Origin: a virus
Direction: 5' to 3' (one strand)
IMG/VR virus record: IMGVR_UViG_3300044801_000056
Location: 1-53,826 of that record
Length of the DNA: 53,826 nucleotides
The notes beneath the pieces were generated by a model, which saw only the letters and a list, made by a program, of their open reading frames with translations, had not been told where the DNA came from and made no database searches. The translations under genes and the position numbers were made by a program. Numbering within the stretch: position 1 is the stretch's first letter; the number at the start of each line of letters is the position of its first letter. Of the stretch, positions 1 to 53,826 are shown in pieces.

Positions 1-52
1 AGCTTGTAAAGCTCGTGGAATTTTTAGGTGCAAAACCCAAAGGGAATTTTCC

Positions 53-532
53 ATGAAACGCCTCACTCTCGCGGTCGCTTTCTTCCTCGCCTTTGCGGCA
101 TCGGCTTATGCTGGTCAAGTCGGGACCGCCAGCACTTGGTCTCCTGGGCAGGTCTATATTTTTGCCGAGCCTTACATTCTCGCGGCATTCGGGGCTATTT
201 TCTCCATCCTTCTCGCTTGGTTTGCACAGCTCTTGAAACGCAGGCTTGATATCGATTTCACGACGGCGATGCAAACTGACTTGCAACAAACTGCGCTCAA
301 CGCAGCGGGCCGCATCATGGCTCGGGCGGAACCCTCCTTCGCAAGCGCTCAGATCGATGTCCACTCGCCGCTTATCGCGGAAGAGCTTCCGCATGTCCTG
401 GTCAATGCGGAAGACGCGGTGAAGGCCCTTGGGATCACGCCGGATAGGGTCAGTGCGCTCATCCTGGCCAAGGTCGGGCAGCTTCAGGTGGCTGCGCAAC
501 CTGCCGTTCCGTCAGCGCCGGGGGCACCCTGA
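53..532 (+). CDS. Holin-like membrane protein with signal sequence
   Basis: A 159-residue protein. Residues 1-20 form a Sec-type signal or first membrane segment, and a second hydrophobic segment spans about residues 40-60, ending in a KRR stop-transfer sequence. The C-terminal half is helical and amphipathic. Two membrane segments followed by a soluble helical tail ending in an Ile/Val-rich stretch resemble LLH-type phage holins, which time lysis by permeabilising the inner membrane. The start has an AAGGGA ribosome site. It is joined to the next gene by a TGATG overlap, and its place after the tail genes (if the genome is circular) fits a lysis role. The holin call is an inference from architecture; a virion membrane protein is an alternative. 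Confidence 0.5.
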   Translation: MKRLTLAVAFFLAFAASAYAGQVGTASTWSPGQVYIFAEPYILAAFGAIFSILLAWFAQLLKRRLDIDFTTAMQTDLQQTALNAAGRIMARAEPSFASAQIDVHSPLIAEELPHVLVNAEDAVKALGITPDRVSALILAKVGQLQVAAQPAVPSAPGAP

Positions 533-798
533 TGGATATCATCGCCGCCATCGAAGTCGCGGCGGCCACGGCCAGCCGTCAGGACATCGGAACCACGCTT
601 GCCGACATCAAGATGCTTTACGGCGTCTACGATCAGGTCAAGACCGCCGGGAAGATCGACATCCCGGCGATGGAGAGGGCAAAAACGCTAGGCCCTACCA
701 TCAAAGCCCTAGCGCGGACAAGCGCGTTGCTTGACGCACTCCAAAGCGATCCGCAAGCCGGGCCGCATGTCGCGGCTCTTCTGACATCGCTTTCGTAA
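532..798 (+). CDS. Small helical protein of unknown function
   Basis: An 88-residue, Ala-rich, fully soluble protein predicted to be helical. Its start overlaps the stop of the holin-like gene (TGATG), so the two are translationally coupled. No motif is recognised. Its place beside the holin-like gene suggests a late or lysis-region role, but nothing in the sequence defines it. Confidence 0.65.
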   Translation: MDIIAAIEVAAATASRQDIGTTLADIKMLYGVYDQVKTAGKIDIPAMERAKTLGPTIKALARTSALLDALQSDPQAGPHVAALLTSLS

Positions 799-831
799 CC
801 ACTTTCACCCTCACAAAATAGGATTACGCAT

Positions 832-1356
832 ATGTCATTCCTCACTGAAATCGAAACCGAATTCGGCGTCATCAAAATCAATGTGAATACCGTGATCGGG
901 AAGGTTATTTCCGGCATCGAACTTGTTGCCAGCGAGGCAGATGCCCTGCTCAATTGGGCTATCAGCCAGTCCGCGACCATCCAGGCCGATCTTACCGCCG
1001 CGACACCGATCATTTCGGCTGTCACGGGTCTTTTGACGACTGCGGCGACGGGCAACCCGGCGTTGGGCGTGGCCGCCGCCGATGCCGTCAGCGGGATCAA
1101 TGTAGCGGTCACTGCGGCTGAGACTGCCGTCAAGGCGCTCAATGCCGCCAATGCTGCCCTCACGGCTTCCAAGGCTGCCGGAAATGGCAAGGTCGTTAAT
1201 GACACGCAAGCTGTGATGGCGGGCATCCAATCAGTCATCGGGGCGTCTCAGACCGTCGCTAACGTCAAAAGCGTTGCGCTGGCTGCCGCCGTGACGATCC
1301 AGGCCGCGATCAACGCCACGCCCGCAGCGCCGGTGCCCGCGTCAGTCGTCCAATAA
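832..1356 (+). CDS. Ala-rich helical protein of unknown function
   Basis: A 174-residue protein preceded by an AGGA ribosome site nine bases before ATG. After about residue 45 it is dominated by Ala, Thr, Val and Ile in long amphipathic helices, with no charged clusters and no clear transmembrane segment. Its last base is shared with the ATG of the next gene (TAATG). The composition recalls pore-forming or virion helical proteins, but I do not recognise a family. Confidence 0.65.
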   Translation: MSFLTEIETEFGVIKINVNTVIGKVISGIELVASEADALLNWAISQSATIQADLTAATPIISAVTGLLTTAATGNPALGVAAADAVSGINVAVTAAETAVKALNAANAALTASKAAGNGKVVNDTQAVMAGIQSVIGASQTVANVKSVALAAAVTIQAAINATPAAPVPASVVQ

Positions 1357-1544
1357 TGTTCGCCGCCCTCGTTTACGGTGTCATGTCAGCATGCACCATC
1401 CCGAATGGGGGCGGCGCCTGTGAGTTTCTGATGCAAGCTCACGGGCGTGCGCAATCGAAAGATTGCGGCACCCACGAACTCATCCGCGATGACGGCACGA
1501 CATTTCGGATTACGATTAACTGTAAACACTCCAAACCAGAATAA
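1356..1544 (+). CDS. Small Cys-containing protein, possible lipoprotein or periplasmic peptide
   Basis: A 62-residue protein coupled to the upstream gene by a TAATG overlap. It starts with a short hydrophobic stretch ending at a Cys near residue 13 and has three further Cys residues (near 22, 37 and 56). A short export signal with disulphides, or a spanin-like lipoprotein, would fit a lysis cluster. The hydrophobic stretch is too short to be sure and there is no proper lipobox. Confidence 0.5.
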   Translation: MFAALVYGVMSACTIPNGGGACEFLMQAHGRAQSKDCGTHELIRDDGTTFRITINCKHSKPE

Positions 1545-1556
1545 GGCTTGACTAGC

Positions 1557-1925
1557 ATGGACCTCACATCTGCGGTTGGATTTGCAACCATAGCTTTGGC
1601 ATTCGGAGCCATACTTGGTCATGCTTTTGCCGCTGGTGGCAAGAACGAGTCTATCAAAAAGAACACTGCGGAAATTGAGGCACATAAGATCGAGGCAAAA
1701 GCTCGCTGGGAAACAACGGTAGCTGAGTTTAAGGAAATTAGAAAAGAGCATATGAATTTTGAACTCATGGTGACGAGAGATTATGTGAAGAATGAAGATC
1801 TTGAAGCAACGGAGTCTCGTCTTATTACTTTGAATTCAAATACTCTTAGTCTGCTTAAAGAAATGTCCGGGAAGGTTGATCAGCTTCTTGGATGGGCTAG
1901 GAAGGCTGACGTAGACCATCATTGA
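1557..1925 (+). CDS. Membrane-anchored coiled-coil protein (possible spanin or holin partner)
   Basis: A 122-residue protein with one N-terminal transmembrane segment (about residues 6-26) followed by a charged helix with heptad-like spacing over the remaining 90 residues. ATG 1557 is chosen because AAGG lies ten bases upstream; a TTG three codons earlier sits almost on that ribosome site. An N-terminal anchor with a long periplasmic coiled coil is the design of inner-membrane spanins. The same design appears in the leftward gene at 4719-5141. Function is inferred only. Confidence 0.6.
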   Translation: MDLTSAVGFATIALAFGAILGHAFAAGGKNESIKKNTAEIEAHKIEAKARWETTVAEFKEIRKEHMNFELMVTRDYVKNEDLEATESRLITLNSNTLSLLKEMSGKVDQLLGWARKADVDHH

Positions 1926-1974
1926 TCTAGATCAAGATGACCATACAATTCTATGATCAAAAGGATAAGGTCAT

Positions 1975-3399
1975 ATGGCAAATGGGTTTTCTCGCGACGA
2001 TGCTGCACGCACGATAGAAGCAATCATTCAAGCCGAATCCGAAGGATACCCACGAAAGTCAACGAAACCATTTGAGAAAAGTTCCCTTACTCGCGCGGCA
2101 GAGATATTAGGTGTTAATTTTAGTACAATGCGATCACGATGTAAGCCAAACGGTGCTCTTGCAAATCTTGGTTTCACGCTCCCCGATGAAATCGTAAAGC
2201 CCAAAGCTCCTGATTATGCTACATATTTCGAGGAAGCAAAAACACGAGCTATAGAACCGAAACCTATACCTCTAGCCGATCCCATAGATGATTTTGTTGA
2301 TCCAAAAATAAATCCAATCGCATCTCCCATTATTCTGTTAAAAGACACTTCCCTAACGCCTGCTGAACGCCGGGACGCTGAATTCTGGCGGAAGCGATAT
2401 GAGAGCGAGCGCAAAGGAAAGCTAGACGTAGAGCATCTTCTAAATGAGGTTAGTGGCGTCGTCGGGCAGCGTGTAGTCCCTCCGCAATGGTTGATGCCAA
2501 GCATTGGTGGCCCGAAGAAACGATCGGTTATCGGTCTTCTCCTAACTGATTTGCATGTTGGAGAGGTCGTCGACCCTGACGAAATTAGCGGTCTCAATGC
2601 CTATAACCCTGAGATTTTCCAGCAACGCATACGCCGGTACATCATGGCCGCTTGTGAGGTTGGGGTTAGATGGAGTTCAGATTGTCAAAATCAAGGCGCA
2701 TTTGTCGTCATTGGCGGGGATTTGATCTCTGGTGATATCCATGATGAATTGAGGATGACGAATGCCCTCACGGCTCATGAACAAGCTCTCCTGGCGGCTC
2801 AAGAGCTAACCGCCGGTCTAAAGCATGTTGCTGATACATATGGCCGGGTCCATGTGGTCTGTGTCGCCGGAAACCATGGCCGGACAACCGTAAAGCCTTC
2901 CCAAAAACAATATGCCCGTCTTTCGTATGATACGCTGACGACCAAGATGGTTGCTATGTCGCTTGCAGGAGACAAAAGGATTACGATCGATATCCCGAAT
3001 AGCCGAGATGCGATTGTGCCGATCTTTGGCCGGAATGTCTTTATCAACCACGGGGATGGCATGGGAACAGGCGGCGGTATGGGTTTCGCCGGGCCGATTC
3101 TCCCGATAGCTCGCGGATCGAAAAAAGTGGAGCTTCAGCAATTCCGCGCAAAACGGTCATTTGATCTTCTATTGCATGGTCACTACCATCATAGCGCCAA
3201 CCAGAATATGACGCTCTCAAATGGGAGCTTCCCGGCGTACACCGAATATGGCAACGGGCTCCGTATGGGTGTCGAACCTCCTCAGCAATGGCTTTTCCTA
3301 CTCCATGAGAGATGGTGGCTCCGGGAGCGTGCAGAAATACAACTCGATGAGCCGAGTTTTAAACCGCTTCCCCCATCGCAATCTCCATTCGCGCGATGA
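1975..3399 (+). CDS. Calcineurin-like metallophosphoesterase with N-terminal HTH-like region
   Basis: A 474-residue protein with the full series of metallophosphoesterase motifs: D-x-H in LLLTDLHVGE, GD in VIGGDLISGD, GNH in VVCVAGNHGR and GHxH in LLHGHYHH. These ligate two metals and catalyse phosphodiester or phosphomonoester hydrolysis. The first 70 residues contain a helix-turn-helix-like stretch (TRAAEILGVNFSTMRSR), which suggests DNA binding, so a phage nuclease or DNA phosphatase is plausible. AAGGATAAGG precedes ATG. It overlaps the next gene by ATGA. Substrate unknown. Confidence 0.85.
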   Translation: MANGFSRDDAARTIEAIIQAESEGYPRKSTKPFEKSSLTRAAEILGVNFSTMRSRCKPNGALANLGFTLPDEIVKPKAPDYATYFEEAKTRAIEPKPIPLADPIDDFVDPKINPIASPIILLKDTSLTPAERRDAEFWRKRYESERKGKLDVEHLLNEVSGVVGQRVVPPQWLMPSIGGPKKRSVIGLLLTDLHVGEVVDPDEISGLNAYNPEIFQQRIRRYIMAACEVGVRWSSDCQNQGAFVVIGGDLISGDIHDELRMTNALTAHEQALLAAQELTAGLKHVADTYGRVHVVCVAGNHGRTTVKPSQKQYARLSYDTLTTKMVAMSLAGDKRITIDIPNSRDAIVPIFGRNVFINHGDGMGTGGGMGFAGPILPIARGSKKVELQQFRAKRSFDLLLHGHYHHSANQNMTLSNGSFPAYTEYGNGLRMGVEPPQQWLFLLHERWWLRERAEIQLDEPSFKPLPPSQSPFAR

Positions 3400-3620
3400 G
3401 TTTCGCACGAGCCGATGCCGTTATGCTCGTGGTCTCTGGGGATGACCTTCAGCTCTTGGTGGTCTCCGAAGGTCAAATGAATTACTATGAGTTAACCACT
3501 TCGTCCGCCGCTGCATTGATGTCCGATGCCGCTCGGATTTGCGCCGGGCAGATTCTTCCACGATCCAAAATCTTAGGAGCATCCCATGCGAATAGGCCCA
3601 AGGATGATCAAGGCATTTAG
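3396..3620 (+). CDS. Small hypothetical protein
   Basis: A 74-residue protein translationally coupled to the phosphoesterase by an ATGA overlap. The N-terminal half alternates hydrophobic and charged residues as in small beta-sheet proteins. No family is recognised. Its 3' end overlaps the next gene by 35 bases in another frame. Confidence 0.5.
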   Translation: MSFARADAVMLVVSGDDLQLLVVSEGQMNYYELTTSSAAALMSDAARICAGQILPRSKILGASHANRPKDDQGI

Positions 3621-3828
3621 ATCCAAACATGACGCGGCGCTGTATAAAATCATGTTATGGTCGGCATCCTATGAAAATGCGAAAGACTGCGGGGAAATCG
3701 AAGAATGTGAGCAAGCATTACAGGAAATGGCTTTTATCGTTCTCTCGACGCGGAATGATTTTACAGTCTCAGAAGAGATCGAGATGATGGATAGTAAAAT
3801 AACAACCCTAAAACCACGAGGCGCTTGA
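3586..3828 (+). CDS. Small hypothetical protein
   Basis: An 80-residue helical protein with two Cys and an acidic C-terminal half. A TTAGGAG ribosome site lies eight bases before ATG, which supports this start despite the 35-base overlap with the preceding gene. It is coupled to the next gene by TGATG. No function can be assigned. Confidence 0.6.
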   Translation: MRIGPRMIKAFRSKHDAALYKIMLWSASYENAKDCGEIEECEQALQEMAFIVLSTRNDFTVSEEIEMMDSKITTLKPRGA

Positions 3829-4148
3829 TGGAAGCCAGACATACACTGCCGAATCGGCGAGAGAGCTATATTATTGATTTTGAGCACAGGAATATGCCAT
3901 TTACTGTTGGGTATAGCTTTTTTAAGGAAAGCGGGAATCTGGCAGAAATTTTTGTTCAACCTCGATTGCCATCTAGTGATTTGCATGACGAATTGGGAAG
4001 CGCATCAACGATTCTTAGCATTTCTCTCCAATATGATGTCCCACTTTCGACGATCCGATCTGGCCTACCAAAACATGCAAATAATCGCCCTTGTTGCATA
4101 ATTGGAAAAGCTCTTACCGCTATTGCATCTGCCCAAAATATAGAATGA
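3828..4148 (+). CDS. TSCPD-like small protein (ribonucleotide-reductase C-terminal type)
   Basis: A 106-residue protein. The order LPNRRES, then a beta strand with FTVGYSFF, then AEIFVQ, then ILSISLQYDVPLSTIRSGL, ending in a Gly/Ala helix, matches the small TSCPD-type proteins common in alphaproteobacterial phages and prophages. These resemble the C-terminal domain of vitamin B12-dependent ribonucleotide reductase. In large reductases this domain helps present redox Cys; here a CC pair sits near residue 90 (RPCCIIG). The stand-alone role is not established. ATG 3828 overlaps the preceding stop. It is the last rightward gene before a convergent leftward operon. Confidence 0.6.
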   Translation: MEARHTLPNRRESYIIDFEHRNMPFTVGYSFFKESGNLAEIFVQPRLPSSDLHDELGSASTILSISLQYDVPLSTIRSGLPKHANNRPCCIIGKALTAIASAQNIE

Positions 4149-4151
4149 ATT

Positions 4152-4280
4152 TCACTTGAAGCTATTCAGCTTCCTCCCAAGACTTAGCCCCGGCCGGTGA
4201 AATCGGCACGTCGCGCATGGGCGCGCCGAATCGTAGTCTGGAACCTGGACGCGGCCGTTGATGTGGACGATATCAGCCAT
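4152..4280 (-). CDS. Short CxxC/H protein, probably truncated
   Basis: A 42-residue reading frame on the minus strand whose ATG follows CGGAGA by about six bases and overlaps the stop of the gene upstream. It contains CATCRFHRPG, a zinc-ligand-like start, but then ends after about 20 residues. Small phage proteins with this opening usually continue with a second Cys/His pair, so this may be a C-terminally truncated copy. It is the last gene of the leftward operon. Confidence 0.35.
   Translation of the reverse strand: MADIVHINGRVQVPDYDSARPCATCRFHRPGLSLGRKLNSFK
4158..4173. terminator. Hairpin between convergent operons (weak terminator candidate)
   Basis: A perfect six-base stem with a four-base loop (GAAGCT-ATTC-AGCTTC) lies ten bases past the stop of the rightward operon and overlaps the last codons of the leftward one. 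The position suits a bidirectional terminator, but there is no clear U tract on either side, so this is tentative. Confidence 0.25.
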
Positions 4281-4533
4281 CGGCGTTCTCCGATAGAGAG
4301 GCAAGCGCGGAGCGGGCAATGGTTATTCTCTGGTTGAACATCATCGGCTCGGAGCCATCGTCCCCATTTTGTTCCATCCAATTTGCTAGGTCGAGGACAA
4401 TGGCCCGCAAGCCAGGGAGGCAAGCGAGCCTGATTTCACGAATTAGACGCCGCAGCTCAAATCTCTTTGACCGGGGATGGCTGTTTCGTCTCACACGAGC
4501 CCGCAAACACGGGCAGGAAGGTAGGTGGCACAT
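4273..4533 (-). CDS. Small helical hypothetical protein
   Basis: Up to 86 residues; the convincing part is the last 60, a helical segment rich in Leu, Ile and Arg running from FELRRLIREI to the C terminus. The ATG at 4533 has no ribosome site and the first 20 residues look random, so translation may begin at an internal GTG near 4494. It is coupled to the short Cys protein downstream. Function unknown. Confidence 0.4.
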   Translation of the reverse strand: MCHLPSCPCLRARVRRNSHPRSKRFELRRLIREIRLACLPGLRAIVLDLANWMEQNGDDGSEPMMFNQRITIARSALASLSENADG

Positions 4534-4718
4534 GACAACATAACTTGATCCATTGGCTAGGGTCGGCGGCTTCGTTCACAGCGAAGTTGCCGACTTCAGT
4601 TTCATGGGCCGGGGCTGGTAGCCGAGAGCCGGATTTCCACCTGTGCGCTCCGGAGTCCGATCCCCCGTCGGTCCACCTTAGTTTTTGGTATACGAAAGCG
4701 TTGATTCCGTCAAGGGAA

Positions 4719-5141
4719 TTAGCGTTTTTCGGTGCTTTGCCCGAACAAAATTCCCAATGTCTCGCCCTCAACGAAAACGATTCCTTCCCGATCCAGCGCA
4801 ACTTTCATTGCCTCTATATTTGAAAGACTGTTTCCGGCCACCACTGTTTCTTTGGTCTGAGACGCGGCACGTAATATATTTTCGTTAGTGTTCAACGCCA
4901 TCAAGAGCGCTTTTTGCGCGGCCTCGTTCCCGCTCTGCATGCGGTCTACTACCTTGTTGAAGTTTTCAAACTGAGACTGAGAGACGAAACTCATTGTCTC
5001 TAAGGCCTGCTTTCTTTCGTTACCCCGAACTTCTTCAAGGTGCACTTCTTTTCTGGACTCCAAGAATGCTGTAAAACCGTAATAGCCCGCCGTGACAAGC
5101 GCGAGCCCTACGATAGCTATGACGATTTCTGTTCCGGTCAT
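4719..5141 (-). CDS. Membrane-anchored coiled-coil protein
   Basis: A 140-residue protein with one N-terminal membrane segment (residues 5-25) and a long charged helix (about 27-100). GGTAGG lies shortly before ATG. It is directly downstream of the TnpB fragment at 5157-5363, so it probably lost its original upstream neighbour when that element arrived. Architecture resembles the rightward gene at 1557-1925. No family recognised. Confidence 0.65.
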   Translation of the reverse strand: MTGTEIVIAIVGLALVTAGYYGFTAFLESRKEVHLEEVRGNERKQALETMSFVSQSQFENFNKVVDRMQSGNEAAQKALLMALNTNENILRAASQTKETVVAGNSLSNIEAMKVALDREGIVFVEGETLGILFGQSTEKR

Positions 5142-5156
5142 TTTTCCTACCAGCTG

Positions 5157-5363
5157 TCAAGCATCAGTTTTTATCTCCTGCTTGAGCTTCGGAAGCCGGA
5201 TGGTCATCGCATGGTAGTTCAAACCCTTGCCGGTCTCGCGATAGAGCGCTTGCGACTTAGCGAGCGTCTCGTTCCACACCCAACGTGCGCAACCGAACTG
5301 GACAGCCAAAGCCTGAGCTTGCTGGTCAGTCGGATAGAGGCGTATGCGGGTCTCGGTCAACAT
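5157..5363 (-). pseudogene. tnpB: N-terminal fragment of an IS200/IS605-family TnpB
   Basis: Sixty-eight residues match the start of TnpB/OrfB, the RNA-guided nuclease of IS200/IS605 elements: a beta strand with RIRLYPTDQQ, then CARWVWNETL, then LPKLKQE at the usual spacing of the N-terminal helix-turn-helix region. TnpB proteins are normally about 350-400 residues, so the RuvC and zinc-finger parts are missing; the frame ends in TGA soon after LKQE. A palindromic IS-type end lies about 55-70 bases beyond its 5' side. This is a decayed remnant and cannot be an active nuclease. Confidence 0.75.
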
Positions 5364-5452
5364 TTCTTAGGCATAGGTAGTCTTTGTCTAAATAGCAAGA
5401 GGCCGCCTTATATCTCCGCCCTGAAGGGCGAGGCTTTACGGCGGAAAAAGTA
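5157..5452 (-). mobile_element. IS200/IS605-type element remnant
   Basis: This segment joins the TnpB N-terminal fragment to a subterminal palindrome at 5417-5430 (CGCCC-TGAA-GGGCG) followed by AGGCTTTACGG, a sequence style typical of IS200/IS605 ends. The element cuts a host phage gene on its right (5436-5600) and its left part has been deleted up to 5157. No TnpA is present, so the copy could not move by itself. Confidence 0.6.
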
Positions 5453-5600
5453 AGCGCCGGTCTTTCGGGTCTTTGCCCTCGCATTGGCAAACGCGGCAAG
5501 CCAGTTCCCGGCTCGTAAGAGGTTCTGACGACTTCCTAAGCTCTGCCAGGAGGTATTCCCGAAGCTCGTTCCGGTAGAACAGGACGATGCGGGTTTGGAA
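5436..5600 (-). pseudogene. HTH-type small phage gene interrupted by the IS remnant
   Basis: An open minus-strand stretch reads RIVLFYRNELREYLL, then PLTSRELACRV and KDPKDRRLL, before ending FPP-stop inside the IS end. The order (hydrophobic strand, a helix, then PLTxRELA-R and a KGxDxxD-like turn) matches small winged-helix proteins common in alphaproteobacterial phages. No ATG, GTG or TTG is present in frame back to the upstream TGA near 5650, so the start as well as the C terminus seems lost. It overlaps the 3' end of the gene at 5536-6030 in a different frame. Confidence 0.5.
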
Positions 5601-6030
5601 CCTGAGACTGCCGGTCCGCCTCGGCTTCGAGCATGCCGATGAAACCTCGCGCGATCATATAAATCGGATCAGGTGGACCGCCAATGCCAAGCGCGGGGGT
5701 CCCAACGGATTGCCGGATTAATTCCGCAGCACGGAAGAGGCCAGGAGCGAGTGGGCCTCGCGGTGGTTGGTCGCGAAGGGCGGCGGATTTAGCAAGAGCA
5801 TCGTCGCGTTGGGCGATCATATCATTTAGTTCGTGAAAGAGTTTCTGAGCGGTATGGTCGCGATGCTCACTCAATTTCTCCGCTGCCTTCAGCGCTGCGA
5901 TCAGCGCAGCGTGGTCGTCGAGAAGATCAATGATGGCTGGCGGAGCTTCAGCAAGATGAAACCGCCCTTGCGAACGGAGATATTGCGCTTTTTTGTCTGT
6001 GACTTTAAGTTCAACCATGCTTATATTCAT
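5536..6030 (-). CDS. Hypothetical helical protein
   Basis: A 164-residue protein with a soluble N terminus, a long helix (about residues 30-90) and a Pro/Gly-rich end. AGGA lies eight bases before ATG 6030; a second ATG at 6018 is possible. The last 30 residues overlap the interrupted HTH gene and look low in information, so the original stop may have been lost by a small indel. No family recognised. Confidence 0.55.
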   Translation of the reverse strand: MNISMVELKVTDKKAQYLRSQGRFHLAEAPPAIIDLLDDHAALIAALKAAEKLSEHRDHTAQKLFHELNDMIAQRDDALAKSAALRDQPPRGPLAPGLFRAAELIRQSVGTPALGIGGPPDPIYMIARGFIGMLEAEADRQSQVPNPHRPVLPERASGIPPGRA

Positions 6031-6063
6031 CCTCTATTTCCTAGACAACTGGTGAGCGTGCCA

Positions 6064-6480
6064 TCACTTCATCCCGAATCGGCGCTGGATTTCCGTGAGA
6101 CCGGGCGGCTGAATTTTCCCGGCGGATTTCTCCGCGCGGGCAGCATCTTTATCCTCGCGCGTCCGTCCCGAGAGCGCGGTAGGGGCGACTTTGATGCCGA
6201 GGTGGGCCGTCTCTCGTCGTTTGGCTTTGGCGATCTGAGCAACATCGATGGCGGTTTTCTTAGCATGGCAGGCAAGACAAAGAATTCGACAGTTTTCGAA
6301 TGTCGGCTCACCGGTCAAACCATCCGGATTATCGTGGTCCCCGTGGAATCGGCCCGGTTCGGCTTTGACCAAACATCTCGATCCATCGGCCAAGATGCCC
6401 TCGCATTGAAAGCCAGCATGAGCGAGGCGTTGCTTGATAGTCGCAGCGGAGAAATTCTTGCGTTTGTTAAGATCGGTCAT
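6064..6480 (-). CDS. HNH endonuclease
   Basis: A 138-residue protein with an HNH fold between residues 20 and 80: a Cys pair (FQCEGILADGSRC), the core GRFHGDHDNPDG, and ENCRILCLACHAKK. The DHD pair and the later H are the expected metal and general-base ligands, and the Cys residues form the usual structural zinc site. Small free-standing HNH proteins in phages act as nicking or homing nucleases or assist packaging. Its position in the early recombination operon favours a DNA-metabolism role. Confidence 0.8.
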   Translation of the reverse strand: MTDLNKRKNFSAATIKQRLAHAGFQCEGILADGSRCLVKAEPGRFHGDHDNPDGLTGEPTFENCRILCLACHAKKTAIDVAQIAKAKRRETAHLGIKVAPTALSGRTREDKDAARAEKSAGKIQPPGLTEIQRRFGMK

Positions 6481-6514
6481 TTTGATCTCGATGGAGACGG
6501 GCTTCGAAAATTCT

Positions 6515-7039
6515 CTATGCCGCCCTTCCTGAATTTCGTGATAATTCCTCGACAGTTATCCCGATCATCTCGGCCATGATCTGAAGTGTTTTTTCTTTGC
6601 TCTCTTGAAAATCTTGACCTCCCATAGCCTTGAGGCTTTGGCTCTTGGCGGTATAGACCGTAACAACGCATTCAGAGGGCACGACAATCGCATAACAGTC
6701 CATCGGCCGGACAAAAGCCGCAATGCGAACAGCCTCCGCTTTCGAGCTGCAAACGATCGATCGTTCATCAGCGTACCCAGCGCGAATTAGGCATTTCTTG
6801 CGGAACTGTTCGACGCTGATATATTCGTCCGCGATATCATCGGGAAGGTTTTTATAAGCCTCTAGGACACAACAGAAAAAATGGTCGTGTGACTTGGATG
6901 ATCTCCCCTTGGCTTCGTCGAGAAGGTATATCTGATCGACGACAAAGGTTTCCTCGCATTGCTTTTTGAAGCGCGCCATCGGGACATGTGCGTGACCATT
7001 CCACTTGTACAGAATCGCCGTTTCAATTTTATCTTTCAT
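6515..7039 (-). CDS. Conserved alphaproteobacterial phage protein of unknown function
   Basis: A 174-residue protein of a kind I recognise from alphaproteobacterial phages: a WNGHAHVPMARFKKQC opening, RSSKSHDHFFCCVLEA, then LIRAGYADERSIVCSS, and a tail with VYTAKSQSLKAMGG. It usually sits beside recombination genes, as here. The function is not known to me. ATG 7039 is preferred because GGAG lies six bases upstream and it gives the family start; an ATG at 7066 has a poorly placed ribosome site. Confidence 0.7.
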   Translation of the reverse strand: MKDKIETAILYKWNGHAHVPMARFKKQCEETFVVDQIYLLDEAKGRSSKSHDHFFCCVLEAYKNLPDDIADEYISVEQFRKKCLIRAGYADERSIVCSSKAEAVRIAAFVRPMDCYAIVVPSECVVTVYTAKSQSLKAMGGQDFQESKEKTLQIMAEMIGITVEELSRNSGRAA

Positions 7040-7079
7040 ACCGAACTCCGTTGTGATTTCGATCATTCCCCAATGCTGG

Positions 7080-7397
7080 TTATTTGTGAAGTTCCTCGTG
7101 CAATCTGATAACTTTCTTGGCCCCTATTGCCCCGCGTTCGATCCATCGAAAATGTTCAAGGCTATTGAGAGCGAGCTTTAGCCAGACGCGGGTAAAAAGG
7201 TCTTCTTCGTCCTTGATCATTCTGGCAAGCTTATTATGAGCACCAGTATACCCACGTCCGTCCCGTGTGAAGCAATCACCATTGTGCGCGCATTCTTCCG
7301 CATCAGAGCATGCTGGCGCATATCCTTGGCATAGCACCATTGCCGTTGCGAACGCCTCCGGCGAAGCATTGTGCTTTAAGGATGGTTTTGTGGTCAT
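7080..7397 (-). CDS. Cys-containing hypothetical protein
   Basis: A 105-residue protein with four Cys clustered in residues 20-45 (LCQGYAPACSDAEECAHNGDC), which could bind zinc or an iron-sulphur group, followed by a helical C-terminal half. AGGAG precedes ATG and its start overlaps the exonuclease stop (ATGA). The link to the exonuclease suggests a recombination-associated role, not proven by sequence. Confidence 0.65.
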   Translation of the reverse strand: MTTKPSLKHNASPEAFATAMVLCQGYAPACSDAEECAHNGDCFTRDGRGYTGAHNKLARMIKDEEDLFTRVWLKLALNSLEHFRWIERGAIGAKKVIRLHEELHK

Positions 7398-8032
7398 GTT
7401 GCGCTCCTGAACCTCTGGATCAGGGCTGCCAGTTTAGCATCAACTTCTTCGAGGAAAGCGATGGCCTCTTTTTCCATTTCGACAATGCGAACGCCATCCC
7501 GATGTAGCCGTTTGACGAAGAGTTGCATGTCAGCTGGCATACGTGGATCATAGGATACGAAATCGCACCATTCGCGCCCGGTGCATGCCATCTGCCAGAG
7601 CATTTGCGTGCAATATTTTGCAGGGATTGTTTGGCCTAACAATGTTTCAATGTGCGTAGCGGTATTAGGACATTTAATTTCGACGAGGCCGGAATCCAGA
7701 ACAAGACCATCCGGCGATGCACCGCTCATTGAAATTTTGGGATGATCGACGAATCCTACTTGCGTGACTTCGATATCGATCAAAAATTCGTAGGCGATAC
7801 GCGCATTTGGCTCTTGATCCACACCCCAACGCATGGCCTCATTGGTGAATCCAACCGCGCTCGTGCCGGTTAGGCGTTCGGCCACGAGATCGGCCATGAG
7901 GTTTGCTCGTGATGCGCCCCATCCGCTCTTCGTCTTTGCCAGAGCATCTGCTAATCGCGAAGCTGTCAATTTTCCGCGCCTTGCCGCATGCCATTTCTCA
8001 GATCCCTGGATAATTTCAACGACTTCGGTCAT
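7394..8032 (-). CDS. YqaJ/lambda-exonuclease-type recombination nuclease
   Basis: A 212-residue protein with the order of YqaJ-family phage exonucleases: WHAARRGKLTASRLADAL near the N terminus, a Glu in RWGVDQEPNA, then SGASPDGLV and LVEIKCPN forming the D-(x)n-E-x-K metal-binding core, and a Gln in the later TQMLWQM helix. The enzyme digests one strand of duplex ends to give single-stranded DNA for annealing. Its partner is the ERF protein two genes upstream, a classical two-component phage recombination system. Confidence 0.9.
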   Translation of the reverse strand: MTEVVEIIQGSEKWHAARRGKLTASRLADALAKTKSGWGASRANLMADLVAERLTGTSAVGFTNEAMRWGVDQEPNARIAYEFLIDIEVTQVGFVDHPKISMSGASPDGLVLDSGLVEIKCPNTATHIETLLGQTIPAKYCTQMLWQMACTGREWCDFVSYDPRMPADMQLFVKRLHRDGVRIVEMEKEAIAFLEEVDAKLAALIQRFRSAT

Positions 8033-8041
8033 AATAAACCC

Positions 8042-8437
8042 CTAATACGAGATGCAAACATTAGGAACCAATTTCTGAGCGATGAGAGTGACGACGACCT
8101 TGGCGATGTCTTCCGACACGCCGCCTTGGACAAGCGCCGCAACGGCGCCCCGGTTGATCGCCGCGCAATGTTTCTTGTTTGCCTCACGATCCTCCTGCTC
8201 TTTCATCTTGCGCGCGGCATCTTGCTCGGCCTCGCGCTGCGCCTGGGCGATAGCCTCAGTGGCCTTGCGCTCTGCGGCGGCAGCTTGTTCCCTCAGAACC
8301 TTGATTGCGTGGGGATCGTGAACGTTCGCGGGATCTGCTTCGAGAATGAGCGGAATCCCATTTTCAGCGGCTCTTAGATTGTCGATGCATGCTTGCGGCC
8401 GGAAGCTTGATCCGGCGAGGTTGGTGATGATCTTCAC
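8042..8437 (-). CDS. HIRAN-like N terminus joined to a coiled-coil phage protein
   Basis: A 131-residue protein. Residues 1-48 resemble part of a HIRAN domain (SFRP, GIPLILEADPANVHDPHAIKV), which binds 3' DNA ends in repair helicases. A charged Ala/Glu helix follows, then a C-terminal segment (INRGAVAALVQGGVSEDIAK) of a type seen in ERF-associated phage proteins. ATGA overlap with the ERF gene points to co-translation and a shared recombination function. Confidence 0.6.
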   Translation of the reverse strand: MKIITNLAGSSFRPQACIDNLRAAENGIPLILEADPANVHDPHAIKVLREQAAAAERKATEAIAQAQREAEQDAARKMKEQEDREANKKHCAAINRGAVAALVQGGVSEDIAKVVVTLIAQKLVPNVCISY

Positions 8438-9225
8438 AGGATGTCATCCTTCTTTGTCGCCTTGGCGGCTTCCTTTTGTGCTTTGGCTTCGAGTTTTTGG
8501 GTCAGCATCTCGTATTTATCGGCCCGGATTGTTTCGAGCGATTCCGCACCCGCCAGATCGAGAAAGATTTTCAGGTTCGACTTGGTGAGTTCGATCTTAT
8601 CGCGGATGGTCTGAACCTGCTCCGTTTCGATGAAGCGAGAGCCGCCAGCCGCATTGCCGTCATCGTCATCATCGAATTTGTTTGTGGTCACGGCGATATT
8701 GAAGATCATCGGGAGAAGTGTTGCCTTACCATAGGTTACGGCACTTTTCATCGCGTGAGTCTTGGTCATCACGTCTCCTCCCTTGGCCCCTTTGCCGTCA
8801 CAGGGCATATCGACGTGGTGGTGTTTAGTGTATCCAGAATTCGAAACCTCGGCGATGATCCTGATCTGATCTTCCTTACCGCAATCCGCCGTGTCGTAGG
8901 TGACAGAAAAGCCGTGCCTGGAATAAATCGGCCGAATCGCATGATCGAGAGCCGCATAGGATGCGTATTTGCTTCGCGTCTGCGAGTTGTCCTTATCGAC
9001 GAGCACGGCTTTCATTTCGGCTTGTGCTTGGGACATGGCGCGCATGAATTCCGCCTTGGCCCGATCATTTTGCATTTCCTTCTGCATCGCCATCAGCTCT
9101 TTGAGCCGGTCGAGCGATATTGTCGGATCGGTCGCGAAACGTTCGAACATCGACAGCATCACCAGGTCTTGGCTCATGGCTGGCACTGGAACCTGCATTT
9201 TCTCGACTTTTGCGATATCGTTCAT
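8434..9225 (-). CDS. erf: ERF-family single-strand annealing protein
   Basis: A 263-residue protein with the ERF core: YASYAALDHAIRPIYSRHGFSVTYDT, then a beta hairpin carrying GYTKHHHVDMPCDGKG, then the signature AMKSAVTYGKATLLPMIF. ERF proteins form rings that anneal complementary single strands during phage recombination and circularisation. Pairing with the YqaJ-type nuclease in the same operon supports the call. AAGGAA precedes ATG. The C-terminal tail is Lys/Ala-rich and probably disordered. Confidence 0.92.
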   Translation of the reverse strand: MNDIAKVEKMQVPVPAMSQDLVMLSMFERFATDPTISLDRLKELMAMQKEMQNDRAKAEFMRAMSQAQAEMKAVLVDKDNSQTRSKYASYAALDHAIRPIYSRHGFSVTYDTADCGKEDQIRIIAEVSNSGYTKHHHVDMPCDGKGAKGGDVMTKTHAMKSAVTYGKATLLPMIFNIAVTTNKFDDDDDGNAAGGSRFIETEQVQTIRDKIELTKSNLKIFLDLAGAESLETIRADKYEMLTQKLEAKAQKEAAKATKKDDIL

Positions 9226-9320
9226 GGTGTTTCCTTTGCTCCGCTTAAAACTTCACATTTTGCCAATTCACGGTGTGCTCCTATAGCCGTCTTCGGGACC
9301 GTGGATTGTGACATTTTCCA

Positions 9321-9497
9321 TCACTTTCCCCTCGATAGTTCGATCTTTGCCCAAGACGGGACGGCATGGTGATGCGACGGATCAGGCGGACAAACCACGC
9401 AATACGCCAAAAACCAAACGATTCCGACAAGCGTGAACATTCCGGCATCGACGATCCAGTCTTTCCAACGGGGAAGGCGATTCGTATCGGTTTTCAT
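9321..9497 (-). CDS. Small membrane protein
   Basis: A 58-residue frame starting at ATG 9497, with one strong transmembrane segment (about residues 14-36, containing FTLVGIVWFLAYCVV) flanked by a positively charged N terminus. Its start overlaps the end of the gene upstream and it lies between that gene and erf. A 17-residue frame begins at its stop. Function unknown. Confidence 0.5.
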   Translation of the reverse strand: MKTDTNRLPRWKDWIVDAGMFTLVGIVWFLAYCVVCPPDPSHHHAVPSWAKIELSRGK

Positions 9498-9820
9498 AGC
9501 TGCGTTCTCCCGCCGCGTGGAATGCCGTATTTCTCGGCGCGATAAGCGATGATGCGGTCTTGCTTTGCGATGGCTATCACGTCATCGCGATAGTCCGCGA
9601 TCTGCGCCGGGTCGATGCCGTGATCCCACAACATCGCGTTGATTTCATCATCGGTGCTTCGATCCCATGCCTCTTGCGCAAGAACATGCGCGGCGAGCGC
9701 GGCGGTCGGATTTTCATCGGCGAGCGAAAGCCGGTTGATGTGCCCGCGCGCGTCGATAAATCGAGAGCCGTAGTCGTGGACGGGCAAGGCGTCTTGTGGG
9801 GTGATGACGAGCGCGGTCAT
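9494..9820 (-). CDS. Hypothetical protein
   Basis: A 108-residue protein. ATG 9820 is chosen because AAGGAG lies ten bases upstream; an ATG at 9925 gives an Arg-rich extension typical of non-coding sequence. The body is helical and acidic, with DYRDDVIAIAKQDRIIAY near the C terminus. Last codons overlap the small membrane protein gene. No family recognised. Confidence 0.6.
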   Translation of the reverse strand: MTALVITPQDALPVHDYGSRFIDARGHINRLSLADENPTAALAAHVLAQEAWDRSTDDEINAMLWDHGIDPAQIADYRDDVIAIAKQDRIIAYRAEKYGIPRGGRTQL

Positions 9821-9882
9821 GGTTAGAAATCTCCTTGAAGGCGGTGATCTGTTTCTTCTTCCACGATCCGCTCGTAAACATT

Positions 9883-10131
9883 CTACGATTCCGAAAGGTG
9901 TTCCTCGATCAGAGCTTCGAGCCATCCTGGAATTTCAAGGAAAACCGGCTCTTTGCCGGGAATATCCTCGCATATGGATTTCAGCGTGATCTCGAATTCC
10001 ATCGGGGAGCCTGGATCGCCGCCGCACGCATAGGATGGCCCCGTAGGGCCATAGGCTTCCGCCGTGATTTTGTACTCGATCTCCGCGACGAAATTGGTTT
10101 CGGCGATGGTGAAGAAAGCTTTCATGATCAT
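9883..10131 (-). CDS. Hypothetical protein
   Basis: An 82-residue protein that starts in an ATGA overlap with the gene upstream. It begins with a beta-rich stretch (FFTIAETNFVAEIEYKIT) and ends in an amphipathic helix. A CG pair near residue 35 in SYACGGDPGSP is Gly/Pro-rich, suggestive of a loop. No function assigned. Confidence 0.6.
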   Translation of the reverse strand: MIMKAFFTIAETNFVAEIEYKITAEAYGPTGPSYACGGDPGSPMEFEITLKSICEDIPGKEPVFLEIPGWLEALIEEHLSES

Positions 10132-10427
10132 TCATCCTCTGCTTGTGGCTTGCCATTTAAACCGCCCTTTTTGATCCACGCCTCAAACCTCTCAGCCGAT
10201 CCCCAACAGCCAGCGGGCGCGTCATTGTATAGGAATTGAAGATAGTCTCGAACGCGGCGGTGTCCGTCGCGCTCAACGGCGGCGAACGCTCCGAAAAGAT
10301 CATTCGATAAAATCGCCGTCAGAAAATCGCCGGGTTCGATCCCGTGTTCGATATAACGGAGCAAGCCGGGTCGCATGTAAGCCGGAATGCGAATCATCAT
10401 TGGTTCAAAAATGCTGCCCATGATCAA
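10128..10427 (-). CDS. Conserved small alphaproteobacterial phage protein
   Basis: A 99-residue protein whose central part, RIPAYMRPGLLRYIEHG, EPGDFLTAILSNDL and then YLQFLYNDAPAGCWGS, follows a pattern I know from small proteins of alphaproteobacterial phages and prophages. The repeated occurrence implies a conserved early role, but it has no assigned function. ATGA overlaps at both ends place it firmly in the leftward operon. Confidence 0.7.
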   Translation of the reverse strand: MIMGSIFEPMMIRIPAYMRPGLLRYIEHGIEPGDFLTAILSNDLFGAFAAVERDGHRRVRDYLQFLYNDAPAGCWGSAERFEAWIKKGGLNGKPQAEDE

Positions 10428-10624
10428 TCTTCCTTTGGCTGAGGGATCGGTGTAACCTGCATTCGCAGAGCCTCAACGAATGCCGTGCTGGGAACGTCGA
10501 GGCCGAAATATCCACGGTCGAGCCCATAGAGAAACGCCTTCACGGTGATCGCAAGTTCGGTTAGACGTTTCTCGGCTGGAACGTCTTCGCGCTCAGCTAG
10601 GGGAATGAAGTTTTTGTTGGTCAT
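10424..10624 (-). CDS. Small hypothetical protein
   Basis: A 66-residue protein coupled on both sides by four-base ATGA overlaps. It has a helical middle (LTELAITVKAFLYGL) and a Pro-rich end. Nothing identifies its function. Confidence 0.6.
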   Translation of the reverse strand: MTNKNFIPLAEREDVPAEKRLTELAITVKAFLYGLDRGYFGLDVPSTAFVEALRMQVTPIPQPKED

Positions 10625-11607
10625 TGCCTTGCTCCTGTCAAATCGGAGGACGTTGCCGCGCTCGCCGCTTCAAGATCGGCTAGCCGTTTCATATCGGCCA
10701 ATGCTTCGGCATTCGTTTCGTAAAAACGAACCGGGCTAACGGGCAGATAGGGGGAACTCTCACGATAGATAAGTTGTGCGGCAAGACATGTGTTGTGGTA
10801 GCGCTCCAAAGCATATCCGGCCTCGCCAGCCAAATGAACAACCCATCCAGCACGGCGATGGGCCGTGCCGCAGGTATGCCATGCGTTCATTTCAAGAGCT
10901 TGAGGCTTAGATGCAGCTTCCAAAACCTTGGCGTGGATATTCTCGATTTTAGGAATTGGCGGAAGAGTAAGCGGGTCACTTCTATCTTTTTTGCCCGAGC
11001 AATCCGAGCAACGCGAGCAATCCGAGCAATCCGAGCAATCCGAGCAATCCGAGCAATCCGAGCAATCCGAGCAACGCGAGCAATCCGAGCAACGCGAGCA
11101 ATCCCAGCAATCCCAGCAACGCGAGCAATCCGAGCAACGCGAGCAATCCGAGCAACGCAAGCAATCCGAGCAATCCCAGCAATCCCAGCAACGCGAGCAA
11201 TGCGAGCAATCCGAGCAATCCGAGCAACGCAAGCAATCCGAGCAATCCCAGCAATCCCAGCAATCCGAGCAATCCGAGCAATCCGAGCAATCCCAGCAAT
11301 CCCAGCAACGCAAGCAATGCGAGCAATCCGAGCAATCCCAGCAATGCGAGCAATCCGAGCAATCCCAGCAATCCGAGCAATGCGAGCAATCCGAGCAATC
11401 CCAGCAATCCGAGCAATCCGAGCAATCCGAGCAATCCGAGCAACGCAAGCAATGCGAGCAATCCGAGCAATCCCAGCAATCCGAGCAATTTCGACAGTCG
11501 ATCAGCGTTTCGAGGGATGCTCGTGCTTTCGCCTCGCTACCCCAAAACGCGATTGTCGCGCGGTTGCCATTAGAATCGGAAACTTCGGTAATTTCTGCTT
11601 GATCCAT
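10621..11607 (-). CDS. Cys-triplet repeat protein with conserved C-terminal domain
   Basis: A 328-residue protein in three parts. Residues 1-36 are a beta-rich cap (NGNRATIAFWGSEAKARASLE). Residues 38-206 are about 55 tandem copies of Cys-X-Y, where X is Ser, Trp or Leu and Y is Asp, His or Arg. The final 110 residues contain WHTCGTAHRRAGWVVHLAG and a helix ADMKRLADLEAA. I know this cap/Cys-array/tail layout from rhizobial phage and prophage proteins of unknown function. A Cys at every third residue suggests a regular beta-solenoid or metal-binding array. First gene of the leftward operon, with TAGGAG before ATG. Confidence 0.75.
   Translation of the reverse strand: MDQAEITEVSDSNGNRATIAFWGSEAKARASLETLIDCRNCSDCWDCSDCSHCLRCSDCSDCSDCSDCWDCSDCSHCSDCWDCSDCSHCWDCSDCSHCLRCWDCWDCSDCSDCSDCWDCWDCSDCLRCSDCSDCSHCSRCWDCWDCSDCLRCSDCSRCSDCSRCWDCWDCSRCSDCSRCSDCSDCSDCSDCSDCSDCSRCSDCSGKKDRSDPLTLPPIPKIENIHAKVLEAASKPQALEMNAWHTCGTAHRRAGWVVHLAGEAGYALERYHNTCLAAQLIYRESSPYLPVSPVRFYETNAEALADMKRLADLEAASAATSSDLTGARQ
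10995..11489 (-). repeat. Nine-base tandem repeat encoding (Cys-X-Y)n
   Basis: About 55 tandem copies of a nine-base unit (minus strand TGC TCG GAT and variants) lie wholly inside the gene at 10621-11607. The Cys codon is nearly invariant. The second codon varies at its middle base (TCG, TGG, TTG) and the third is GAT, CAT or CGT. All reading frames are open, which creates long spurious frames on both strands. Confidence 0.95.
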
Positions 11608-11801
11608 CTCATCTCTCCTAAAGTGGATAATTAATCCGACGTTCTGCCATTCCGTCTGTGATGATCATCGTCTTGTCCCGTCTTTTCGTTTCCATGGCCC
11701 ACAGAAACCACGTTCTGTAATTTCCGTCAACCCACATTTCGTAAAAAATAATTTGATGGAGAGGATTGACATTTATAACTCCATGTCACTTTATATGAGA
11801 T
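11608..11801. promoter_or_regulatory. Divergent control region between the leftward and rightward early operons
   Basis: This 194-base gap separates the leftward recombination operon from the rightward replication operon, like the immunity/control region of lambdoid phages. The right side holds the promoter at 11766-11795. On the left side a possible minus-strand -35 (TTGACG, complement of 11725-11730) lacks a convincing -10. A 25-codon minus-strand frame (11618-11695) could be a leader peptide of the leftward operon. No repressor gene is found next to it. Confidence 0.5.
11766..11795 (+). promoter_or_regulatory. Early rightward promoter with operator-like inverted repeat
   Basis: A consensus TTGACA (11766-11771) is followed after 18 bases by TTTATA (11790-11795). 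The predicted transcript start is about 11802, the A of the Cro-like start codon, and no ribosome site precedes it, so the mRNA would be leaderless. A perfect inverted repeat TGACA-12 bases-TGTCA (11767-11771, 11784-11788) overlaps the -35 and spacer and could be an operator for the Cro-like product. Confidence 0.6.
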
Positions 11802-12011
11802 ATGAAGAAACCAGTCACGATCAAAGACCTTGAAGATACCGCGATACGATTAGGCGCCAAGCCTAAGACTGTTTGGATGTGGCGCTATCGCGGCGTTCCG
11901 GCCTCATGGCAACTTCGTCTTGTCAAGGAAGGAAAGGTGCCCCCATCTTTCCTCGACCAATTCACCGGTCCCTATCCTATTCGGCAATCGCGTGCCAAGG
12001 GGCGCACATGA
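11802..12011 (+). CDS. Cro-like helix-turn-helix regulator
   Basis: A 69-residue basic protein. LEDTAIRLGAKPKTVWMWRYRGVP reads as a Cro/CI-type helix-turn-helix, with WxWRYRGVP the usual end of the recognition helix followed by a Pro turn. The size and the place at the head of the rightward operon fit a Cro-type repressor acting on the adjacent promoter. It is coupled to the next gene by ATGA. Expression is probably from a leaderless mRNA. Confidence 0.75.
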   Translation: MKKPVTIKDLEDTAIRLGAKPKTVWMWRYRGVPASWQLRLVKEGKVPPSFLDQFTGPYPIRQSRAKGRT

Positions 12012-12196
12012 AATTTCCATCGTTGCCTCATCCCCGCCCAGAGCCGAAAGTGATTTGCGTGTTTTGCGGCGGCGACCGAACTAACCGGTCTTTCCTCGTG
12101 CAGATGACCCCCACAATGTGGATTTGCTATTCTTGTCTTTCCACAGCGAATGATGTGGCACGCGATCATTTCACAATCCCAGGAGCGATTCGATGA
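12008..12196 (+). CDS. Small zinc-finger protein (ClpX-type CxxC...CxxC)
   Basis: A 62-residue protein with two Cys pairs, VICVFCGGDR and MWICYSCLST, separated by about 22 residues, followed by a helix. The spacing and the residues around the pairs resemble the C4 zinc finger at the N terminus of ClpX. It could act as an adaptor, mimic or DNA-binding peptide. Start and stop overlap both neighbours by ATGA. Confidence 0.65.
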   Translation: MKFPSLPHPRPEPKVICVFCGGDRTNRSFLVQMTPTMWICYSCLSTANDVARDHFTIPGAIR

Positions 12197-12288
12197 TCAT
12201 AGCATTCTTCCGGCCCGTCTTCTTTTTCATCGTGTGCTGGCTGCGGGCCGGGCTTTTCTTTTGCGAACTCAAACTAAGCATGAATTAA
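12193..12288 (+). CDS. Very small membrane peptide
   Basis: A 31-residue frame coupled to the zinc-finger gene by ATGA. It is almost entirely hydrophobic and aromatic (IIAFFRPVFFFIVCWL) and would span the membrane once. Small early membrane peptides in phages can interfere with host membrane proteins, but no function can be read from this one. Confidence 0.4.
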   Translation: MIIAFFRPVFFFIVCWLRAGLFFCELKLSMN

Positions 12289-12291
12289 ACC

Positions 12292-12933
12292 ATGGTACCT
12301 GAAATGATTATGACGGCAAAGATCAATCTCCGCGTTCTTCGCTCAGTATCGAAATTCTCCAGCAAGAAAGAGACTCGATATTATCTGAACGGCGTCAAAT
12401 TGGAAATAGAGCCGCGCGCTGTGACTTATATCGCTACGGATGAGTATACGCTCTTTGTCCGTCGCGATCCCAAACCAGATGATGAACCCGATAACGATAT
12501 GACCGGGGAATTCATTATTCCGACGTCTTCTTTCTCGTCATTCAAGCTGAAAAAAAGTGATTTAGGCCATGCTGATATTTTCGGAAATATGGCCGAGATG
12601 CAGATCAAGCATGAAGATATCGGCATCGTATTTCGTCCGATCGACAAAGTATTCCCCAACTGGCGCGCAGTGTTTCCTCGCTTGCCTCTGAGCGGGATTA
12701 TCGGTCAATTCAATGGGAACTACATTTCCCGCTTCACGAAGGCATCGGAAGAATTATCCATGGGTCACCCAACTATCCACCATAACGGCGTCGGTGTATC
12801 GATAATTCGGTTCGGTCAGGAAGATACATTTGGATGCATTATGCCGTTTCGTGTGGAAGATAGATCATCCAAATCGCTCCCCGAGTGGATATATAGCGAT
12901 GATCCTGAATCAGTCGAGAAAGATGCAGAGTGA
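12292..12933 (+). CDS. Short DNA sliding-clamp-like protein (DnaN fold)
   Basis: A 213-residue protein. The order of motifs follows the bacterial beta clamp: a strand before YLNGVKLEI, then TYIATDEYTLFVRR (the ATDxxRLA-like element), and IGIVFRPIDKVFPNWRAVFPR (the FPxxxxVIP-like element). Bacterial DnaN has about 370 residues and three such domains; this protein has room for fewer, as in reduced phage clamps. A role as processivity factor for a polymerase is inferred. It is encoded upstream of the VRR-NUC gene and overlaps it by GTGA. Confidence 0.55.
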   Translation: MVPEMIMTAKINLRVLRSVSKFSSKKETRYYLNGVKLEIEPRAVTYIATDEYTLFVRRDPKPDDEPDNDMTGEFIIPTSSFSSFKLKKSDLGHADIFGNMAEMQIKHEDIGIVFRPIDKVFPNWRAVFPRLPLSGIIGQFNGNYISRFTKASEELSMGHPTIHHNGVGVSIIRFGQEDTFGCIMPFRVEDRSSKSLPEWIYSDDPESVEKDAE

Positions 12934-13298
12934 TCATCCGCCGCAAACACCCTGAGAATGATCTACAGCAAGCCATCTACGATTATCTCCTCGCCGTCCT
13001 TCCGCCGCAAGATTGGCTCGTATATGCGAACCCAAACGCATCACGGCGCACGGCGGGCGAGAGGGCGTCGAATGGCGTGCCAGGATTGACGAAAGGGATT
13101 CCAGATTTATCAATCCTGCAACACGGGGGCAAAATGTTCTACCTCGAAGTTAAGGCCGCGAAAGGTGTCCTTAGCGATCCGCAAGAGACCATCCGTAATC
13201 GGCTAGATCGGATGCTAGTCCCGTTTGCGGTGGTACGGTCGATTGAAGACGTTCGGGTCGCATTAAGACAATGGGGAATCAAAACGAGAGAAATCTGA
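12930..13298 (+). CDS. VRR-NUC domain nuclease
   Basis: A 122-residue protein that is essentially one VRR-NUC domain: an N-terminal helix with EN-LQQAIYDYL, then VYANPNASRR, KGIPDLSIL and FYLEVKAAKG with the later Gln, giving the D-E-x-K metal site. Such single-domain phage proteins are thought to be structure-specific nucleases, possibly acting on branched intermediates. The GTG start overlaps the stop of the clamp-like gene. Confidence 0.88.
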   Translation: MIIRRKHPENDLQQAIYDYLLAVLPPQDWLVYANPNASRRTAGERASNGVPGLTKGIPDLSILQHGGKMFYLEVKAAKGVLSDPQETIRNRLDRMLVPFAVVRSIEDVRVALRQWGIKTREI

Positions 13299-13332
13299 TA
13301 ACCGGATATTCTCAATTCAAACAGGAGCGAAC

Positions 13333-13563
13333 ATGAGCAACGATATCGTATATGAGGATGCGCCTTTTGAAAAAATCAATAAAAGGCCATCGAACTCAGA
13401 GATTATCCGAAATATGCCCGTTGGAAAATCTTTTCTTTTCCTTCATGGCAACCAATACCAATCAAGCTTGGCATCGATGAGCTACCTTCACGGAAGAGAC
13501 AATGGGAAAAAATTCCGGGTGCGCTTGGAAGGCGCGGATGTCCGCGTTTTCCGTATCTCGTGA
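13333..13563 (+). CDS. Small hypothetical protein
   Basis: A 76-residue protein with an AGGAG ribosome site. The region NMPVGKSFLFLHGNQYQSSLASMSY followed by short strands recalls small beta-sheet phage proteins, but no family is recognised. It lies directly upstream of the SciP-like/methyltransferase fusion. Confidence 0.6.
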   Translation: MSNDIVYEDAPFEKINKRPSNSEIIRNMPVGKSFLFLHGNQYQSSLASMSYLHGRDNGKKFRVRLEGADVRVFRIS

Positions 13564-13569
13564 CTCGAT

Positions 13570-14403
13570 TTGCATGGTGAAGACATGATCACTCCATGTG
13601 ACTTCGACTGCATGCGACCGGTAAAGCGTTGGACACCACATCGGAAATATTTCATCGTCCAAGGCGTTCGCGATGGTTCTTTGAACCTTGCTGCCGTCAT
13701 GCGAGTGCATGGCATCAGCTATGAAGAATACGCTATCTGGGCGCGGTCCATCGCTTCGCCGCCTATCGGTATCTCGATCAAGGGTTCGGAAATGACTACG
13801 TTGTTGCCAGGCCTTTTACAAAAGCATTTTTCTTGCGTGCTCGCGGACCCTCCATGGCGCTTCGCGTCAAACAGCGTGGCCAAGCCGGGCCGCAACGCCA
13901 TGCGCCATTACGATTGCATGTCGCTGGACGATATTGCGGCCCTGCCAGTCGCGGAGTGCGTTGCCAACGACGCGGTTCTCTTTATGTGGATTACAGGGCC
14001 GTTCCTCGCGATCGCGGCACATATCCCGATCATGAGAGCCTGGGGTTTTAAACCGAGCGGCATGGGGTTCGTTTGGGTCAAACTTAATCGCCGCGCGCCT
14101 GAGCTTTTCACGGCCCGGCAGGATCTCGCGATGGGCGGTGGCTTCACGACCCGGAAGAATGCGGAATTTTGCTTGATTGGAAAGCGCGGCCGCAGCTTGC
14201 GCCTTGATGCCGGAATCCATGAAATCATCATCGCGCCGCGCCGCGAGCACAGCCGCAAGCCGATCGAAACGCATCACCGGATCGAACGATATTGCGCCGG
14301 TCCACGCCTTGAGCTATTCGCGCGTGAAAGCCGCGACGGTTGGACGACATGGGGCAATCAAGCCGGAAAATTTGACCAGCCAGTTTTGGACGTTGCCGAA
14401 TGA
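13570..14403 (+). CDS. SciP-like (DUF1153) helix-turn-helix fused to an MT-A70 adenine methyltransferase
   Basis: Up to 277 residues. Residues about 15-60 (VKRWTPHRKYFIVQGVRDG, SLNLAAVMRVHGISYEEYAIW) match DUF1153, the helix-turn-helix of SciP, which inhibits CtrA in Caulobacter. Residues about 75-270 form an MT-A70 N6-adenine methyltransferase with the catalytic ADPPW, a following Y in RHYDCMSLDDI, and VLFMWITGP. The frame is continuous. TTG 13570 or ATG 13585 are possible starts; ATG 13792 could also give the methyltransferase alone. Fusing a cell-cycle regulator domain to a DNA methyltransferase is unusual; the methyltransferase may protect phage DNA or change host GcrA/CtrA-controlled promoters. 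Confidence 0.8.
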   Translation: MHGEDMITPCDFDCMRPVKRWTPHRKYFIVQGVRDGSLNLAAVMRVHGISYEEYAIWARSIASPPIGISIKGSEMTTLLPGLLQKHFSCVLADPPWRFASNSVAKPGRNAMRHYDCMSLDDIAALPVAECVANDAVLFMWITGPFLAIAAHIPIMRAWGFKPSGMGFVWVKLNRRAPELFTARQDLAMGGGFTTRKNAEFCLIGKRGRSLRLDAGIHEIIIAPRREHSRKPIETHHRIERYCAGPRLELFARESRDGWTTWGNQAGKFDQPVLDVAE

Positions 14404-14558
14404 AGGAGCTTCCCGCTATCATGATCGCGGCTCTTAAGAGAGCACAGAAACGAGCGCTGGACCGGCGGGACGCTTACGCCGCAAGGCTTCTCGGTGAAGC
14501 GATTGATGATGTGCGAAAAGCCGTCTTGGAATCTTGGAAACGGAAGCGGCGTTATTAG
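14400..14558 (+). CDS. Small basic helical protein
   Basis: A 52-residue protein starting in an ATGA overlap with the methyltransferase. It is a single long helix rich in Arg, Lys, Ala and Leu (LKRAQKRALDRRDAYAARLL). It sits between the methyltransferase and gcrA. It may bind nucleic acid or a partner protein; nothing more specific can be said. Confidence 0.55.
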   Translation: MKELPAIMIAALKRAQKRALDRRDAYAARLLGEAIDDVRKAVLESWKRKRRY

Positions 14559-14583
14559 TACCATAAATCGAGATAGGAAACCG

Positions 14584-15105
14584 ATGTCTTTTTGGACGAA
14601 GGAACGGATATCCGAACTGCGAAGAATGATCGATGAAGGGTATTCAAGCGGGAAAGTCAAGGACTTGATTGGCGCGACAACGCGAAATGTCGTGATTGGT
14701 AAAGCTTACAGGCTAGGACTACGGTTTCAGGGGAGAAAGATGGAAACAGCGCAAGACGAATCGCTACCAGCCAAACGCAACCACGGGAAAAAACCTCCGC
14801 TCCCGGCGCTCTTAGTCGAGGTTTCGTCTCTTAAAACAGCACTTACCATGCTGTTGGACGAAGATCCGGTTGTCGAGCCACCCCCGATCGTCCAAGACGA
14901 GCCTCAAGCGTTAAAGACGCTGATGGAGCTAGGCTATATGGATTGCCGGTGGCCCGTCGATGTCGAGGGCGGCTTTCTGTTCTGCGGGCAGGTCAAGGAT
15001 CGAGGATCGTATTGTCTCGCCCATGCGAAACACGCTTTTACCGGGAAGATGTTCAACCGGGAGCCCGGATATTCGTGGAAGCCCGCAATTTCAAGGAAAG
15101 TCTGA
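14584..15105 (+). CDS. gcrA: GcrA family cell-cycle regulator
   Basis: A 173-residue protein. The N-terminal MSFWTKERISELRRMIDEG and TTRNVVIGKAYRLGL are the GcrA DNA-binding domain. The C terminus, CRWPV, then FLFCGQVKDRGSYCLAHAKHAF, is the GcrA zinc-like module that contacts sigma70. Host GcrA recruits RNA polymerase to methylated promoters in alphaproteobacteria; a phage copy can redirect transcription. ATG 14584 has AGGA upstream and gives the exact family start. Its closeness to the SciP-like/methyltransferase fusion suggests a set that works together on the host methylation-dependent programme. Confidence 0.9.
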   Translation: MSFWTKERISELRRMIDEGYSSGKVKDLIGATTRNVVIGKAYRLGLRFQGRKMETAQDESLPAKRNHGKKPPLPALLVEVSSLKTALTMLLDEDPVVEPPPIVQDEPQALKTLMELGYMDCRWPVDVEGGFLFCGQVKDRGSYCLAHAKHAFTGKMFNREPGYSWKPAISRKV

Positions 15106-15106
15106 A

Positions 15107-15292
15107 ATGAAAACGCACTGCATCGCGGGACACTCCTATTCCGATAATCCCCCACGATCGCAGATAGGGAAGAACGGAAAATCTTATTGGAAATGTCGAG
15201 TTTGCGCCCAACTCCGCGAGACAAGGCGCCGGGACGAACTGCGCGAGTTGCGGGCTGCGGCTAATCCGCCACTTGATCTGGATCAAAGGTAG
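15107..15292 (+). CDS. Small Cys/His zinc-binding protein, HNH-like
   Basis: A 61-residue protein with THCIAGHSYSDN at the start and YWKCRVCAQLRETRRR in the middle, the C-x3-H ... C-x2-C layout found in small HNH-associated phage proteins. The essential central HNH His and Asn are not evident, so nuclease activity is doubtful. A DNA- or RNA-binding zinc peptide is more likely. It begins right after the gcrA stop. Confidence 0.55.
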   Translation: MKTHCIAGHSYSDNPPRSQIGKNGKSYWKCRVCAQLRETRRRDELRELRAAANPPLDLDQR

Positions 15293-15302
15293 GGAACAAA
15301 CC

Positions 15303-15779
15303 GTGTTTCAAGAGACTAAAACCACAACCCGAGACTTCCGAGCCGAACACCGCGAGCGTCAGCGGCGCTATTTCCCGCAATGTTTCCCTCAACCTGTCGT
15401 CATCCACGATCCCATGCCAGCCGCTCCGGTTTCTCCTAGGACACCTAAATTCTTCGCGCCTCGCAAAACTCGTTACATTGCGCCCTTCCCTGATGATACC
15501 CTCCGCCGATTCCGTGTGATTCTGCAATCGTGCGCTGAGACGTTCGAGAGCGATCCGGCCTTGACTCTATCGAAAAGAAAAGATCCTGACGTGCTGCTAA
15601 CGCGTCAGGTGGTAATGTTCCTCATGTTGGAAAACAAGATCATCGGTCGGCGCAGCGGGGGGCGATTGTTCGGCGTTGATCCCGCGACAATATACAGTTC
15701 ACACAGGAAAATCAAACGCTTAATGAATGTCAATCCGGCGTTCGCGGAATTGATCGACGGGATCAAAATAGGAGATTGA
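15303..15779 (+). CDS. Protein with DnaA domain IV-like DNA-binding domain
   Basis: A 158-residue protein. The last 75 residues (KRKDPDVLLTRQVVMFLMLE, IGRRSGGRLFGVDPATIYSSHRKIKRLM) match DnaA domain IV, which binds DnaA boxes; the AAA+ ATPase domain is absent and the first 80 residues are basic and Pro-rich. Starts at GTG 15303, with AGGTAGGG ten bases upstream. It lies upstream of dnaB and the DUF1376 gene, so it may mark the phage origin or compete with host DnaA. Confidence 0.75.
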   Translation: MFQETKTTTRDFRAEHRERQRRYFPQCFPQPVVIHDPMPAAPVSPRTPKFFAPRKTRYIAPFPDDTLRRFRVILQSCAETFESDPALTLSKRKDPDVLLTRQVVMFLMLENKIIGRRSGGRLFGVDPATIYSSHRKIKRLMNVNPAFAELIDGIKIGD

Positions 15780-15842
15780 CCTCGCCGCGAAGATAGCTAG
15801 GATTGAGGCGGATGTGCTAGCGGCTTTGGCGGAGGTGGGGCG

Positions 15843-16589
15843 ATGACAGACCTACCAATTATTTTTAGCGCGCCCATGGTGAAGGCTCTCTTAGCCGGGC
15901 AGAAAACACAGACACGACGGATTTTGAACCCGGTCAAAGATGTGATCCTAAAAGATTTCAAACAGCAAGAAGAACACCAAACTGGGGTAGGCACATGGTA
16001 TCGGCTTCCCATCGAAAAAATGCAGAAATCTCGCTATGCCATTGGCGACCGGCTCTACGTCCGAGAGTCCTTATGCGCAAAAAATATGGACTTTGGAGGA
16101 ATTCTAGGACTTACAGAGCCTCTAACTGCGGTTGATATGACGCGAGGAGATGTAGTCGCCTCCTATTCTTCCGATGGAGAATTTGTTGTCAACGAAGATG
16201 GTTTCAATCTTGCTTGGCTTTGGGATCGCACAAAAATTCCGTCAATCCACATACCGCGCACTTTCTCCCGTCTCACCCTTGTAGTGACTGACGTCCGCGT
16301 TCAACGGTTGCATGACATCAGTGAAGAAGATGCGATTGCGGAGGGAGTTGACTGGTCAGAGGAATGCTGCAAATCCCCGTCACGGGAAGGTTTTCCACCA
16401 GGATGCTGTTGCGGTCAACCAGACGCCATTAGCCCGAAGGATAATTTCCAAAATCTATGGCGTTCGATCCATGGTCCTGGCGCATGGGATGAAAATCCTT
16501 GGGTGACAGCGATCTCGTTTGAAGTGCATCACTGCAACATCGATGCCGTTGAGAGCCTACCAGTCCGCGCTATGGGGGAAATAGCATGA
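15843..16589 (+). CDS. Phage ASCH-like domain protein
   Basis: A 248-residue protein that begins IIFSAPMVKALLAGQKTQTRRIL, the opening of ASCH/PUA-like phage proteins, continues with YAIGDRLYVRESL and a tail IHIPRTFSRLTLVVTDVRVQRL, DISEEDAIAEGV. ASCH domains bind RNA or nucleotides; the phage group's exact role is unknown. A Cys cluster (CCKSPSREGFPPGCCCG) near residue 185 could bind metal. A short unassigned open stretch (15780-15842) precedes it. Confidence 0.75.
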   Translation: MTDLPIIFSAPMVKALLAGQKTQTRRILNPVKDVILKDFKQQEEHQTGVGTWYRLPIEKMQKSRYAIGDRLYVRESLCAKNMDFGGILGLTEPLTAVDMTRGDVVASYSSDGEFVVNEDGFNLAWLWDRTKIPSIHIPRTFSRLTLVVTDVRVQRLHDISEEDAIAEGVDWSEECCKSPSREGFPPGCCCGQPDAISPKDNFQNLWRSIHGPGAWDENPWVTAISFEVHHCNIDAVESLPVRAMGEIA

Positions 16590-16750
16590 ACGAGACGAAT
16601 AAGCTGCCCGTTGAACGCCGATCCATCCCCAATGGCCCTCATAATTCCGACAAGCCCCGTCCCGGCGAAACGGTAGTCTCTCTTGGGGATGCCGCTAATG
16701 CCATCGTCTCAAAATTAGTGCGGGGAATCGATGGCCGCCGAAATTCATGA
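16586..16750 (+). CDS. Small hypothetical protein
   Basis: A 54-residue protein starting in an ATGA overlap with the ASCH gene and ending 20 bases inside the helicase gene. It has a polar, Pro-rich first half and a short helix (GDAANAIVSKLVRGI). Its coupling to both neighbours argues that it is real. Function unknown. Confidence 0.55.
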   Translation: MNETNKLPVERRSIPNGPHNSDKPRPGETVVSLGDAANAIVSKLVRGIDGRRNS

Positions 16751-18194
16751 GATTACATCGGCCAAAAAGTCGAAGGGATTAATCCCTCCTATTCCGGTTA
16801 GCGTCGAGATCGAGCAAGCGCTTCTCGGATGCCTTCTTTTAAATAATGAAATCATCGGAATGATCACAAGTTCCGTATCGGTTGATGATTTCTCCGAAGA
16901 AATTCACCGGCGTATTTTTTCTGTGTCGTGCGACCTTTTAAGTGCTGGGCAATCGGCGCGACCCGGCACATTGATTCCCTATTTAGGAGATCAAGCTCTT
17001 TCCGATGATATGACGCTTTCCCGGTATTTGGCGAGGCTTTGCGCCGAATCCATGCCAGTTTCTCTTGCGTCCGGTTATGCAACCTCGATCCGAAACCTCG
17101 CGAACAAGCGCCGATTGATCGACGAAGCCGCTTTACTGGACGAAAGAGCGCGCTACGGCGACGTTCTCGACGATCCGGCTACGATAGCGGCGGAATCAAT
17201 CTTGCGTATTCAGGGCATCGCCGCATCGTCTGGAACCGATACCACGCGCCATGTGGGGGATTACTCCGGCGAGATCATGACATTGATCGAAGGTGTTCGA
17301 TCTGGCGAGATTGAACATAAGATCGTCACAACCGGATATCGCGAGATTGATGAGGCGGCGAACGGATATGAACCTGAGACGCTTTGGGTTGTGGCGGGGA
17401 GACCTGGGATGGGGAAGAGCGCCTATCTCAATGCGTCCGCTTATCGGTGCGCGCGCGGCGGGACCGGCATCCTTGAATTTCCTCTAGAAATTGGCCCACA
17501 ACAGGCCGTTGCGCGTCATCTCGCGGACATTTGCTATCGATCTAATCACTCCGTCGCCTTCCGGGATATTGGCATGCGTGCGAAAAGCATGAGCGATGAT
17601 GATTTGCAGGCCGTCAGAGAAGCCCATAGGAGGCTTAAAGAGCTTCCGATAGAGATTGACCGCCGCTCCCGCGCGACCGTGGCTCAGATTGGCGCTAAGA
17701 TCGCCCAAACGAAGAGATCAATGGCGGCACGCGGGATAACGTTAGGCGTCGTGTTTATTGACCATCTCGATTTCATCCATGCGAGCGACCGCTACAGCGG
17801 CAACCGGACGCAAGAGATTGGAGAAATCCTTATATCTCTGAAAGATATAGCGCGTTGGCAACGGCTTTGCATCGTGCTTTTTAGCCAGCTCAATCGAGAT
17901 GTCGAAAAGCGTCCTAGTGGCGATCGTAGACCGGGCCTTTCGGACCTCAGAAATTCTGGAGATTTAGAGCAAGCCGCTGATGTTGTTATGTTTCTTTATC
18001 GAGAGGAATACTATCTCTCTCGATCTCCTGAATTTCTCCGTCATGACCCGGAGGCCGTCGATAAATGTGCGGAATCCGTTGGAAAACTTGAAGCCATCAT
18101 CAGTAAGGCGCGCGCTGGCATGATCGGTACGAGCCATCTGTTTTGCAACCTCGCATCGTCATCTATTTCATCTGTTGACCGGAGATTTTCATGA
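16731..18194 (+). CDS. dnaB: Replicative DNA helicase, DnaB family
   Basis: A 487-residue protein with the complete DnaB layout: an N-terminal helical domain (VSVEIEQALLGCLLLNNEII), a linker, then the RecA-like motor with Walker A GRPGMGKSAY, Walker B GVVFIDHLDFI and CIVLFSQLNRDVEKRPSG, LSDLRNSGDLEQAADVV. Acting as a hexamer it unwinds DNA at the fork. The usual FSLEMS motif is FPLEIGP here. The next gene (DUF1376 type) is probably the loader or initiator that brings it to the origin, and overlaps it by four bases. Confidence 0.93.
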   Translation: MAAEIHEITSAKKSKGLIPPIPVSVEIEQALLGCLLLNNEIIGMITSSVSVDDFSEEIHRRIFSVSCDLLSAGQSARPGTLIPYLGDQALSDDMTLSRYLARLCAESMPVSLASGYATSIRNLANKRRLIDEAALLDERARYGDVLDDPATIAAESILRIQGIAASSGTDTTRHVGDYSGEIMTLIEGVRSGEIEHKIVTTGYREIDEAANGYEPETLWVVAGRPGMGKSAYLNASAYRCARGGTGILEFPLEIGPQQAVARHLADICYRSNHSVAFRDIGMRAKSMSDDDLQAVREAHRRLKELPIEIDRRSRATVAQIGAKIAQTKRSMAARGITLGVVFIDHLDFIHASDRYSGNRTQEIGEILISLKDIARWQRLCIVLFSQLNRDVEKRPSGDRRPGLSDLRNSGDLEQAADVVMFLYREEYYLSRSPEFLRHDPEAVDKCAESVGKLEAIISKARAGMIGTSHLFCNLASSSISSVDRRFS

Positions 18195-19126
18195 CGCCGC
18201 CATGGATGCCTTGGTATGTTGATGACTACCTCTCAAAAACAAGCCACCTGACGGCCGCCCAACATGGCGCGTATATGCTCCTAATCCTCCGTTATTGGCA
18301 GAAGGGAGGATTGCCAGCGGATGATGCACTACTCTCTGCTATCACCAGGACCACGCCTAAAGAATGGACCTCGATGAAGCCCGTCATCTCCGATTTTTTC
18401 AAAGATGGATGGCGGCATAGCCGGTGCGATGACGAGCTTGCCAAAGCAAAAGAGAAAACGAATCGCCGCCAAGAGGCTGGTTCAAGGGGAGGTTTTGCTA
18501 AAGCTGTAGGTAAGCAAAATCCTAGCATTGCTAGCCCATTGCTAGAGCAAAATCCTAGCAATGCTCTGGCATTGTCTCCTAGCAATGCTCTAGCATCTTC
18601 TTCACAACTCACATCTTTACTTCGTAAAGAATCGGCCAAGCCGAAATTGAGCGACTCCGATTTCAAACGATTTTGGATCGAGATGCCAAAGCGAATCGCG
18701 GAAGACGCAGTGAGGGCGAAGGTCGATTCGATCATCCAATCTAAGCGGGCAACTCTCGAAGAGCTGGTCAGCGGCGCTAAGCGGTTCGCTCAATCCGTTG
18801 CGGAAACGGAGAAAAAATATATAGCTGCGCCAATGCCTTGGCTCAATGGAGGTCGATGGAAGGACGATTTAGATGGATCCGTCGTCGCCTTCGCCAAGCC
18901 AGTTGAGGATGATCCAAAAATTCATGTGGGGGGAGGGTATTACCGGCCGGAAAGCTTTATCCGTGAAGCCATTCTTCAATGGGAGAAAAACCCGAGATCA
19001 TGGCCTGCATACATGGGGCCTTATCCAAACATCGCAAACTGCCGGATCCCGGATAAATTTTTCTCGCAAGAAGTGATCGCTTCCAGGGTTCCGATTCGCG
19101 ATGATGACGATGAAATTTTCGCTTGA
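18191..19126 (+). CDS. DUF1376 replication-initiator-like protein
   Basis: A 311-residue protein. Residues 1-90 match DUF1376 (MPWYVDDYLSKTSHLTAAQHGAYMLLILRYW, GGLPADDALL), a winged-helix domain found in phage replication proteins. The middle part (about residues 105-140), encoding repeated NPSNALAL-type strings, coincides with the iterons at 18513-18598. The C-terminal part is helical and ends in a conserved acidic tail. Initiator, helicase next to it, and iterons inside the gene parallel the lambda O gene. Confidence 0.75.
   Translation: MTPPWMPWYVDDYLSKTSHLTAAQHGAYMLLILRYWQKGGLPADDALLSAITRTTPKEWTSMKPVISDFFKDGWRHSRCDDELAKAKEKTNRRQEAGSRGGFAKAVGKQNPSIASPLLEQNPSNALALSPSNALASSSQLTSLLRKESAKPKLSDSDFKRFWIEMPKRIAEDAVRAKVDSIIQSKRATLEELVSGAKRFAQSVAETEKKYIAAPMPWLNGGRWKDDLDGSVVAFAKPVEDDPKIHVGGGYYRPESFIREAILQWEKNPRSWPAYMGPYPNIANCRIPDKFFSQEVIASRVPIRDDDDEIFA
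18513..18598. other. Candidate replication origin: iterons within the initiator gene
   Basis: Three near-identical copies of AGCAAAATCCTAGCAATGCTCT-like sequence (18513-18534, 18546-18567, 18577-18593) and extra half-sites lie within 86 bases. Their centre AGCA(A/T)TGCT is palindromic, a typical initiator-binding site. The codons they impose give the protein a low-complexity linker, as in lambda O. This is a prediction from layout; no melting region was measured, although the flanking DNA is fairly AT-rich. Confidence 0.5.
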
Positions 19127-19156
19127 CTGATGTTCGCTAGGTGGTAAGGTGGCGTT

Positions 19157-19330
19157 ATGAAATCACATCAACGCCAGTACGTGACCCTCACGGATCCACA
19201 AGCGGTCTTCCTCAAAGAAGAGGCCGCACGGCTTGGGATCAGCGTTTCGGATTTAATCCGTAGGATCGTGGATGCGTACCGGGAAAATCTTCCAGCAAGG
19301 AAAAAATCACATGAAAATTACAAAATATGA
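19157..19330 (+). CDS. Ribbon-helix-helix regulator
   Basis: A 57-residue protein whose QRQYVTLTDPQAVFLKEEAARLGISVSDLIRRIV is a standard ribbon-helix-helix fold: one beta strand for DNA contacts, then two helices. Such proteins act as dimers or higher forms that repress nearby promoters. It follows the DUF1376 gene by 30 bases and its end overlaps the next gene by 20 bases. Target unknown. Confidence 0.75.
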   Translation: MKSHQRQYVTLTDPQAVFLKEEAARLGISVSDLIRRIVDAYRENLPARKKSHENYKI

Positions 19331-19787
19331 TCCAACCCAAGGTCAATGCTTCCAAGGCGATATCATGATCATGCCGCTTCCGGACGGAATTACAATCTCG
19401 ACCATCGATGAAATTAAGATGCGCGGTAATATGCTCGTGCTCGCCGAGGGCGAAGTCACCGGCCATCATCACGCTATCCGCTACGGGCTCGGTGCGGCAG
19501 CTCAATTCCATGACGGCGCGCTGGCCCACAGTCTCGAAACGGTTGCCGCCCCCGCCATCGGAACCGCGAAAATGTACCGCGATCCCGCTGCGCTTGCAGC
19601 TTTGATTCATATGGGAATTTTGACGACAGATGCACTCTGCATTGGTTTTCTTTTTGTCGAAGAAAATTGCCAGCCACTAACCCATGACGAGCACAGTGGG
19701 ATCGAAATCCCTACTCATCTGCATGGGTATTACGTCGGCGCCAAGCGTGAGCAGGACGCCAGCGACACGCGCCTGGTCGCTGATTAG
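19311..19787 (+). CDS. Conserved phage protein linked to DUF6745 repeat protein
   Basis: A 158-residue protein with LVLAEGEVTGHHHAI, MYRDPAALAALIHMG and LTHDEHSGIEIP, ending in a short beta strand with VGAKREQ and RLVAD. I recognise this order of motifs from phage and bacterial proteins encoded next to pentapeptide-like or DUF6745 proteins. The several His residues could bind metal. ATG 19311 has AAGGA upstream. Function unknown. Confidence 0.65.
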   Translation: MKITKYDPTQGQCFQGDIMIMPLPDGITISTIDEIKMRGNMLVLAEGEVTGHHHAIRYGLGAAAQFHDGALAHSLETVAAPAIGTAKMYRDPAALAALIHMGILTTDALCIGFLFVEENCQPLTHDEHSGIEIPTHLHGYYVGAKREQDASDTRLVAD

Positions 19788-19843
19788 CCAAATACCTAAC
19801 CCGTGCTTTAACGCACACACCTCAAACTTATTTGCGAGCCGTC

Positions 19844-21265
19844 ATGGAAATCCGGAAAATCGAAAAGCTATCACCTGAGCAGGAACTTGAACTCGTTTCT
19901 TTCAGGGAGCGTATGTGGAATCAGGGTATATCCTGCGCACCGGCTAACCGTTCCGAAGCAGAAGCCGCTATCAGCGCGGCCTATCGCGAGATAGGTAAAG
20001 CGCCGCCGCGATTTTTTTGGATGTCATCTCCCATGAGTTGCGCGCTTGCCCTGCATGTTTTACAAAAGGCCACAGAAAATGATCCGGCTGACCTGGGGGA
20101 TGGCCTGTGGGAGGGCCTGCGGGAGGGCCTGCGGGATGGCCTGCGGGCTGGCCTGCGGGAGGGCCTGCGGGATGGCCTGCGGGAAGCCATGTGGGATGGC
20201 CTGGGGGAGGGCCTGCGGGAAGCCATGTGGGATGGCCTGCGGGCTGGCCTGCGGGATGGCCTGGGGGGTGGCCTGCGGGAAGCCATGTGGGTTGACCTGG
20301 GGGATGGCCTGGGGGATGGCCTGCGGGATGGCCTGGGGGATGGCCTGCGGGTTGACCTGGGGGATGGCCTGTGGGATGGCCTGCGGGAAGCCATGTGGGC
20401 TGGCCTGGGGGATGGCCTGCGGGATGGCCTGCGGGATGGCCTGGGGGAGGGCCTGCGGGAAGCCCTGTGGGATGGCCTGGGGGATGGCCTGGGGGATGGC
20501 CTGGGGGATAGCCTGTGGGAAGCCCTGTGGGATGGCCTGGGGGAGGCCCTGCGGGAAGCCCTGTGGGATGGCCTGCGGGCTGACCTGCGGGATACCTATT
20601 GGTGGGGCCAGATGGATACCTACTGGGTGGCTTATTACCGTTTTTGTAGCAACCTTGTCACTCAAAACCAAGATTTATTGCGCCGCCTCGAAATTATGGA
20701 ACGAATTTCGTCAGCATGTGGATTTTGGTATCCCCGAGACGGTATTTGTATTGTATCGGATCGCTTTCTAGAAGTGAAATGGGATAATGCAAGAAATCGT
20801 CAAGGGATGCCGACGCGGCTTCATGCTTCGGATGGACCAGCTGTAAAATTCAGAGATACTTGGTCCCTCTATTATTGGCATGGGTTCCGAATTCCCGTAA
20901 CTCATGAGTGGATTATTATTGATCGCAGCAAGATCACGAAGGAAACTATCCTTTCCGAACCCAATACTGAACTGCGCCGAATTATGTGCGAGGTTGCTGG
21001 TTGGCCGCAAGCCATTGCGATGCTCGGAGGTAAGGTCGTCTCTTCGGACGAGCTTCACGGCCAACCTCGTGAGTTGATCGATGTAGAGATTGGCAATAGA
21101 GAAAAGGTTCGCCTCATCAAGCTTATTAATGGAACTGTCGAAGCGGATGGCACTCGTCACAAATTTGTGGAAGGCGTTCCGCTAGACGTAAATACGCCTC
21201 ATGAAGCCGAGGCCTGGGCCTATGGCATTTCACCGGATCATTATCGCGAGGCAGTGCGAACGTGA
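19844..21265 (+). CDS. DUF6745-type protein with (D-G-L-R)n repeat array
   Basis: A 473-residue protein. Residues 1-80 are helical, residues about 83-249 are some 41 tandem tetrapeptides of the DGLR type (variants EAMW, DGLG, VDLG, AGLR), and the last 220 residues form a conserved domain with RLHASDGPAVKFRDTWSLYYWHG, ILSEPNTELRRIMCE and HEAEAWAYG. The layout matches DUF6745 proteins, whose repeat arrays are of many types in bacteria. A Leu at every fourth residue with charges at the edges suggests an amphipathic solenoid. Function not established. Confidence 0.75.
   Translation: MEIRKIEKLSPEQELELVSFRERMWNQGISCAPANRSEAEAAISAAYREIGKAPPRFFWMSSPMSCALALHVLQKATENDPADLGDGLWEGLREGLRDGLRAGLREGLRDGLREAMWDGLGEGLREAMWDGLRAGLRDGLGGGLREAMWVDLGDGLGDGLRDGLGDGLRVDLGDGLWDGLREAMWAGLGDGLRDGLRDGLGEGLREALWDGLGDGLGDGLGDSLWEALWDGLGEALREALWDGLRADLRDTYWWGQMDTYWVAYYRFCSNLVTQNQDLLRRLEIMERISSACGFWYPRDGICIVSDRFLEVKWDNARNRQGMPTRLHASDGPAVKFRDTWSLYYWHGFRIPVTHEWIIIDRSKITKETILSEPNTELRRIMCEVAGWPQAIAMLGGKVVSSDELHGQPRELIDVEIGNREKVRLIKLINGTVEADGTRHKFVEGVPLDVNTPHEAEAWAYGISPDHYREAVRT
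20090..20590 (+). repeat. Twelve-base tandem repeat encoding (D-G-L-R)n
   Basis: About 41 copies of a twelve-base unit (GATGGCCTGCGG and variants) lie inside the DUF6745 gene. GGCCTG is kept in most copies, while the first codon varies (GAT, GAG, GCT, GTT, GAA) and the last is CGG, GGG or TGG. The array is in frame and every frame across it is open. Confidence 0.95.
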
Positions 21266-21426
21266 ACTACCGGGGGCCAATACCGGGACAACCAGCCGGG
21301 GTGATGATTCGAGTTCCTGATGGGGTTCCCGGTCGGATGGACCGCCTTAGAGCCCTCGGAAACGCCGTGATGCCACAAATCCCGGAAATGATCGGTAGGG
21401 CTATCCTTGCAGATTCCACATTTTAA
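21262..21426 (+). CDS. Stand-alone C-terminal segment of a C5-cytosine DNA methyltransferase
   Basis: A 54-residue frame beginning at GTG in an overlap with the preceding stop. Its second half, RMDRLRALGNAVMPQIPEMIGRAIL, is the C-terminal motif X helix of C5-cytosine methyltransferases (RLxALGNAVxPQ). The catalytic PC and ENV motifs and the target-recognition region are absent, so it is not an enzyme. It may be a remnant of a deleted methyltransferase or a split partner encoded elsewhere, not seen in this window. Confidence 0.7.
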   Translation: MNYRGPIPGQPAGVMIRVPDGVPGRMDRLRALGNAVMPQIPEMIGRAILADSTF

Positions 21427-21461
21427 CCCGCTTGCGGCATAAAACGGATAGCCGAAGTTTC

Positions 21462-21536
21462 ATGCGGATAGCTCAACGGTTAGAGCCGAGCGCTCATAAC
21501 GCTCTGATGTAGGTTCAACTCCTGCTCTGCATACCA
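21462..21536 (+). tRNA. tRNA with CAU anticodon (Met or Ile2)
   Basis: A full cloverleaf: acceptor ATGCGGA pairing with TCTGCAT (one G-T), D stem GCTC/GAGC with an eight-base loop, anticodon stem GAGCG/CGCTC around loop CTCATAA (CAU at 21495-21497), a four-base variable loop, T stem GTAGG/CCTGC around TTCAACT, then discriminator A and an encoded CCA. The A1-U72 pair and the lack of three G-C pairs above the loop exclude initiator tRNA. Elongator Met or Ile2 with lysidine cannot be told apart here. Confidence 0.9.
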
Positions 21537-21856
21537 AGTTTCCGATGTCTGTCCTGGGTTATCTCTGCTTGTGACCATCTTCTGAGCTAGACAGGCTGTC
21601 AGTGTCGCGAAGTTCGCCAGCGCGGGGCTTTTTTTGCATTTAAATCTGTCGAACCCGCTTGCAGGCTTGGTATCGGTAGATGAAATCAACATGATTGTCG
21701 CACGTGATCTTGTCCCGAATAGGGGGCACGAGATAGAATGAGGTTTACTTTGATTGTTGCTCTGGCGAGCGCAAACCCCGTCCTTCAGGTCGGGGATAGC
21801 CCCATGTTCTTGTATTTCCAGATCTAAATTATTTTCAAAATAATGCGAATTAGCTG

Positions 21857-21885
21857 TTGACACATACGTACAACGGATGTACATT
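21857..21885 (+). promoter_or_regulatory. Promoter with operator-like repeat for the gene at 21910
   Basis: TTGACA (21857-21862) and TACATT (21880-21885) are separated by exactly 17 bases. The spacer contains GTAC-AACGGAT-GTAC, a short inverted repeat that could be bound by the ribbon-helix-helix protein encoded at 22107. A transcript start near 21892 would leave a short leader with GGAG before ATG 21910. Confidence 0.6.
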
Positions 21886-21909
21886 CAATTATCGAAACGG
21901 AGCAGAACA

Positions 21910-22068
21910 ATGACCTACACCCCATCCAAGCGAGATCTGATCGACCTAGCCATCGAATATGACATGATCAGATCAACCCCAGATTTCTACGAAATGAGCG
22001 AAAAAGCCCAAAGGAAGATTTTGGAAGTCATAAAGAAAATAGCGGACCAATTGGAGTGGGTGGCCTAA
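21910..22068 (+). CDS. Small helical protein
   Basis: A 52-residue protein with an acidic, helical sequence (RDLIDLAIEYDMI, then EKAQRKILEVIKKIADQL). ATG 21910 is chosen because GGAG sits eight bases upstream and the promoter at 21857-21885 gives a short leader. It lies upstream of a ribbon-helix-helix gene. No toxin family is recognised, so a toxin-antitoxin pairing is only a possibility. Confidence 0.6.
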   Translation: MTYTPSKRDLIDLAIEYDMIRSTPDFYEMSEKAQRKILEVIKKIADQLEWVA

Positions 22069-22106
22069 GGGCCGCTCCCTCTTCTTGCCCGTGATGGAGA
22101 GTGGCA

Positions 22107-22259
22107 ATGGCACCCAAAGATACTCGGATCGGAATCCGCGCATCGACCGATGTTAAATCCAAGGTCGAGGCTCTGGCCGCTCATGACGGGCTTACGGTCT
22201 CGGCATGGCTTATTCGCCAAATCGTGAGGGAACATCGGAAGCTCGCCGCACGAATTTAG
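22107..22259 (+). CDS. Small ribbon-helix-helix protein
   Basis: A 50-residue protein: TRIGIRASTDVKSKVEALAAHDGLTVSAWLIRQIV is a strand-helix-helix of the Arc/CopG or DUF1778 kind. It could repress the promoter upstream of 21910 through the GTAC repeat. GGAGAG lies about ten bases before ATG. It is flanked by a hairpin 17 bases past its stop. Confidence 0.7.
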   Translation: MAPKDTRIGIRASTDVKSKVEALAAHDGLTVSAWLIRQIVREHRKLAARI

Positions 22260-22414
22260 GAACGCCTGACATCTTCCCCGCACTGAACGACGGGGTTCGC
22301 GCGGTTTTGGTTGGACCTAGACAGGCTGTAAACCGCCAGAGCGGGCCGGGAAACTAAAATTGCATGGCGTTGGGATTTCTGCTAAGTTCTATCCATCTTT
22401 AGGGGACTATCATC

Positions 22415-22597
22415 ATGGGGGAACCAATTAACGACCACGCGGCCCAGGCCGTTGCGCAGGGTCATCCCGATGATCGACCGCCTCCTGTAGTTGGCAAAAA
22501 TCTTGCTTCTCCCGTCGTCATTCACGATTTTCGCGCTCCCGCAATCCGGCCGGAGCCTTCGATCAATGATCTTCCGTCTGATGTCGAGGAAAGCTGA
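22415..22597 (+). CDS. Small Pro-rich hypothetical protein
   Basis: A 60-residue acidic, Pro-rich protein without a predicted fold (PPPVVGKNL, APAIRPEPSI). AGGGGA lies about ten bases upstream. It is probably disordered. It precedes the Cys-containing gene at 22598 without a gap. Confidence 0.5.
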   Translation: MGEPINDHAAQAVAQGHPDDRPPPVVGKNLASPVVIHDFRAPAIRPEPSINDLPSDVEES

Positions 22598-22819
22598 ATG
22601 TTTAAGACGATTGTCCTAATTTGCTCGCTGGCTACGCCGGGGCAGGATTGTGATCAGAAGACCGCAGTCGATATTTTGGAGGTCCAGGATAGCCCCAGCT
22701 CTCAGCGATGCGGATTCCTCGGCCAAAGTCAGATTGCCACTACGTCCGTGGCTCCCGAGCCCGGCAAGCAATATATGAAAATCTTGTGTGTCCGAGAGGC
22801 GCATGCGGCTAAGAAATAA
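22598..22819 (+). CDS. Small Cys-containing protein of a rhizobial/phage type
   Basis: A 73-residue protein with a hydrophobic start (FKTIVLICSLATPG) and Cys residues near 9, 18, 38 and 64. The layout C...C...SSQRCGFLGQ...GKQYMKILCVR is one I know from alphaproteobacterial small proteins of unknown function. The first segment is short for a signal peptide; two disulphides would suit a periplasmic product. Confidence 0.55.
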   Translation: MFKTIVLICSLATPGQDCDQKTAVDILEVQDSPSSQRCGFLGQSQIATTSVAPEPGKQYMKILCVREAHAAKK

Positions 22820-22830
22820 GGAGATCAGAA

Positions 22831-23085
22831 ATGCACAATGTTCCCGATCCGTCTGTACCCGATCCCGGCACGCGCCCCGAAGAAGAAAACCTCACGGCAG
22901 ATGAGATCATCGCGAAGTATGGCGCGGATCTCAAGGACGCGGCGATTAGAGAACAAATCCTCGTTGAACTCGTGGATGCGCGCAAGCTGGCCATCGCGGT
23001 GAACCGTAAGCACGACAAGGAGCATGCGGAAGCTGCGGCATGGCTCAGCGCGTACGTGCAACATTTTGGCACTGATGAGGGATAA
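22831..23085 (+). CDS. Small helical hypothetical protein
   Basis: An 84-residue protein: Pro-rich first 20 residues, then a charged helix (LTADEIIAKYGADLKDAA, ILVELVDARKLAI) and an end with AAAWLSAYVQHFG. AAGGAG precedes ATG. No family recognised. The next 115 bases show no gene. Confidence 0.55.
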   Translation: MHNVPDPSVPDPGTRPEEENLTADEIIAKYGADLKDAAIREQILVELVDARKLAIAVNRKHDKEHAEAAAWLSAYVQHFGTDEG

Positions 23086-23200
23086 TCAGAGCTTGCGCAG
23101 TTCTCATTGGCATGCCTCGATTTGATCGAGTGCTTGTTCGAGTCCGGCTATCCGCTCCATCCCCTTGATAAGCGCGGCCATTCCATCAAAAGAATGATGT

Positions 23201-23332
23201 ATGCCAGTCCTTCAAAACCAACGCCATGAGCGGTTTGCCCAAGAGCTCGCTAAGGGTAAGACGGCAGCGGGGAGCCTGACGGGTTCTCGTGGCGATCGGC
23301 AGGCGGCTCAAGAGGCAGAAAATGGCAAATAA
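23201..23332 (+). pseudogene. Remnant resembling the start of a terminase small subunit
   Basis: A 43-residue frame reading MPVLQNQRHERFAQELAKGKT, the typical N-terminal helix of a family of phage small terminases, then diverging to a short Gly/Arg/Gln-rich tail instead of continuing for 100 or more residues. It overlaps the next gene by 11 bases. It may be a decayed former TerS or a short peptide still made. Confidence 0.4.
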
Positions 23333-23879
23333 GCGGGGCGGTCAGCGTCTCAAATCTTTAGTTCCCCGGCAGCCTAATGGCCAGCCTCGACGTCCTACGC
23401 TCAATGACGTAAAACAAGCTGAAAGAGCTGCGCGTATGAAGGAAGTTTCCTTTGTCGCGAATCAGCCCCATCGGCGTGGAGATGACCATCCCATGGCATC
23501 GTCGGCAGTTGGCCGCGTTGTTCGGAGAATTAAAGGTAGCGATGAACTTTTTCAAGCCGCGCAAAAATATGAAAAGTTAAATCGATCTTGGGCTTTAGCG
23601 GTTAATTCCCCTCGTGGATTCGCAAATGAAGATACATTTAACTCCGGAGGGGGCGACGGACCTTCTCAACAAACCATTGATGGCTGGAATCGAAAATTAC
23701 GAGCTTGTGAATACGCCGTATCTGATTTCATTAGTCCCTATATCATGCAAAATCTCATTCTTTTTGATCAAGATCAGCATGTTTCCTTGGATGCCGCTAT
23801 CGGCCGGGCCTTATACGCATTGAGCGTTGAATTTGGGATGTCGATCGATAAACATCCGTTTTTGCAGGCCGCTCAATAG
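23322..23879 (+). CDS. Hypothetical protein upstream of the packaging module
   Basis: A 185-residue protein with a basic N terminus (KRGGQRLKSLVPRQPNGQPRRPT) followed by helices (VGRVVRRIKGSDELFQAAQKY) and a C-terminal helical region. ATG 23322 lies inside the end of the terminase-like remnant. The Arg/Lys-rich start suggests nucleic-acid binding. The following 146 bases (23880-24025) contain no recognisable gene. Confidence 0.6.
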   Translation: MANKRGGQRLKSLVPRQPNGQPRRPTLNDVKQAERAARMKEVSFVANQPHRRGDDHPMASSAVGRVVRRIKGSDELFQAAQKYEKLNRSWALAVNSPRGFANEDTFNSGGGDGPSQQTIDGWNRKLRACEYAVSDFISPYIMQNLILFDQDQHVSLDAAIGRALYALSVEFGMSIDKHPFLQAAQ

Positions 23880-24025
23880 TCCTGTGGAAAATGTGAAGAG
23901 GCTATTGTTTCCCAGTCCGGCCTATGGTAAGACCGCAATTGAAACAGAATGAGAAGTTGTGTTCGGGCACTCTCATATCGATTTCCAATCTTTCCCCCAA
24001 TCCGATTAATGAGGCGCTTTCTTAA

Positions 24026-24616
24026 ATGGTTGAGCGCAAGTTCATAGACTGGGAAGCGATCGAGCGGGAATACCGGGCTGGTACAATTTCACTCCGGGCT
24101 ATCGCGACTGCCTATGATATCACAGAAGGTGCAATTCGCAAACGCGCTATTCGTGACGAATGGGTACGCGCACTTGCCGACAAAGTAAGGGCAAATGTCC
24201 GGGAAAAACTAACTCGCCTTGACGGTGCGCAAGACGGTACGCAACCTCAACATACGCGTACCAAAGATGCGGATATTGTTGAAGCTGCTTCTTTGCGAGG
24301 GCTTGAAGTTGTCACGTCCCATCGGCGCGATCTTCAACAGCTTCATGGGTTAAAGCGCATCCTTCTGACTAGGCTTGCGGCGCACTTAAATGGCGAAGAG
24401 CCTGAAGGCCCATTTATGGGAGAGCGTGAATCCCCTGGGGATTTGGTTGAAAAGCTTTCGCGGGTGACAACACGCCTAATCCCACTTGAACGGCAAGCTC
24501 ATAATCTTGACGAGTCGGGTTCCTCTTTAGCAGAAGCCGCCACGACAATTAGTGATGAATCCCGCGCCCGCGCTCTTGCCGCGTTTATGGCACGGACAAA
24601 AGTTTCAGTTGGCTAA
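24026..24616 (+). CDS. Small terminase-like DNA-binding protein
   Basis: A 196-residue protein. IDWEAIEREYRAGTISLRAIATAYDITEGAIRKRA is a helix-turn-helix of the kind that opens a class of phage small terminases; a long helical region follows and the end is Ala/Arg-rich. Small terminases recognise the packaging site and recruit the large subunit, here encoded 4.9 kb downstream. GAGG lies before ATG. It is the better TerS candidate of the two seen. Confidence 0.6.
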   Translation: MVERKFIDWEAIEREYRAGTISLRAIATAYDITEGAIRKRAIRDEWVRALADKVRANVREKLTRLDGAQDGTQPQHTRTKDADIVEAASLRGLEVVTSHRRDLQQLHGLKRILLTRLAAHLNGEEPEGPFMGERESPGDLVEKLSRVTTRLIPLERQAHNLDESGSSLAEAATTISDESRARALAAFMARTKVSVG

Positions 24617-24742
24617 TGAGCATCCTCCCTGCATCCGCGATAGCAACGGGCAAGCGTTCAAAGGCGCTACAAGGTTAGATTCGGTTTCTCATTAGCCTGT
24701 GTCATCTTGGCCGTGAAATCTAACAAGCTATCATTTAACTTT

Positions 24743-24789
24743 CTGGCGTGACGGCCGCCCATCGCCCGTTTTCTTCGCTGGCACGCCAG
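24743..24789. other. Inverted repeat upstream of a secreted tail-like protein
   Basis: CTGGCGTG (24743-24750) and its exact complement CACGCCAG (24782-24789) flank 31 bases that include the GC-rich stretch ACGGCCGCCC. It sits 24 bases before ATG 24814. It could be a terminator of the upstream operon or a leader structure; there is no U tract after it. The rest of 24617-24813 shows nothing clear. Confidence 0.3.
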
Positions 24790-24813
24790 CTTCTACATCT
24801 CGGAGACTATGAT

Positions 24814-25452
24814 ATGAACAAGCTCAAGATCGGGCTGCTTGCGTTTACCTTGGCGATGGCTCCTATTGCGGCCTCTGCGGCTGGCAACTGGGCAGACTGG
24901 CCCGGTATTGGTCAAACGTCCTATTGCGCGGCAATCGTTGGATCGAGCAACGTCCAGGGCGGCCAGACCGGTCAGGGCACGGGCGGCGCGGCAGCGATCG
25001 GCACCAATGGGGTCTATTGCGCTCAGACGGTTCCGGCTGGTCCGGCTCTTTTCACGGGGACGGAGGTTCTTCCTCTCGACCTCTATTCGTTCGGAACTGT
25101 TACCGGCGTTCCTACCACTTCGGCTTTGGCGAGCATCGTCCAGCTCGGGCAAGGGCCGATGGTCGATCAAACGACCGTTGGAACAACGCAAACGATCCCG
25201 AACAACACTCCCTTCTTTTTCCTAGACGGCGCGCAGAGTTCGGGGTTGACGGTCACAATGCCAGCTTTGGCGGTTGAGGGCCAGATTCAGCGCGTGGTTT
25301 GTGAAGCGGCAACTGTCGGCACGTTGACGGTCGCAGCGAATACGTCGGTGGTTACTCAGGTGTTGAAGGGAAATCCGAATACGGCTTGTGTGGCTGGCGT
25401 CGGGTATGCTTGGCGGTATCAGGGTTCTAATCTTACCTGGTACCGTTTTTGA
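24814..25452 (+). CDS. Secreted tail-like protein with signal peptide
   Basis: A 212-residue protein with a clear Sec signal (MNKLKIGLLAFTLAMAPIAA, then SAA as the likely cleavage site), followed by a Gly/Thr/Val-rich beta protein ending TACVAGVGYAWRYQGSNLTWYRF. No enzymatic motif. GGAG precedes ATG. Four of the next genes share the beta-rich, tail-like composition, and two of them the signal peptide, so this starts a block of virion-surface or secreted proteins. A signal peptide on a virion protein is unusual and may reflect a periplasmic step. Confidence 0.65.
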   Translation: MNKLKIGLLAFTLAMAPIAASAAGNWADWPGIGQTSYCAAIVGSSNVQGGQTGQGTGGAAAIGTNGVYCAQTVPAGPALFTGTEVLPLDLYSFGTVTGVPTTSALASIVQLGQGPMVDQTTVGTTQTIPNNTPFFFLDGAQSSGLTVTMPALAVEGQIQRVVCEAATVGTLTVAANTSVVTQVLKGNPNTACVAGVGYAWRYQGSNLTWYRF

Positions 25453-25493
25453 AGTTTTGGTCTAAGTACGTGATTAGAGCGGAGATTTAACCC

Positions 25494-27221
25494 ATGAAGA
25501 TTCGCTCGATTGCGTTCGTCTTTGGCGCGCTGCTTGGTTTTCTAGGGACCGGCAGCGTGGCCCAAGCGCAAGCCCCCGTACGGATTTGCACGCCTATCTA
25601 CAATGCGGTGACGGGATTTTTATCCTGCCCTGATGTTGGAGAGACAAGCGCGGCGGGGAACTATAATCAGCTTCCCGTTACCGAATGGGCAAATGGTGCG
25701 GTAGTTTCGACAGCAAATCCATTGCCAATTGCAGGAACATTTAGCGCATCGATTACCGGATTTATGCCATCGGCATCTTCCGCGCGCATGGCGCCATTGG
25801 CAGTGACTACGGCGGATTCTTCTGGATCACTTCCTACTGGCACAACTGTTGTGGTGTCGAACGTCGGGGCAAACCCGATGTATTGCAATGTCAACGCAAT
25901 TGCCGCGACGACATCGGATGAATTGATTTCGGCGGGAAGTTGGTTTTCTTTCACGATCCCCGCGACCGTTACGACATTGCATTGTATCGCGACAGGCGGG
26001 TCTACGACGGCTAATGGCGTTGGCGGCGCGGGTTTGCCAGCGGGTGCTATTAGCGGCGGTGGAGGTGGAGGCGGCTCCGTCACGCAGGGCACGAGCCCTT
26101 GGGTTGACGATATCACCCAATGGGCGAACGTCGCACTTGGGGCGCCATCAGCCTATGGCACGTCGCCTGGTGCTGTGAATGTGCTGGGAGTCAATGCCTA
26201 TATCACGAATACCGTGCCGGTCACCGGGGCGTTTTATCAAGCGACGCAGCCAGTTAGTGCGGCCTCCTTACCACTTCCATCAGGAGCGGCCACGGCTGCG
26301 AATCAAACCGCGATCCAAAGTGCGCCCGGCACTCCCGCCACGACCGCGAACACAGTCCAATCCGCCGACATTCGCGCGACAGGCTTGACAATCAATTCGG
26401 CCACAGCCAACGCGGCGGTGTCCGTCGCGCTCAACGGCGGCGAAGGCTCGGTTGGTTGGACCATCTCGGGTTTGACTGCTGCGGGGGCGACCCTGACGGC
26501 TGAGGGCTCGAATGACGGCGGGACCACATGGTCCGCGATCAACACTATCTTGCCAGTAACGGGGGGGCTTTCCCCCACGTTGACTGCTGATGGGCAGGTG
26601 CGGGTCAATTCGGGTGGTCACACGAACGTCCGTATGCGTGTTTCAACTACGGGCACTGGGACCATAACGATTGCCTATAACGCGGCGTCGGTGAGTTCGA
26701 TGGAAGTGCTGTCCTCCTCATTGCCAACGGGCGCTAACGGCATTGGCCAGGTCGGCGGATGGAACTTTAACACGTCGATCACGCCGACTGTCCAGAACGC
26801 GGCTTACTCCGCGGGCAACGGCATGGGCGGCGTTCAGACGTTTAGTGTCTTCCGCAACACGACAAACCCACATGCGGTGCTCGATCAGCTTCAGATCACA
26901 TCGAAGGGCGGCTCGACCGTCGCGATGACGGTCTATGCCTGGACGAAAAGCCCTTCAACGACATGCGCGGACAAATCCGCCATGAGTTACAACACGGCTG
27001 ACAATCCTTATCTCGTTCCCGGTTTCCCCGTCGTAATGACGCCAGCAGTCATCGGTTCGGGCACGACAGAAAGCTTCGCACAGCAAGCCGGGCCTTACAG
27101 CGCCAACAACCAAGATTCGACCTTGACCACGAACCTCTATGTTTGCATCGTGGCGAATGCGACGGTCACGCCAGCCTCGACCTCCGATCTCATACTGAGT
27201 TTGGCGGGGATTAATGATTAA
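25494..27221 (+). CDS. Large beta-rich tail-like protein with signal peptide
   Basis: A 575-residue protein. A signal peptide (residues 1-26, ending VAQAQA) precedes long Ser/Thr/Ala/Gly-rich beta repeats; a Gly run near residue 190 (GGGGGGG) is a likely hinge, and TQGTSPWVDDITQ, ATAANQTAIQSAPGTPATTAN are phrases common in phage tail and adhesin proteins. The middle contains a Thr/Ser-rich immunoglobulin-like stretch (LTAEGSNDGGTTWSAI). GGAGAT precedes ATG; the end overlaps the next start. Probably a fibre or adhesin; host attachment is inferred. Confidence 0.65.
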   Translation: MKIRSIAFVFGALLGFLGTGSVAQAQAPVRICTPIYNAVTGFLSCPDVGETSAAGNYNQLPVTEWANGAVVSTANPLPIAGTFSASITGFMPSASSARMAPLAVTTADSSGSLPTGTTVVVSNVGANPMYCNVNAIAATTSDELISAGSWFSFTIPATVTTLHCIATGGSTTANGVGGAGLPAGAISGGGGGGGSVTQGTSPWVDDITQWANVALGAPSAYGTSPGAVNVLGVNAYITNTVPVTGAFYQATQPVSAASLPLPSGAATAANQTAIQSAPGTPATTANTVQSADIRATGLTINSATANAAVSVALNGGEGSVGWTISGLTAAGATLTAEGSNDGGTTWSAINTILPVTGGLSPTLTADGQVRVNSGGHTNVRMRVSTTGTGTITIAYNAASVSSMEVLSSSLPTGANGIGQVGGWNFNTSITPTVQNAAYSAGNGMGGVQTFSVFRNTTNPHAVLDQLQITSKGGSTVAMTVYAWTKSPSTTCADKSAMSYNTADNPYLVPGFPVVMTPAVIGSGTTESFAQQAGPYSANNQDSTLTTNLYVCIVANATVTPASTSDLILSLAGIND

Positions 27222-28437
27222 GCACCTTGCACTTCTTCTCGCGCTTCTCATTGCCGGTCCGTCTTTTGCTGGATCGCCCGCGCAGAATCTCGTGCTATTT
27301 GGCAAAGGTACGCCGCTCTATTCCAATCTCACCAATGGGCAATTGCCGGGATGGTTGAGTGCGAGCGGGGGAGCGAACGGGACGGTCACAAATTCGTCTG
27401 GCGTCATTGTCTCCGCTTCCGCTCCCCGCTTCGACTATACCGGCGGCACGGCGAATGGGCTGCTAATCGAGGAAGGCCGGACGAACGTTGCTCTCTACAG
27501 CCGGGATTTGACAAACGCTGCTTGGACACTCGGCGCGACGATGACCAGCGCGAAAAACCAAACCGGTGTGGACGGCGTGGTGAATAGTGCGAGTAGCATC
27601 ACAGGTGGCGCGGTCTCTGCGACGAACACAATCTTGCAATCGATCACGTTAGCCTCATCTGCGCGCGCACAAAGCGCCTACGTCAAAGGCATCACTGTCA
27701 CTGGCAATATCCAGATGACGATGGACGGTGGGACGACTTGGACGACGCTCACGTCGAGCAATTGCGTGTCTGTTGCGAACGGGGTTGGAACCGCGCCCGC
27801 ATCGTCCCAATCCGTCTGGCTGCATTGTCAAATCCCGATACAGACAATTGCAAATCCAAGTGTCGGTTTCAAAATCGCGAATAGCAGTGATAGCGTTGCG
27901 GTCGATATTGTCGATAATGAGAACGGGGCGTTTATCACATCGCCAATTATCACAACCTCCGCCGCCGTCACCCGGAGCGCGGATGTGATCACGTTTGTTG
28001 GGACTGGGTTAAAGATGCTGCAAGTGAATGCGACGAGTGCTGTTGTTGAGACGGGAGCAATTAATAATCTTGCTACTTCTTTTCCAATTATCGTTTCAAC
28101 AAGTACCAAAAGCATATTATATACAGGATCCATTTTCACAAATTTAGGTAATAACGTTGGTAGTAATAATTTACAAGTATCTGGTTCATCCATAGCAATT
28201 AGTCCTAGCCGGTCTGGAATAGAGTATAGTTACAATTTAAAAAGTATTGTGTTAAATGGGGGAACAACGGGATCTATATCTGGAACAGGATATATCCCAA
28301 CTACGCCCATTTATGTCGGAAGCTCTGGGGCTGCACAATTTCTAGATGGCTATGTTCGTAAAATCGCCATTTATCCCTATGTTTTTTCCCTCGCCGTTCT
28401 TAAATCTAAAACCATTGCGGGGGCACCTCTCCCATGA
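27214..28437 (+). CDS. Tail protein with lectin-like domain and signal peptide
   Basis: A 407-residue protein with an N-terminal signal peptide (LALLLALLIAGPSFAGS). GLLIEEGRTNVALYSRDL, TSAKNQTGVDGVVNSASS and AYVKGI, DGGTTWTTLTSSN follow the order of a lectin/glucanase-like fold seen in phage tail and bacterial cell-surface proteins. The last 130 residues are encoded by clearly more AT-rich DNA (from about 28060), as if a receptor-binding end had been exchanged. Binding a polysaccharide is inferred. Confidence 0.65.
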   Translation: MIKHLALLLALLIAGPSFAGSPAQNLVLFGKGTPLYSNLTNGQLPGWLSASGGANGTVTNSSGVIVSASAPRFDYTGGTANGLLIEEGRTNVALYSRDLTNAAWTLGATMTSAKNQTGVDGVVNSASSITGGAVSATNTILQSITLASSARAQSAYVKGITVTGNIQMTMDGGTTWTTLTSSNCVSVANGVGTAPASSQSVWLHCQIPIQTIANPSVGFKIANSSDSVAVDIVDNENGAFITSPIITTSAAVTRSADVITFVGTGLKMLQVNATSAVVETGAINNLATSFPIIVSTSTKSILYTGSIFTNLGNNVGSNNLQVSGSSIAISPSRSGIEYSYNLKSIVLNGGTTGSISGTGYIPTTPIYVGSSGAAQFLDGYVRKIAIYPYVFSLAVLKSKTIAGAPLP

Positions 28438-28775
28438 CCCCCATCATATATCTCCACGGCGATTACGGTGGCTATGTGTTCCAATATGTCGAGCACGTTC
28501 TCGCCGCGCGTCAATCTGGCGCGCAAATCGTGATCGACGGTCCGTGCGCGAGCGCATGCACGCTATATCTCGGCCTGCCGGAAAACCAAGTCTGCGCCGC
28601 GCCTCATGCCGCGCTAGGATTTCATGCCGGATCGGGCGCGGAGGCCACGGCGAAACTCTGGGCTGCGTATCCGCCTCGCATCCGCGAATGGATCATGGCA
28701 CATGGCGGACTGACCGATGTCGTGCGCTGGCTAACGGGGCCGGAACTGTTTAAACGAATGAGGGTTTGCCCATGA
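28434..28775 (+). CDS. ClpP/crotonase-like serine hydrolase domain protein
   Basis: A 113-residue protein. HGDYGGYVFQYVEHV then IVIDGPCASACTLYLGLP and AALGFHAGSG have the pattern of ClpP/SDH-type proteases: an oxyanion Gly pair, the Ser of CASAC as nucleophile, and a His in FHAG as base. In Rhizobiales these proteins are usually periplasmic. Here it starts in an ATGA overlap with the tail gene, so it may process or anchor it. The third catalytic residue cannot be placed by eye. Confidence 0.55.
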   Translation: MTPIIYLHGDYGGYVFQYVEHVLAARQSGAQIVIDGPCASACTLYLGLPENQVCAAPHAALGFHAGSGAEATAKLWAAYPPRIREWIMAHGGLTDVVRWLTGPELFKRMRVCP

Positions 28776-29362
28776 CCTATGCCCTGATCACCAATTTATC
28801 CCAAGCCATCATATGGGTCGTCCCTACCATGCCAAATCCGTTTGTGATTCCGGACGGAACGCAGGTCTTCGGTGCGAGCGCTGGCTGGACGAATGGAACC
28901 TATACTCTCGTTTCGGTCCCGCCATTCGTCACCCCAAATGGGCAGGTCAACACCGGATCACCCATTTATTCCGTCTCCGATGGCGTCGTGACGGAGTCCT
29001 ATGCCACACAGGCTGCGCCGGTTATTCCGTCCTCGACCTATGTCAACGCGCTGGCGTCTGGCCTCGCGATTACCTCAACCAGCACGCCCGCTATCAACGG
29101 GACGTATGATATCAGCGCGGGTGCCACGGCGAACCTCAACGCGGTCGAAACCTATATTCTGGCCAACGGAACGTTCCCACTCGGATCGACACAGCCCTGG
29201 TTTCTGCTCAATGGCACAGAAGTCGTGGTACCCTCTGTCGCAGTGTTCAAGGAAATTGCCGCCGCCGTCGCACAGTATGTCGCGGGGCTCGACGTTGAGA
29301 ACGCCATTGCTATTGCAGGCGGTACGCCAACTTGGCCAAGCGCAGCGGTGACCATCGCATGA
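28772..29362 (+). CDS. Tail-fibre associated protein (DUF4376-like)
   Basis: A 196-residue protein in an ATGA overlap with the serine-hydrolase gene. The first 100 residues are beta-rich and Val/Thr-rich; the end (LNAVETYILANGTFPLGS, then VFKEIAAAVAQYVAGL) is a DUF4376-like helical tail seen at the C terminus of tail-fibre assembly or fibre proteins. A TTG two codons earlier is possible. It probably assists the fibre module or is part of it. Confidence 0.5.
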   Translation: MTYALITNLSQAIIWVVPTMPNPFVIPDGTQVFGASAGWTNGTYTLVSVPPFVTPNGQVNTGSPIYSVSDGVVTESYATQAAPVIPSSTYVNALASGLAITSTSTPAINGTYDISAGATANLNAVETYILANGTFPLGSTQPWFLLNGTEVVVPSVAVFKEIAAAVAQYVAGLDVENAIAIAGGTPTWPSAAVTIA

Positions 29363-29445
29363 TGCGCCTTGGCATTCTCTTCTCTCTCATGGTTTGGGCT
29401 TGGGTTGCCGTGGCGGTGAAAACATGGGTGTGGGCATGTCTCTGA
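29359..29445 (+). CDS. Tiny membrane peptide
   Basis: A 28-residue frame in an ATGA overlap with the tail-associated gene, mostly hydrophobic (LGILFSLMVWAWVAVAV) with one charge. One transmembrane segment. It may be a lysis or membrane peptide; evidence is limited to the coupling. Confidence 0.35.
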   Translation: MMRLGILFSLMVWAWVAVAVKTWVWACL

Positions 29446-29510
29446 AGCTCAATCTTGGCATCGTCACGGCCGTCGCTAATGGTGGCGACATGACAATTGC
29501 GTTCAAATGA
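29436..29510 (+). CDS. Tiny hypothetical peptide
   Basis: A 24-residue frame starting inside the preceding membrane peptide and ending 29 bases before the terminase start. Short, Ala/Val/Gly-rich, no function visible. It may be chance. Confidence 0.25.
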   Translation: MSLKLNLGIVTAVANGGDMTIAFK

Positions 29511-29539
29511 TTTAACATAACGGGCGATATGATGGTAGT

Positions 29540-32167
29540 TTGGAAGTGAATGTAAATGATCTTTCGAAATATGAGGCTTATATCAATGGTCTCTCCCTGA
29601 AAGAAAAGGCAGAACTCGATAAGCTGATCGCTAAGGAACTTGCAGCCAAATGGCTTCCGGATCCGCGCAATCAGCCACAAGTGACGGCTTATCATTCGCA
29701 AGCCGACATGATGCTATACGGCGGGGCAGCGGGTAGTGGGAAGACTTCTCTTCTAGTCGGACTCGCGGTCACGGCTCATCATCGGACGGTCATCTTCCGG
29801 TCCAAGGCTGTCGATCTCAGAGGCGTCGAGGAATATCTCCTAGAGCTTATGGGACGCGACGGTTGGAATGGACAAGATAAAATCCTTCGCCGTCCCGAAT
29901 GTGTGATTGAACTCGGTCATCTTGAAAAGCCAGGGTCTGAACGGTCTTGGCAAGGTAGACCTCATGATTTGATCTGTGTGGGGCGCGGGACGCCGGTATT
30001 AATGGCTGATGGTTCTTACAAACCAGTAGAACAATTAGCCGTCGGAGAGATGGTCCAAACTTTGGAAGGTTCTCGCGCAATTCAGAAAACGTTTCCAGCT
30101 CAGTTTAAAAAAGCCGTCATTATCTCTACGGCTACACAATCTCAGGTTCAGTCCGTTGAACATGAGCTTTTGACAGACGCGGGTTGGGTATCCCACGGTA
30201 ACATTTTTTCACTTCGCCCTTTTTGGTTTTTCGAACCCATTGAACTCCCATTTTTGCGCAAAGTCGTAAAATGGTGCGTTCGGCCATATGAGCGGCTGCT
30301 TTACAGTCTCTCAGGCTTAAGTTTTCATCTGCGGCATATAACCGAACGATTGCTAATTCCTTTTCAGTGGGGGCATGCATCCGAACCGGAGATTTGCGCT
30401 TACGCGGGGCAAGAATATCTGGGAAATGATTTCGAAGACTTTGATGGTTCAGACCAAGAAATTCCGCAGCCTGCTTTATCGATCGTCCAACAAGAGCTTC
30501 TTCAAGCTGTTCAGCAGTTGGCCGACGTGGGGCATAATATTCTTCGTTTCGTTTTGCCATGTGATGGCGGCGGTGTTCTGAAAAAGTTAAAACTTCAAGG
30601 TTGGACAGATCGTTATTTGTCCGGCATTCATCGATATGGTGCACGCATTCTCGCTTTTTTGGGTCTTCACCTTGAACAAGCGGGCGTCCAGCTATATCTT
30701 CACCAATCATGCGATGTTGAGCAACCCAGCCCCATCGATTCTGAAGATGATGTCCAGGACAAAACTCGTAAACATAACCTCCATATAATGTCGTATGTCC
30801 ACCCTTATACGAAGGAAATTCGTCAAATATCGGAACGATCGATTCTTTATCCATCTTCATGTTCAGTCCATCAAATTGGAGTGGCAGAGTTATATGATTT
30901 GCAGGTTGAAGGAGCAAATCACTATATAACGAAGGGCGGATTTATCAATAAGAATTGCTTCGACGAGGGCGCCCAACTTAGTCGTGCAAAGGTGCAATTT
31001 GTTTTGGGTTGGTTGCGCTCAGTTGATCCAAATCAACGGCGTCGAGTGGTGATTGCATCGAACCCGCCAACAGGCGGTGAAGGTGAATGGCTGATTGAGT
31101 GGTTCGCGCCTTGGCTCGATCCGCAGTTTCCTAATCCCGCGAAATCAGGGGAATTGCGCTGGGCTGCAACGGCCCCTGATCTTGAAGGAACAACGATCTG
31201 GTTAAAGGATGCAAGCCCGATAATTTTCACTGAAGGGCGCGAATACCGGATTGCGAACGAAGAAGATGCCAAAGGAGGCAATCTTCACGTAATTCAGCCT
31301 ATGACCAGGACATTCATTCCGGGCCGGTTGGAAGACAATCCCTATCTCAGGGATACAGGTTATCGGGCCCAGCTTCAGGCTCTCCCGGAGCCGCTCCGAT
31401 CGCAAATGCTTCACGGCAACTTTCTTGCCGGGCGCCAGGATCATGAATGGCAAGTGATCCCGAGTGCATGGGTTAAGGAAGCTCAAGCGCGTTGGACAGA
31501 GCGGCCGCCGCAAGACGCGATTATGTCAGCTATCGGCGTCGATGTCGCGCAGGGCGGGGCTGATAATTCAGTTCTAGCGCCCCGCCATGGCCCTTGGTAT
31601 GCGCCATTGATTGTTGAGCCTGGCGTTAAAACGCCGCGCCCCAGCGACGTTGCGGCGCTCGTGGTGAGATATCGCCGGAACGCAGCTGCGGTTGTCGTGG
31701 ACGTTGGCGGTGGTTATGGTGGCGGTGTCAAGGAACGCCTTGAAGAGAATGAAATCACGGTCCGGCCTTTCAATGGGGCGGGCGAATCTCACGCTAGGAC
31801 TGCTGATAAGCAGCTTCCCTTTGCAAACAAGCGCGCGGAAGCGCATTGGCGGTTTCGGGAGGCATTGGACCCGGATCAAGAAAACGGGTCTAGCATCGCG
31901 CTTCCAAATGATCCTCAATTGTTTTCTGACTTGACTTCAATCCGCTGGAAGTTGACAAGCCAGGGGATTCAAATCGAGAGCAAGGAAGATTTGAAAAAGG
32001 CCGAGCGCTTAGGCCGGTCACCCGATAAGGGTGATGCGGTTATCATGGCATGGTCTGAAGGTGAAAAAGCGATTGTCGCCAATATCCGGCGGAAATCGAA
32101 AAGCAATTCTCTGCCGACAATGCCAACGATCGGCGTCGGATCTGGAACCGGATGGATGGGTCATTAG
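29540..32167 (+). CDS. Large terminase subunit interrupted by an intein
   Basis: An 875-residue frame. The extein is about 548 residues: Walker A GGAAGSGKTS (61-70), then Walker B DLI/CFDEG split by an intein at residues 146-472, a motor domain end (VVIASNPP), and a C-terminal RNase H-like nuclease (SAIGVDVAQGGADNS, VVVDVGGGYGGGV, SPDKGDAVIMAWS). TerL cuts concatemeric phage DNA and pumps it into the prohead. Splicing is needed to restore Walker B, so activity depends on the intein. A TTG start is used by this frame, with a GTG at 29546 as alternative. It precedes the portal gene, as in P22. Confidence 0.92.
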   Translation: MEVNVNDLSKYEAYINGLSLKEKAELDKLIAKELAAKWLPDPRNQPQVTAYHSQADMMLYGGAAGSGKTSLLVGLAVTAHHRTVIFRSKAVDLRGVEEYLLELMGRDGWNGQDKILRRPECVIELGHLEKPGSERSWQGRPHDLICVGRGTPVLMADGSYKPVEQLAVGEMVQTLEGSRAIQKTFPAQFKKAVIISTATQSQVQSVEHELLTDAGWVSHGNIFSLRPFWFFEPIELPFLRKVVKWCVRPYERLLYSLSGLSFHLRHITERLLIPFQWGHASEPEICAYAGQEYLGNDFEDFDGSDQEIPQPALSIVQQELLQAVQQLADVGHNILRFVLPCDGGGVLKKLKLQGWTDRYLSGIHRYGARILAFLGLHLEQAGVQLYLHQSCDVEQPSPIDSEDDVQDKTRKHNLHIMSYVHPYTKEIRQISERSILYPSSCSVHQIGVAELYDLQVEGANHYITKGGFINKNCFDEGAQLSRAKVQFVLGWLRSVDPNQRRRVVIASNPPTGGEGEWLIEWFAPWLDPQFPNPAKSGELRWAATAPDLEGTTIWLKDASPIIFTEGREYRIANEEDAKGGNLHVIQPMTRTFIPGRLEDNPYLRDTGYRAQLQALPEPLRSQMLHGNFLAGRQDHEWQVIPSAWVKEAQARWTERPPQDAIMSAIGVDVAQGGADNSVLAPRHGPWYAPLIVEPGVKTPRPSDVAALVVRYRRNAAAVVVDVGGGYGGGVKERLEENEITVRPFNGAGESHARTADKQLPFANKRAEAHWRFREALDPDQENGSSIALPNDPQLFSDLTSIRWKLTSQGIQIESKEDLKKAERLGRSPDKGDAVIMAWSEGEKAIVANIRRKSKSNSLPTMPTIGVGSGTGWMGH
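29975..30955 (+). other. Intein in TerL Walker B, with an antisense HNH gene inside
   Basis: A 327-residue in-frame insert. It starts with Cys (GRGTPVLMADGSYKPVEQL, block A), has block B-like VQSVEHELLTDAG, and ends ELYDLQVEGANHYITKGG then INKN (blocks F and G) before the +1 Cys of CFDEG. The penultimate residue is Lys rather than the usual His. The central part (about residues 200-430 of the frame) does not resemble LAGLIDADG or other sense-strand endonucleases; the minus strand there encodes an HNH endonuclease (30132-30860). Confidence 0.85.
30132..30860 (-). CDS. HNH homing endonuclease encoded antisense within the intein
   Basis: A 242-residue protein on the strand opposite terL. GWVAQHRMIGEDIAGRPL, then ECVHHIDECRTNNDLSNLEVLT and EHRRHH form an HNH_3-type catalytic domain: the HH of VHHID, the N of NNDLSNL and the last His are the expected active-site residues. 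The last 120 residues carry two HTH-like stretches (SIKQAAEFLGLNHQSLRNHFP and SLRDCKAAAHMAERTILRL), suited to target recognition. ATG 30860 is the first in frame; 30854 is the alternative. The minus-strand TATATA-like run near 30930 may be a promoter. A homing function is inferred from its position between intein splice domains. Confidence 0.82.
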   Translation of the reverse strand: MKMDKESIVPIFDEFPSYKGGHTTLYGGYVYEFCPGHHLQNRWGWVAQHRMIGEDIAGRPLVQGEDPKKRECVHHIDECRTNNDLSNLEVLTFSEHRRHHMAKRNEEYYAPRRPTAEQLEEALVGRSIKQAAEFLGLNHQSLRNHFPDILAPRKRKSPVRMHAPTEKELAIVRLYAADENLSLRDCKAAAHMAERTILRLCAKMGVQWVRKTKKGEVKKCYRGIPNPRLSKAHVQRTEPEIV

Positions 32168-32173
32168 TCGCTG

Positions 32174-34351
32174 ATGGAAAGCTCTCCTACAGATGATCTC
32201 TCCGGCCTCAAGGGCGATGAAAGAATTCTTCAGCAGGCCCGTATCCGCTTTCGGCATTGCGTCGAATGGCGAAGTAAGGCAGATCAATGGTGGCTTGAAG
32301 ATGTCCGGTTTGCTAATGCGGACGCCCGCAACCATGATCAATGGCCAGACGATACCTGGCAAGAGCGAGACGACGATAATAGGCCTTGCCTGACAATCAA
32401 TAAGGCCCGTGTCCACAATAACATCATCATCAATGAATCGCTTCAGAATAAATCCTCGATCAAAGTAAGGCCAACGGGCGGCATCGCGACTTACGAGAGC
32501 GCGCAGGCCATTCAATCGATGATCCGGCGGATTGAGTATATCTCGAAATCGGACAGCGTTTACGAAAAGGCCATCCGGGACCAAGTAGACGGCGGATTAG
32601 GATTCGTTTTTCTAGAAACGAAGTATGTCAACAATCGCACGATGGATCAGGACATCTATCTGAAGAAATGCAAGAACCCGCTTTGCGTCTATATCGACCC
32701 CGATGCAAGCGATAGTGATGGTCTTGACGCGGCATTCGGGTTTGTTTTCGAGAGCATGTCGAAAGAAAAGTTCGATGTTCGCTATCCAAAGTTCAAAAAC
32801 CGGGTTGGTAAATCGACGCTTGGGAACGATGAATCATGGCTTATGGACGATATGGTCCAGGTTGCCATGTACTACACCAAGGAACAGAAAAAGGACACGT
32901 TTGTAACCTTCGTCGATCCTGACACTGAGGAACGCATCGATAGTCTAATGAGTGAGCTAAAGGCCGATTCTGGCAAGTTCATTTATGATCAGCTCATGGC
33001 AGATATCAAGAACGGCGTGATCGATGGTCAAACTCGCGAAGTTGTGACAGATAATGTAAAATGGTATCATATTGCTGGCGATTACATCATGGACCGGGGA
33101 GATTGGCCGGGCGCCTTTATCCCAATCATCCGGTGTGTGGGGATCGAGACGATTATCGAAGGCCAGTACGATTGCAAGGGTCATACGAGGGCATTGATCG
33201 ACGCGCAGCGAATGCTGAATTATAATGCTTCTGGCGCCGTCGAATATGGTGCCCTTCAAAGCAAATCGCCTTATATTGGACCCGCCCGCGCTTTCGAAGG
33301 GCAAGAACAATGGAAAGACGCGAATCGTAAGAACTACGCCTTCTTGCAATATAATGACATCGATGAAGAGGCGAACGATCCACAAATTTCGATGATCCAA
33401 AAGCCGGAGCGCGCGCAACCGCCGACTTCGGCTCCAATCTATATGCAGGGCATGCAAGACGCCGAACGTCAGATGATGATGTGTTCAGGCCAATACCAGG
33501 CCCAGCTCGGGGAGGATGATAAGCAGTCGGCGTCTTCCGGCCGTGCGATCAATGAAAGACAACGGCAGAGCGATACGGCGACATATCATTTCGTCGAGCA
33601 TCAAGCTGATATGCTGCGAGGAATTGGCGTCCAGCTCTTGGATTTGATCCCGAAGATTTATGATACTGAGCGCATGTTGCATGTGCTTGGCGAGGATGGC
33701 ACCCGGAAATGGATACAGATCGCGCCAGATCAAAAAGAACCCTATATCGAGCTGAAAAAGGAACAAGAAGAGGCCGCAATTATTTCCATTAATCCTCGGG
33801 TTGGGGAATATGATTGCATGTCGGATTCGGGTCCGAACTATGCAACGCAGCGGCAAGAGGCGTGGAATGCGATCTCGATCATCTTGCAACAGAATATGCA
33901 GCTTGCGGGGACGATCGGCGATCTTCTCTTTAAGTTTGGTGATTTTCCCGGATCTGACGAAATCATGGAACGGTTGAAGAAAGAGATTCAGGCGACGAAG
34001 CCTTATCTCTTCGACGACAACCGCGAACCGCAGATGATGGCTCTGCAACAGCAAATGCAGCGATTGACCTCTCTCAATTCCGAGCTGATGCAGAAGTTGG
34101 CATTGAAGGAAATCGCGCTTAAAGGAAAAGACGAGAAGCGAGATATCGAGGCTAGCCGGGCCGATACTGACCGGCTTAAATTGACTTTGGACTTCTTGAC
34201 AAAAACGATGCTTTCGGAAAAAGATCGTGCTATGTTACAGCATGAACTGATGAAAGCATCCCATGATACGACGATGCAAATGATCGTGGATTCGAATAAA
34301 TCTGACCTATCAATGCAAAGTGGACCCCAGGATATTCCGCCGTCGGCATAA
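32174..34351 (+). CDS. Portal protein, P22 type
   Basis: A 725-residue protein, the same length as P22 gp1. Conserved parts include QWWLEDVRFANADARNHDQWP, YEKAIRDQVDGGLGF, VEYGALQSKSPYIGP, MQGMQDAERQMMMCSGQY and a long helical C-terminal barrel rich in Gln and Met. Twelve copies form the ring through which DNA enters and leaves the capsid. It lies directly after terL and is followed by small basic proteins, scaffold and coat, the usual P22 order. Confidence 0.9.
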   Translation: MESSPTDDLSGLKGDERILQQARIRFRHCVEWRSKADQWWLEDVRFANADARNHDQWPDDTWQERDDDNRPCLTINKARVHNNIIINESLQNKSSIKVRPTGGIATYESAQAIQSMIRRIEYISKSDSVYEKAIRDQVDGGLGFVFLETKYVNNRTMDQDIYLKKCKNPLCVYIDPDASDSDGLDAAFGFVFESMSKEKFDVRYPKFKNRVGKSTLGNDESWLMDDMVQVAMYYTKEQKKDTFVTFVDPDTEERIDSLMSELKADSGKFIYDQLMADIKNGVIDGQTREVVTDNVKWYHIAGDYIMDRGDWPGAFIPIIRCVGIETIIEGQYDCKGHTRALIDAQRMLNYNASGAVEYGALQSKSPYIGPARAFEGQEQWKDANRKNYAFLQYNDIDEEANDPQISMIQKPERAQPPTSAPIYMQGMQDAERQMMMCSGQYQAQLGEDDKQSASSGRAINERQRQSDTATYHFVEHQADMLRGIGVQLLDLIPKIYDTERMLHVLGEDGTRKWIQIAPDQKEPYIELKKEQEEAAIISINPRVGEYDCMSDSGPNYATQRQEAWNAISIILQQNMQLAGTIGDLLFKFGDFPGSDEIMERLKKEIQATKPYLFDDNREPQMMALQQQMQRLTSLNSELMQKLALKEIALKGKDEKRDIEASRADTDRLKLTLDFLTKTMLSEKDRAMLQHELMKASHDTTMQMIVDSNKSDLSMQSGPQDIPPSA

Positions 34352-34363
34352 GGAATGCTCATC

Positions 34364-34501
34364 ATGAAAATCACGCAAAATTCACTCGCTTCGGATAAGT
34401 CTAAGAAAGCTTCGAAAGTCCCCAAGGATGGCAAGAGCGGCCCTTCAATGAAGGACATGACGAAGAGCGCCGCCAAGAGCATGCCCTGCAAAAAGAAATA
34501 G
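34364..34501 (+). CDS. Small Lys-rich basic protein
   Basis: A 45-residue protein with 16 Lys, ending CKKK, very probably disordered. AAGGA lies nine bases upstream of ATG. Small basic proteins in capsid modules may be packaged with DNA. No family recognised. Confidence 0.55.
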   Translation: MKITQNSLASDKSKKASKVPKDGKSGPSMKDMTKSAAKSMPCKKK

Positions 34502-34514
34502 GGGTTATTGCGTC

Positions 34515-34676
34515 ATGGTAAAATCAGCCAAGGCAGAGCGCAAAATCGGCAAGGTCATGAAGGAATTCTCGAAAGGGGAACTTCATTCCGGATCGAAAAA
34601 AGGTCCGGTCGTCAAGTCCGCAGCGCAGGCTAAGGCGATCGGTGAATCCGAAGCGCGCCGGGGCAAGAAAAAGTGA
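34515..34676 (+). CDS. DUF6496-like small basic protein
   Basis: A 53-residue protein. KVMKEFSKGELHSGSKKGPVVKSAAQAKAIGESEARRGKKK follows the pattern KVMxEFxxGxLHSGSKxGPxVxSxxQAxAIxxSEA of DUF6496 proteins, found in phages and bacteria and of unknown function. It probably binds DNA or helps in packaging. It is coupled to the next gene by GTGA. Confidence 0.7.
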   Translation: MVKSAKAERKIGKVMKEFSKGELHSGSKKGPVVKSAAQAKAIGESEARRGKKK

Positions 34677-34966
34677 TCGAATCTCCATTCCAAACCATTT
34701 CGATGATCATCAATGAGCCGTCCTTTACATCGGATGAGCTTCGAATCATCGCGAAGGATGCCAAGTCGCTTTCAACCCAAGATCGACGTTCGCTCATGAC
34801 TGGAGCTGACCAACTTGAACAAGCACAGCGAGAGCTAACTCGGCTCCATTCGGAATTGTCCGAGACCAAGCAGCATCTTCAGGCTATGCAGGATAAGAAG
34901 CAAGCCTATCCGTTCATGGCAATGGGCTTCTCGAATAAGGCTTGCCTGACACAGACCATTGGGTAG
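34673..34966 (+). CDS. Coiled-coil hypothetical protein
   Basis: A 97-residue protein beginning at GTG. A heptad-like coil covers about residues 45-75 (LEQAQRELTRLHSELSETK). It is joined to the upstream gene by GTGA. It lies in the head module ahead of the scaffold and may be a minor assembly protein. Confidence 0.5.
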   Translation: MIESPFQTISMIINEPSFTSDELRIIAKDAKSLSTQDRRSLMTGADQLEQAQRELTRLHSELSETKQHLQAMQDKKQAYPFMAMGFSNKACLTQTIG

Positions 34967-34971
34967 TCCAA

Positions 34972-35370
34972 ATGACGCATCCCTTAATCGTCCATGATGC
35001 TAAGGAAATGGCAGGTTGTTTCTACGAGAATGACCGGTCCGCTGTATTCCGCCGGACATGGCCGAAAGATACCGATTACGTCAACGCGAAGTGGCATCAT
35101 TTCGTTGTCGCCGTGCGCGGAGTCTATGCGGAATTGCTTGCCAGGCCTGATGTGTCGATCGAAGATAAAGACCGGATGTATGAGGCTCTGACTGATCAGG
35201 TCGAACAAACATTTAGCGATGGCGCGTCAAGCCCACTTCCGATCTTGAAGAATTCCGAGACGTTTCAAGGCGACAAATTTGAAAATCGTCAGATCAATAG
35301 AATTGTCGAACGGCGCGAATTTTCCCTGAAGGAAAAGCTGCGCACGACGACGGCTCTGTTTAGCCAATGA
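34972..35370 (+). CDS. Hypothetical protein of the head module
   Basis: A 132-residue acidic protein (ATG 34972, six bases after the previous stop). WHHFVVAVRGVYAELLARPDV and EDKDRMYEALTDQVEQTF are helical; the C terminus is basic. Its position immediately before the scaffold gene suggests a head-assembly role, not proven by sequence. Confidence 0.55.
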   Translation: MTHPLIVHDAKEMAGCFYENDRSAVFRRTWPKDTDYVNAKWHHFVVAVRGVYAELLARPDVSIEDKDRMYEALTDQVEQTFSDGASSPLPILKNSETFQGDKFENRQINRIVERREFSLKEKLRTTTALFSQ

Positions 35371-35377
35371 GTGACCG

Positions 35378-36175
35378 ATGATCGATAGAGAAAATACCGA
35401 AGTAATTGATACTGAAGCCAATGCGCTCGCTCCGGGCGAAACCACGACTACCCCCGCTGTAACGGAACCTGAAGTTCCAGAACAAACTCCGGCCCCGGCT
35501 TCAGAGAAACCAAGTTCGGAATTACCTTCCTGGGCATGGGCTCGTATCCATGAAGGAACGAACAAAGCCCGCGCGGAAGCAGCAGCCCGCGCCAAGGCGG
35601 AAGATGAAAATCGTAGCCTGAAAGAAATGCTCTCTCGCATTCAACGCGGCGACAATAAAGACGGTCAGCCAGCTCCTGTCACTTCTCGGGAACAATCGGC
35701 ACCTGATTTCGAAGCGGCAGTCCAGAGGGAAGCCCAAGCCCGTTCCATCCGGCAATCGCGGGATGACATCATCCGAAATGGGTATACGGAATTCGGACAA
35801 CAAAAATTCGATGAAGCCGCAAATGTGCTCGCGGCCTTCAATCTTGTCGGGGATGACTTCATATCCGATGCTTTGGCGGTCGATCGCGCCGGGGCGCATA
35901 AACTTCTCGCCAAGATCGCGGCGGAACCTGAAAAGGCTTCCCGGCTCGCGGCGATGGATTCCAAATCTCGAATTGCGGAAATGACGCGCATGTCTTTTGC
36001 TGACAATCAGGAACAGAAACCTTCCTCTCAGCCTACGCGACAAGTCAGCAAGGCGCCCCCGCCAAAACCTCCGATCAATCCCGTTGGAACGCCTGGCGAT
36101 CCCAATGATTTGATGGACGAAAGCATTTCCGACGAAGAGTTCTATCGTCGGCATAAAGCGAAATACAAACTCTAA
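35378..36175 (+). CDS. Scaffolding protein, P22 gp8-like by position and composition
   Basis: A 265-residue protein. Residues 1-60 are acidic, Pro/Glu/Thr-rich and disordered; residues 60-95 are a charged helix; the rest is a mix of helices and a basic Pro-rich tail ending KAKYKL. Scaffolding proteins have little sequence conservation but share this layout, and it sits between the portal and coat genes as in P22. The basic helical end would bind coat. Confidence 0.6.
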   Translation: MIDRENTEVIDTEANALAPGETTTTPAVTEPEVPEQTPAPASEKPSSELPSWAWARIHEGTNKARAEAAARAKAEDENRSLKEMLSRIQRGDNKDGQPAPVTSREQSAPDFEAAVQREAQARSIRQSRDDIIRNGYTEFGQQKFDEAANVLAAFNLVGDDFISDALAVDRAGAHKLLAKIAAEPEKASRLAAMDSKSRIAEMTRMSFADNQEQKPSSQPTRQVSKAPPPKPPINPVGTPGDPNDLMDESISDEEFYRRHKAKYKL

Positions 36176-36191
36176 TCCTACCTGGCCGTAA

Positions 36192-36385
36192 GCAGTTTCG
36201 ACCACTGCCGACCTAGCGATCTAGGGCTTCGTCCGTAAACCATGGGCCTCGGGCATCCCATCGCTTGGAAAAGCTTCCCCTACTGGTTCGGTTAGCCAGG
36301 CTTAACCCGCTCTCTTCTTGGACTCGGGAACCAGGACGAACCGGCACTTCGGTGCTTCCCCTTTTACGCGCCCATGAGGTGGCGC
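36192..36385 (+). ncRNA. Highly structured leader of the coat gene
   Basis: The 229-base gap before the coat gene holds a chain of perfect short hairpins: GCAGT/ACTGC (36192-36208), CCTAG/CTAGG (36212-36225), ATGGG/CCCAT (36242-36261), CTGG/CCAG (36283-36299), GCAC-TTCG-GTGC (36344-36355, a UUCG tetraloop) and GCGCC/GGCGC (36368-36385). An AAGG ribosome site follows at 36393, eight bases before ATG. No open frame of interest is in the gap. The most likely reading is a regulatory 5' leader for high-level coat synthesis, but a packaging signal or an RNA of its own is possible. Confidence 0.5.
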
Positions 36386-36404
36386 TTTATTTAAGGTCAC
36401 CCCC

Positions 36405-37667
36405 ATGGCCAATTCACTCCTGACTGTCTCGCAGATCACGCGCTTCAGCATTCCACTCTTCACCAATACCAATATGTTCATCAAATACATGAATCGTCAG
36501 TTTGATGACCAATTCGGCAATGAGGGCGCTCGCATCGGCGCCCAGCTTCGCCTCCGCCTCCCGAACGATTATGCCGTGACCGATGGTCCTGGTATTGCGA
36601 TTCAGGACACCAATGAGCAACAGGTCGTTTTGACCGTCTCGACGCAGCGTCACGTTGACGTGGCGTTTACGTCGGCGGAACGCACTTTAAGCATTGACGA
36701 CTATCAGGAGCGTGTTCTTCTGCCTCGCATCAATGCTTTGGCTGGTTCCGTGGCTTATACCGTCATGGCCGGGTCCGAAGGCGGCGTTGCGAATATCACG
36801 GCGAACGTCGATGCCAACAACAATATTCTACCTGTCAATGCGGCTCCGTTCACCACGGCTCGCGCATTGCTCGTCAACAATTCGGCGCCCCCGAATGTTG
36901 GCGCCAAAGGCTGGAATGTGGTTCTTGAACCAACTTCTGATTCCCGTGTCGCTCTTGCTCTGCAAGGGTTGCTCAATCCGGCCACGGAAATTTCAGAGCA
37001 ATTCCGTTCAAGCATGATGAAATCCGGTCTTGGCTTCGCGCGTTGGTTCGAAGATCAGACCGTCATCAAGCATACGACGGGAACACTGGTTAGCGGAACC
37101 CTCGCTGGGGCTAACCAGAGTGGAAATACATTGACCGTTAGCGCTCTTGGCGGAACGATCAATCAGGGTGATGTCTTCACAATTTCTGGTGTCTATGCTG
37201 TGAACCGCGTGACGAAACAGCCTCTCGGAATTCTTCGCCAGTTCGTCGCGACGGCTTCCTTTGCGGCTAACGCGACATCGATCTCGTTCTACCCGGCGAT
37301 CATCCCTCCGGCATCGTCTCAGCCTTATGCCAGCTTACCCTATACCTCGCAGGCCTATCAGACGGTGACGGCGCTTCCGGCAAGCAATGCGACCATCACG
37401 CCATTCGCTAATGCCTCGACCACCTACAAGAAAAACATCGCCTATGCGCCGGACATGGCGACGATGGTTATGGCTCCCTTGTGGATGCCTCCGGGCGGCA
37501 AGGGTGTGATCGAAGCGGCCCGTCACACGATGGATAACTGCTCGCTGCGTTCTCTCGTGACCTACGAGCCCGCGACTGATCAGCCTATCGACCGCGTGGA
37601 CGGTCTCTTTGGCTGGTACTATCCGCGCCCCGAATGGGGTTCGACGGTCGCTGATTCTGTCCCGTAG
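36405..37667 (+). CDS. Major coat protein, P22-type (gp5-like)
   Basis: A 420-residue protein, close to the 430 of P22 gp5. An HK97-like fold is suggested by DVAFTSAERTLSIDDYQERV, ARALLVNNSAPPN, SGNTLTVSALGGTINQGDVFTISGVY (inserted beta domain) and the end of the fold, RSLVTYEPATDQPIDRVDGLFGWYYPRPEWG. In the capsid it forms the T=7-type shell with scaffold help. The structured leader upstream and a strong terminator right after support high, separately regulated expression. Confidence 0.85.
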   Translation: MANSLLTVSQITRFSIPLFTNTNMFIKYMNRQFDDQFGNEGARIGAQLRLRLPNDYAVTDGPGIAIQDTNEQQVVLTVSTQRHVDVAFTSAERTLSIDDYQERVLLPRINALAGSVAYTVMAGSEGGVANITANVDANNNILPVNAAPFTTARALLVNNSAPPNVGAKGWNVVLEPTSDSRVALALQGLLNPATEISEQFRSSMMKSGLGFARWFEDQTVIKHTTGTLVSGTLAGANQSGNTLTVSALGGTINQGDVFTISGVYAVNRVTKQPLGILRQFVATASFAANATSISFYPAIIPPASSQPYASLPYTSQAYQTVTALPASNATITPFANASTTYKKNIAYAPDMATMVMAPLWMPPGGKGVIEAARHTMDNCSLRSLVTYEPATDQPIDRVDGLFGWYYPRPEWGSTVADSVP

Positions 37668-37680
37668 CCTACGATAATGA

Positions 37681-37710
37681 TGGGCGGCTCAAATATGACC
37701 GCCCATTTTC
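37681..37710 (+). terminator. Rho-independent terminator after the coat gene
   Basis: A perfect seven-base stem (TGGGCGG/CCGCCCA, 37681-37687 and 37699-37705) with an eleven-base loop is followed directly by TTTTC. It lies 14 bases after the coat stop and would uncouple coat from the following head genes. Confidence 0.85.
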
Positions 37711-37734
37711 TCAACTCCAACCAATGTGAATTCC

Positions 37735-38088
37735 ATGACAGCCTTCCCAGATCGTGAAATTGATCCGGTTACCGGATTTCAAATCGACAAAGAAACCGGG
37801 CATTTTGTCGGCATCGTTCCGGCCCCTATCAAATCGGGTATTGTCACCGAATATCCGAAATGGATCGAGCCTCATATTTCGCATGTGGATCTTACCGGAG
37901 ACGGCCGCCACATTGTCGGCGATCATGAAAATGATTGGGACCGGTGGGGAAATCACAAAATCCTCGTGCATGACGAAGATGATGAGCTTAAGATGACTTC
38001 GGAAAAAACAAAGGAAAATCCCGAAGCGATTGAGCATGAAGCAAGCGTGCTTGCTCCAGATGAAACTCTGAAGAAGGATGTTGCCTGA
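37735..38088 (+). CDS. Hypothetical head-module protein
   Basis: A 117-residue acidic protein. An ATG at 37735 and an in-frame GTG at 37726 are both possible; neither has a clear ribosome site. A fairly conserved-looking part reads DPVTGFQIDKETGHFVGI and PKWIEPHISHVDLTGDGRH; the C terminus is Glu/Lys-rich. It is coupled to the next gene. No family recognised. Confidence 0.55.
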   Translation: MTAFPDREIDPVTGFQIDKETGHFVGIVPAPIKSGIVTEYPKWIEPHISHVDLTGDGRHIVGDHENDWDRWGNHKILVHDEDDELKMTSEKTKENPEAIEHEASVLAPDETLKKDVA

Positions 38089-38816
38089 TGGCCGAATATT
38101 TGGACCCTGAAATCGCGAATGAAGGTGTTTCGGCGGAGACCTCTTGGGCGCCATCTGTCGCAGAAGCGCAGATACCTTCCTATAAGGGCATTAAGTCGAT
38201 CCTGAAATACTTCCCGCAGTTTTCGGGGCGCCCCTATCAGCATCAGACTTATCCGTGCTGGTTCTATCATCCCACGGAAGAGCCTAGGCTAGTCCAAAAC
38301 ATCATGACGGGTGAAGACCCGCCGCGCGTGATCAAGCGGGCCTCTGAACTCGCTAAAGAGCTGGGATGTGTCTATCGCGAATCGACGATGGAAGAAAAGG
38401 CCCAAGGCTTTCCTGCTAATCGTTGGGTTTATTCGAGCGAATGGCGCGCGACACCATACCATACCAAATTCAACCCGTTGAAGCCCGATACCGGAAAGCA
38501 TGTAGTTTCTGGTAAGGAACCATCCATGTCGCAATCGGATTTGATCGCGACGACAGTGGCGGCGATCTTGGCAAAGATGGGAAATGGGACGCCGGAAACG
38601 GTCCCGGAGCATGCCTCCGATAAGATCGAATTCGAGGCGTTCAAGGCTTGGAAGAAAAGTCTCGCGGCGCCAGAGGAAGAAGCTTCCAATGCGCTTTCAC
38701 CTTCCGAGGAAGATGTCCGATCTGCGTTCGAAGCGGAAGCCATTAGCCGGAACATCAAAATCGATCGGCGATGGTCCTTGGATCGGCTGAAGGCTGAAAT
38801 CGAGAAGGCTGCTTAA
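38088..38816 (+). CDS. Head-module protein with SAP/HeH-like C terminus
   Basis: A 242-residue protein beginning at the shared base with the stop upstream. The first 150 residues contain FPQFSGRPYQHQTYPCWFYHPTEEPRLVQNIM, and the last 30 (FEAEAISRNIKIDRRWSLDRLKAEI) have the two-helix pattern of a SAP/HeH DNA-binding motif. It is found at this place in similar podoviruses. Minor capsid or DNA-packaging associated is an inference. Confidence 0.55.
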   Translation: MAEYLDPEIANEGVSAETSWAPSVAEAQIPSYKGIKSILKYFPQFSGRPYQHQTYPCWFYHPTEEPRLVQNIMTGEDPPRVIKRASELAKELGCVYRESTMEEKAQGFPANRWVYSSEWRATPYHTKFNPLKPDTGKHVVSGKEPSMSQSDLIATTVAAILAKMGNGTPETVPEHASDKIEFEAFKAWKKSLAAPEEEASNALSPSEEDVRSAFEAEAISRNIKIDRRWSLDRLKAEIEKAA

Positions 38817-38818
38817 TC

Positions 38819-39589
38819 ATGCCGAATGAAGCCATCCTTCCTATTCCAACGGCAGAAGAACTTTGTGCTGTTGCGTTGCGGAAAGCTGGCATCGTCGGCA
38901 TCGATGAAGCGATTGAAGAGCCCGTTCTTAACGACGCATTCCTCGATCTCAATGACCTTCTTTCACAATGGCAGAGAAACCGTTATTTGGTTTGGCGTCT
39001 TTCAACTTATTCGTTTACTTCAACAGGTGCGCAGACCTATCTGGTTGGAATGAACCAAACGGTTAACATCAATCCACGGCCCGATCGTTTGGAGTCTGCG
39101 TTTCTTCGAATTACGAATGGGACCGCGAGCAATCTTCCGGTTGATCTTCCTCTCGACATCATTTCGAGCAAGGAAGACTATAACCGGATCGTGATCAAAA
39201 CGCTTGGAACGTTGCCATGGCGCATCTTTTATGATCCAGGTCAGGATGCTCCGGGCGATACGGGATGGCAGATCGGAACGCTCTATCCGTGGCCGGTGCC
39301 GCAAGCCTCGATCTATCAAATTTTCGTGACCTTCAAGGAAGTGCTGAACCGGTTTCAGACGCTTCAATCGAAAATCAATCTTCCTCCCGAATATATCGCG
39401 GCAATCAAATGGGGATTGACGGAAGTTCTAAGAGCATCCTATCAACTTCCGCCTGATATGAACATTTCGAAGTTTGCGCGGCGGTCGCTCAATTCAATCC
39501 GTCTTGCCAATGTTGCCGTACCGACGCTGACAATGCCAAATGCTGTCAGTACAAGACGCCGTGCATATGACTACCATTCAGACACTTAA
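38819..39589 (+). CDS. Head-completion protein, P22 gp4-like
   Basis: A 256-residue protein. PTAEELCAVALRKAGIVGID, NDAFLDLNDLLSQWQRNRYLVWRLSTYSFT and INLPPEYIAAIKWGLTEVLRASY are like the gp4 family, which plugs the portal after packaging and lets the tail attach. P22 gp4 has 166 residues, so this one carries extra beta sequence in the middle. Position after the coat and before the gp10-like gene fits. Confidence 0.6.
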   Translation: MPNEAILPIPTAEELCAVALRKAGIVGIDEAIEEPVLNDAFLDLNDLLSQWQRNRYLVWRLSTYSFTSTGAQTYLVGMNQTVNINPRPDRLESAFLRITNGTASNLPVDLPLDIISSKEDYNRIVIKTLGTLPWRIFYDPGQDAPGDTGWQIGTLYPWPVPQASIYQIFVTFKEVLNRFQTLQSKINLPPEYIAAIKWGLTEVLRASYQLPPDMNISKFARRSLNSIRLANVAVPTLTMPNAVSTRRRAYDYHSDT

Positions 39590-39607
39590 TCAAAAGGAAC
39601 CGCTAAA

Positions 39608-40003
39608 ATGCCAATTGGAACCACTCCGCTTGACGGCCCTTCTCTTGTTGATGGTGTATGGGTGAAGGCCGTAGCCGCCGGTGAAAACGAATCCTATGTA
39701 AGCGGAATCACGGCGGCGGGATCGACGCAAGCAGGCGCAAAACAGCTGCTTGCAGGAAATACGTTGATCGAAATCGATACGGCGGAGTCCGGGACAGGTG
39801 TTGCTCTTCCCGTGGCGATCCCCGGAATCGAAATTTCAATCTATAATGCGGGGGCAAATACCGTTACAGTATATCCCTCGATCGCAAACAATGGCGCTAC
39901 GGGCGCGCAAGACACCATCGGAGGAACAACGAGCGCGACGATCGCGGCGGCGGCTTCCGGGTATTTCTTCTGTGCCAAAGTGGGAAGCTGGGCTTCGAAA
40001 TAA
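39608..40003 (+). CDS. Small beta-rich structural protein
   Basis: A 131-residue protein with an AAGGA site upstream. It is Gly/Ala/Thr-rich; IEISIYNAGANTVTVYPSIANNGATGAQDTIGGT and the Phe-Cys near the end (SGYFFCAKVGSWAS) recall small head-decoration or tail proteins. It sits between two tail-completion genes. Function inferred. Confidence 0.55.
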   Translation: MPIGTTPLDGPSLVDGVWVKAVAAGENESYVSGITAAGSTQAGAKQLLAGNTLIEIDTAESGTGVALPVAIPGIEISIYNAGANTVTVYPSIANNGATGAQDTIGGTTSATIAAAASGYFFCAKVGSWASK

Positions 40004-40006
40004 GGC

Positions 40007-40207
40007 ATGATCAAGCCGACCTATTATGGCTGGTATGATCCCAAAGTCGATGAATTTCGATTGAGCCTATATCCTGCCGATGCGCCGATTAGACCATCTA
40101 TCGCGCTCGGCAGTATGGACGAAGTTCGCGACCTCGCCAAACGGCGGCGCGCTAAAATCCTCTGGCATCCGCCATTGCCCCGAAAGTTCCTAAGCCATGC
40201 GGAGTGA
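40007..40207 (+). CDS. Small hypothetical protein
   Basis: A 66-residue protein: KPTYYGWYDPKVDEFRLSLYPADAP then a basic helix (VRDLAKRRRAKILWHPPLPRK). It overlaps the gp10-like gene by 11 bases. Real by spacing; function unknown. Confidence 0.6.
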   Translation: MIKPTYYGWYDPKVDEFRLSLYPADAPIRPSIALGSMDEVRDLAKRRRAKILWHPPLPRKFLSHAE

Positions 40208-41729
40208 CACGCTTATTCCGCTCATTGGAGGCGCTTATCAGTCACGCGGATATATCGCGGACTATGAAATATGCGAGAACCTTTTCCCCGAAATTAATCC
40301 GCAGGAAACGGAATCGCCTTCTCCGGTCACGCATTATATGCGAGAGGGAAAGAGACTTCTATCTTCCCCCGCGACATTCGGACCCGGTAGAGGCATCTTC
40401 ACGATGTCAAACGGCGCCCTTTATGCGGTGGTAGGGGCAAATCTATATTACATCGACACGGCGTGGGAATATCAGCAGGTAGGCTATATTTCAAATCTGA
40501 CGACACCGGTTTCCATGTCTGATAATGGGGTTACCGCAGTCCTTGTCGATGGGACAAGTTATGGATATACTATTACGTTAGGATCGAATTTATTTGGTAT
40601 TCTCAATGATCCATCTGGGCTTTTCGTTGGATCAATCCGCGTCGATTATTCTGACACTTTCCTAGGGTTCGCAGCTCCTGGCACGAACAAATGGTATGTC
40701 AGTCTTTCCAATCAGGTTAATTTTAATGATCTTGTTCAGGCTAATAAGGATTCGACGCCAGATCCCATCATAACATTTGCTTTCAACATCCGTCAGGCAT
40801 GGCTGCTCGGAACGCAAAGCACGGAAATATGGTATCTCGCGGGATCGACGCCATTTCCTTATCAGGCATGGCCTAATATCCTGATTCCTTACGGATGTGT
40901 AGCGCCTTATAGCCTTGTTCAATCTGACGTTGATCTTTTCTGGCTTTCCCAAAACAAGCGTGGTGAAGCGATCGCTCTCAAGAGCAATGGGTTGTCAGTC
41001 ATCGCTTTTTCGACACGTGCCCTCGAATATGAATGGTCGAAATATCCGGTTGTCTCGGATGTCATTGGAGGAACATTTCAACAAGCTGGCCATACGTTCA
41101 TCATTTTTCATTTTCCATCCGCGAACAAAACATGGGGTTACGATCTCGCCACGAAACAATGGCATCGCCGGGTTTATACCGATGCCAATGGCGGCTCGCA
41201 TCGGGAAAATGTCTCATTTTATGCTTCGGTTGGTTCTCAAGGCGGTTATCCCAAAACCATCGTAGGGCAGGATTGGGCAACGGGCCAACTCTATGCGCTC
41301 GATCCTGAAGTCTATACCGATAATGGGATGCCAATCATATGCCGCAGGACATTTCCGCATGTTCTCAAGGACATGAAGGAAATCACGCATGTAAGCTTTG
41401 TCGCCGATTTTCAAACCGGCGAAATATCGGGATATGGGGAGAATAATCCTGTTCAAGGTTCGCCGTGGAGTTCCGCATTTAGTAGTGCTTTTGGACCATA
41501 TGCACAAGTTTCCGCCCCGGCGCTTTGTATGCGGTATAGCAATGATGGTGGCAATACATGGTCCAATTATAGGCAGAAAAATTTAGTCAGCTCCGGTCAT
41601 TACAGGTCCATGATGAGGTGGAGAGGGCTTGGCATGGCGCGCGATCGAGTTTATGATTTGACTTGGGCTTATCCCGGTCCGGCCGCGCTTCAAGGGGCAT
41701 ACCTCGACCCAATTGAGCATGGCGCATGA
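40197..41729 (+). CDS. Packaged-DNA stabilisation protein, P22 gp10-like
   Basis: A 510-residue protein (gp10 of P22 has 472). LIGGAYQSRGYIADYEICENLFPEIN, GRGIFTMSNGALYAVVGANLYYI, LFVGSIRVDYSDTFLGFAAPGT and the repeated Trp/Tyr-rich strands (LFWLSQNKRGEAIALKSN, ANKTWGYDLATKQWHRR) suggest the beta-propeller tail-hub protein that closes the head. It follows a gp4-like gene, as in P22. Twin neighbours by ATGA. Confidence 0.85.
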   Translation: MRSDTLIPLIGGAYQSRGYIADYEICENLFPEINPQETESPSPVTHYMREGKRLLSSPATFGPGRGIFTMSNGALYAVVGANLYYIDTAWEYQQVGYISNLTTPVSMSDNGVTAVLVDGTSYGYTITLGSNLFGILNDPSGLFVGSIRVDYSDTFLGFAAPGTNKWYVSLSNQVNFNDLVQANKDSTPDPIITFAFNIRQAWLLGTQSTEIWYLAGSTPFPYQAWPNILIPYGCVAPYSLVQSDVDLFWLSQNKRGEAIALKSNGLSVIAFSTRALEYEWSKYPVVSDVIGGTFQQAGHTFIIFHFPSANKTWGYDLATKQWHRRVYTDANGGSHRENVSFYASVGSQGGYPKTIVGQDWATGQLYALDPEVYTDNGMPIICRRTFPHVLKDMKEITHVSFVADFQTGEISGYGENNPVQGSPWSSAFSSAFGPYAQVSAPALCMRYSNDGGNTWSNYRQKNLVSSGHYRSMMRWRGLGMARDRVYDLTWAYPGPAALQGAYLDPIEHGA

Positions 41730-42523
41730 CCACGACTGGTTCGACAAATACGAATATCCCATCTGGTATTCCCATTGCGGGACCGGGGGGCGTCATTACG
41801 ATGCCTTGGTATCAATTTTTTGTGACTTTGTTCAACCGGACGGGAAACGCGATCGGATCAATTTCGACACAGCTTGATACGATTTCATCGGCAGTTGGTT
41901 CGATTCTCTATCGAGGAGTAACGGCATGGGACGGGCTTGCTCCCGGTTCTATAGGTCAGCTGCTTCAAATGGGAGCAACGGTTCCCGAATGGGCAACGTT
42001 TAATCCCGCTAATCTCGGATCGGCGGCGGCGAATACATTCCTTGCAGCCCCTTCGACGGGAGTGGGACTTTCCGCATTTCGGCTGATCACGACGCCAGAC
42101 CTCGACAATCTCGCCGGACAATATCCGGGCGAAATCACGGGAAGCCCGGCCGCTGCTGGAAATATCGGGGAAGTCATTTCGAAAAGCGTGGCTATTGCAT
42201 CAGCGGTAGCCTTGGTTTCGGGAGTGGCAAAAGATGTCACCTCTATCAGCCTCACACCAGGCGATTGGGACGTTTGGGGTAACATCGCGACGAATGCCGC
42301 CGTGACTTCCGCAAATGGATGGATCAACATTGCCAGCGCAACCGATCCGATTGCCCCTAATGGGGGGGCCTATGCAAGCTGGGGTTCCCCAGTCCAGATC
42401 ATGCCGGTTGGAATGATGCAGATCACGGTCACGACAACTAAAACGGTCTATTTGTCTATCAATGCGACGTTCACGGGTTCCGTAGGCGCCTATGGCTTCA
42501 TTGGCGCACGGCGAACACATTGA
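41726..42523 (+). CDS. Tail-needle/structural protein (gp26 position)
   Basis: A 265-residue protein. After a Pro/Gly-rich start (IPSGIPIAGPGGVITMPWYQF) it contains a helical stretch, then a beta domain with VSGVAKDVTSISLTPGDWDVWGNIA, a phrase frequent in phage tail proteins. P22 places its needle gp26 right here; sequence similarity to gp26 is not evident, so that is a positional suggestion only. ATGA overlap on the left side and TGATG on the right. Confidence 0.55.
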   Translation: MTTTGSTNTNIPSGIPIAGPGGVITMPWYQFFVTLFNRTGNAIGSISTQLDTISSAVGSILYRGVTAWDGLAPGSIGQLLQMGATVPEWATFNPANLGSAAANTFLAAPSTGVGLSAFRLITTPDLDNLAGQYPGEITGSPAAAGNIGEVISKSVAIASAVALVSGVAKDVTSISLTPGDWDVWGNIATNAAVTSANGWINIASATDPIAPNGGAYASWGSPVQIMPVGMMQITVTTTKTVYLSINATFTGSVGAYGFIGARRTH

Positions 42524-43599
42524 TGCATCCTTTTGTTGTTCTAGGGCTTCCCCGTAGCCGGACGGCATGGCTCGCGCGGTTTCTCACCTATGCGGATTGT
42601 ATTTGCGGGCATGAAGAAATTCGCCACATGCGATCCATGCAGGATGTCCGGTCCTGGTTAAGTCAGCCGGGAACGGGAACAGCCGAAACGATGCTATCTT
42701 CCTATTGGAGATTAATTCCTAAATTCGCTCCTGATGCGCGTATTGTGATTGTGAGGCGTTCCGTCGAAGAATGCATCACGAGTTTGATGGCTCTTGATTT
42801 GCGGGGTGCTGGGCAGTTTGATCGAGAACGTCTTATGCGGAAAATGATCCATCTCAATGCAAAACTTGATCAGATTGAGCGAAGACTTCCAAACGTCCTT
42901 TCTGTCAAATTCGATGATTTGCGGGAAGAGGCCGTTTGTGCACAAATTTTCGAATTTTGCCTTCCCTATAAGCATGATACGGAATGGTGGAAGCTTCTCA
43001 ATCCCATCAATATCCAATGTTCGATGATAGCTCTATTGCGATACGCCGGAGCATATCAGGATCAGCTTCAAAAGCTCAATGATCTCGCCAAATATGAGAT
43101 GTTGAAGGGTCTCGCATTAAAGCAGAATGAACCGCCGCATGGTATCGTCTTTGCGGAAGAGTCATTTGATGATTGGTATCGAGACGGTCAAAAGCTTATT
43201 TCTGATCATTTGGTCGAGGTTGGCGATGGGCCATTCGATCACGAGAAAAAAAACATTCCGTTACTTCGCGAATTGGGCCAGAAGGGCAATCTTCAAATCA
43301 TCACGGCTCGATCGAATGGCCGCATGTTCGGCTATCTCATGACGGTTTTGAGCCCATCCTTGGAATCCGAAACACGTCTATCCGCCGTTCATACAGCATT
43401 CTTTGCTTCGAAGGAATTTCCAGGTCTCGGTCTAAAGCTTCAACGGCATGCCTTACGGGAACTGAACGCCAAGGGGATCGGAGAAGTTTTCTTTCGTGCC
43501 GGGCCGCGTGGTTCGGGGCCGAAGGTTGATGTTCTCTATCGCCGGTTGGGAGCTGTCGAAGATGGTTCTCTTTATCGACTAATGTTGCAGGAGACTTAA
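42523..43599 (+). CDS. Two-domain protein: sulfotransferase-like plus GNAT acetyltransferase
   Basis: A 358-residue protein. The first 150 residues open with FVVLGLPRSRTAWLARFLT, the PAPS-binding loop of sulfotransferases, and later ARIVIVRRSVEECITSL, the 3'-phosphate site. The last 120 residues are a GNAT: IITARSNGRMFGYLMTV, then SAVHTAFFASKEFPGLGLKLQRHAL and KGIGEVFFRAG. The fusion could modify a virion or host-surface molecule by two routes. It is encoded inside the tail module, between the needle-position gene and an ejection protein. The start is the ATG after TTG 42520. Confidence 0.7.
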   Translation: MHPFVVLGLPRSRTAWLARFLTYADCICGHEEIRHMRSMQDVRSWLSQPGTGTAETMLSSYWRLIPKFAPDARIVIVRRSVEECITSLMALDLRGAGQFDRERLMRKMIHLNAKLDQIERRLPNVLSVKFDDLREEAVCAQIFEFCLPYKHDTEWWKLLNPINIQCSMIALLRYAGAYQDQLQKLNDLAKYEMLKGLALKQNEPPHGIVFAEESFDDWYRDGQKLISDHLVEVGDGPFDHEKKNIPLLRELGQKGNLQIITARSNGRMFGYLMTVLSPSLESETRLSAVHTAFFASKEFPGLGLKLQRHALRELNAKGIGEVFFRAGPRGSGPKVDVLYRRLGAVEDGSLYRLMLQET

Positions 43600-43600
43600 A

Positions 43601-44257
43601 ATGGGACTTGCCGCAGCGGTCGGAGCGGGAGCTGTCGCTTCTATCGGGGGATCTTTGCTCAGCGCAAATGCTTCGAATAATGCTCTAAATCAACAAAAAT
43701 ATATGTTTCAGCAAGGCCAACAAGCTCTGAATCCTTATATTCAAGCCGGACAAGGTTCTCTTTCAACATTGCAAAATCTGATTACGCCGGGAACGGCATC
43801 TCAGACACTTCAAAGTTTGCCGGGACTACAATTCCAACAGCAATTTGGCAATCTTGCCGCCACGAACCAACTTGCGGCAGAAGGTCTCGGTGGATCGGCA
43901 GGGCCGCTTGCAAAAACTCTTTCTGATTATAATCAAGGTTTAGCAAGCACTTATTATCAAAATGCTGTCGGCAATCTTCAAAATTTTGCTAACATGGGAA
44001 TGAATGCAGCTAGTTCTTTGGCTGGAAATGCCGTTAGTAGCGGACAAGGGCAAGCAAATTCCATTCAACAAGGTGGTAATGCCTTAGCCGGGGGTGTTTC
44101 AAATGCGGGAAATATGGCATCTAATTCATTGATGCTTAATAACCTGTTGAATAATAATAACAATAGCTCTATTTATGGTTCTACGACATCATCTTTGCCG
44201 GGAGACCCGACGACATCTCCCGCATACGGGAATGCTCTCAACTCATATTCTTGGTAG
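43601..44257 (+). CDS. Ejection-type virion protein
   Basis: A 218-residue protein, Gln/Asn/Ser/Ala-rich: AAAVGAGAVASIGGSLLSANASN, QQGQQALNPYIQAGQGSL, and FGNLAATNQLAAEGLGG are common in small ejected virion proteins of P22-like podoviruses. AGGAG precedes ATG. The C terminus is low-complexity (Asn run). It would enter the host cell ahead of the DNA. Confidence 0.65.
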   Translation: MGLAAAVGAGAVASIGGSLLSANASNNALNQQKYMFQQGQQALNPYIQAGQGSLSTLQNLITPGTASQTLQSLPGLQFQQQFGNLAATNQLAAEGLGGSAGPLAKTLSDYNQGLASTYYQNAVGNLQNFANMGMNAASSLAGNAVSSGQGQANSIQQGGNALAGGVSNAGNMASNSLMLNNLLNNNNNSSIYGSTTSSLPGDPTTSPAYGNALNSYSW

Positions 44258-44263
44258 GGTCCA

Positions 44264-44815
44264 ATGGCGAATGCGCTTTCTTCCATCGCCGGTCCACCTC
44301 CGGCGCCAAATCCTGATCCGGTCTCTTCAATAGGAAGTGGTCAAGTACCAAACGCTTTAGCAAGCGGAGCACCGCAAGGACAAGGCGCCTCCCCTCAGCA
44401 AATGCCGCCACCGCCTAGCCATCAGCAAACAGTCGCGGCATTGCGGCATTTCGGATCCATTGAGAAAGAACTTACGGCACTTCTTTCCGATCCCGATCTC
44501 GGGAAATCCGATCTTCAGTCCAAGATCATCGACGGTGCCACGAAACTTGTGGCGCAGGGAATTTTAACCCCGACTCAAGCCGTCACGCAATTGAAGGATG
44601 TCCCAGAGCGTCCTTATGATCAAAAGGTCTTCATTCAAAAAGCCTTCGTCCAAAATACCCAGGCCCAAACCTCTGTTTTGGCCCATCGCCAAATGGGGGT
44701 TGCTTCTGGTATGGTCCAAGATACGGATACCGATGACGGAAGCTCCAATGACCATCAAGGTCATATCGCGAGCCTAATGGCGAACTATAAGGGATCAAAC
44801 GGCAATGCCCGATAG
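44264..44815 (+). CDS. Pro/Gln-rich virion protein, possible ejection partner
   Basis: A 183-residue protein. The first 55 residues are Pro/Gly/Gln-rich and disordered; the rest is helical (LRHFGSIEKELTALLSDP, KIIDGATKLVAQGILTPTQAVTQL). It lies between two ejection-type genes and overlaps the next by 11 bases. Function inferred by position. Confidence 0.5.
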   Translation: MANALSSIAGPPPAPNPDPVSSIGSGQVPNALASGAPQGQGASPQQMPPPPSHQQTVAALRHFGSIEKELTALLSDPDLGKSDLQSKIIDGATKLVAQGILTPTQAVTQLKDVPERPYDQKVFIQKAFVQNTQAQTSVLAHRQMGVASGMVQDTDTDDGSSNDHQGHIASLMANYKGSNGNAR

Positions 44816-46055
44816 TCCGGTTCCTGTCACGCCAAATTTCCTTTCCGGGAACCCGATCGCGCTAGCCAGCCAGGTCATGAATTTGCAGCAAATGCAAGCT
44901 CAACGGGCCGTTGGAAATGCATTTCAGGGTGCTATAAGGCCGGATGGCTCATTTGATCCGAATGCCGCCGCTCTTGCCATCAAGAATGATCCGAGTGCCG
45001 CTTATGGAGCAGCCCAAGGCGTCCAATCGGTTCTTGAAGCGCGAGCCCGGAACATTTCCAATGCAACGAATCAACTCGGGCTTGGGCTTGCGAATAATGC
45101 TGGGGCAGCTACCATCCTTGCGCCGTATGCCTCTCTCGGACGTCCTTTGACGGATGATGAGCAATATTCGGTCAAAGCCAAACTCGCGGCAGCTGGTGTC
45201 GATCCGGCGACGGTGGCGGCGGCGGATGTCAATGGCGCGATCAAATCAGGAAATGCGGCTCGCCTTGCTCAAGTGCAAGGAATGGGACCAGGCGCGGCAG
45301 CAAGCGGCGTCGAAGTGGCGGGTCAGGAAGGGCAACCACTTCGCGTGCCCCTTGGCAGCGTAGTGGCAAATACGGGGGTTGCCCCGCTTTCTCGCGGTCT
45401 TTCCCCAATTCAAGCGGCGGACCAAGGTGAATATCTTGCGGATCAGACCAAATCCGCCGCGACGATGGCAAACGTACGGCCATTGCAGCAAGCTTTGCCT
45501 CTCGTTTCCCAACTCTCCAATTATAATTTTGGTCCTGGATCAGCGGATATCGATAAAGTCAAAGGTCTTCTCACGACGCTCGGTATTACGGGCGTTGATC
45601 CAACAGATCAAAAAGTGGTCCGCGAGGAAGTTAACAAAAAACTTCATGGCTATGCGTCCGGAGCTATCAGCGCGGGGCGATCTGATAATGCTTTGTCTCA
45701 GGCATTGACTTCAAACCCAAGCCTCGATTTGACTCAACCCGCAAATCTTAACCTGATCAAGAATCAGATCGCGATGGATAAGATGGATGCCGCCATCCCT
45801 GCGGCTGCGGGTAGCTGGAATGGGTATAAGAATTTCAAGACCGGCTACTATCCTGGCGTGGATCAGAGAGCCTTTGGTTTTGACAATGCAACCCCAAAAG
45901 AACGACAGGCCATAATTCAAAATCTTGGTCCTCCGAAACCAGATCAAAATGGCGTCCCGACGAATCAGGCGTATTTGAAATTTGCAAAATCGTATGATCT
46001 TGCAAAAAAAGCCGGTATGATTCAACCTTCCGCAGGTGTTCCAAATGGCCAATGA
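44805..46055 (+). CDS. Ejection protein (P22 gp20-like by position)
   Basis: A 416-residue helical, Ala/Asn/Gln-rich protein. MNLQQMQAQRAVGNAFQGAI, ARNISNATNQLGLGLAN and a C-terminal KTGYYPGVDQRAFGFDN, KFAKSYDLAKKAGMI are like the internal proteins of podoviruses. Three such genes in a row (43601, 44264, 44805) precede a larger one with a hydrolase domain, matching the P22 trio gp7, gp20, gp16 in layout. Confidence 0.6.
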   Translation: MPDSPVPVTPNFLSGNPIALASQVMNLQQMQAQRAVGNAFQGAIRPDGSFDPNAAALAIKNDPSAAYGAAQGVQSVLEARARNISNATNQLGLGLANNAGAATILAPYASLGRPLTDDEQYSVKAKLAAAGVDPATVAAADVNGAIKSGNAARLAQVQGMGPGAAASGVEVAGQEGQPLRVPLGSVVANTGVAPLSRGLSPIQAADQGEYLADQTKSAATMANVRPLQQALPLVSQLSNYNFGPGSADIDKVKGLLTTLGITGVDPTDQKVVREEVNKKLHGYASGAISAGRSDNALSQALTSNPSLDLTQPANLNLIKNQIAMDKMDAAIPAAAGSWNGYKNFKTGYYPGVDQRAFGFDNATPKERQAIIQNLGPPKPDQNGVPTNQAYLKFAKSYDLAKKAGMIQPSAGVPNGQ

Positions 46056-48702
46056 CAATTCCATTGATCCAGGTCTTTCGGTTTCACCGTCTGACCGGGA
46101 TATGTGGATTCGTACCGTGATCGGGGAGGCTGGGAATGATCCGGCTAGTCAACCGGCTGTGGCGCATGTCATCGCGAATCGGATGCAACAGACCGGAGAT
46201 TCCGCAACGAAGATTGTCTTGGCTCCGAACCAATTCGAACCATGGGGTTCAAAGCCGGATCAGCTTATGAGCTATTCCCCGGATTCGCCTGCCTATAAAA
46301 AAGCGGCATCCGTCATCGACGGCGTGATCTCGGGAAAAATTCCTGATCCCACGGGTGGCGCAACGCTGTTTTATTCTCCTTCCGCGCAATCCGCATTAGG
46401 ACGCAATCCGCCGAAATGGGATGATGGCAGCGGTCAGCCGATCGGAAAGCATGTCTTTTTTGGAGGCAATCCGAGCAAGATTGCGCAGGCCGCACCGTCT
46501 TCTGATTTTCTCAAGGATTTCGAAATCGCGCCCGCTGCTGCATCGGTCTCGGATAACAAAGGGCAAAGCCTAACGGCTGTCCCGTCTCCCGTGCAATCAG
46601 TCATAAAGCCGGGGCAACCCGCATTCATGACGGACTTTCCGATTGCGCCTGCGGAAGCCCAAGCCCCAACTCCTAGCCATATTACGGCGCCATTGCCCAA
46701 TGCGATGCCCGGCCTAAATGGTCTTGTGTGGGATCGAAATGGAGGACACGATCCTAAAACCGGTGAATTGGTCGTCGCTGGTGCTCCAATGTCCGGCGTG
46801 AGCAATCCTGGCCTTTTGGCGGGAGCCACAAGTTTTCTTAACGGCGTCCCGGTCATTGGCCCCGCGCTTCTAGGTGGAACGCAGCGGGCCTCGGCTGGTA
46901 TTCATACCCTGCAAAACGGGGCGCCTTATGCAAGCAATCTGGAAACAGTACAAGGGCGAACCGCTGAAGCACAAGCACAAAATCCGGGGATTTCGACGGC
47001 TTCCAGCATTTTGGGAGGTATTACAGGAACCGGTCTAGGGGTTATGGCGGCCCCGGCTGCATTTGGTGTGAGTGGCGCCGGTTTTGTCCCCAACATGGCT
47101 GCAAGCGCTCTAAGTGGCGCGGCAATCGGGGGTGCGGACGCGGCCGCGCGCGTGAGTGATTATAGCCTATCCCCTAGCAATCCAAATCTTCAAATGTCCA
47201 TGAATAATCCTATTTTGCGGGGGACTATTTTTGGCGGCACGCTAGGTGGAATTGCCCCGGCAGTTGGACAAGGCGTAGGCTACGCGCTCGGATGGGGAGC
47301 TAATAAGCTCCTTGGACTCGCCCCGGAAGCACGCAATATCGCTGGCGTCTTCCATGATATCGGCATGACGCCAGAACAAGCGCAATCGAATCTCGCTCGC
47401 ATGGGGCCAAATGCCACTCTCGCGGATATCGATCCTGCATTGACGACAGAAGCTTCAGGTCTTGCTCGATTGGGCGGCGCGCCAACTTCGATTCTTAAGG
47501 GAGCTATGGCAACCCGTGCGGCAGGAGCCGATGCGCGCGCGGCTGATCTTGTCAATCAAACACTTGGGCCAAAACCTGATCTCAATGCAACCATTGCATC
47601 TATAGAAAACGATGCCGCTACCCGTGCATCTCCATACTATGAGGCCGGTCGCGCTGGGCCTTCTATGGATGTCACTCCAGTTCTTGCAAATATTGACCGG
47701 CAAATTCCAGATGCATCGGGCGGCGTTCAAAGCGTACTTCGAACGGCCCGGAATTATCTGACACGCAATGCCCCGGCACAAGATACTCTCGGAATGTCTA
47801 TTCCCAAGGACGATCCAGGCGCGGTTTTAGGTGCCCGGCAGGCGCTTGATGATATGATGTATAATCGAGATACTGGAGAAGCTAAACTAGGACCCAATGC
47901 CTTGCGTATCGCAAGTCAAATTCGAGGCCAGCTCAATGATATTATTAAGGAAGATTCGAATTTCGCCGCTGGCGATGCGATTCATTCTCAGGCCATGGGT
48001 ATCCGGGATGCGCTAAATCAGGGCGTTGACGTTTTCAAAAGAAATGTTAGGCCGGAAGATCTCACTCGCACGCTCGAAACCATGACGCCAGAAGAAATCG
48101 CGGCGCACCAAGCCGGGGCTCGTATTGCTATCGGCGATACCATGGAGCAATCTCAGCGGGGAGAACTTTCGGCGGCTCAAAGTATGTTCGGACGTGGCAC
48201 CGCCAATCGGGCTAAACTTGATGCTATTTTTCCAAATGCTCAAGATACATTAGATGCGCTGCATAGCCAGGTTGTCATGAAGGCAACTGAACAGCGAGTG
48301 GGCCAAAATTCCGTAACCGCCGAAGCACAAGCTGTTGGCAAGAAATATACCCCGCAAGGTGAACAGGGAATTAGCGCGGCGGTCCCTCTTGTGGGTGAAG
48401 CTCTTGGCGGCGGACCGGGCGCGGCGGCGGCATTGGCTGGGCGCTATACTTATGGCGCCATAAAAGATGCCATGACACGAAACGCGCTTGCCCGGCTTAC
48501 GGAGGGGACGGCGCGAGGTCTTGCCGCTACGGGTCCGGAACAATCGGCCTTCCTCGATCAAGTTGGCCGGGCTTACCGGACGAATGGTGTCACGAATGCG
48601 TTGAACCAAGGTGGCAACATTGCTGGAAATCTAGCATTCCGGTCTGCGTTGCCAAATCTTTTGGAGCTTAATCGACAGCGGAATGCTTTATCGACGCGGT
48701 AA
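46045..48702 (+). CDS. Large ejection protein with N-terminal SleB-type cell-wall hydrolase
   Basis: An 885-residue protein. Residues 1-150 are a Hydrolase_2/SleB domain: WIRTVIGEAGNDPASQPAVAHVIANRM (catalytic Glu in GEA), then NQFEPWG, GGATLFYSP and PPKWDDGSGQPIGKHVFF. It cleaves peptidoglycan during entry. A Pro/Ala linker leads to a Gly/Ala/Ser-rich membrane-active stretch (about residues 240-430) and a long helical end (DINPALTTEASGLARLGG type). The combination suits the last ejected protein of a P22-like virion. It also may be the only muralytic enzyme seen in this window. The start ATG 46045 overlaps the preceding gene by eleven bases. Confidence 0.8.
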   Translation: MANDNSIDPGLSVSPSDRDMWIRTVIGEAGNDPASQPAVAHVIANRMQQTGDSATKIVLAPNQFEPWGSKPDQLMSYSPDSPAYKKAASVIDGVISGKIPDPTGGATLFYSPSAQSALGRNPPKWDDGSGQPIGKHVFFGGNPSKIAQAAPSSDFLKDFEIAPAAASVSDNKGQSLTAVPSPVQSVIKPGQPAFMTDFPIAPAEAQAPTPSHITAPLPNAMPGLNGLVWDRNGGHDPKTGELVVAGAPMSGVSNPGLLAGATSFLNGVPVIGPALLGGTQRASAGIHTLQNGAPYASNLETVQGRTAEAQAQNPGISTASSILGGITGTGLGVMAAPAAFGVSGAGFVPNMAASALSGAAIGGADAAARVSDYSLSPSNPNLQMSMNNPILRGTIFGGTLGGIAPAVGQGVGYALGWGANKLLGLAPEARNIAGVFHDIGMTPEQAQSNLARMGPNATLADIDPALTTEASGLARLGGAPTSILKGAMATRAAGADARAADLVNQTLGPKPDLNATIASIENDAATRASPYYEAGRAGPSMDVTPVLANIDRQIPDASGGVQSVLRTARNYLTRNAPAQDTLGMSIPKDDPGAVLGARQALDDMMYNRDTGEAKLGPNALRIASQIRGQLNDIIKEDSNFAAGDAIHSQAMGIRDALNQGVDVFKRNVRPEDLTRTLETMTPEEIAAHQAGARIAIGDTMEQSQRGELSAAQSMFGRGTANRAKLDAIFPNAQDTLDALHSQVVMKATEQRVGQNSVTAEAQAVGKKYTPQGEQGISAAVPLVGEALGGGPGAAAALAGRYTYGAIKDAMTRNALARLTEGTARGLAATGPEQSAFLDQVGRAYRTNGVTNALNQGGNIAGNLAFRSALPNLLELNRQRNALSTR

Positions 48703-48891
48703 AAAAGCCTCCGGTGATCCTTTCCAGACCACATAAAGCAAAAACGTCTCAAATATCATTCCGAGACAAAAACCATCGCCAAAGAGGACCGGAACGCTGT
48801 CGAAAAACCATCGGAATAACAAGCAAAATCCGATCATTAGCGCTACACCTATCACAATCAGTATGAACCGAATCATCATGAACCGAATCAT
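48688..48891 (-). CDS. Small two-helix membrane protein, opposite strand
   Basis: A 67-residue protein with two strong transmembrane segments (MIRFILIVIGVALMIGFCLL and FGDGFCLGMIFETFLLYVVW). A 15-base duplication gives MIRFM-MIRFI at the start. GAGGGG is placed upstream of the start. Its end overlaps the last 15 bases of the ejection gene. It is the only minus-strand gene in the late region outside the intein and could be a superinfection or holin-like protein. Confidence 0.5.
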   Translation of the reverse strand: MIRFMMIRFILIVIGVALMIGFCLLFRWFFDSVPVLFGDGFCLGMIFETFLLYVVWKGSPEAFLPRR

Positions 48892-48906
48892 CAGGGATCC
48901 CCTCTC

Positions 48907-50736
48907 ATGTTAAATCGCTTACGCATTTTCGGTGCCGTGGCGATGCTCGCCCTTGTCTCCGTCCTACATAATACGGAAACCAGAGCGCAGGCAACCCAAG
49001 TTCCTCCGGGAGAGGTATGCTTTCAAGCCACGACAGGTTTGAATGGATTCATCGGGACGCTAGGGGCGATCACTGGCGGCTCTGGCGGGGCGGCGGGTAC
49101 TTATGCCAATGTTCCCTTTACGGGCGGGTCAGGAACCGGCGGGACGGCCAATATCACGGTTTCTGGCGGCACTGTTACGGCGGCTCAAGTCGTCTCGCCT
49201 GGCCTTAATTATGCTGTTGGAGATATTCTATCGGCAGCCGGGGCGAATATCGGTGGCGTGGCCGGGTTCCAAGTCCTGGTAGCATCGAACTCGATCAATT
49301 CCTCTCTTGCGGGCGGCAAAGTCGGCATGTATGTGCCGGGCACTTTGACGCCGTCGCAGACATGGGTAAACGCAAGCGAAACCACGCTCAATAGCAATCC
49401 GATTGCACTCGATTCCAATGGCTGCGCGGTTATCTTCGGCGTTGGAACCTATCGCCAAATCCTCTACGATAGCCTTGGGAATGAAGTTTGGGATCGGCTG
49501 ACTTCTGTTACGCCGGTTAATCCCTATTGGGCCGGGACGGCTGGCGGGACTGCGAACGCGATCACGGTTACGGATACGGGATTTGCGCAGACCGATGGCC
49601 AGAGCATTCAATTTCTCGCGGCCTATCCGAATACGCGCGCCGCAACGCTTTCCGTCAATGGCGGGACACCAATCCCAATCTTAGAAAATTCTCCTAGCGG
49701 TCCCATAGCATTAATCGGAGGGGAGATTTCGGCAACCGGGAATTTTACAAGCGTCGTCTATAGCTCATCCTTAAATTCCTTCATCCTCACGTCATATCAA
49801 AATACGGCGACATTGATCAATGTCAATGTCCCATTTCCACAAGGAAGACTCACGTTAGTTGCGACTTCGGGGGGGCTCAATACACCTGTCATGACTTCGA
49901 CGGTGACTGCGGCAGGAACAATCTATTATACGCCCTATCAAGGTGGTGTAGTTCCTCTCTGGAATGGGTCAGGATTTATCCCGACTTTTTGTCCTGAAAT
50001 CTCGAATATATTGGCTAATTCATCAGTCGGTAATGCCGGGCCTGCGGTAGCGGTTGCCAGTTCGATCTATGATCTTTTCGTCTGGAATAATGCAGGAACG
50101 TGCACTTTGACGCGAGGACCGGCATGGACAAATTTCACGACGCGATCTTTGGGAGGTTCGCGGGTTAATGGAATTTTAGTGAACGGTTCATCGATCACAA
50201 ATGGACCACTTTATGGATATGGGACTTATGTCGGAACCGTTGCCACGGATTCGTCAGGTGCGACCGTAACCTGGAATATTGGCGGCAGCGCGAGCGGTGG
50301 TAGTGCGGGATTCCTTGATGTTTGGAATATGTATAATCGAGTTATCGTGTCCGCATGTTCCGTTGATACGGGAGCAATTTATTCTTATAATATTTACACA
50401 ATTCGTCAGGCTAGAGCTAGCACTGGAGGAAACCAGATTAATTTTGTAACAGGTATTGCTGAGGACTCTATACAAGCGTCAATATCAGCATCGTTTCAGA
50501 CTAACTACCAACAGGATATGGGGATTGGGCTAGACTCTACCTCAACATTTTATTCTCAACAGATAAGTCCAGCGGGAAACGCATCACAACCTATTGCAGA
50601 ACGTGGAGATTTCGTTATTGCTCCAATATTAGGTTCTCATTATATATCTCGTAATGAACGAGGCAATAATGCAAATTCCACATACGCGCAGGATATCTAT
50701 TCCTTGGATAATCTATGCGCCTATATTCGGATGTGA
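48907..50736 (+). CDS. Tail fibre/tailspike-like protein with signal peptide
   Basis: A 609-residue protein. Residues 1-28 are a signal peptide (LRIFGAVAMLALVSVL, cleavage near TRAQA). KVGMYVPGTLTPSQTWVNASET, then NSNPIALDSNGCAVIFGVGTYRQILYDSLGN is the common head-binding domain of P22-like tailspikes. A C-terminal part (about residues 290-600) is encoded by AT-rich DNA. No endorhamnosidase motif is visible. A virion fibre with a signal peptide is unexpected. Confidence 0.7.
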   Translation: MLNRLRIFGAVAMLALVSVLHNTETRAQATQVPPGEVCFQATTGLNGFIGTLGAITGGSGGAAGTYANVPFTGGSGTGGTANITVSGGTVTAAQVVSPGLNYAVGDILSAAGANIGGVAGFQVLVASNSINSSLAGGKVGMYVPGTLTPSQTWVNASETTLNSNPIALDSNGCAVIFGVGTYRQILYDSLGNEVWDRLTSVTPVNPYWAGTAGGTANAITVTDTGFAQTDGQSIQFLAAYPNTRAATLSVNGGTPIPILENSPSGPIALIGGEISATGNFTSVVYSSSLNSFILTSYQNTATLINVNVPFPQGRLTLVATSGGLNTPVMTSTVTAAGTIYYTPYQGGVVPLWNGSGFIPTFCPEISNILANSSVGNAGPAVAVASSIYDLFVWNNAGTCTLTRGPAWTNFTTRSLGGSRVNGILVNGSSITNGPLYGYGTYVGTVATDSSGATVTWNIGGSASGGSAGFLDVWNMYNRVIVSACSVDTGAIYSYNIYTIRQARASTGGNQINFVTGIAEDSIQASISASFQTNYQQDMGIGLDSTSTFYSQQISPAGNASQPIAERGDFVIAPILGSHYISRNERGNNANSTYAQDIYSLDNLCAYIRM

Positions 50737-50769
50737 TGAATGTGCTCTCATGTGAAAAGAAGTAATGCC

Positions 50770-53658
50770 ATGCTACGTCTGATTAGTGCTCTTTCATTGT
50801 GTTTAGTCGCGTCCGTGTCATGGGCGCAGACCGCGACGACTCGGTCTTCTTTGGAAGCTCAAACGAATGCAGCGATCTTCAACAATACGACGGGTCAAAT
50901 CACGGCGACATCATTAAATTCATTATTGCAAAATATCATTGCGAGTGAAGTCACACAGTCAGATTCATTAAATATATTCGCTTCTCCCCCTACATTCATC
51001 GGCCAAAATGGCGCATGCATCGCAAATGGATCGAGCCCTCTTATATGTTCGCCGCAAAATAGTACGATCACGATTAATGGAATATCGTGCATGCTCGCGG
51101 GAACTTGCACGGTCACAGCGGTAGCGGGATCGATCGGGCCAGGAACCACGACGATTTTAGGCGGGACATCCGGCGGCATCCTCTACGACAACGCGGGCAA
51201 TCTCGGCAACTCCGCCGCGCTCGGAACTGGTGTCCTCGGCGCTTTAACTACCAATCTGAACGCTTCGGGTGGACTGGTTGGCTATGGTGGATCGATGGGT
51301 AATGTCACGGGCCATGCGTCCCTTGATGTCCTCTTGGCGGGTGGGGTGTCAATGACCGGCGCGCTGACCTTCCCGACAAACGACCTCATCATCAACGGCG
51401 GGGCGGCGACTGCCGGTATCGCGACTGTCACCTCGGGCGGCGTTGTATCGAGTGAAGCAAATTTGCCTGTTGCCAATCTCAATAGCGGCACGGGGGCAAG
51501 TTCGTCTACATACTGGCGCGGTGATGGAACGTGGGCAACGCCAGGCGGAGGCGGCACCGTCACCACTTCCGGCGCGCCTGCTAACACATACCTATCCTCG
51601 TTTTCCGGCGCGACCGCGATCACCGGCACCGCGAACGCTACTCTTTCGGGCGGGGCTCTAACCCTTGGCGCCTCGGGCACTCTTGGCTCAGTGACGTTGG
51701 GGAATGCCACGAGCGGGACGATCACGCTTGAGCCAACAACCGGTGCTCTGGGGACGATTACAGAATATCTTCCGGTGGCTTCGGGGGATACTCTTGTGTC
51801 GCTTGCCGCGACGCAAACGCTGACAAATAAATCCATCGCGGGGAGCGAGATCAACTCCGGTACCGTAGCCGCAACATATCTTCCCACGGCGACGGGTGCG
51901 GCTTTGGGTGTCGCGGAAGCGGGAACCGGCCTCACGGTGACCGCAGGAGTATTTTCCGTCACCTATGGAACGTCAGCCAACACGGCAGCGCAGGGGAACG
52001 ATAGCCGGATTACCGGGGCTCTGAGTGCCACGCTTGCGGCCTCTACCTACATGCCCCTTTCCGGCGGCCTTTTTACCGGTGGCACGATTGGGGTAGCAAA
52101 TACGTCACTGCCTACTAGTGTTGCGGGGGAGCTTGGGATTGCGGGCGGTCCAGTATCAAGTATACCAACCCTGGGCGCGAACGATGAAGGGGATGTTTGG
52201 CTAACAACAATTCACGGTCTGAATTTAATAGGAAAAGGCTCGACTTACGATGTAACTTTATTTGGGAGTAATGGTTCCGTTGCTCTTGGGGTAGCGACTG
52301 GGACACAAAATGTCGTCTTCGGTGGCCAGATAACAGCGCAGAGTCTCGCCACGCCAAGCAGCAACATCGCTGGCACGATCTGCGCGACCTCTACCGGCAT
52401 TCTACTCTACAACGTGGGGGCTAATTGCTACGCGGGCGGCGCAGCGGCTGGTGGTTCCAATACGCAGGTGCAGTACAACAGCTCTGGTACTCTCGCGGGT
52501 ATCACGGGCATGACGACCAATGGCACAGCGGCGACCTTCGCCACGTCAGACCTCATCATTAACGGCGGTTCGGCAACGGCTGGGCTAGCAACCGTGACCT
52601 CTGGCGGCGTCGTGTCGAGCGAGGCATCCGCGACGGTTGCCCAAGGTGGCACCGGAGCTTCGACCTTCACTGCCTATGGCGTTCTTTATGGCAATACCAC
52701 GAGCGCCCTTGGCGTCACGGGGGCGGGCACGACAGGCCAGGTTCTCACCGCGACGACTAGCGCAGCTCCTTCCTGGGCCGCTCCGGCGGCTGCGGCTGCG
52801 GGATCATTGACCGGAACCACGCTCAACAGCACTGTGGTAACTTCCTCTTTGACCTCCGTCGGGGCGTTAACCAGCGGCTCACTCGCCAGCGGATTCACGG
52901 CGGTAACCGGACCGCTTGGGGGCACCGGACTGACGACCGCCGCCGTCGGCGACATCATGTATGCGAGCGCGACGACGCCAACTTGGGCGCGGCTTGCGGA
53001 TGTTGCGGTTGGAAGCACCCTAATCTCTGGCGGTGTCGGCGTAGCACCATCGTGGGGAGCTTACGCGGCTGCTGCTGGAACCTTGACGGGCACAGCTCTC
53101 AACAGCTCGGTTGTCACATCCTCACTGGCGTCTCTCGGCACCATCATAGCCGGCACATGGCAAGGCACGATTATCGGCGCGACTTACGGTGGCACGGGTG
53201 TTAACAACGGCGCGAAGACGATCACGCTCGGCGGGTCGATCACGACAACCGGCGCGGGGGCGCCTACCCTGGCATTCCCAGCAACCGGCTACACCTACAC
53301 CTTCCCGCTTGCAAATTCGACATTGGCAAACCTGACGACTGCCGATCAAGTCTTGGCGGGCGGGGCGACGTTGACCGTTACCGCCCTAACAACGGGGGGC
53401 ATCACCGTTGACTGCGGGCAGGGGCCTGGCCAGTACATTGCTAATACAGCGGCGTTTACTATTACTGCCCCTGTAAACGATGGCGAATGTATTCTTCAGA
53501 TCGAGAATGGATCAGGCGCGGGAGCGGTGACGTTCTCAGGGTTCTCTGAAGGGGCAAACACAGGTGACGCTTTAACGACGACGAGCGGGAATTATTTCCA
53601 AATTAGTATCACGCGCATCCATGCAAAATCCCACTATCTAATAACGGCGCTCCAATGA
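50770..53658 (+). CDS. Large tail fibre protein with signal peptide
   Basis: A 962-residue protein. ATG 50770 gives a signal peptide (MLRLISALSLCLVASVSWAQ). Long Gly/Thr/Ser/Ala repeats follow (GGTGASTFTAYGVLYGNTTSA, AAATYLPT, SLTSVGALTSGSLASG), typical of a trimeric fibre shaft. The pair NDLIINGG(A/S)ATAG(I/L)ATVTSGGVVSSE appears twice (near residues 205 and 597), an internal duplication. GYTYTFP and the Cys-containing end (GGITVDCGQGPGQY) form a knob-like domain. Its last codon overlaps the next start. Confidence 0.75.
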   Translation: MLRLISALSLCLVASVSWAQTATTRSSLEAQTNAAIFNNTTGQITATSLNSLLQNIIASEVTQSDSLNIFASPPTFIGQNGACIANGSSPLICSPQNSTITINGISCMLAGTCTVTAVAGSIGPGTTTILGGTSGGILYDNAGNLGNSAALGTGVLGALTTNLNASGGLVGYGGSMGNVTGHASLDVLLAGGVSMTGALTFPTNDLIINGGAATAGIATVTSGGVVSSEANLPVANLNSGTGASSSTYWRGDGTWATPGGGGTVTTSGAPANTYLSSFSGATAITGTANATLSGGALTLGASGTLGSVTLGNATSGTITLEPTTGALGTITEYLPVASGDTLVSLAATQTLTNKSIAGSEINSGTVAATYLPTATGAALGVAEAGTGLTVTAGVFSVTYGTSANTAAQGNDSRITGALSATLAASTYMPLSGGLFTGGTIGVANTSLPTSVAGELGIAGGPVSSIPTLGANDEGDVWLTTIHGLNLIGKGSTYDVTLFGSNGSVALGVATGTQNVVFGGQITAQSLATPSSNIAGTICATSTGILLYNVGANCYAGGAAAGGSNTQVQYNSSGTLAGITGMTTNGTAATFATSDLIINGGSATAGLATVTSGGVVSSEASATVAQGGTGASTFTAYGVLYGNTTSALGVTGAGTTGQVLTATTSAAPSWAAPAAAAAGSLTGTTLNSTVVTSSLTSVGALTSGSLASGFTAVTGPLGGTGLTTAAVGDIMYASATTPTWARLADVAVGSTLISGGVGVAPSWGAYAAAAGTLTGTALNSSVVTSSLASLGTIIAGTWQGTIIGATYGGTGVNNGAKTITLGGSITTTGAGAPTLAFPATGYTYTFPLANSTLANLTTADQVLAGGATLTVTALTTGGITVDCGQGPGQYIANTAAFTITAPVNDGECILQIENGSGAGAVTFSGFSEGANTGDALTTTSGNYFQISITRIHAKSHYLITALQ

Positions 53659-53826
53659 GAAAACTCTACATCGGCCTTCTACTTTTTTTTATGTCGGCGT
53701 TTCCTGCTGCGGCGTTGTTTTTCGCTCCGCCTCCGCCGTTATATAGGCATGTTTCGGGCGGAAGCTGCGCTGATACTTCTGTGCACATAATAACCGCAAG
53801 TGGCGCTGGGAGCGTCACCGTTCCGG
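53655..53826 (+). CDS. Secreted protein, truncated by the window end
   Basis: Only 57 codons are visible. It has a signal peptide (MRKLYIGLLLFFMSAFPAAA) and a Pro-rich linker, then a beta sequence ending SGAGSVTVP. The beginning is coupled to the preceding gene by ATGA. If the molecule is circular the frame continues 18 codons at positions 1-56 and ends TGA overlapping the first gene's ATG. Confidence 0.6.
   Translation, partial: MRKLYIGLLLFFMSAFPAAALFFAPPPPLYRHVSGGSCADTSVHIITASGAGSVTVP

Follow-up and report, generated by a model that had tools for sequence, protein, structure and literature searches.

A terminase large-subunit intein with an HNH endonuclease gene on its opposite strand

Textbook mobile inteins carry their endonuclease in frame. 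In current descriptions the endonuclease of an intein is either a domain of the intein protein or a separate gene located in a gap or in an intron, and in some group I introns the endonuclease gene is antisense. The so-called fractured genes, in which a split intein has a free-standing endonuclease between its halves, were reportedly described by Dassa and colleagues in 2009. The segD gene of T4 is also antisense (PMC2988022). The closest published case to the locus described here is the ShiLan domain, an out-of-frame HNH concealed within a phage methylase, which is encoded on the same strand and has no detectable splicing domain (Arsenault et al., 2025; PMC11855218); the words antisense, opposite and reverse are absent from the text of that paper. 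The preliminary description of our locus knew of no antisense endonuclease in an intein, and a full-text search limited to open-access papers returned no report of one.

The window analysed here is the complete virus record IMGVR_UViG_3300044801_000056 (53,826 nt). Its terL gene, whose exact start codon is uncertain (TTG at 29540 or GTG at 29546), is interrupted by an intein at the Walker B motif of the terminase ATPase (PHDLI↓CFDE). The site is empty in Limnohabitans phage DC33, which reads PHDLLVFDE (PHDLL-VFDE, compared with PHDLI-intein-CFDE in the window). The insert has the features by which inteins are recognised: an in-frame position at a conserved host motif with intein-free homologues, a nucleophile at position 1 (Cys), block A/B-like and F/G-like sequences, a terminal Asn, one of the residues Cys, Ser or Thr at +1 (here Cys) and a Hint fold. 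The penultimate residue is a lysine, without the usual histidine, which is a known variation of inteins. The N-terminal part matches the Pfam family Hom_end_hint at 2e-5, under Pfam's own cut-off, while Foldseek matches the ends of the AlphaFold2 (AF2) model to gp41-1, Prp8, PI-SceI and other solved inteins with a probability of 1.0. Pfam and PHROG profile searches with the window intein gave no endonuclease family match in the sense middle. As for a group I intron, a search of terL on both strands gave no Rfam match at E up to 1, and no group I RNA structure was recognised. It should also be noted that DC33 (PQ492659.1; locus L098) is filed under Inoviridae, although its genome measures 39 kb and contains a terL of the tailed-phage type; this classification seems mistaken.

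The opposite strand of the intein encodes a protein that has the HNH motif and matches many HNH families (PHROG HNH at 7.6e-18, and Pfam HNH_3 above its cut-off). The AF2 model calculated from an alignment of 21 homologues (mean pLDDT 89) shows a β/HNH core followed by two C-terminal helix-turn-helix (HTH) units. A PDB fold search with this model gave no significant match (I-HmuI ranks fifth, with an E value of 0.34), and the identity of the protein as an HNH therefore rests on the profiles. In the overlap, position 3 of the HNH codons faces position 2 of the sense codons, and the two first positions face each other. Since the Hint ends are ordered and the middle is not, whereas the antisense product is ordered, the sense product is best read as a mini-intein with a long disordered loop and the antisense product as a folded nuclease. 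The preliminary description had read the locus in the same way, with an in-frame terL intein recognised from its Cys start, A/B-like and F/G sequences and +1 Cys, and an antisense HNH protein with two HTH-like repeats whose wobble base lies opposite sense position 2. Translation, Foldseek, the family profiles and the models of both translations, the last two of which it had proposed as checks, all agree with it.

Table 1. Features of the terL locus (positions in the window).
Feature	Positions	Strand	Basis
terL	29540-32167	+	Interrupted in frame by intein
TerL N-extein	29540-29974	+	ORF; PHROG terminase large subunit match
Intein, 327 aa, Cys1 to Asn327	29975-30955	+	Translation; Foldseek of model; empty site in Limnohabitans phage DC33
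Hint N-terminal half (blocks A and B)	29975-30205	+	AF2 pLDDT 84-96, residues 1-70; conserved in 14 inteins
Sense middle opposite the HNH gene, predicted disordered filler	30209-30781	+	AF2 pLDDT mostly <50, unordered between residues 70 and 270; changes in related pairs follow HNH frame
Hint C-terminal half: Y-x-HPYT motif (30794-30811), block F, block G (NHYITKGGFINKN)	30782-30955	+	AF2 pLDDT 77-95, residues 270-327; YxHPYT also in mini-inteins
TerL C-extein, first residue +1 Cys	30956-32167	+	PHROG terminase match
HNH endonuclease gene, 242 aa, ATG at 30860	30132-30860	−	PHROG/Pfam; AF2 pLDDT 89; homologues
HNH motif region (ECVHHIDE...NN...NL...H)	30567-30662	−	Pfam HNH_3, residues 67-98; invariant His/Asn columns
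First helix-turn-helix unit of HNH protein	30402-30515	−	Model helices 116-153; weak I-HmuI/NUMOD-like matches
Second helix-turn-helix unit of HNH protein	30252-30365	−	Model helices 166-203
Double coding: Hint block B (+), HNH C-terminal tail (−)	30152-30187		Sense conservation exceeds echo, z ~9 (tail region)
Candidate promoter-like TTGATA-N16-TATAGT upstream of HNH, inside block G	30921-30948	−	Sigma-70-like scan

The locus shares with ShiLan an HNH overprinted in an insertion that is open in the frame of the host gene, as well as a patchy, homing-like distribution, but ShiLan lies on the same strand in a different frame, with no Hint domain and no splicing found, whereas here the HNH is antisense and lies inside a true intein. 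Bifunctional inteins (PI-SceI, or the LAGLIDADG inteins such as those of loci L020 and L025) likewise have Hint halves flanking the endonuclease region and also exist in mini-intein forms; their endonuclease is part of the intein polypeptide, in the same frame, whereas that of the window is a separate protein from the other strand. In segD and in the antisense genes of group I introns, the endonuclease gene also runs opposite to the host gene, but the host frame need not be held open through it, as the terL frame must be. Fractured genes, too, link a separate endonuclease protein to an intein; however, their host gene is broken in two, while terL is one continuous reading frame. Homing endonucleases of the I-HmuI type likewise combine an HNH core with C-terminal HTH (NUMOD-like) units, although the matches are weak and I-HmuI is encoded in an RNA intron, not opposite an intein. 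The element would work like a homing intein, with a coding arrangement that we could not find described in open-access papers.

We scanned viral contigs with the HNH and with joined Hint halves, and in a later round with a broader profile of the HNH; most of the sequences are metagenomic contigs. At the same Walker B site, 26 further distinct terL genes carry an antisense HNH, roughly 31-51% identical to the window protein, and the sense frame is unbroken in each. The Hint scan revealed five distinct mini-inteins of 147-162 aa at this site without an HNH (L064, L065, L066, L077 and L093), which are the relatives that the preliminary description had suggested looking for. One of them, L093, sits in an Oscillospiraceae MAG and was the sole match of a bacterial genome scan with the Hint profile; the bacterial genome scan with the HNH profile found no relatives. 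Among the relatives from the viral contig scans, none has an intein at the Walker B site with the HNH on the sense strand. Four terL genes (L020, L025, L066 and L186) have two inteins each; in L020 and L025 the second intein, located in the P-loop, has in-frame LAGLIDADG-like motifs, so that the conventional and antisense types coexist in one gene. In L114 (terL at 895-3495, − strand), the intein ends with INKN followed by Ser and not Cys, in the same Walker B region, and its antisense HNH has extra domains.

The wider HNH scan led to a second set of inteins, inserted in the P-loop of terL and associated with an HNH of a different subfamily. Here the HTH precedes the HNH core, which is the opposite domain order to that of the Walker B subfamily, although the HNH cores are homologous. 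Six HNH proteins of this set were then used for a scan, and the best 80 of 550 related HNH loci were examined: in 74 of these 80 the HNH is antisense inside a longer ORF, and all 74 show no sense stop and the same phase, the short matches among them being uninformative alone. Overall, at least 88 distinct genes are found at 95% identity, 27 at the Walker B site and at least 61 elsewhere. Among the matches listed, the junction is mostly the P-loop N↓(S/T/C)GK, with some at GK↓C...HN↓T, one step downstream, and the hosts are mostly terL, with an SbcC-like gene (L222) and a helicase gene (L244). The arrangement is also present in isolated phages. In Pectobacterium phage Abuela the terL is annotated as 'hypothetical', and in Pseudoalteromonas phage PHS3 (KX912252.1) the HNH is annotated and terL only from after the HNH. 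The same HNH is matched by other phages of the Ymer genus and by Dickeya phage Setonix; the Ymer genus paper mentions neither intein nor HNH.

To calculate how many stops are expected opposite an HNH gene, we held the HNH protein sequence constant while drawing new codons for it according to the codon usage of its genome, and counted the stops in the three opposite frames. In the window, about seven stops are expected in the sense frame, which stays open in about 5 of 100,000 draws; the actual number is zero. The terL frame likewise has no stop in any of the 27 distinct Walker B loci, compared with about 4-14 expected per HNH protein (probability of an open frame at most 0.0045 in each and mostly below 0.001), while the other two sense frames contain 2-20 stops. 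HNH relatives outside inteins served as a negative control, and no spanning opposite-strand ORF was found at these weaker matches (L007-L018, L026-L062). The preliminary description attributed the open sense frame solely to the lack, in the antisense gene, of any complement of a sense stop; this is mechanically right, but the lack is itself selected. These results also bear on the idea that the insert is an RNA intron which splices itself and harbours an antisense endonuclease gene, its open sense frame being incidental. Endonuclease genes of free-standing and intron elements can indeed be antisense to the host gene elsewhere, yet the frame is open against expectation in all loci, the Hint fold matches solved inteins and the site harbours mini-inteins, and we regard this reading as very unlikely. 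In L084 (820-1725, − strand), the HNH has an extra HTH repeat block and the sense intein is longer (398 aa) but still open, as if the sense strand passively tracked a domain duplication on the antisense strand.

We then asked which strand is under selection and, in 16 close pairs that are independent of each other (two belong to the window's family and the rest to the P-loop family), assigned each nucleotide difference to its position in the sense codon. The overlap has 183, 453 and 145 changes at positions 1, 2 and 3, i.e. they fall mainly on the HNH wobble base, whereas the terL flanks of the same genes show the normal pattern (749, 418 and 2794; chi-square p ~1e-237 for the difference). Codons with a single change give a dN/dS of 0.11 for the HNH frame, against 3.9 for the sense frame. 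The comparison of both frames, also proposed in the preliminary description, thus places selection in the overlap on the HNH codons, which are under purifying selection, and the sense middle is a filler that is only kept free of stops. HNH-silent changes should have produced 14.9 sense stops in these pairs and none is seen, a figure with some ascertainment bias because loci were counted as nested by their open sense ORF; as a counterweight, only three of the best 80 of 550 related HNH loci have stops in all frames.

In the HTH part, sense conservation is no higher than the echo of the antisense protein (z 0.6), and with no excess identity there a hidden sense function of the intein middle was rejected. 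Sense conservation exceeds the echo only at the two ends, where the HNH gene overlaps Hint block B and the Y-x-HPYT motif. As this motif is also found in mini-inteins, both ends are truly double-coded. The strong mutual constraint between the two readings that had been put forward hence holds at the ends, but not in the middle, where the sense amino acids show no conservation beyond the echo. The cost to the sense frame is mainly stop avoidance, since the HTH/HNH middle lacks such conservation, plus real double coding at both ends.

Two further alternatives can be weighed with these data. Chance antisense ORFs are common, and the HNH frame could be the mirage of a functional sense-strand endonuclease domain. 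We give this practically no credence: it is contradicted by the substitution pattern, with its selection at the HNH wobble, and by the HNH family matches and ordered HNH model, while the sense middle lacks order in its model, falls into no endonuclease family and shows no conservation above the echo. The missing amino-acid constraint in the sense middle might instead suggest a dead terL copy, open by chance, in which only the HNH is still selected. However, change at third positions is normal in the flanking exteins of the compared pairs, the Hint ends keep their sense conservation and the sense frame is open in every locus, which makes a dead gene extremely improbable.

The distribution of the alleles points to mobility. 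The mini-inteins are scattered on the extein tree, where five changes are needed; this scatter fits repeated loss of the nuclease, with gain as the alternative. The HNH genes of L073 and L082 are sisters (100/99), but a grouping of their exteins is rejected (AU p = 1e-4), and so is a tree that constrains the L082 HNH to cluster with the HNHs found in its extein relatives (p = 1e-4). This conflict indicates that the intein moved together with its nuclease gene between terL lineages, as homing predicts. Homing itself, in which the element would cut the empty site and drive its own transfer, is what we infer from these conflicting trees and from the patchy mini-intein and empty alleles. One may object that HNH proteins have been reported to adjoin terminase genes and to aid packaging (as cited in PMC11855218 and PMC12613952), and here the HNH lies inside terL itself; with the same anatomy, it could be a packaging nuclease working with TerL that is placed in the terL intein, and not a homing enzyme. 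Yet, in related phages the same terL has either a mini-intein or no intein, and in neither case is an HNH present there, the second HNH subfamily also occurs in SbcC-like and helicase genes, and the HNH trees of L073 and L082 follow the intein and not terL. We consider a packaging role unlikely.

The best explanation, which we hold to be very probably correct, is a mobile intein with its homing endonuclease gene on the opposite strand. The sense strand would be translated right through the intein, and the two Hint halves would fold together, tolerating about 190 residues of disordered filler at the usual position of the endonuclease, and splice out to leave an intact TerL. A separate HNH and HTH nuclease, with a start codon and a ribosome-binding site of its own, would be made from the antisense strand. 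The probable cutting site of this nuclease is at the Walker B codons of terL copies that lack the intein, and repair of the cut gene would then copy in the intein along with the nuclease gene.

Concerning expression signals, 23 of 24 family members share the position of an ATG close to the start of the HNH gene, and Shine-Dalgarno-like pairing of −4 kcal/mol or stronger occurs at 71% of HNH starts compared with 29% of matched antisense sites (P = 2e-5); the window's own ribosome-binding site is weak. In synonymous shuffles, codon-level enrichment of the promoter-like site in block G (Table 1) has a P of 0.04-0.06. As a selected antisense promoter, this site was rejected, since the residues NHYIT...FINKN of block G dictate most of TTGATA-N16-TATAGT, and it is retained as a candidate only. 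Antisense transcription would be independent of the terL mRNA. Taking the two HNH subfamilies together, we lean towards the view that antisense-coded endonucleases are a widespread and previously unrecognised route of mobility for phage inteins, which would have arisen at least twice (opposite domain orders, at the Walker B and P-loop sites) and spread among unrelated P-loop ATPases, the nuclease being expressed apart from the spliced host protein, and at another time, through signals inside the intein's own coding sequence.

Since the nuclease gene overlies the intein on the complementary strand, the same bases serve both a selfish gene and an essential packaging gene over about 240 codons. 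This offers a natural system for two-strand coding in which one strand supplies the information and the other only avoids stops, and it suggests, in a form that can be tested, how the nuclease of an intein could be expressed while no host protein is made; as the arrangement exists in isolated phages, it is open to testing. Moreover, because the sense translation resembles a large endonuclease-free intein and gene callers drop one of the two genes, as in PHS3 with its annotated HNH and truncated terL, intein searches should change.

Finally, a few other arrangements were observed in the scans. In Gordonia phage Angelicage (L094; NC_055762.1, 1-3862), the terL intein (terL at 514-2901, +) contains an ORF for an endonuclease VII-like HNH that shares its strand but not its frame (1305-1838, +), and the sense middle is of low complexity; this is a second style of overprinting within a true Hint intein. 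In an uncultured huge phage (L263; LR756508.1, 298306-303638), a methyltransferase gene (1558-3912, +) has an intein-like insert (CITPDTEI...VTGN) carrying a same-strand out-of-frame HNH (ORF 1931-2818, +). A CCA-adding-enzyme-like ORF of a 436-kb virus (L140; 2035-4272, −) contains an antisense HNH (2887-3534, +). Its sense strand is open in another phase (P 0.005), neither a Hint domain nor an Rfam intron was seen, and the ORF is possibly an antisense counterpart of ShiLan. In the uvsX of Yersinia phage TG1 (L097; KP202158.1, 1865-4443), the intein halves lie in two ORFs with a GIY-YIG gene between them, in the style of the fractured genes.
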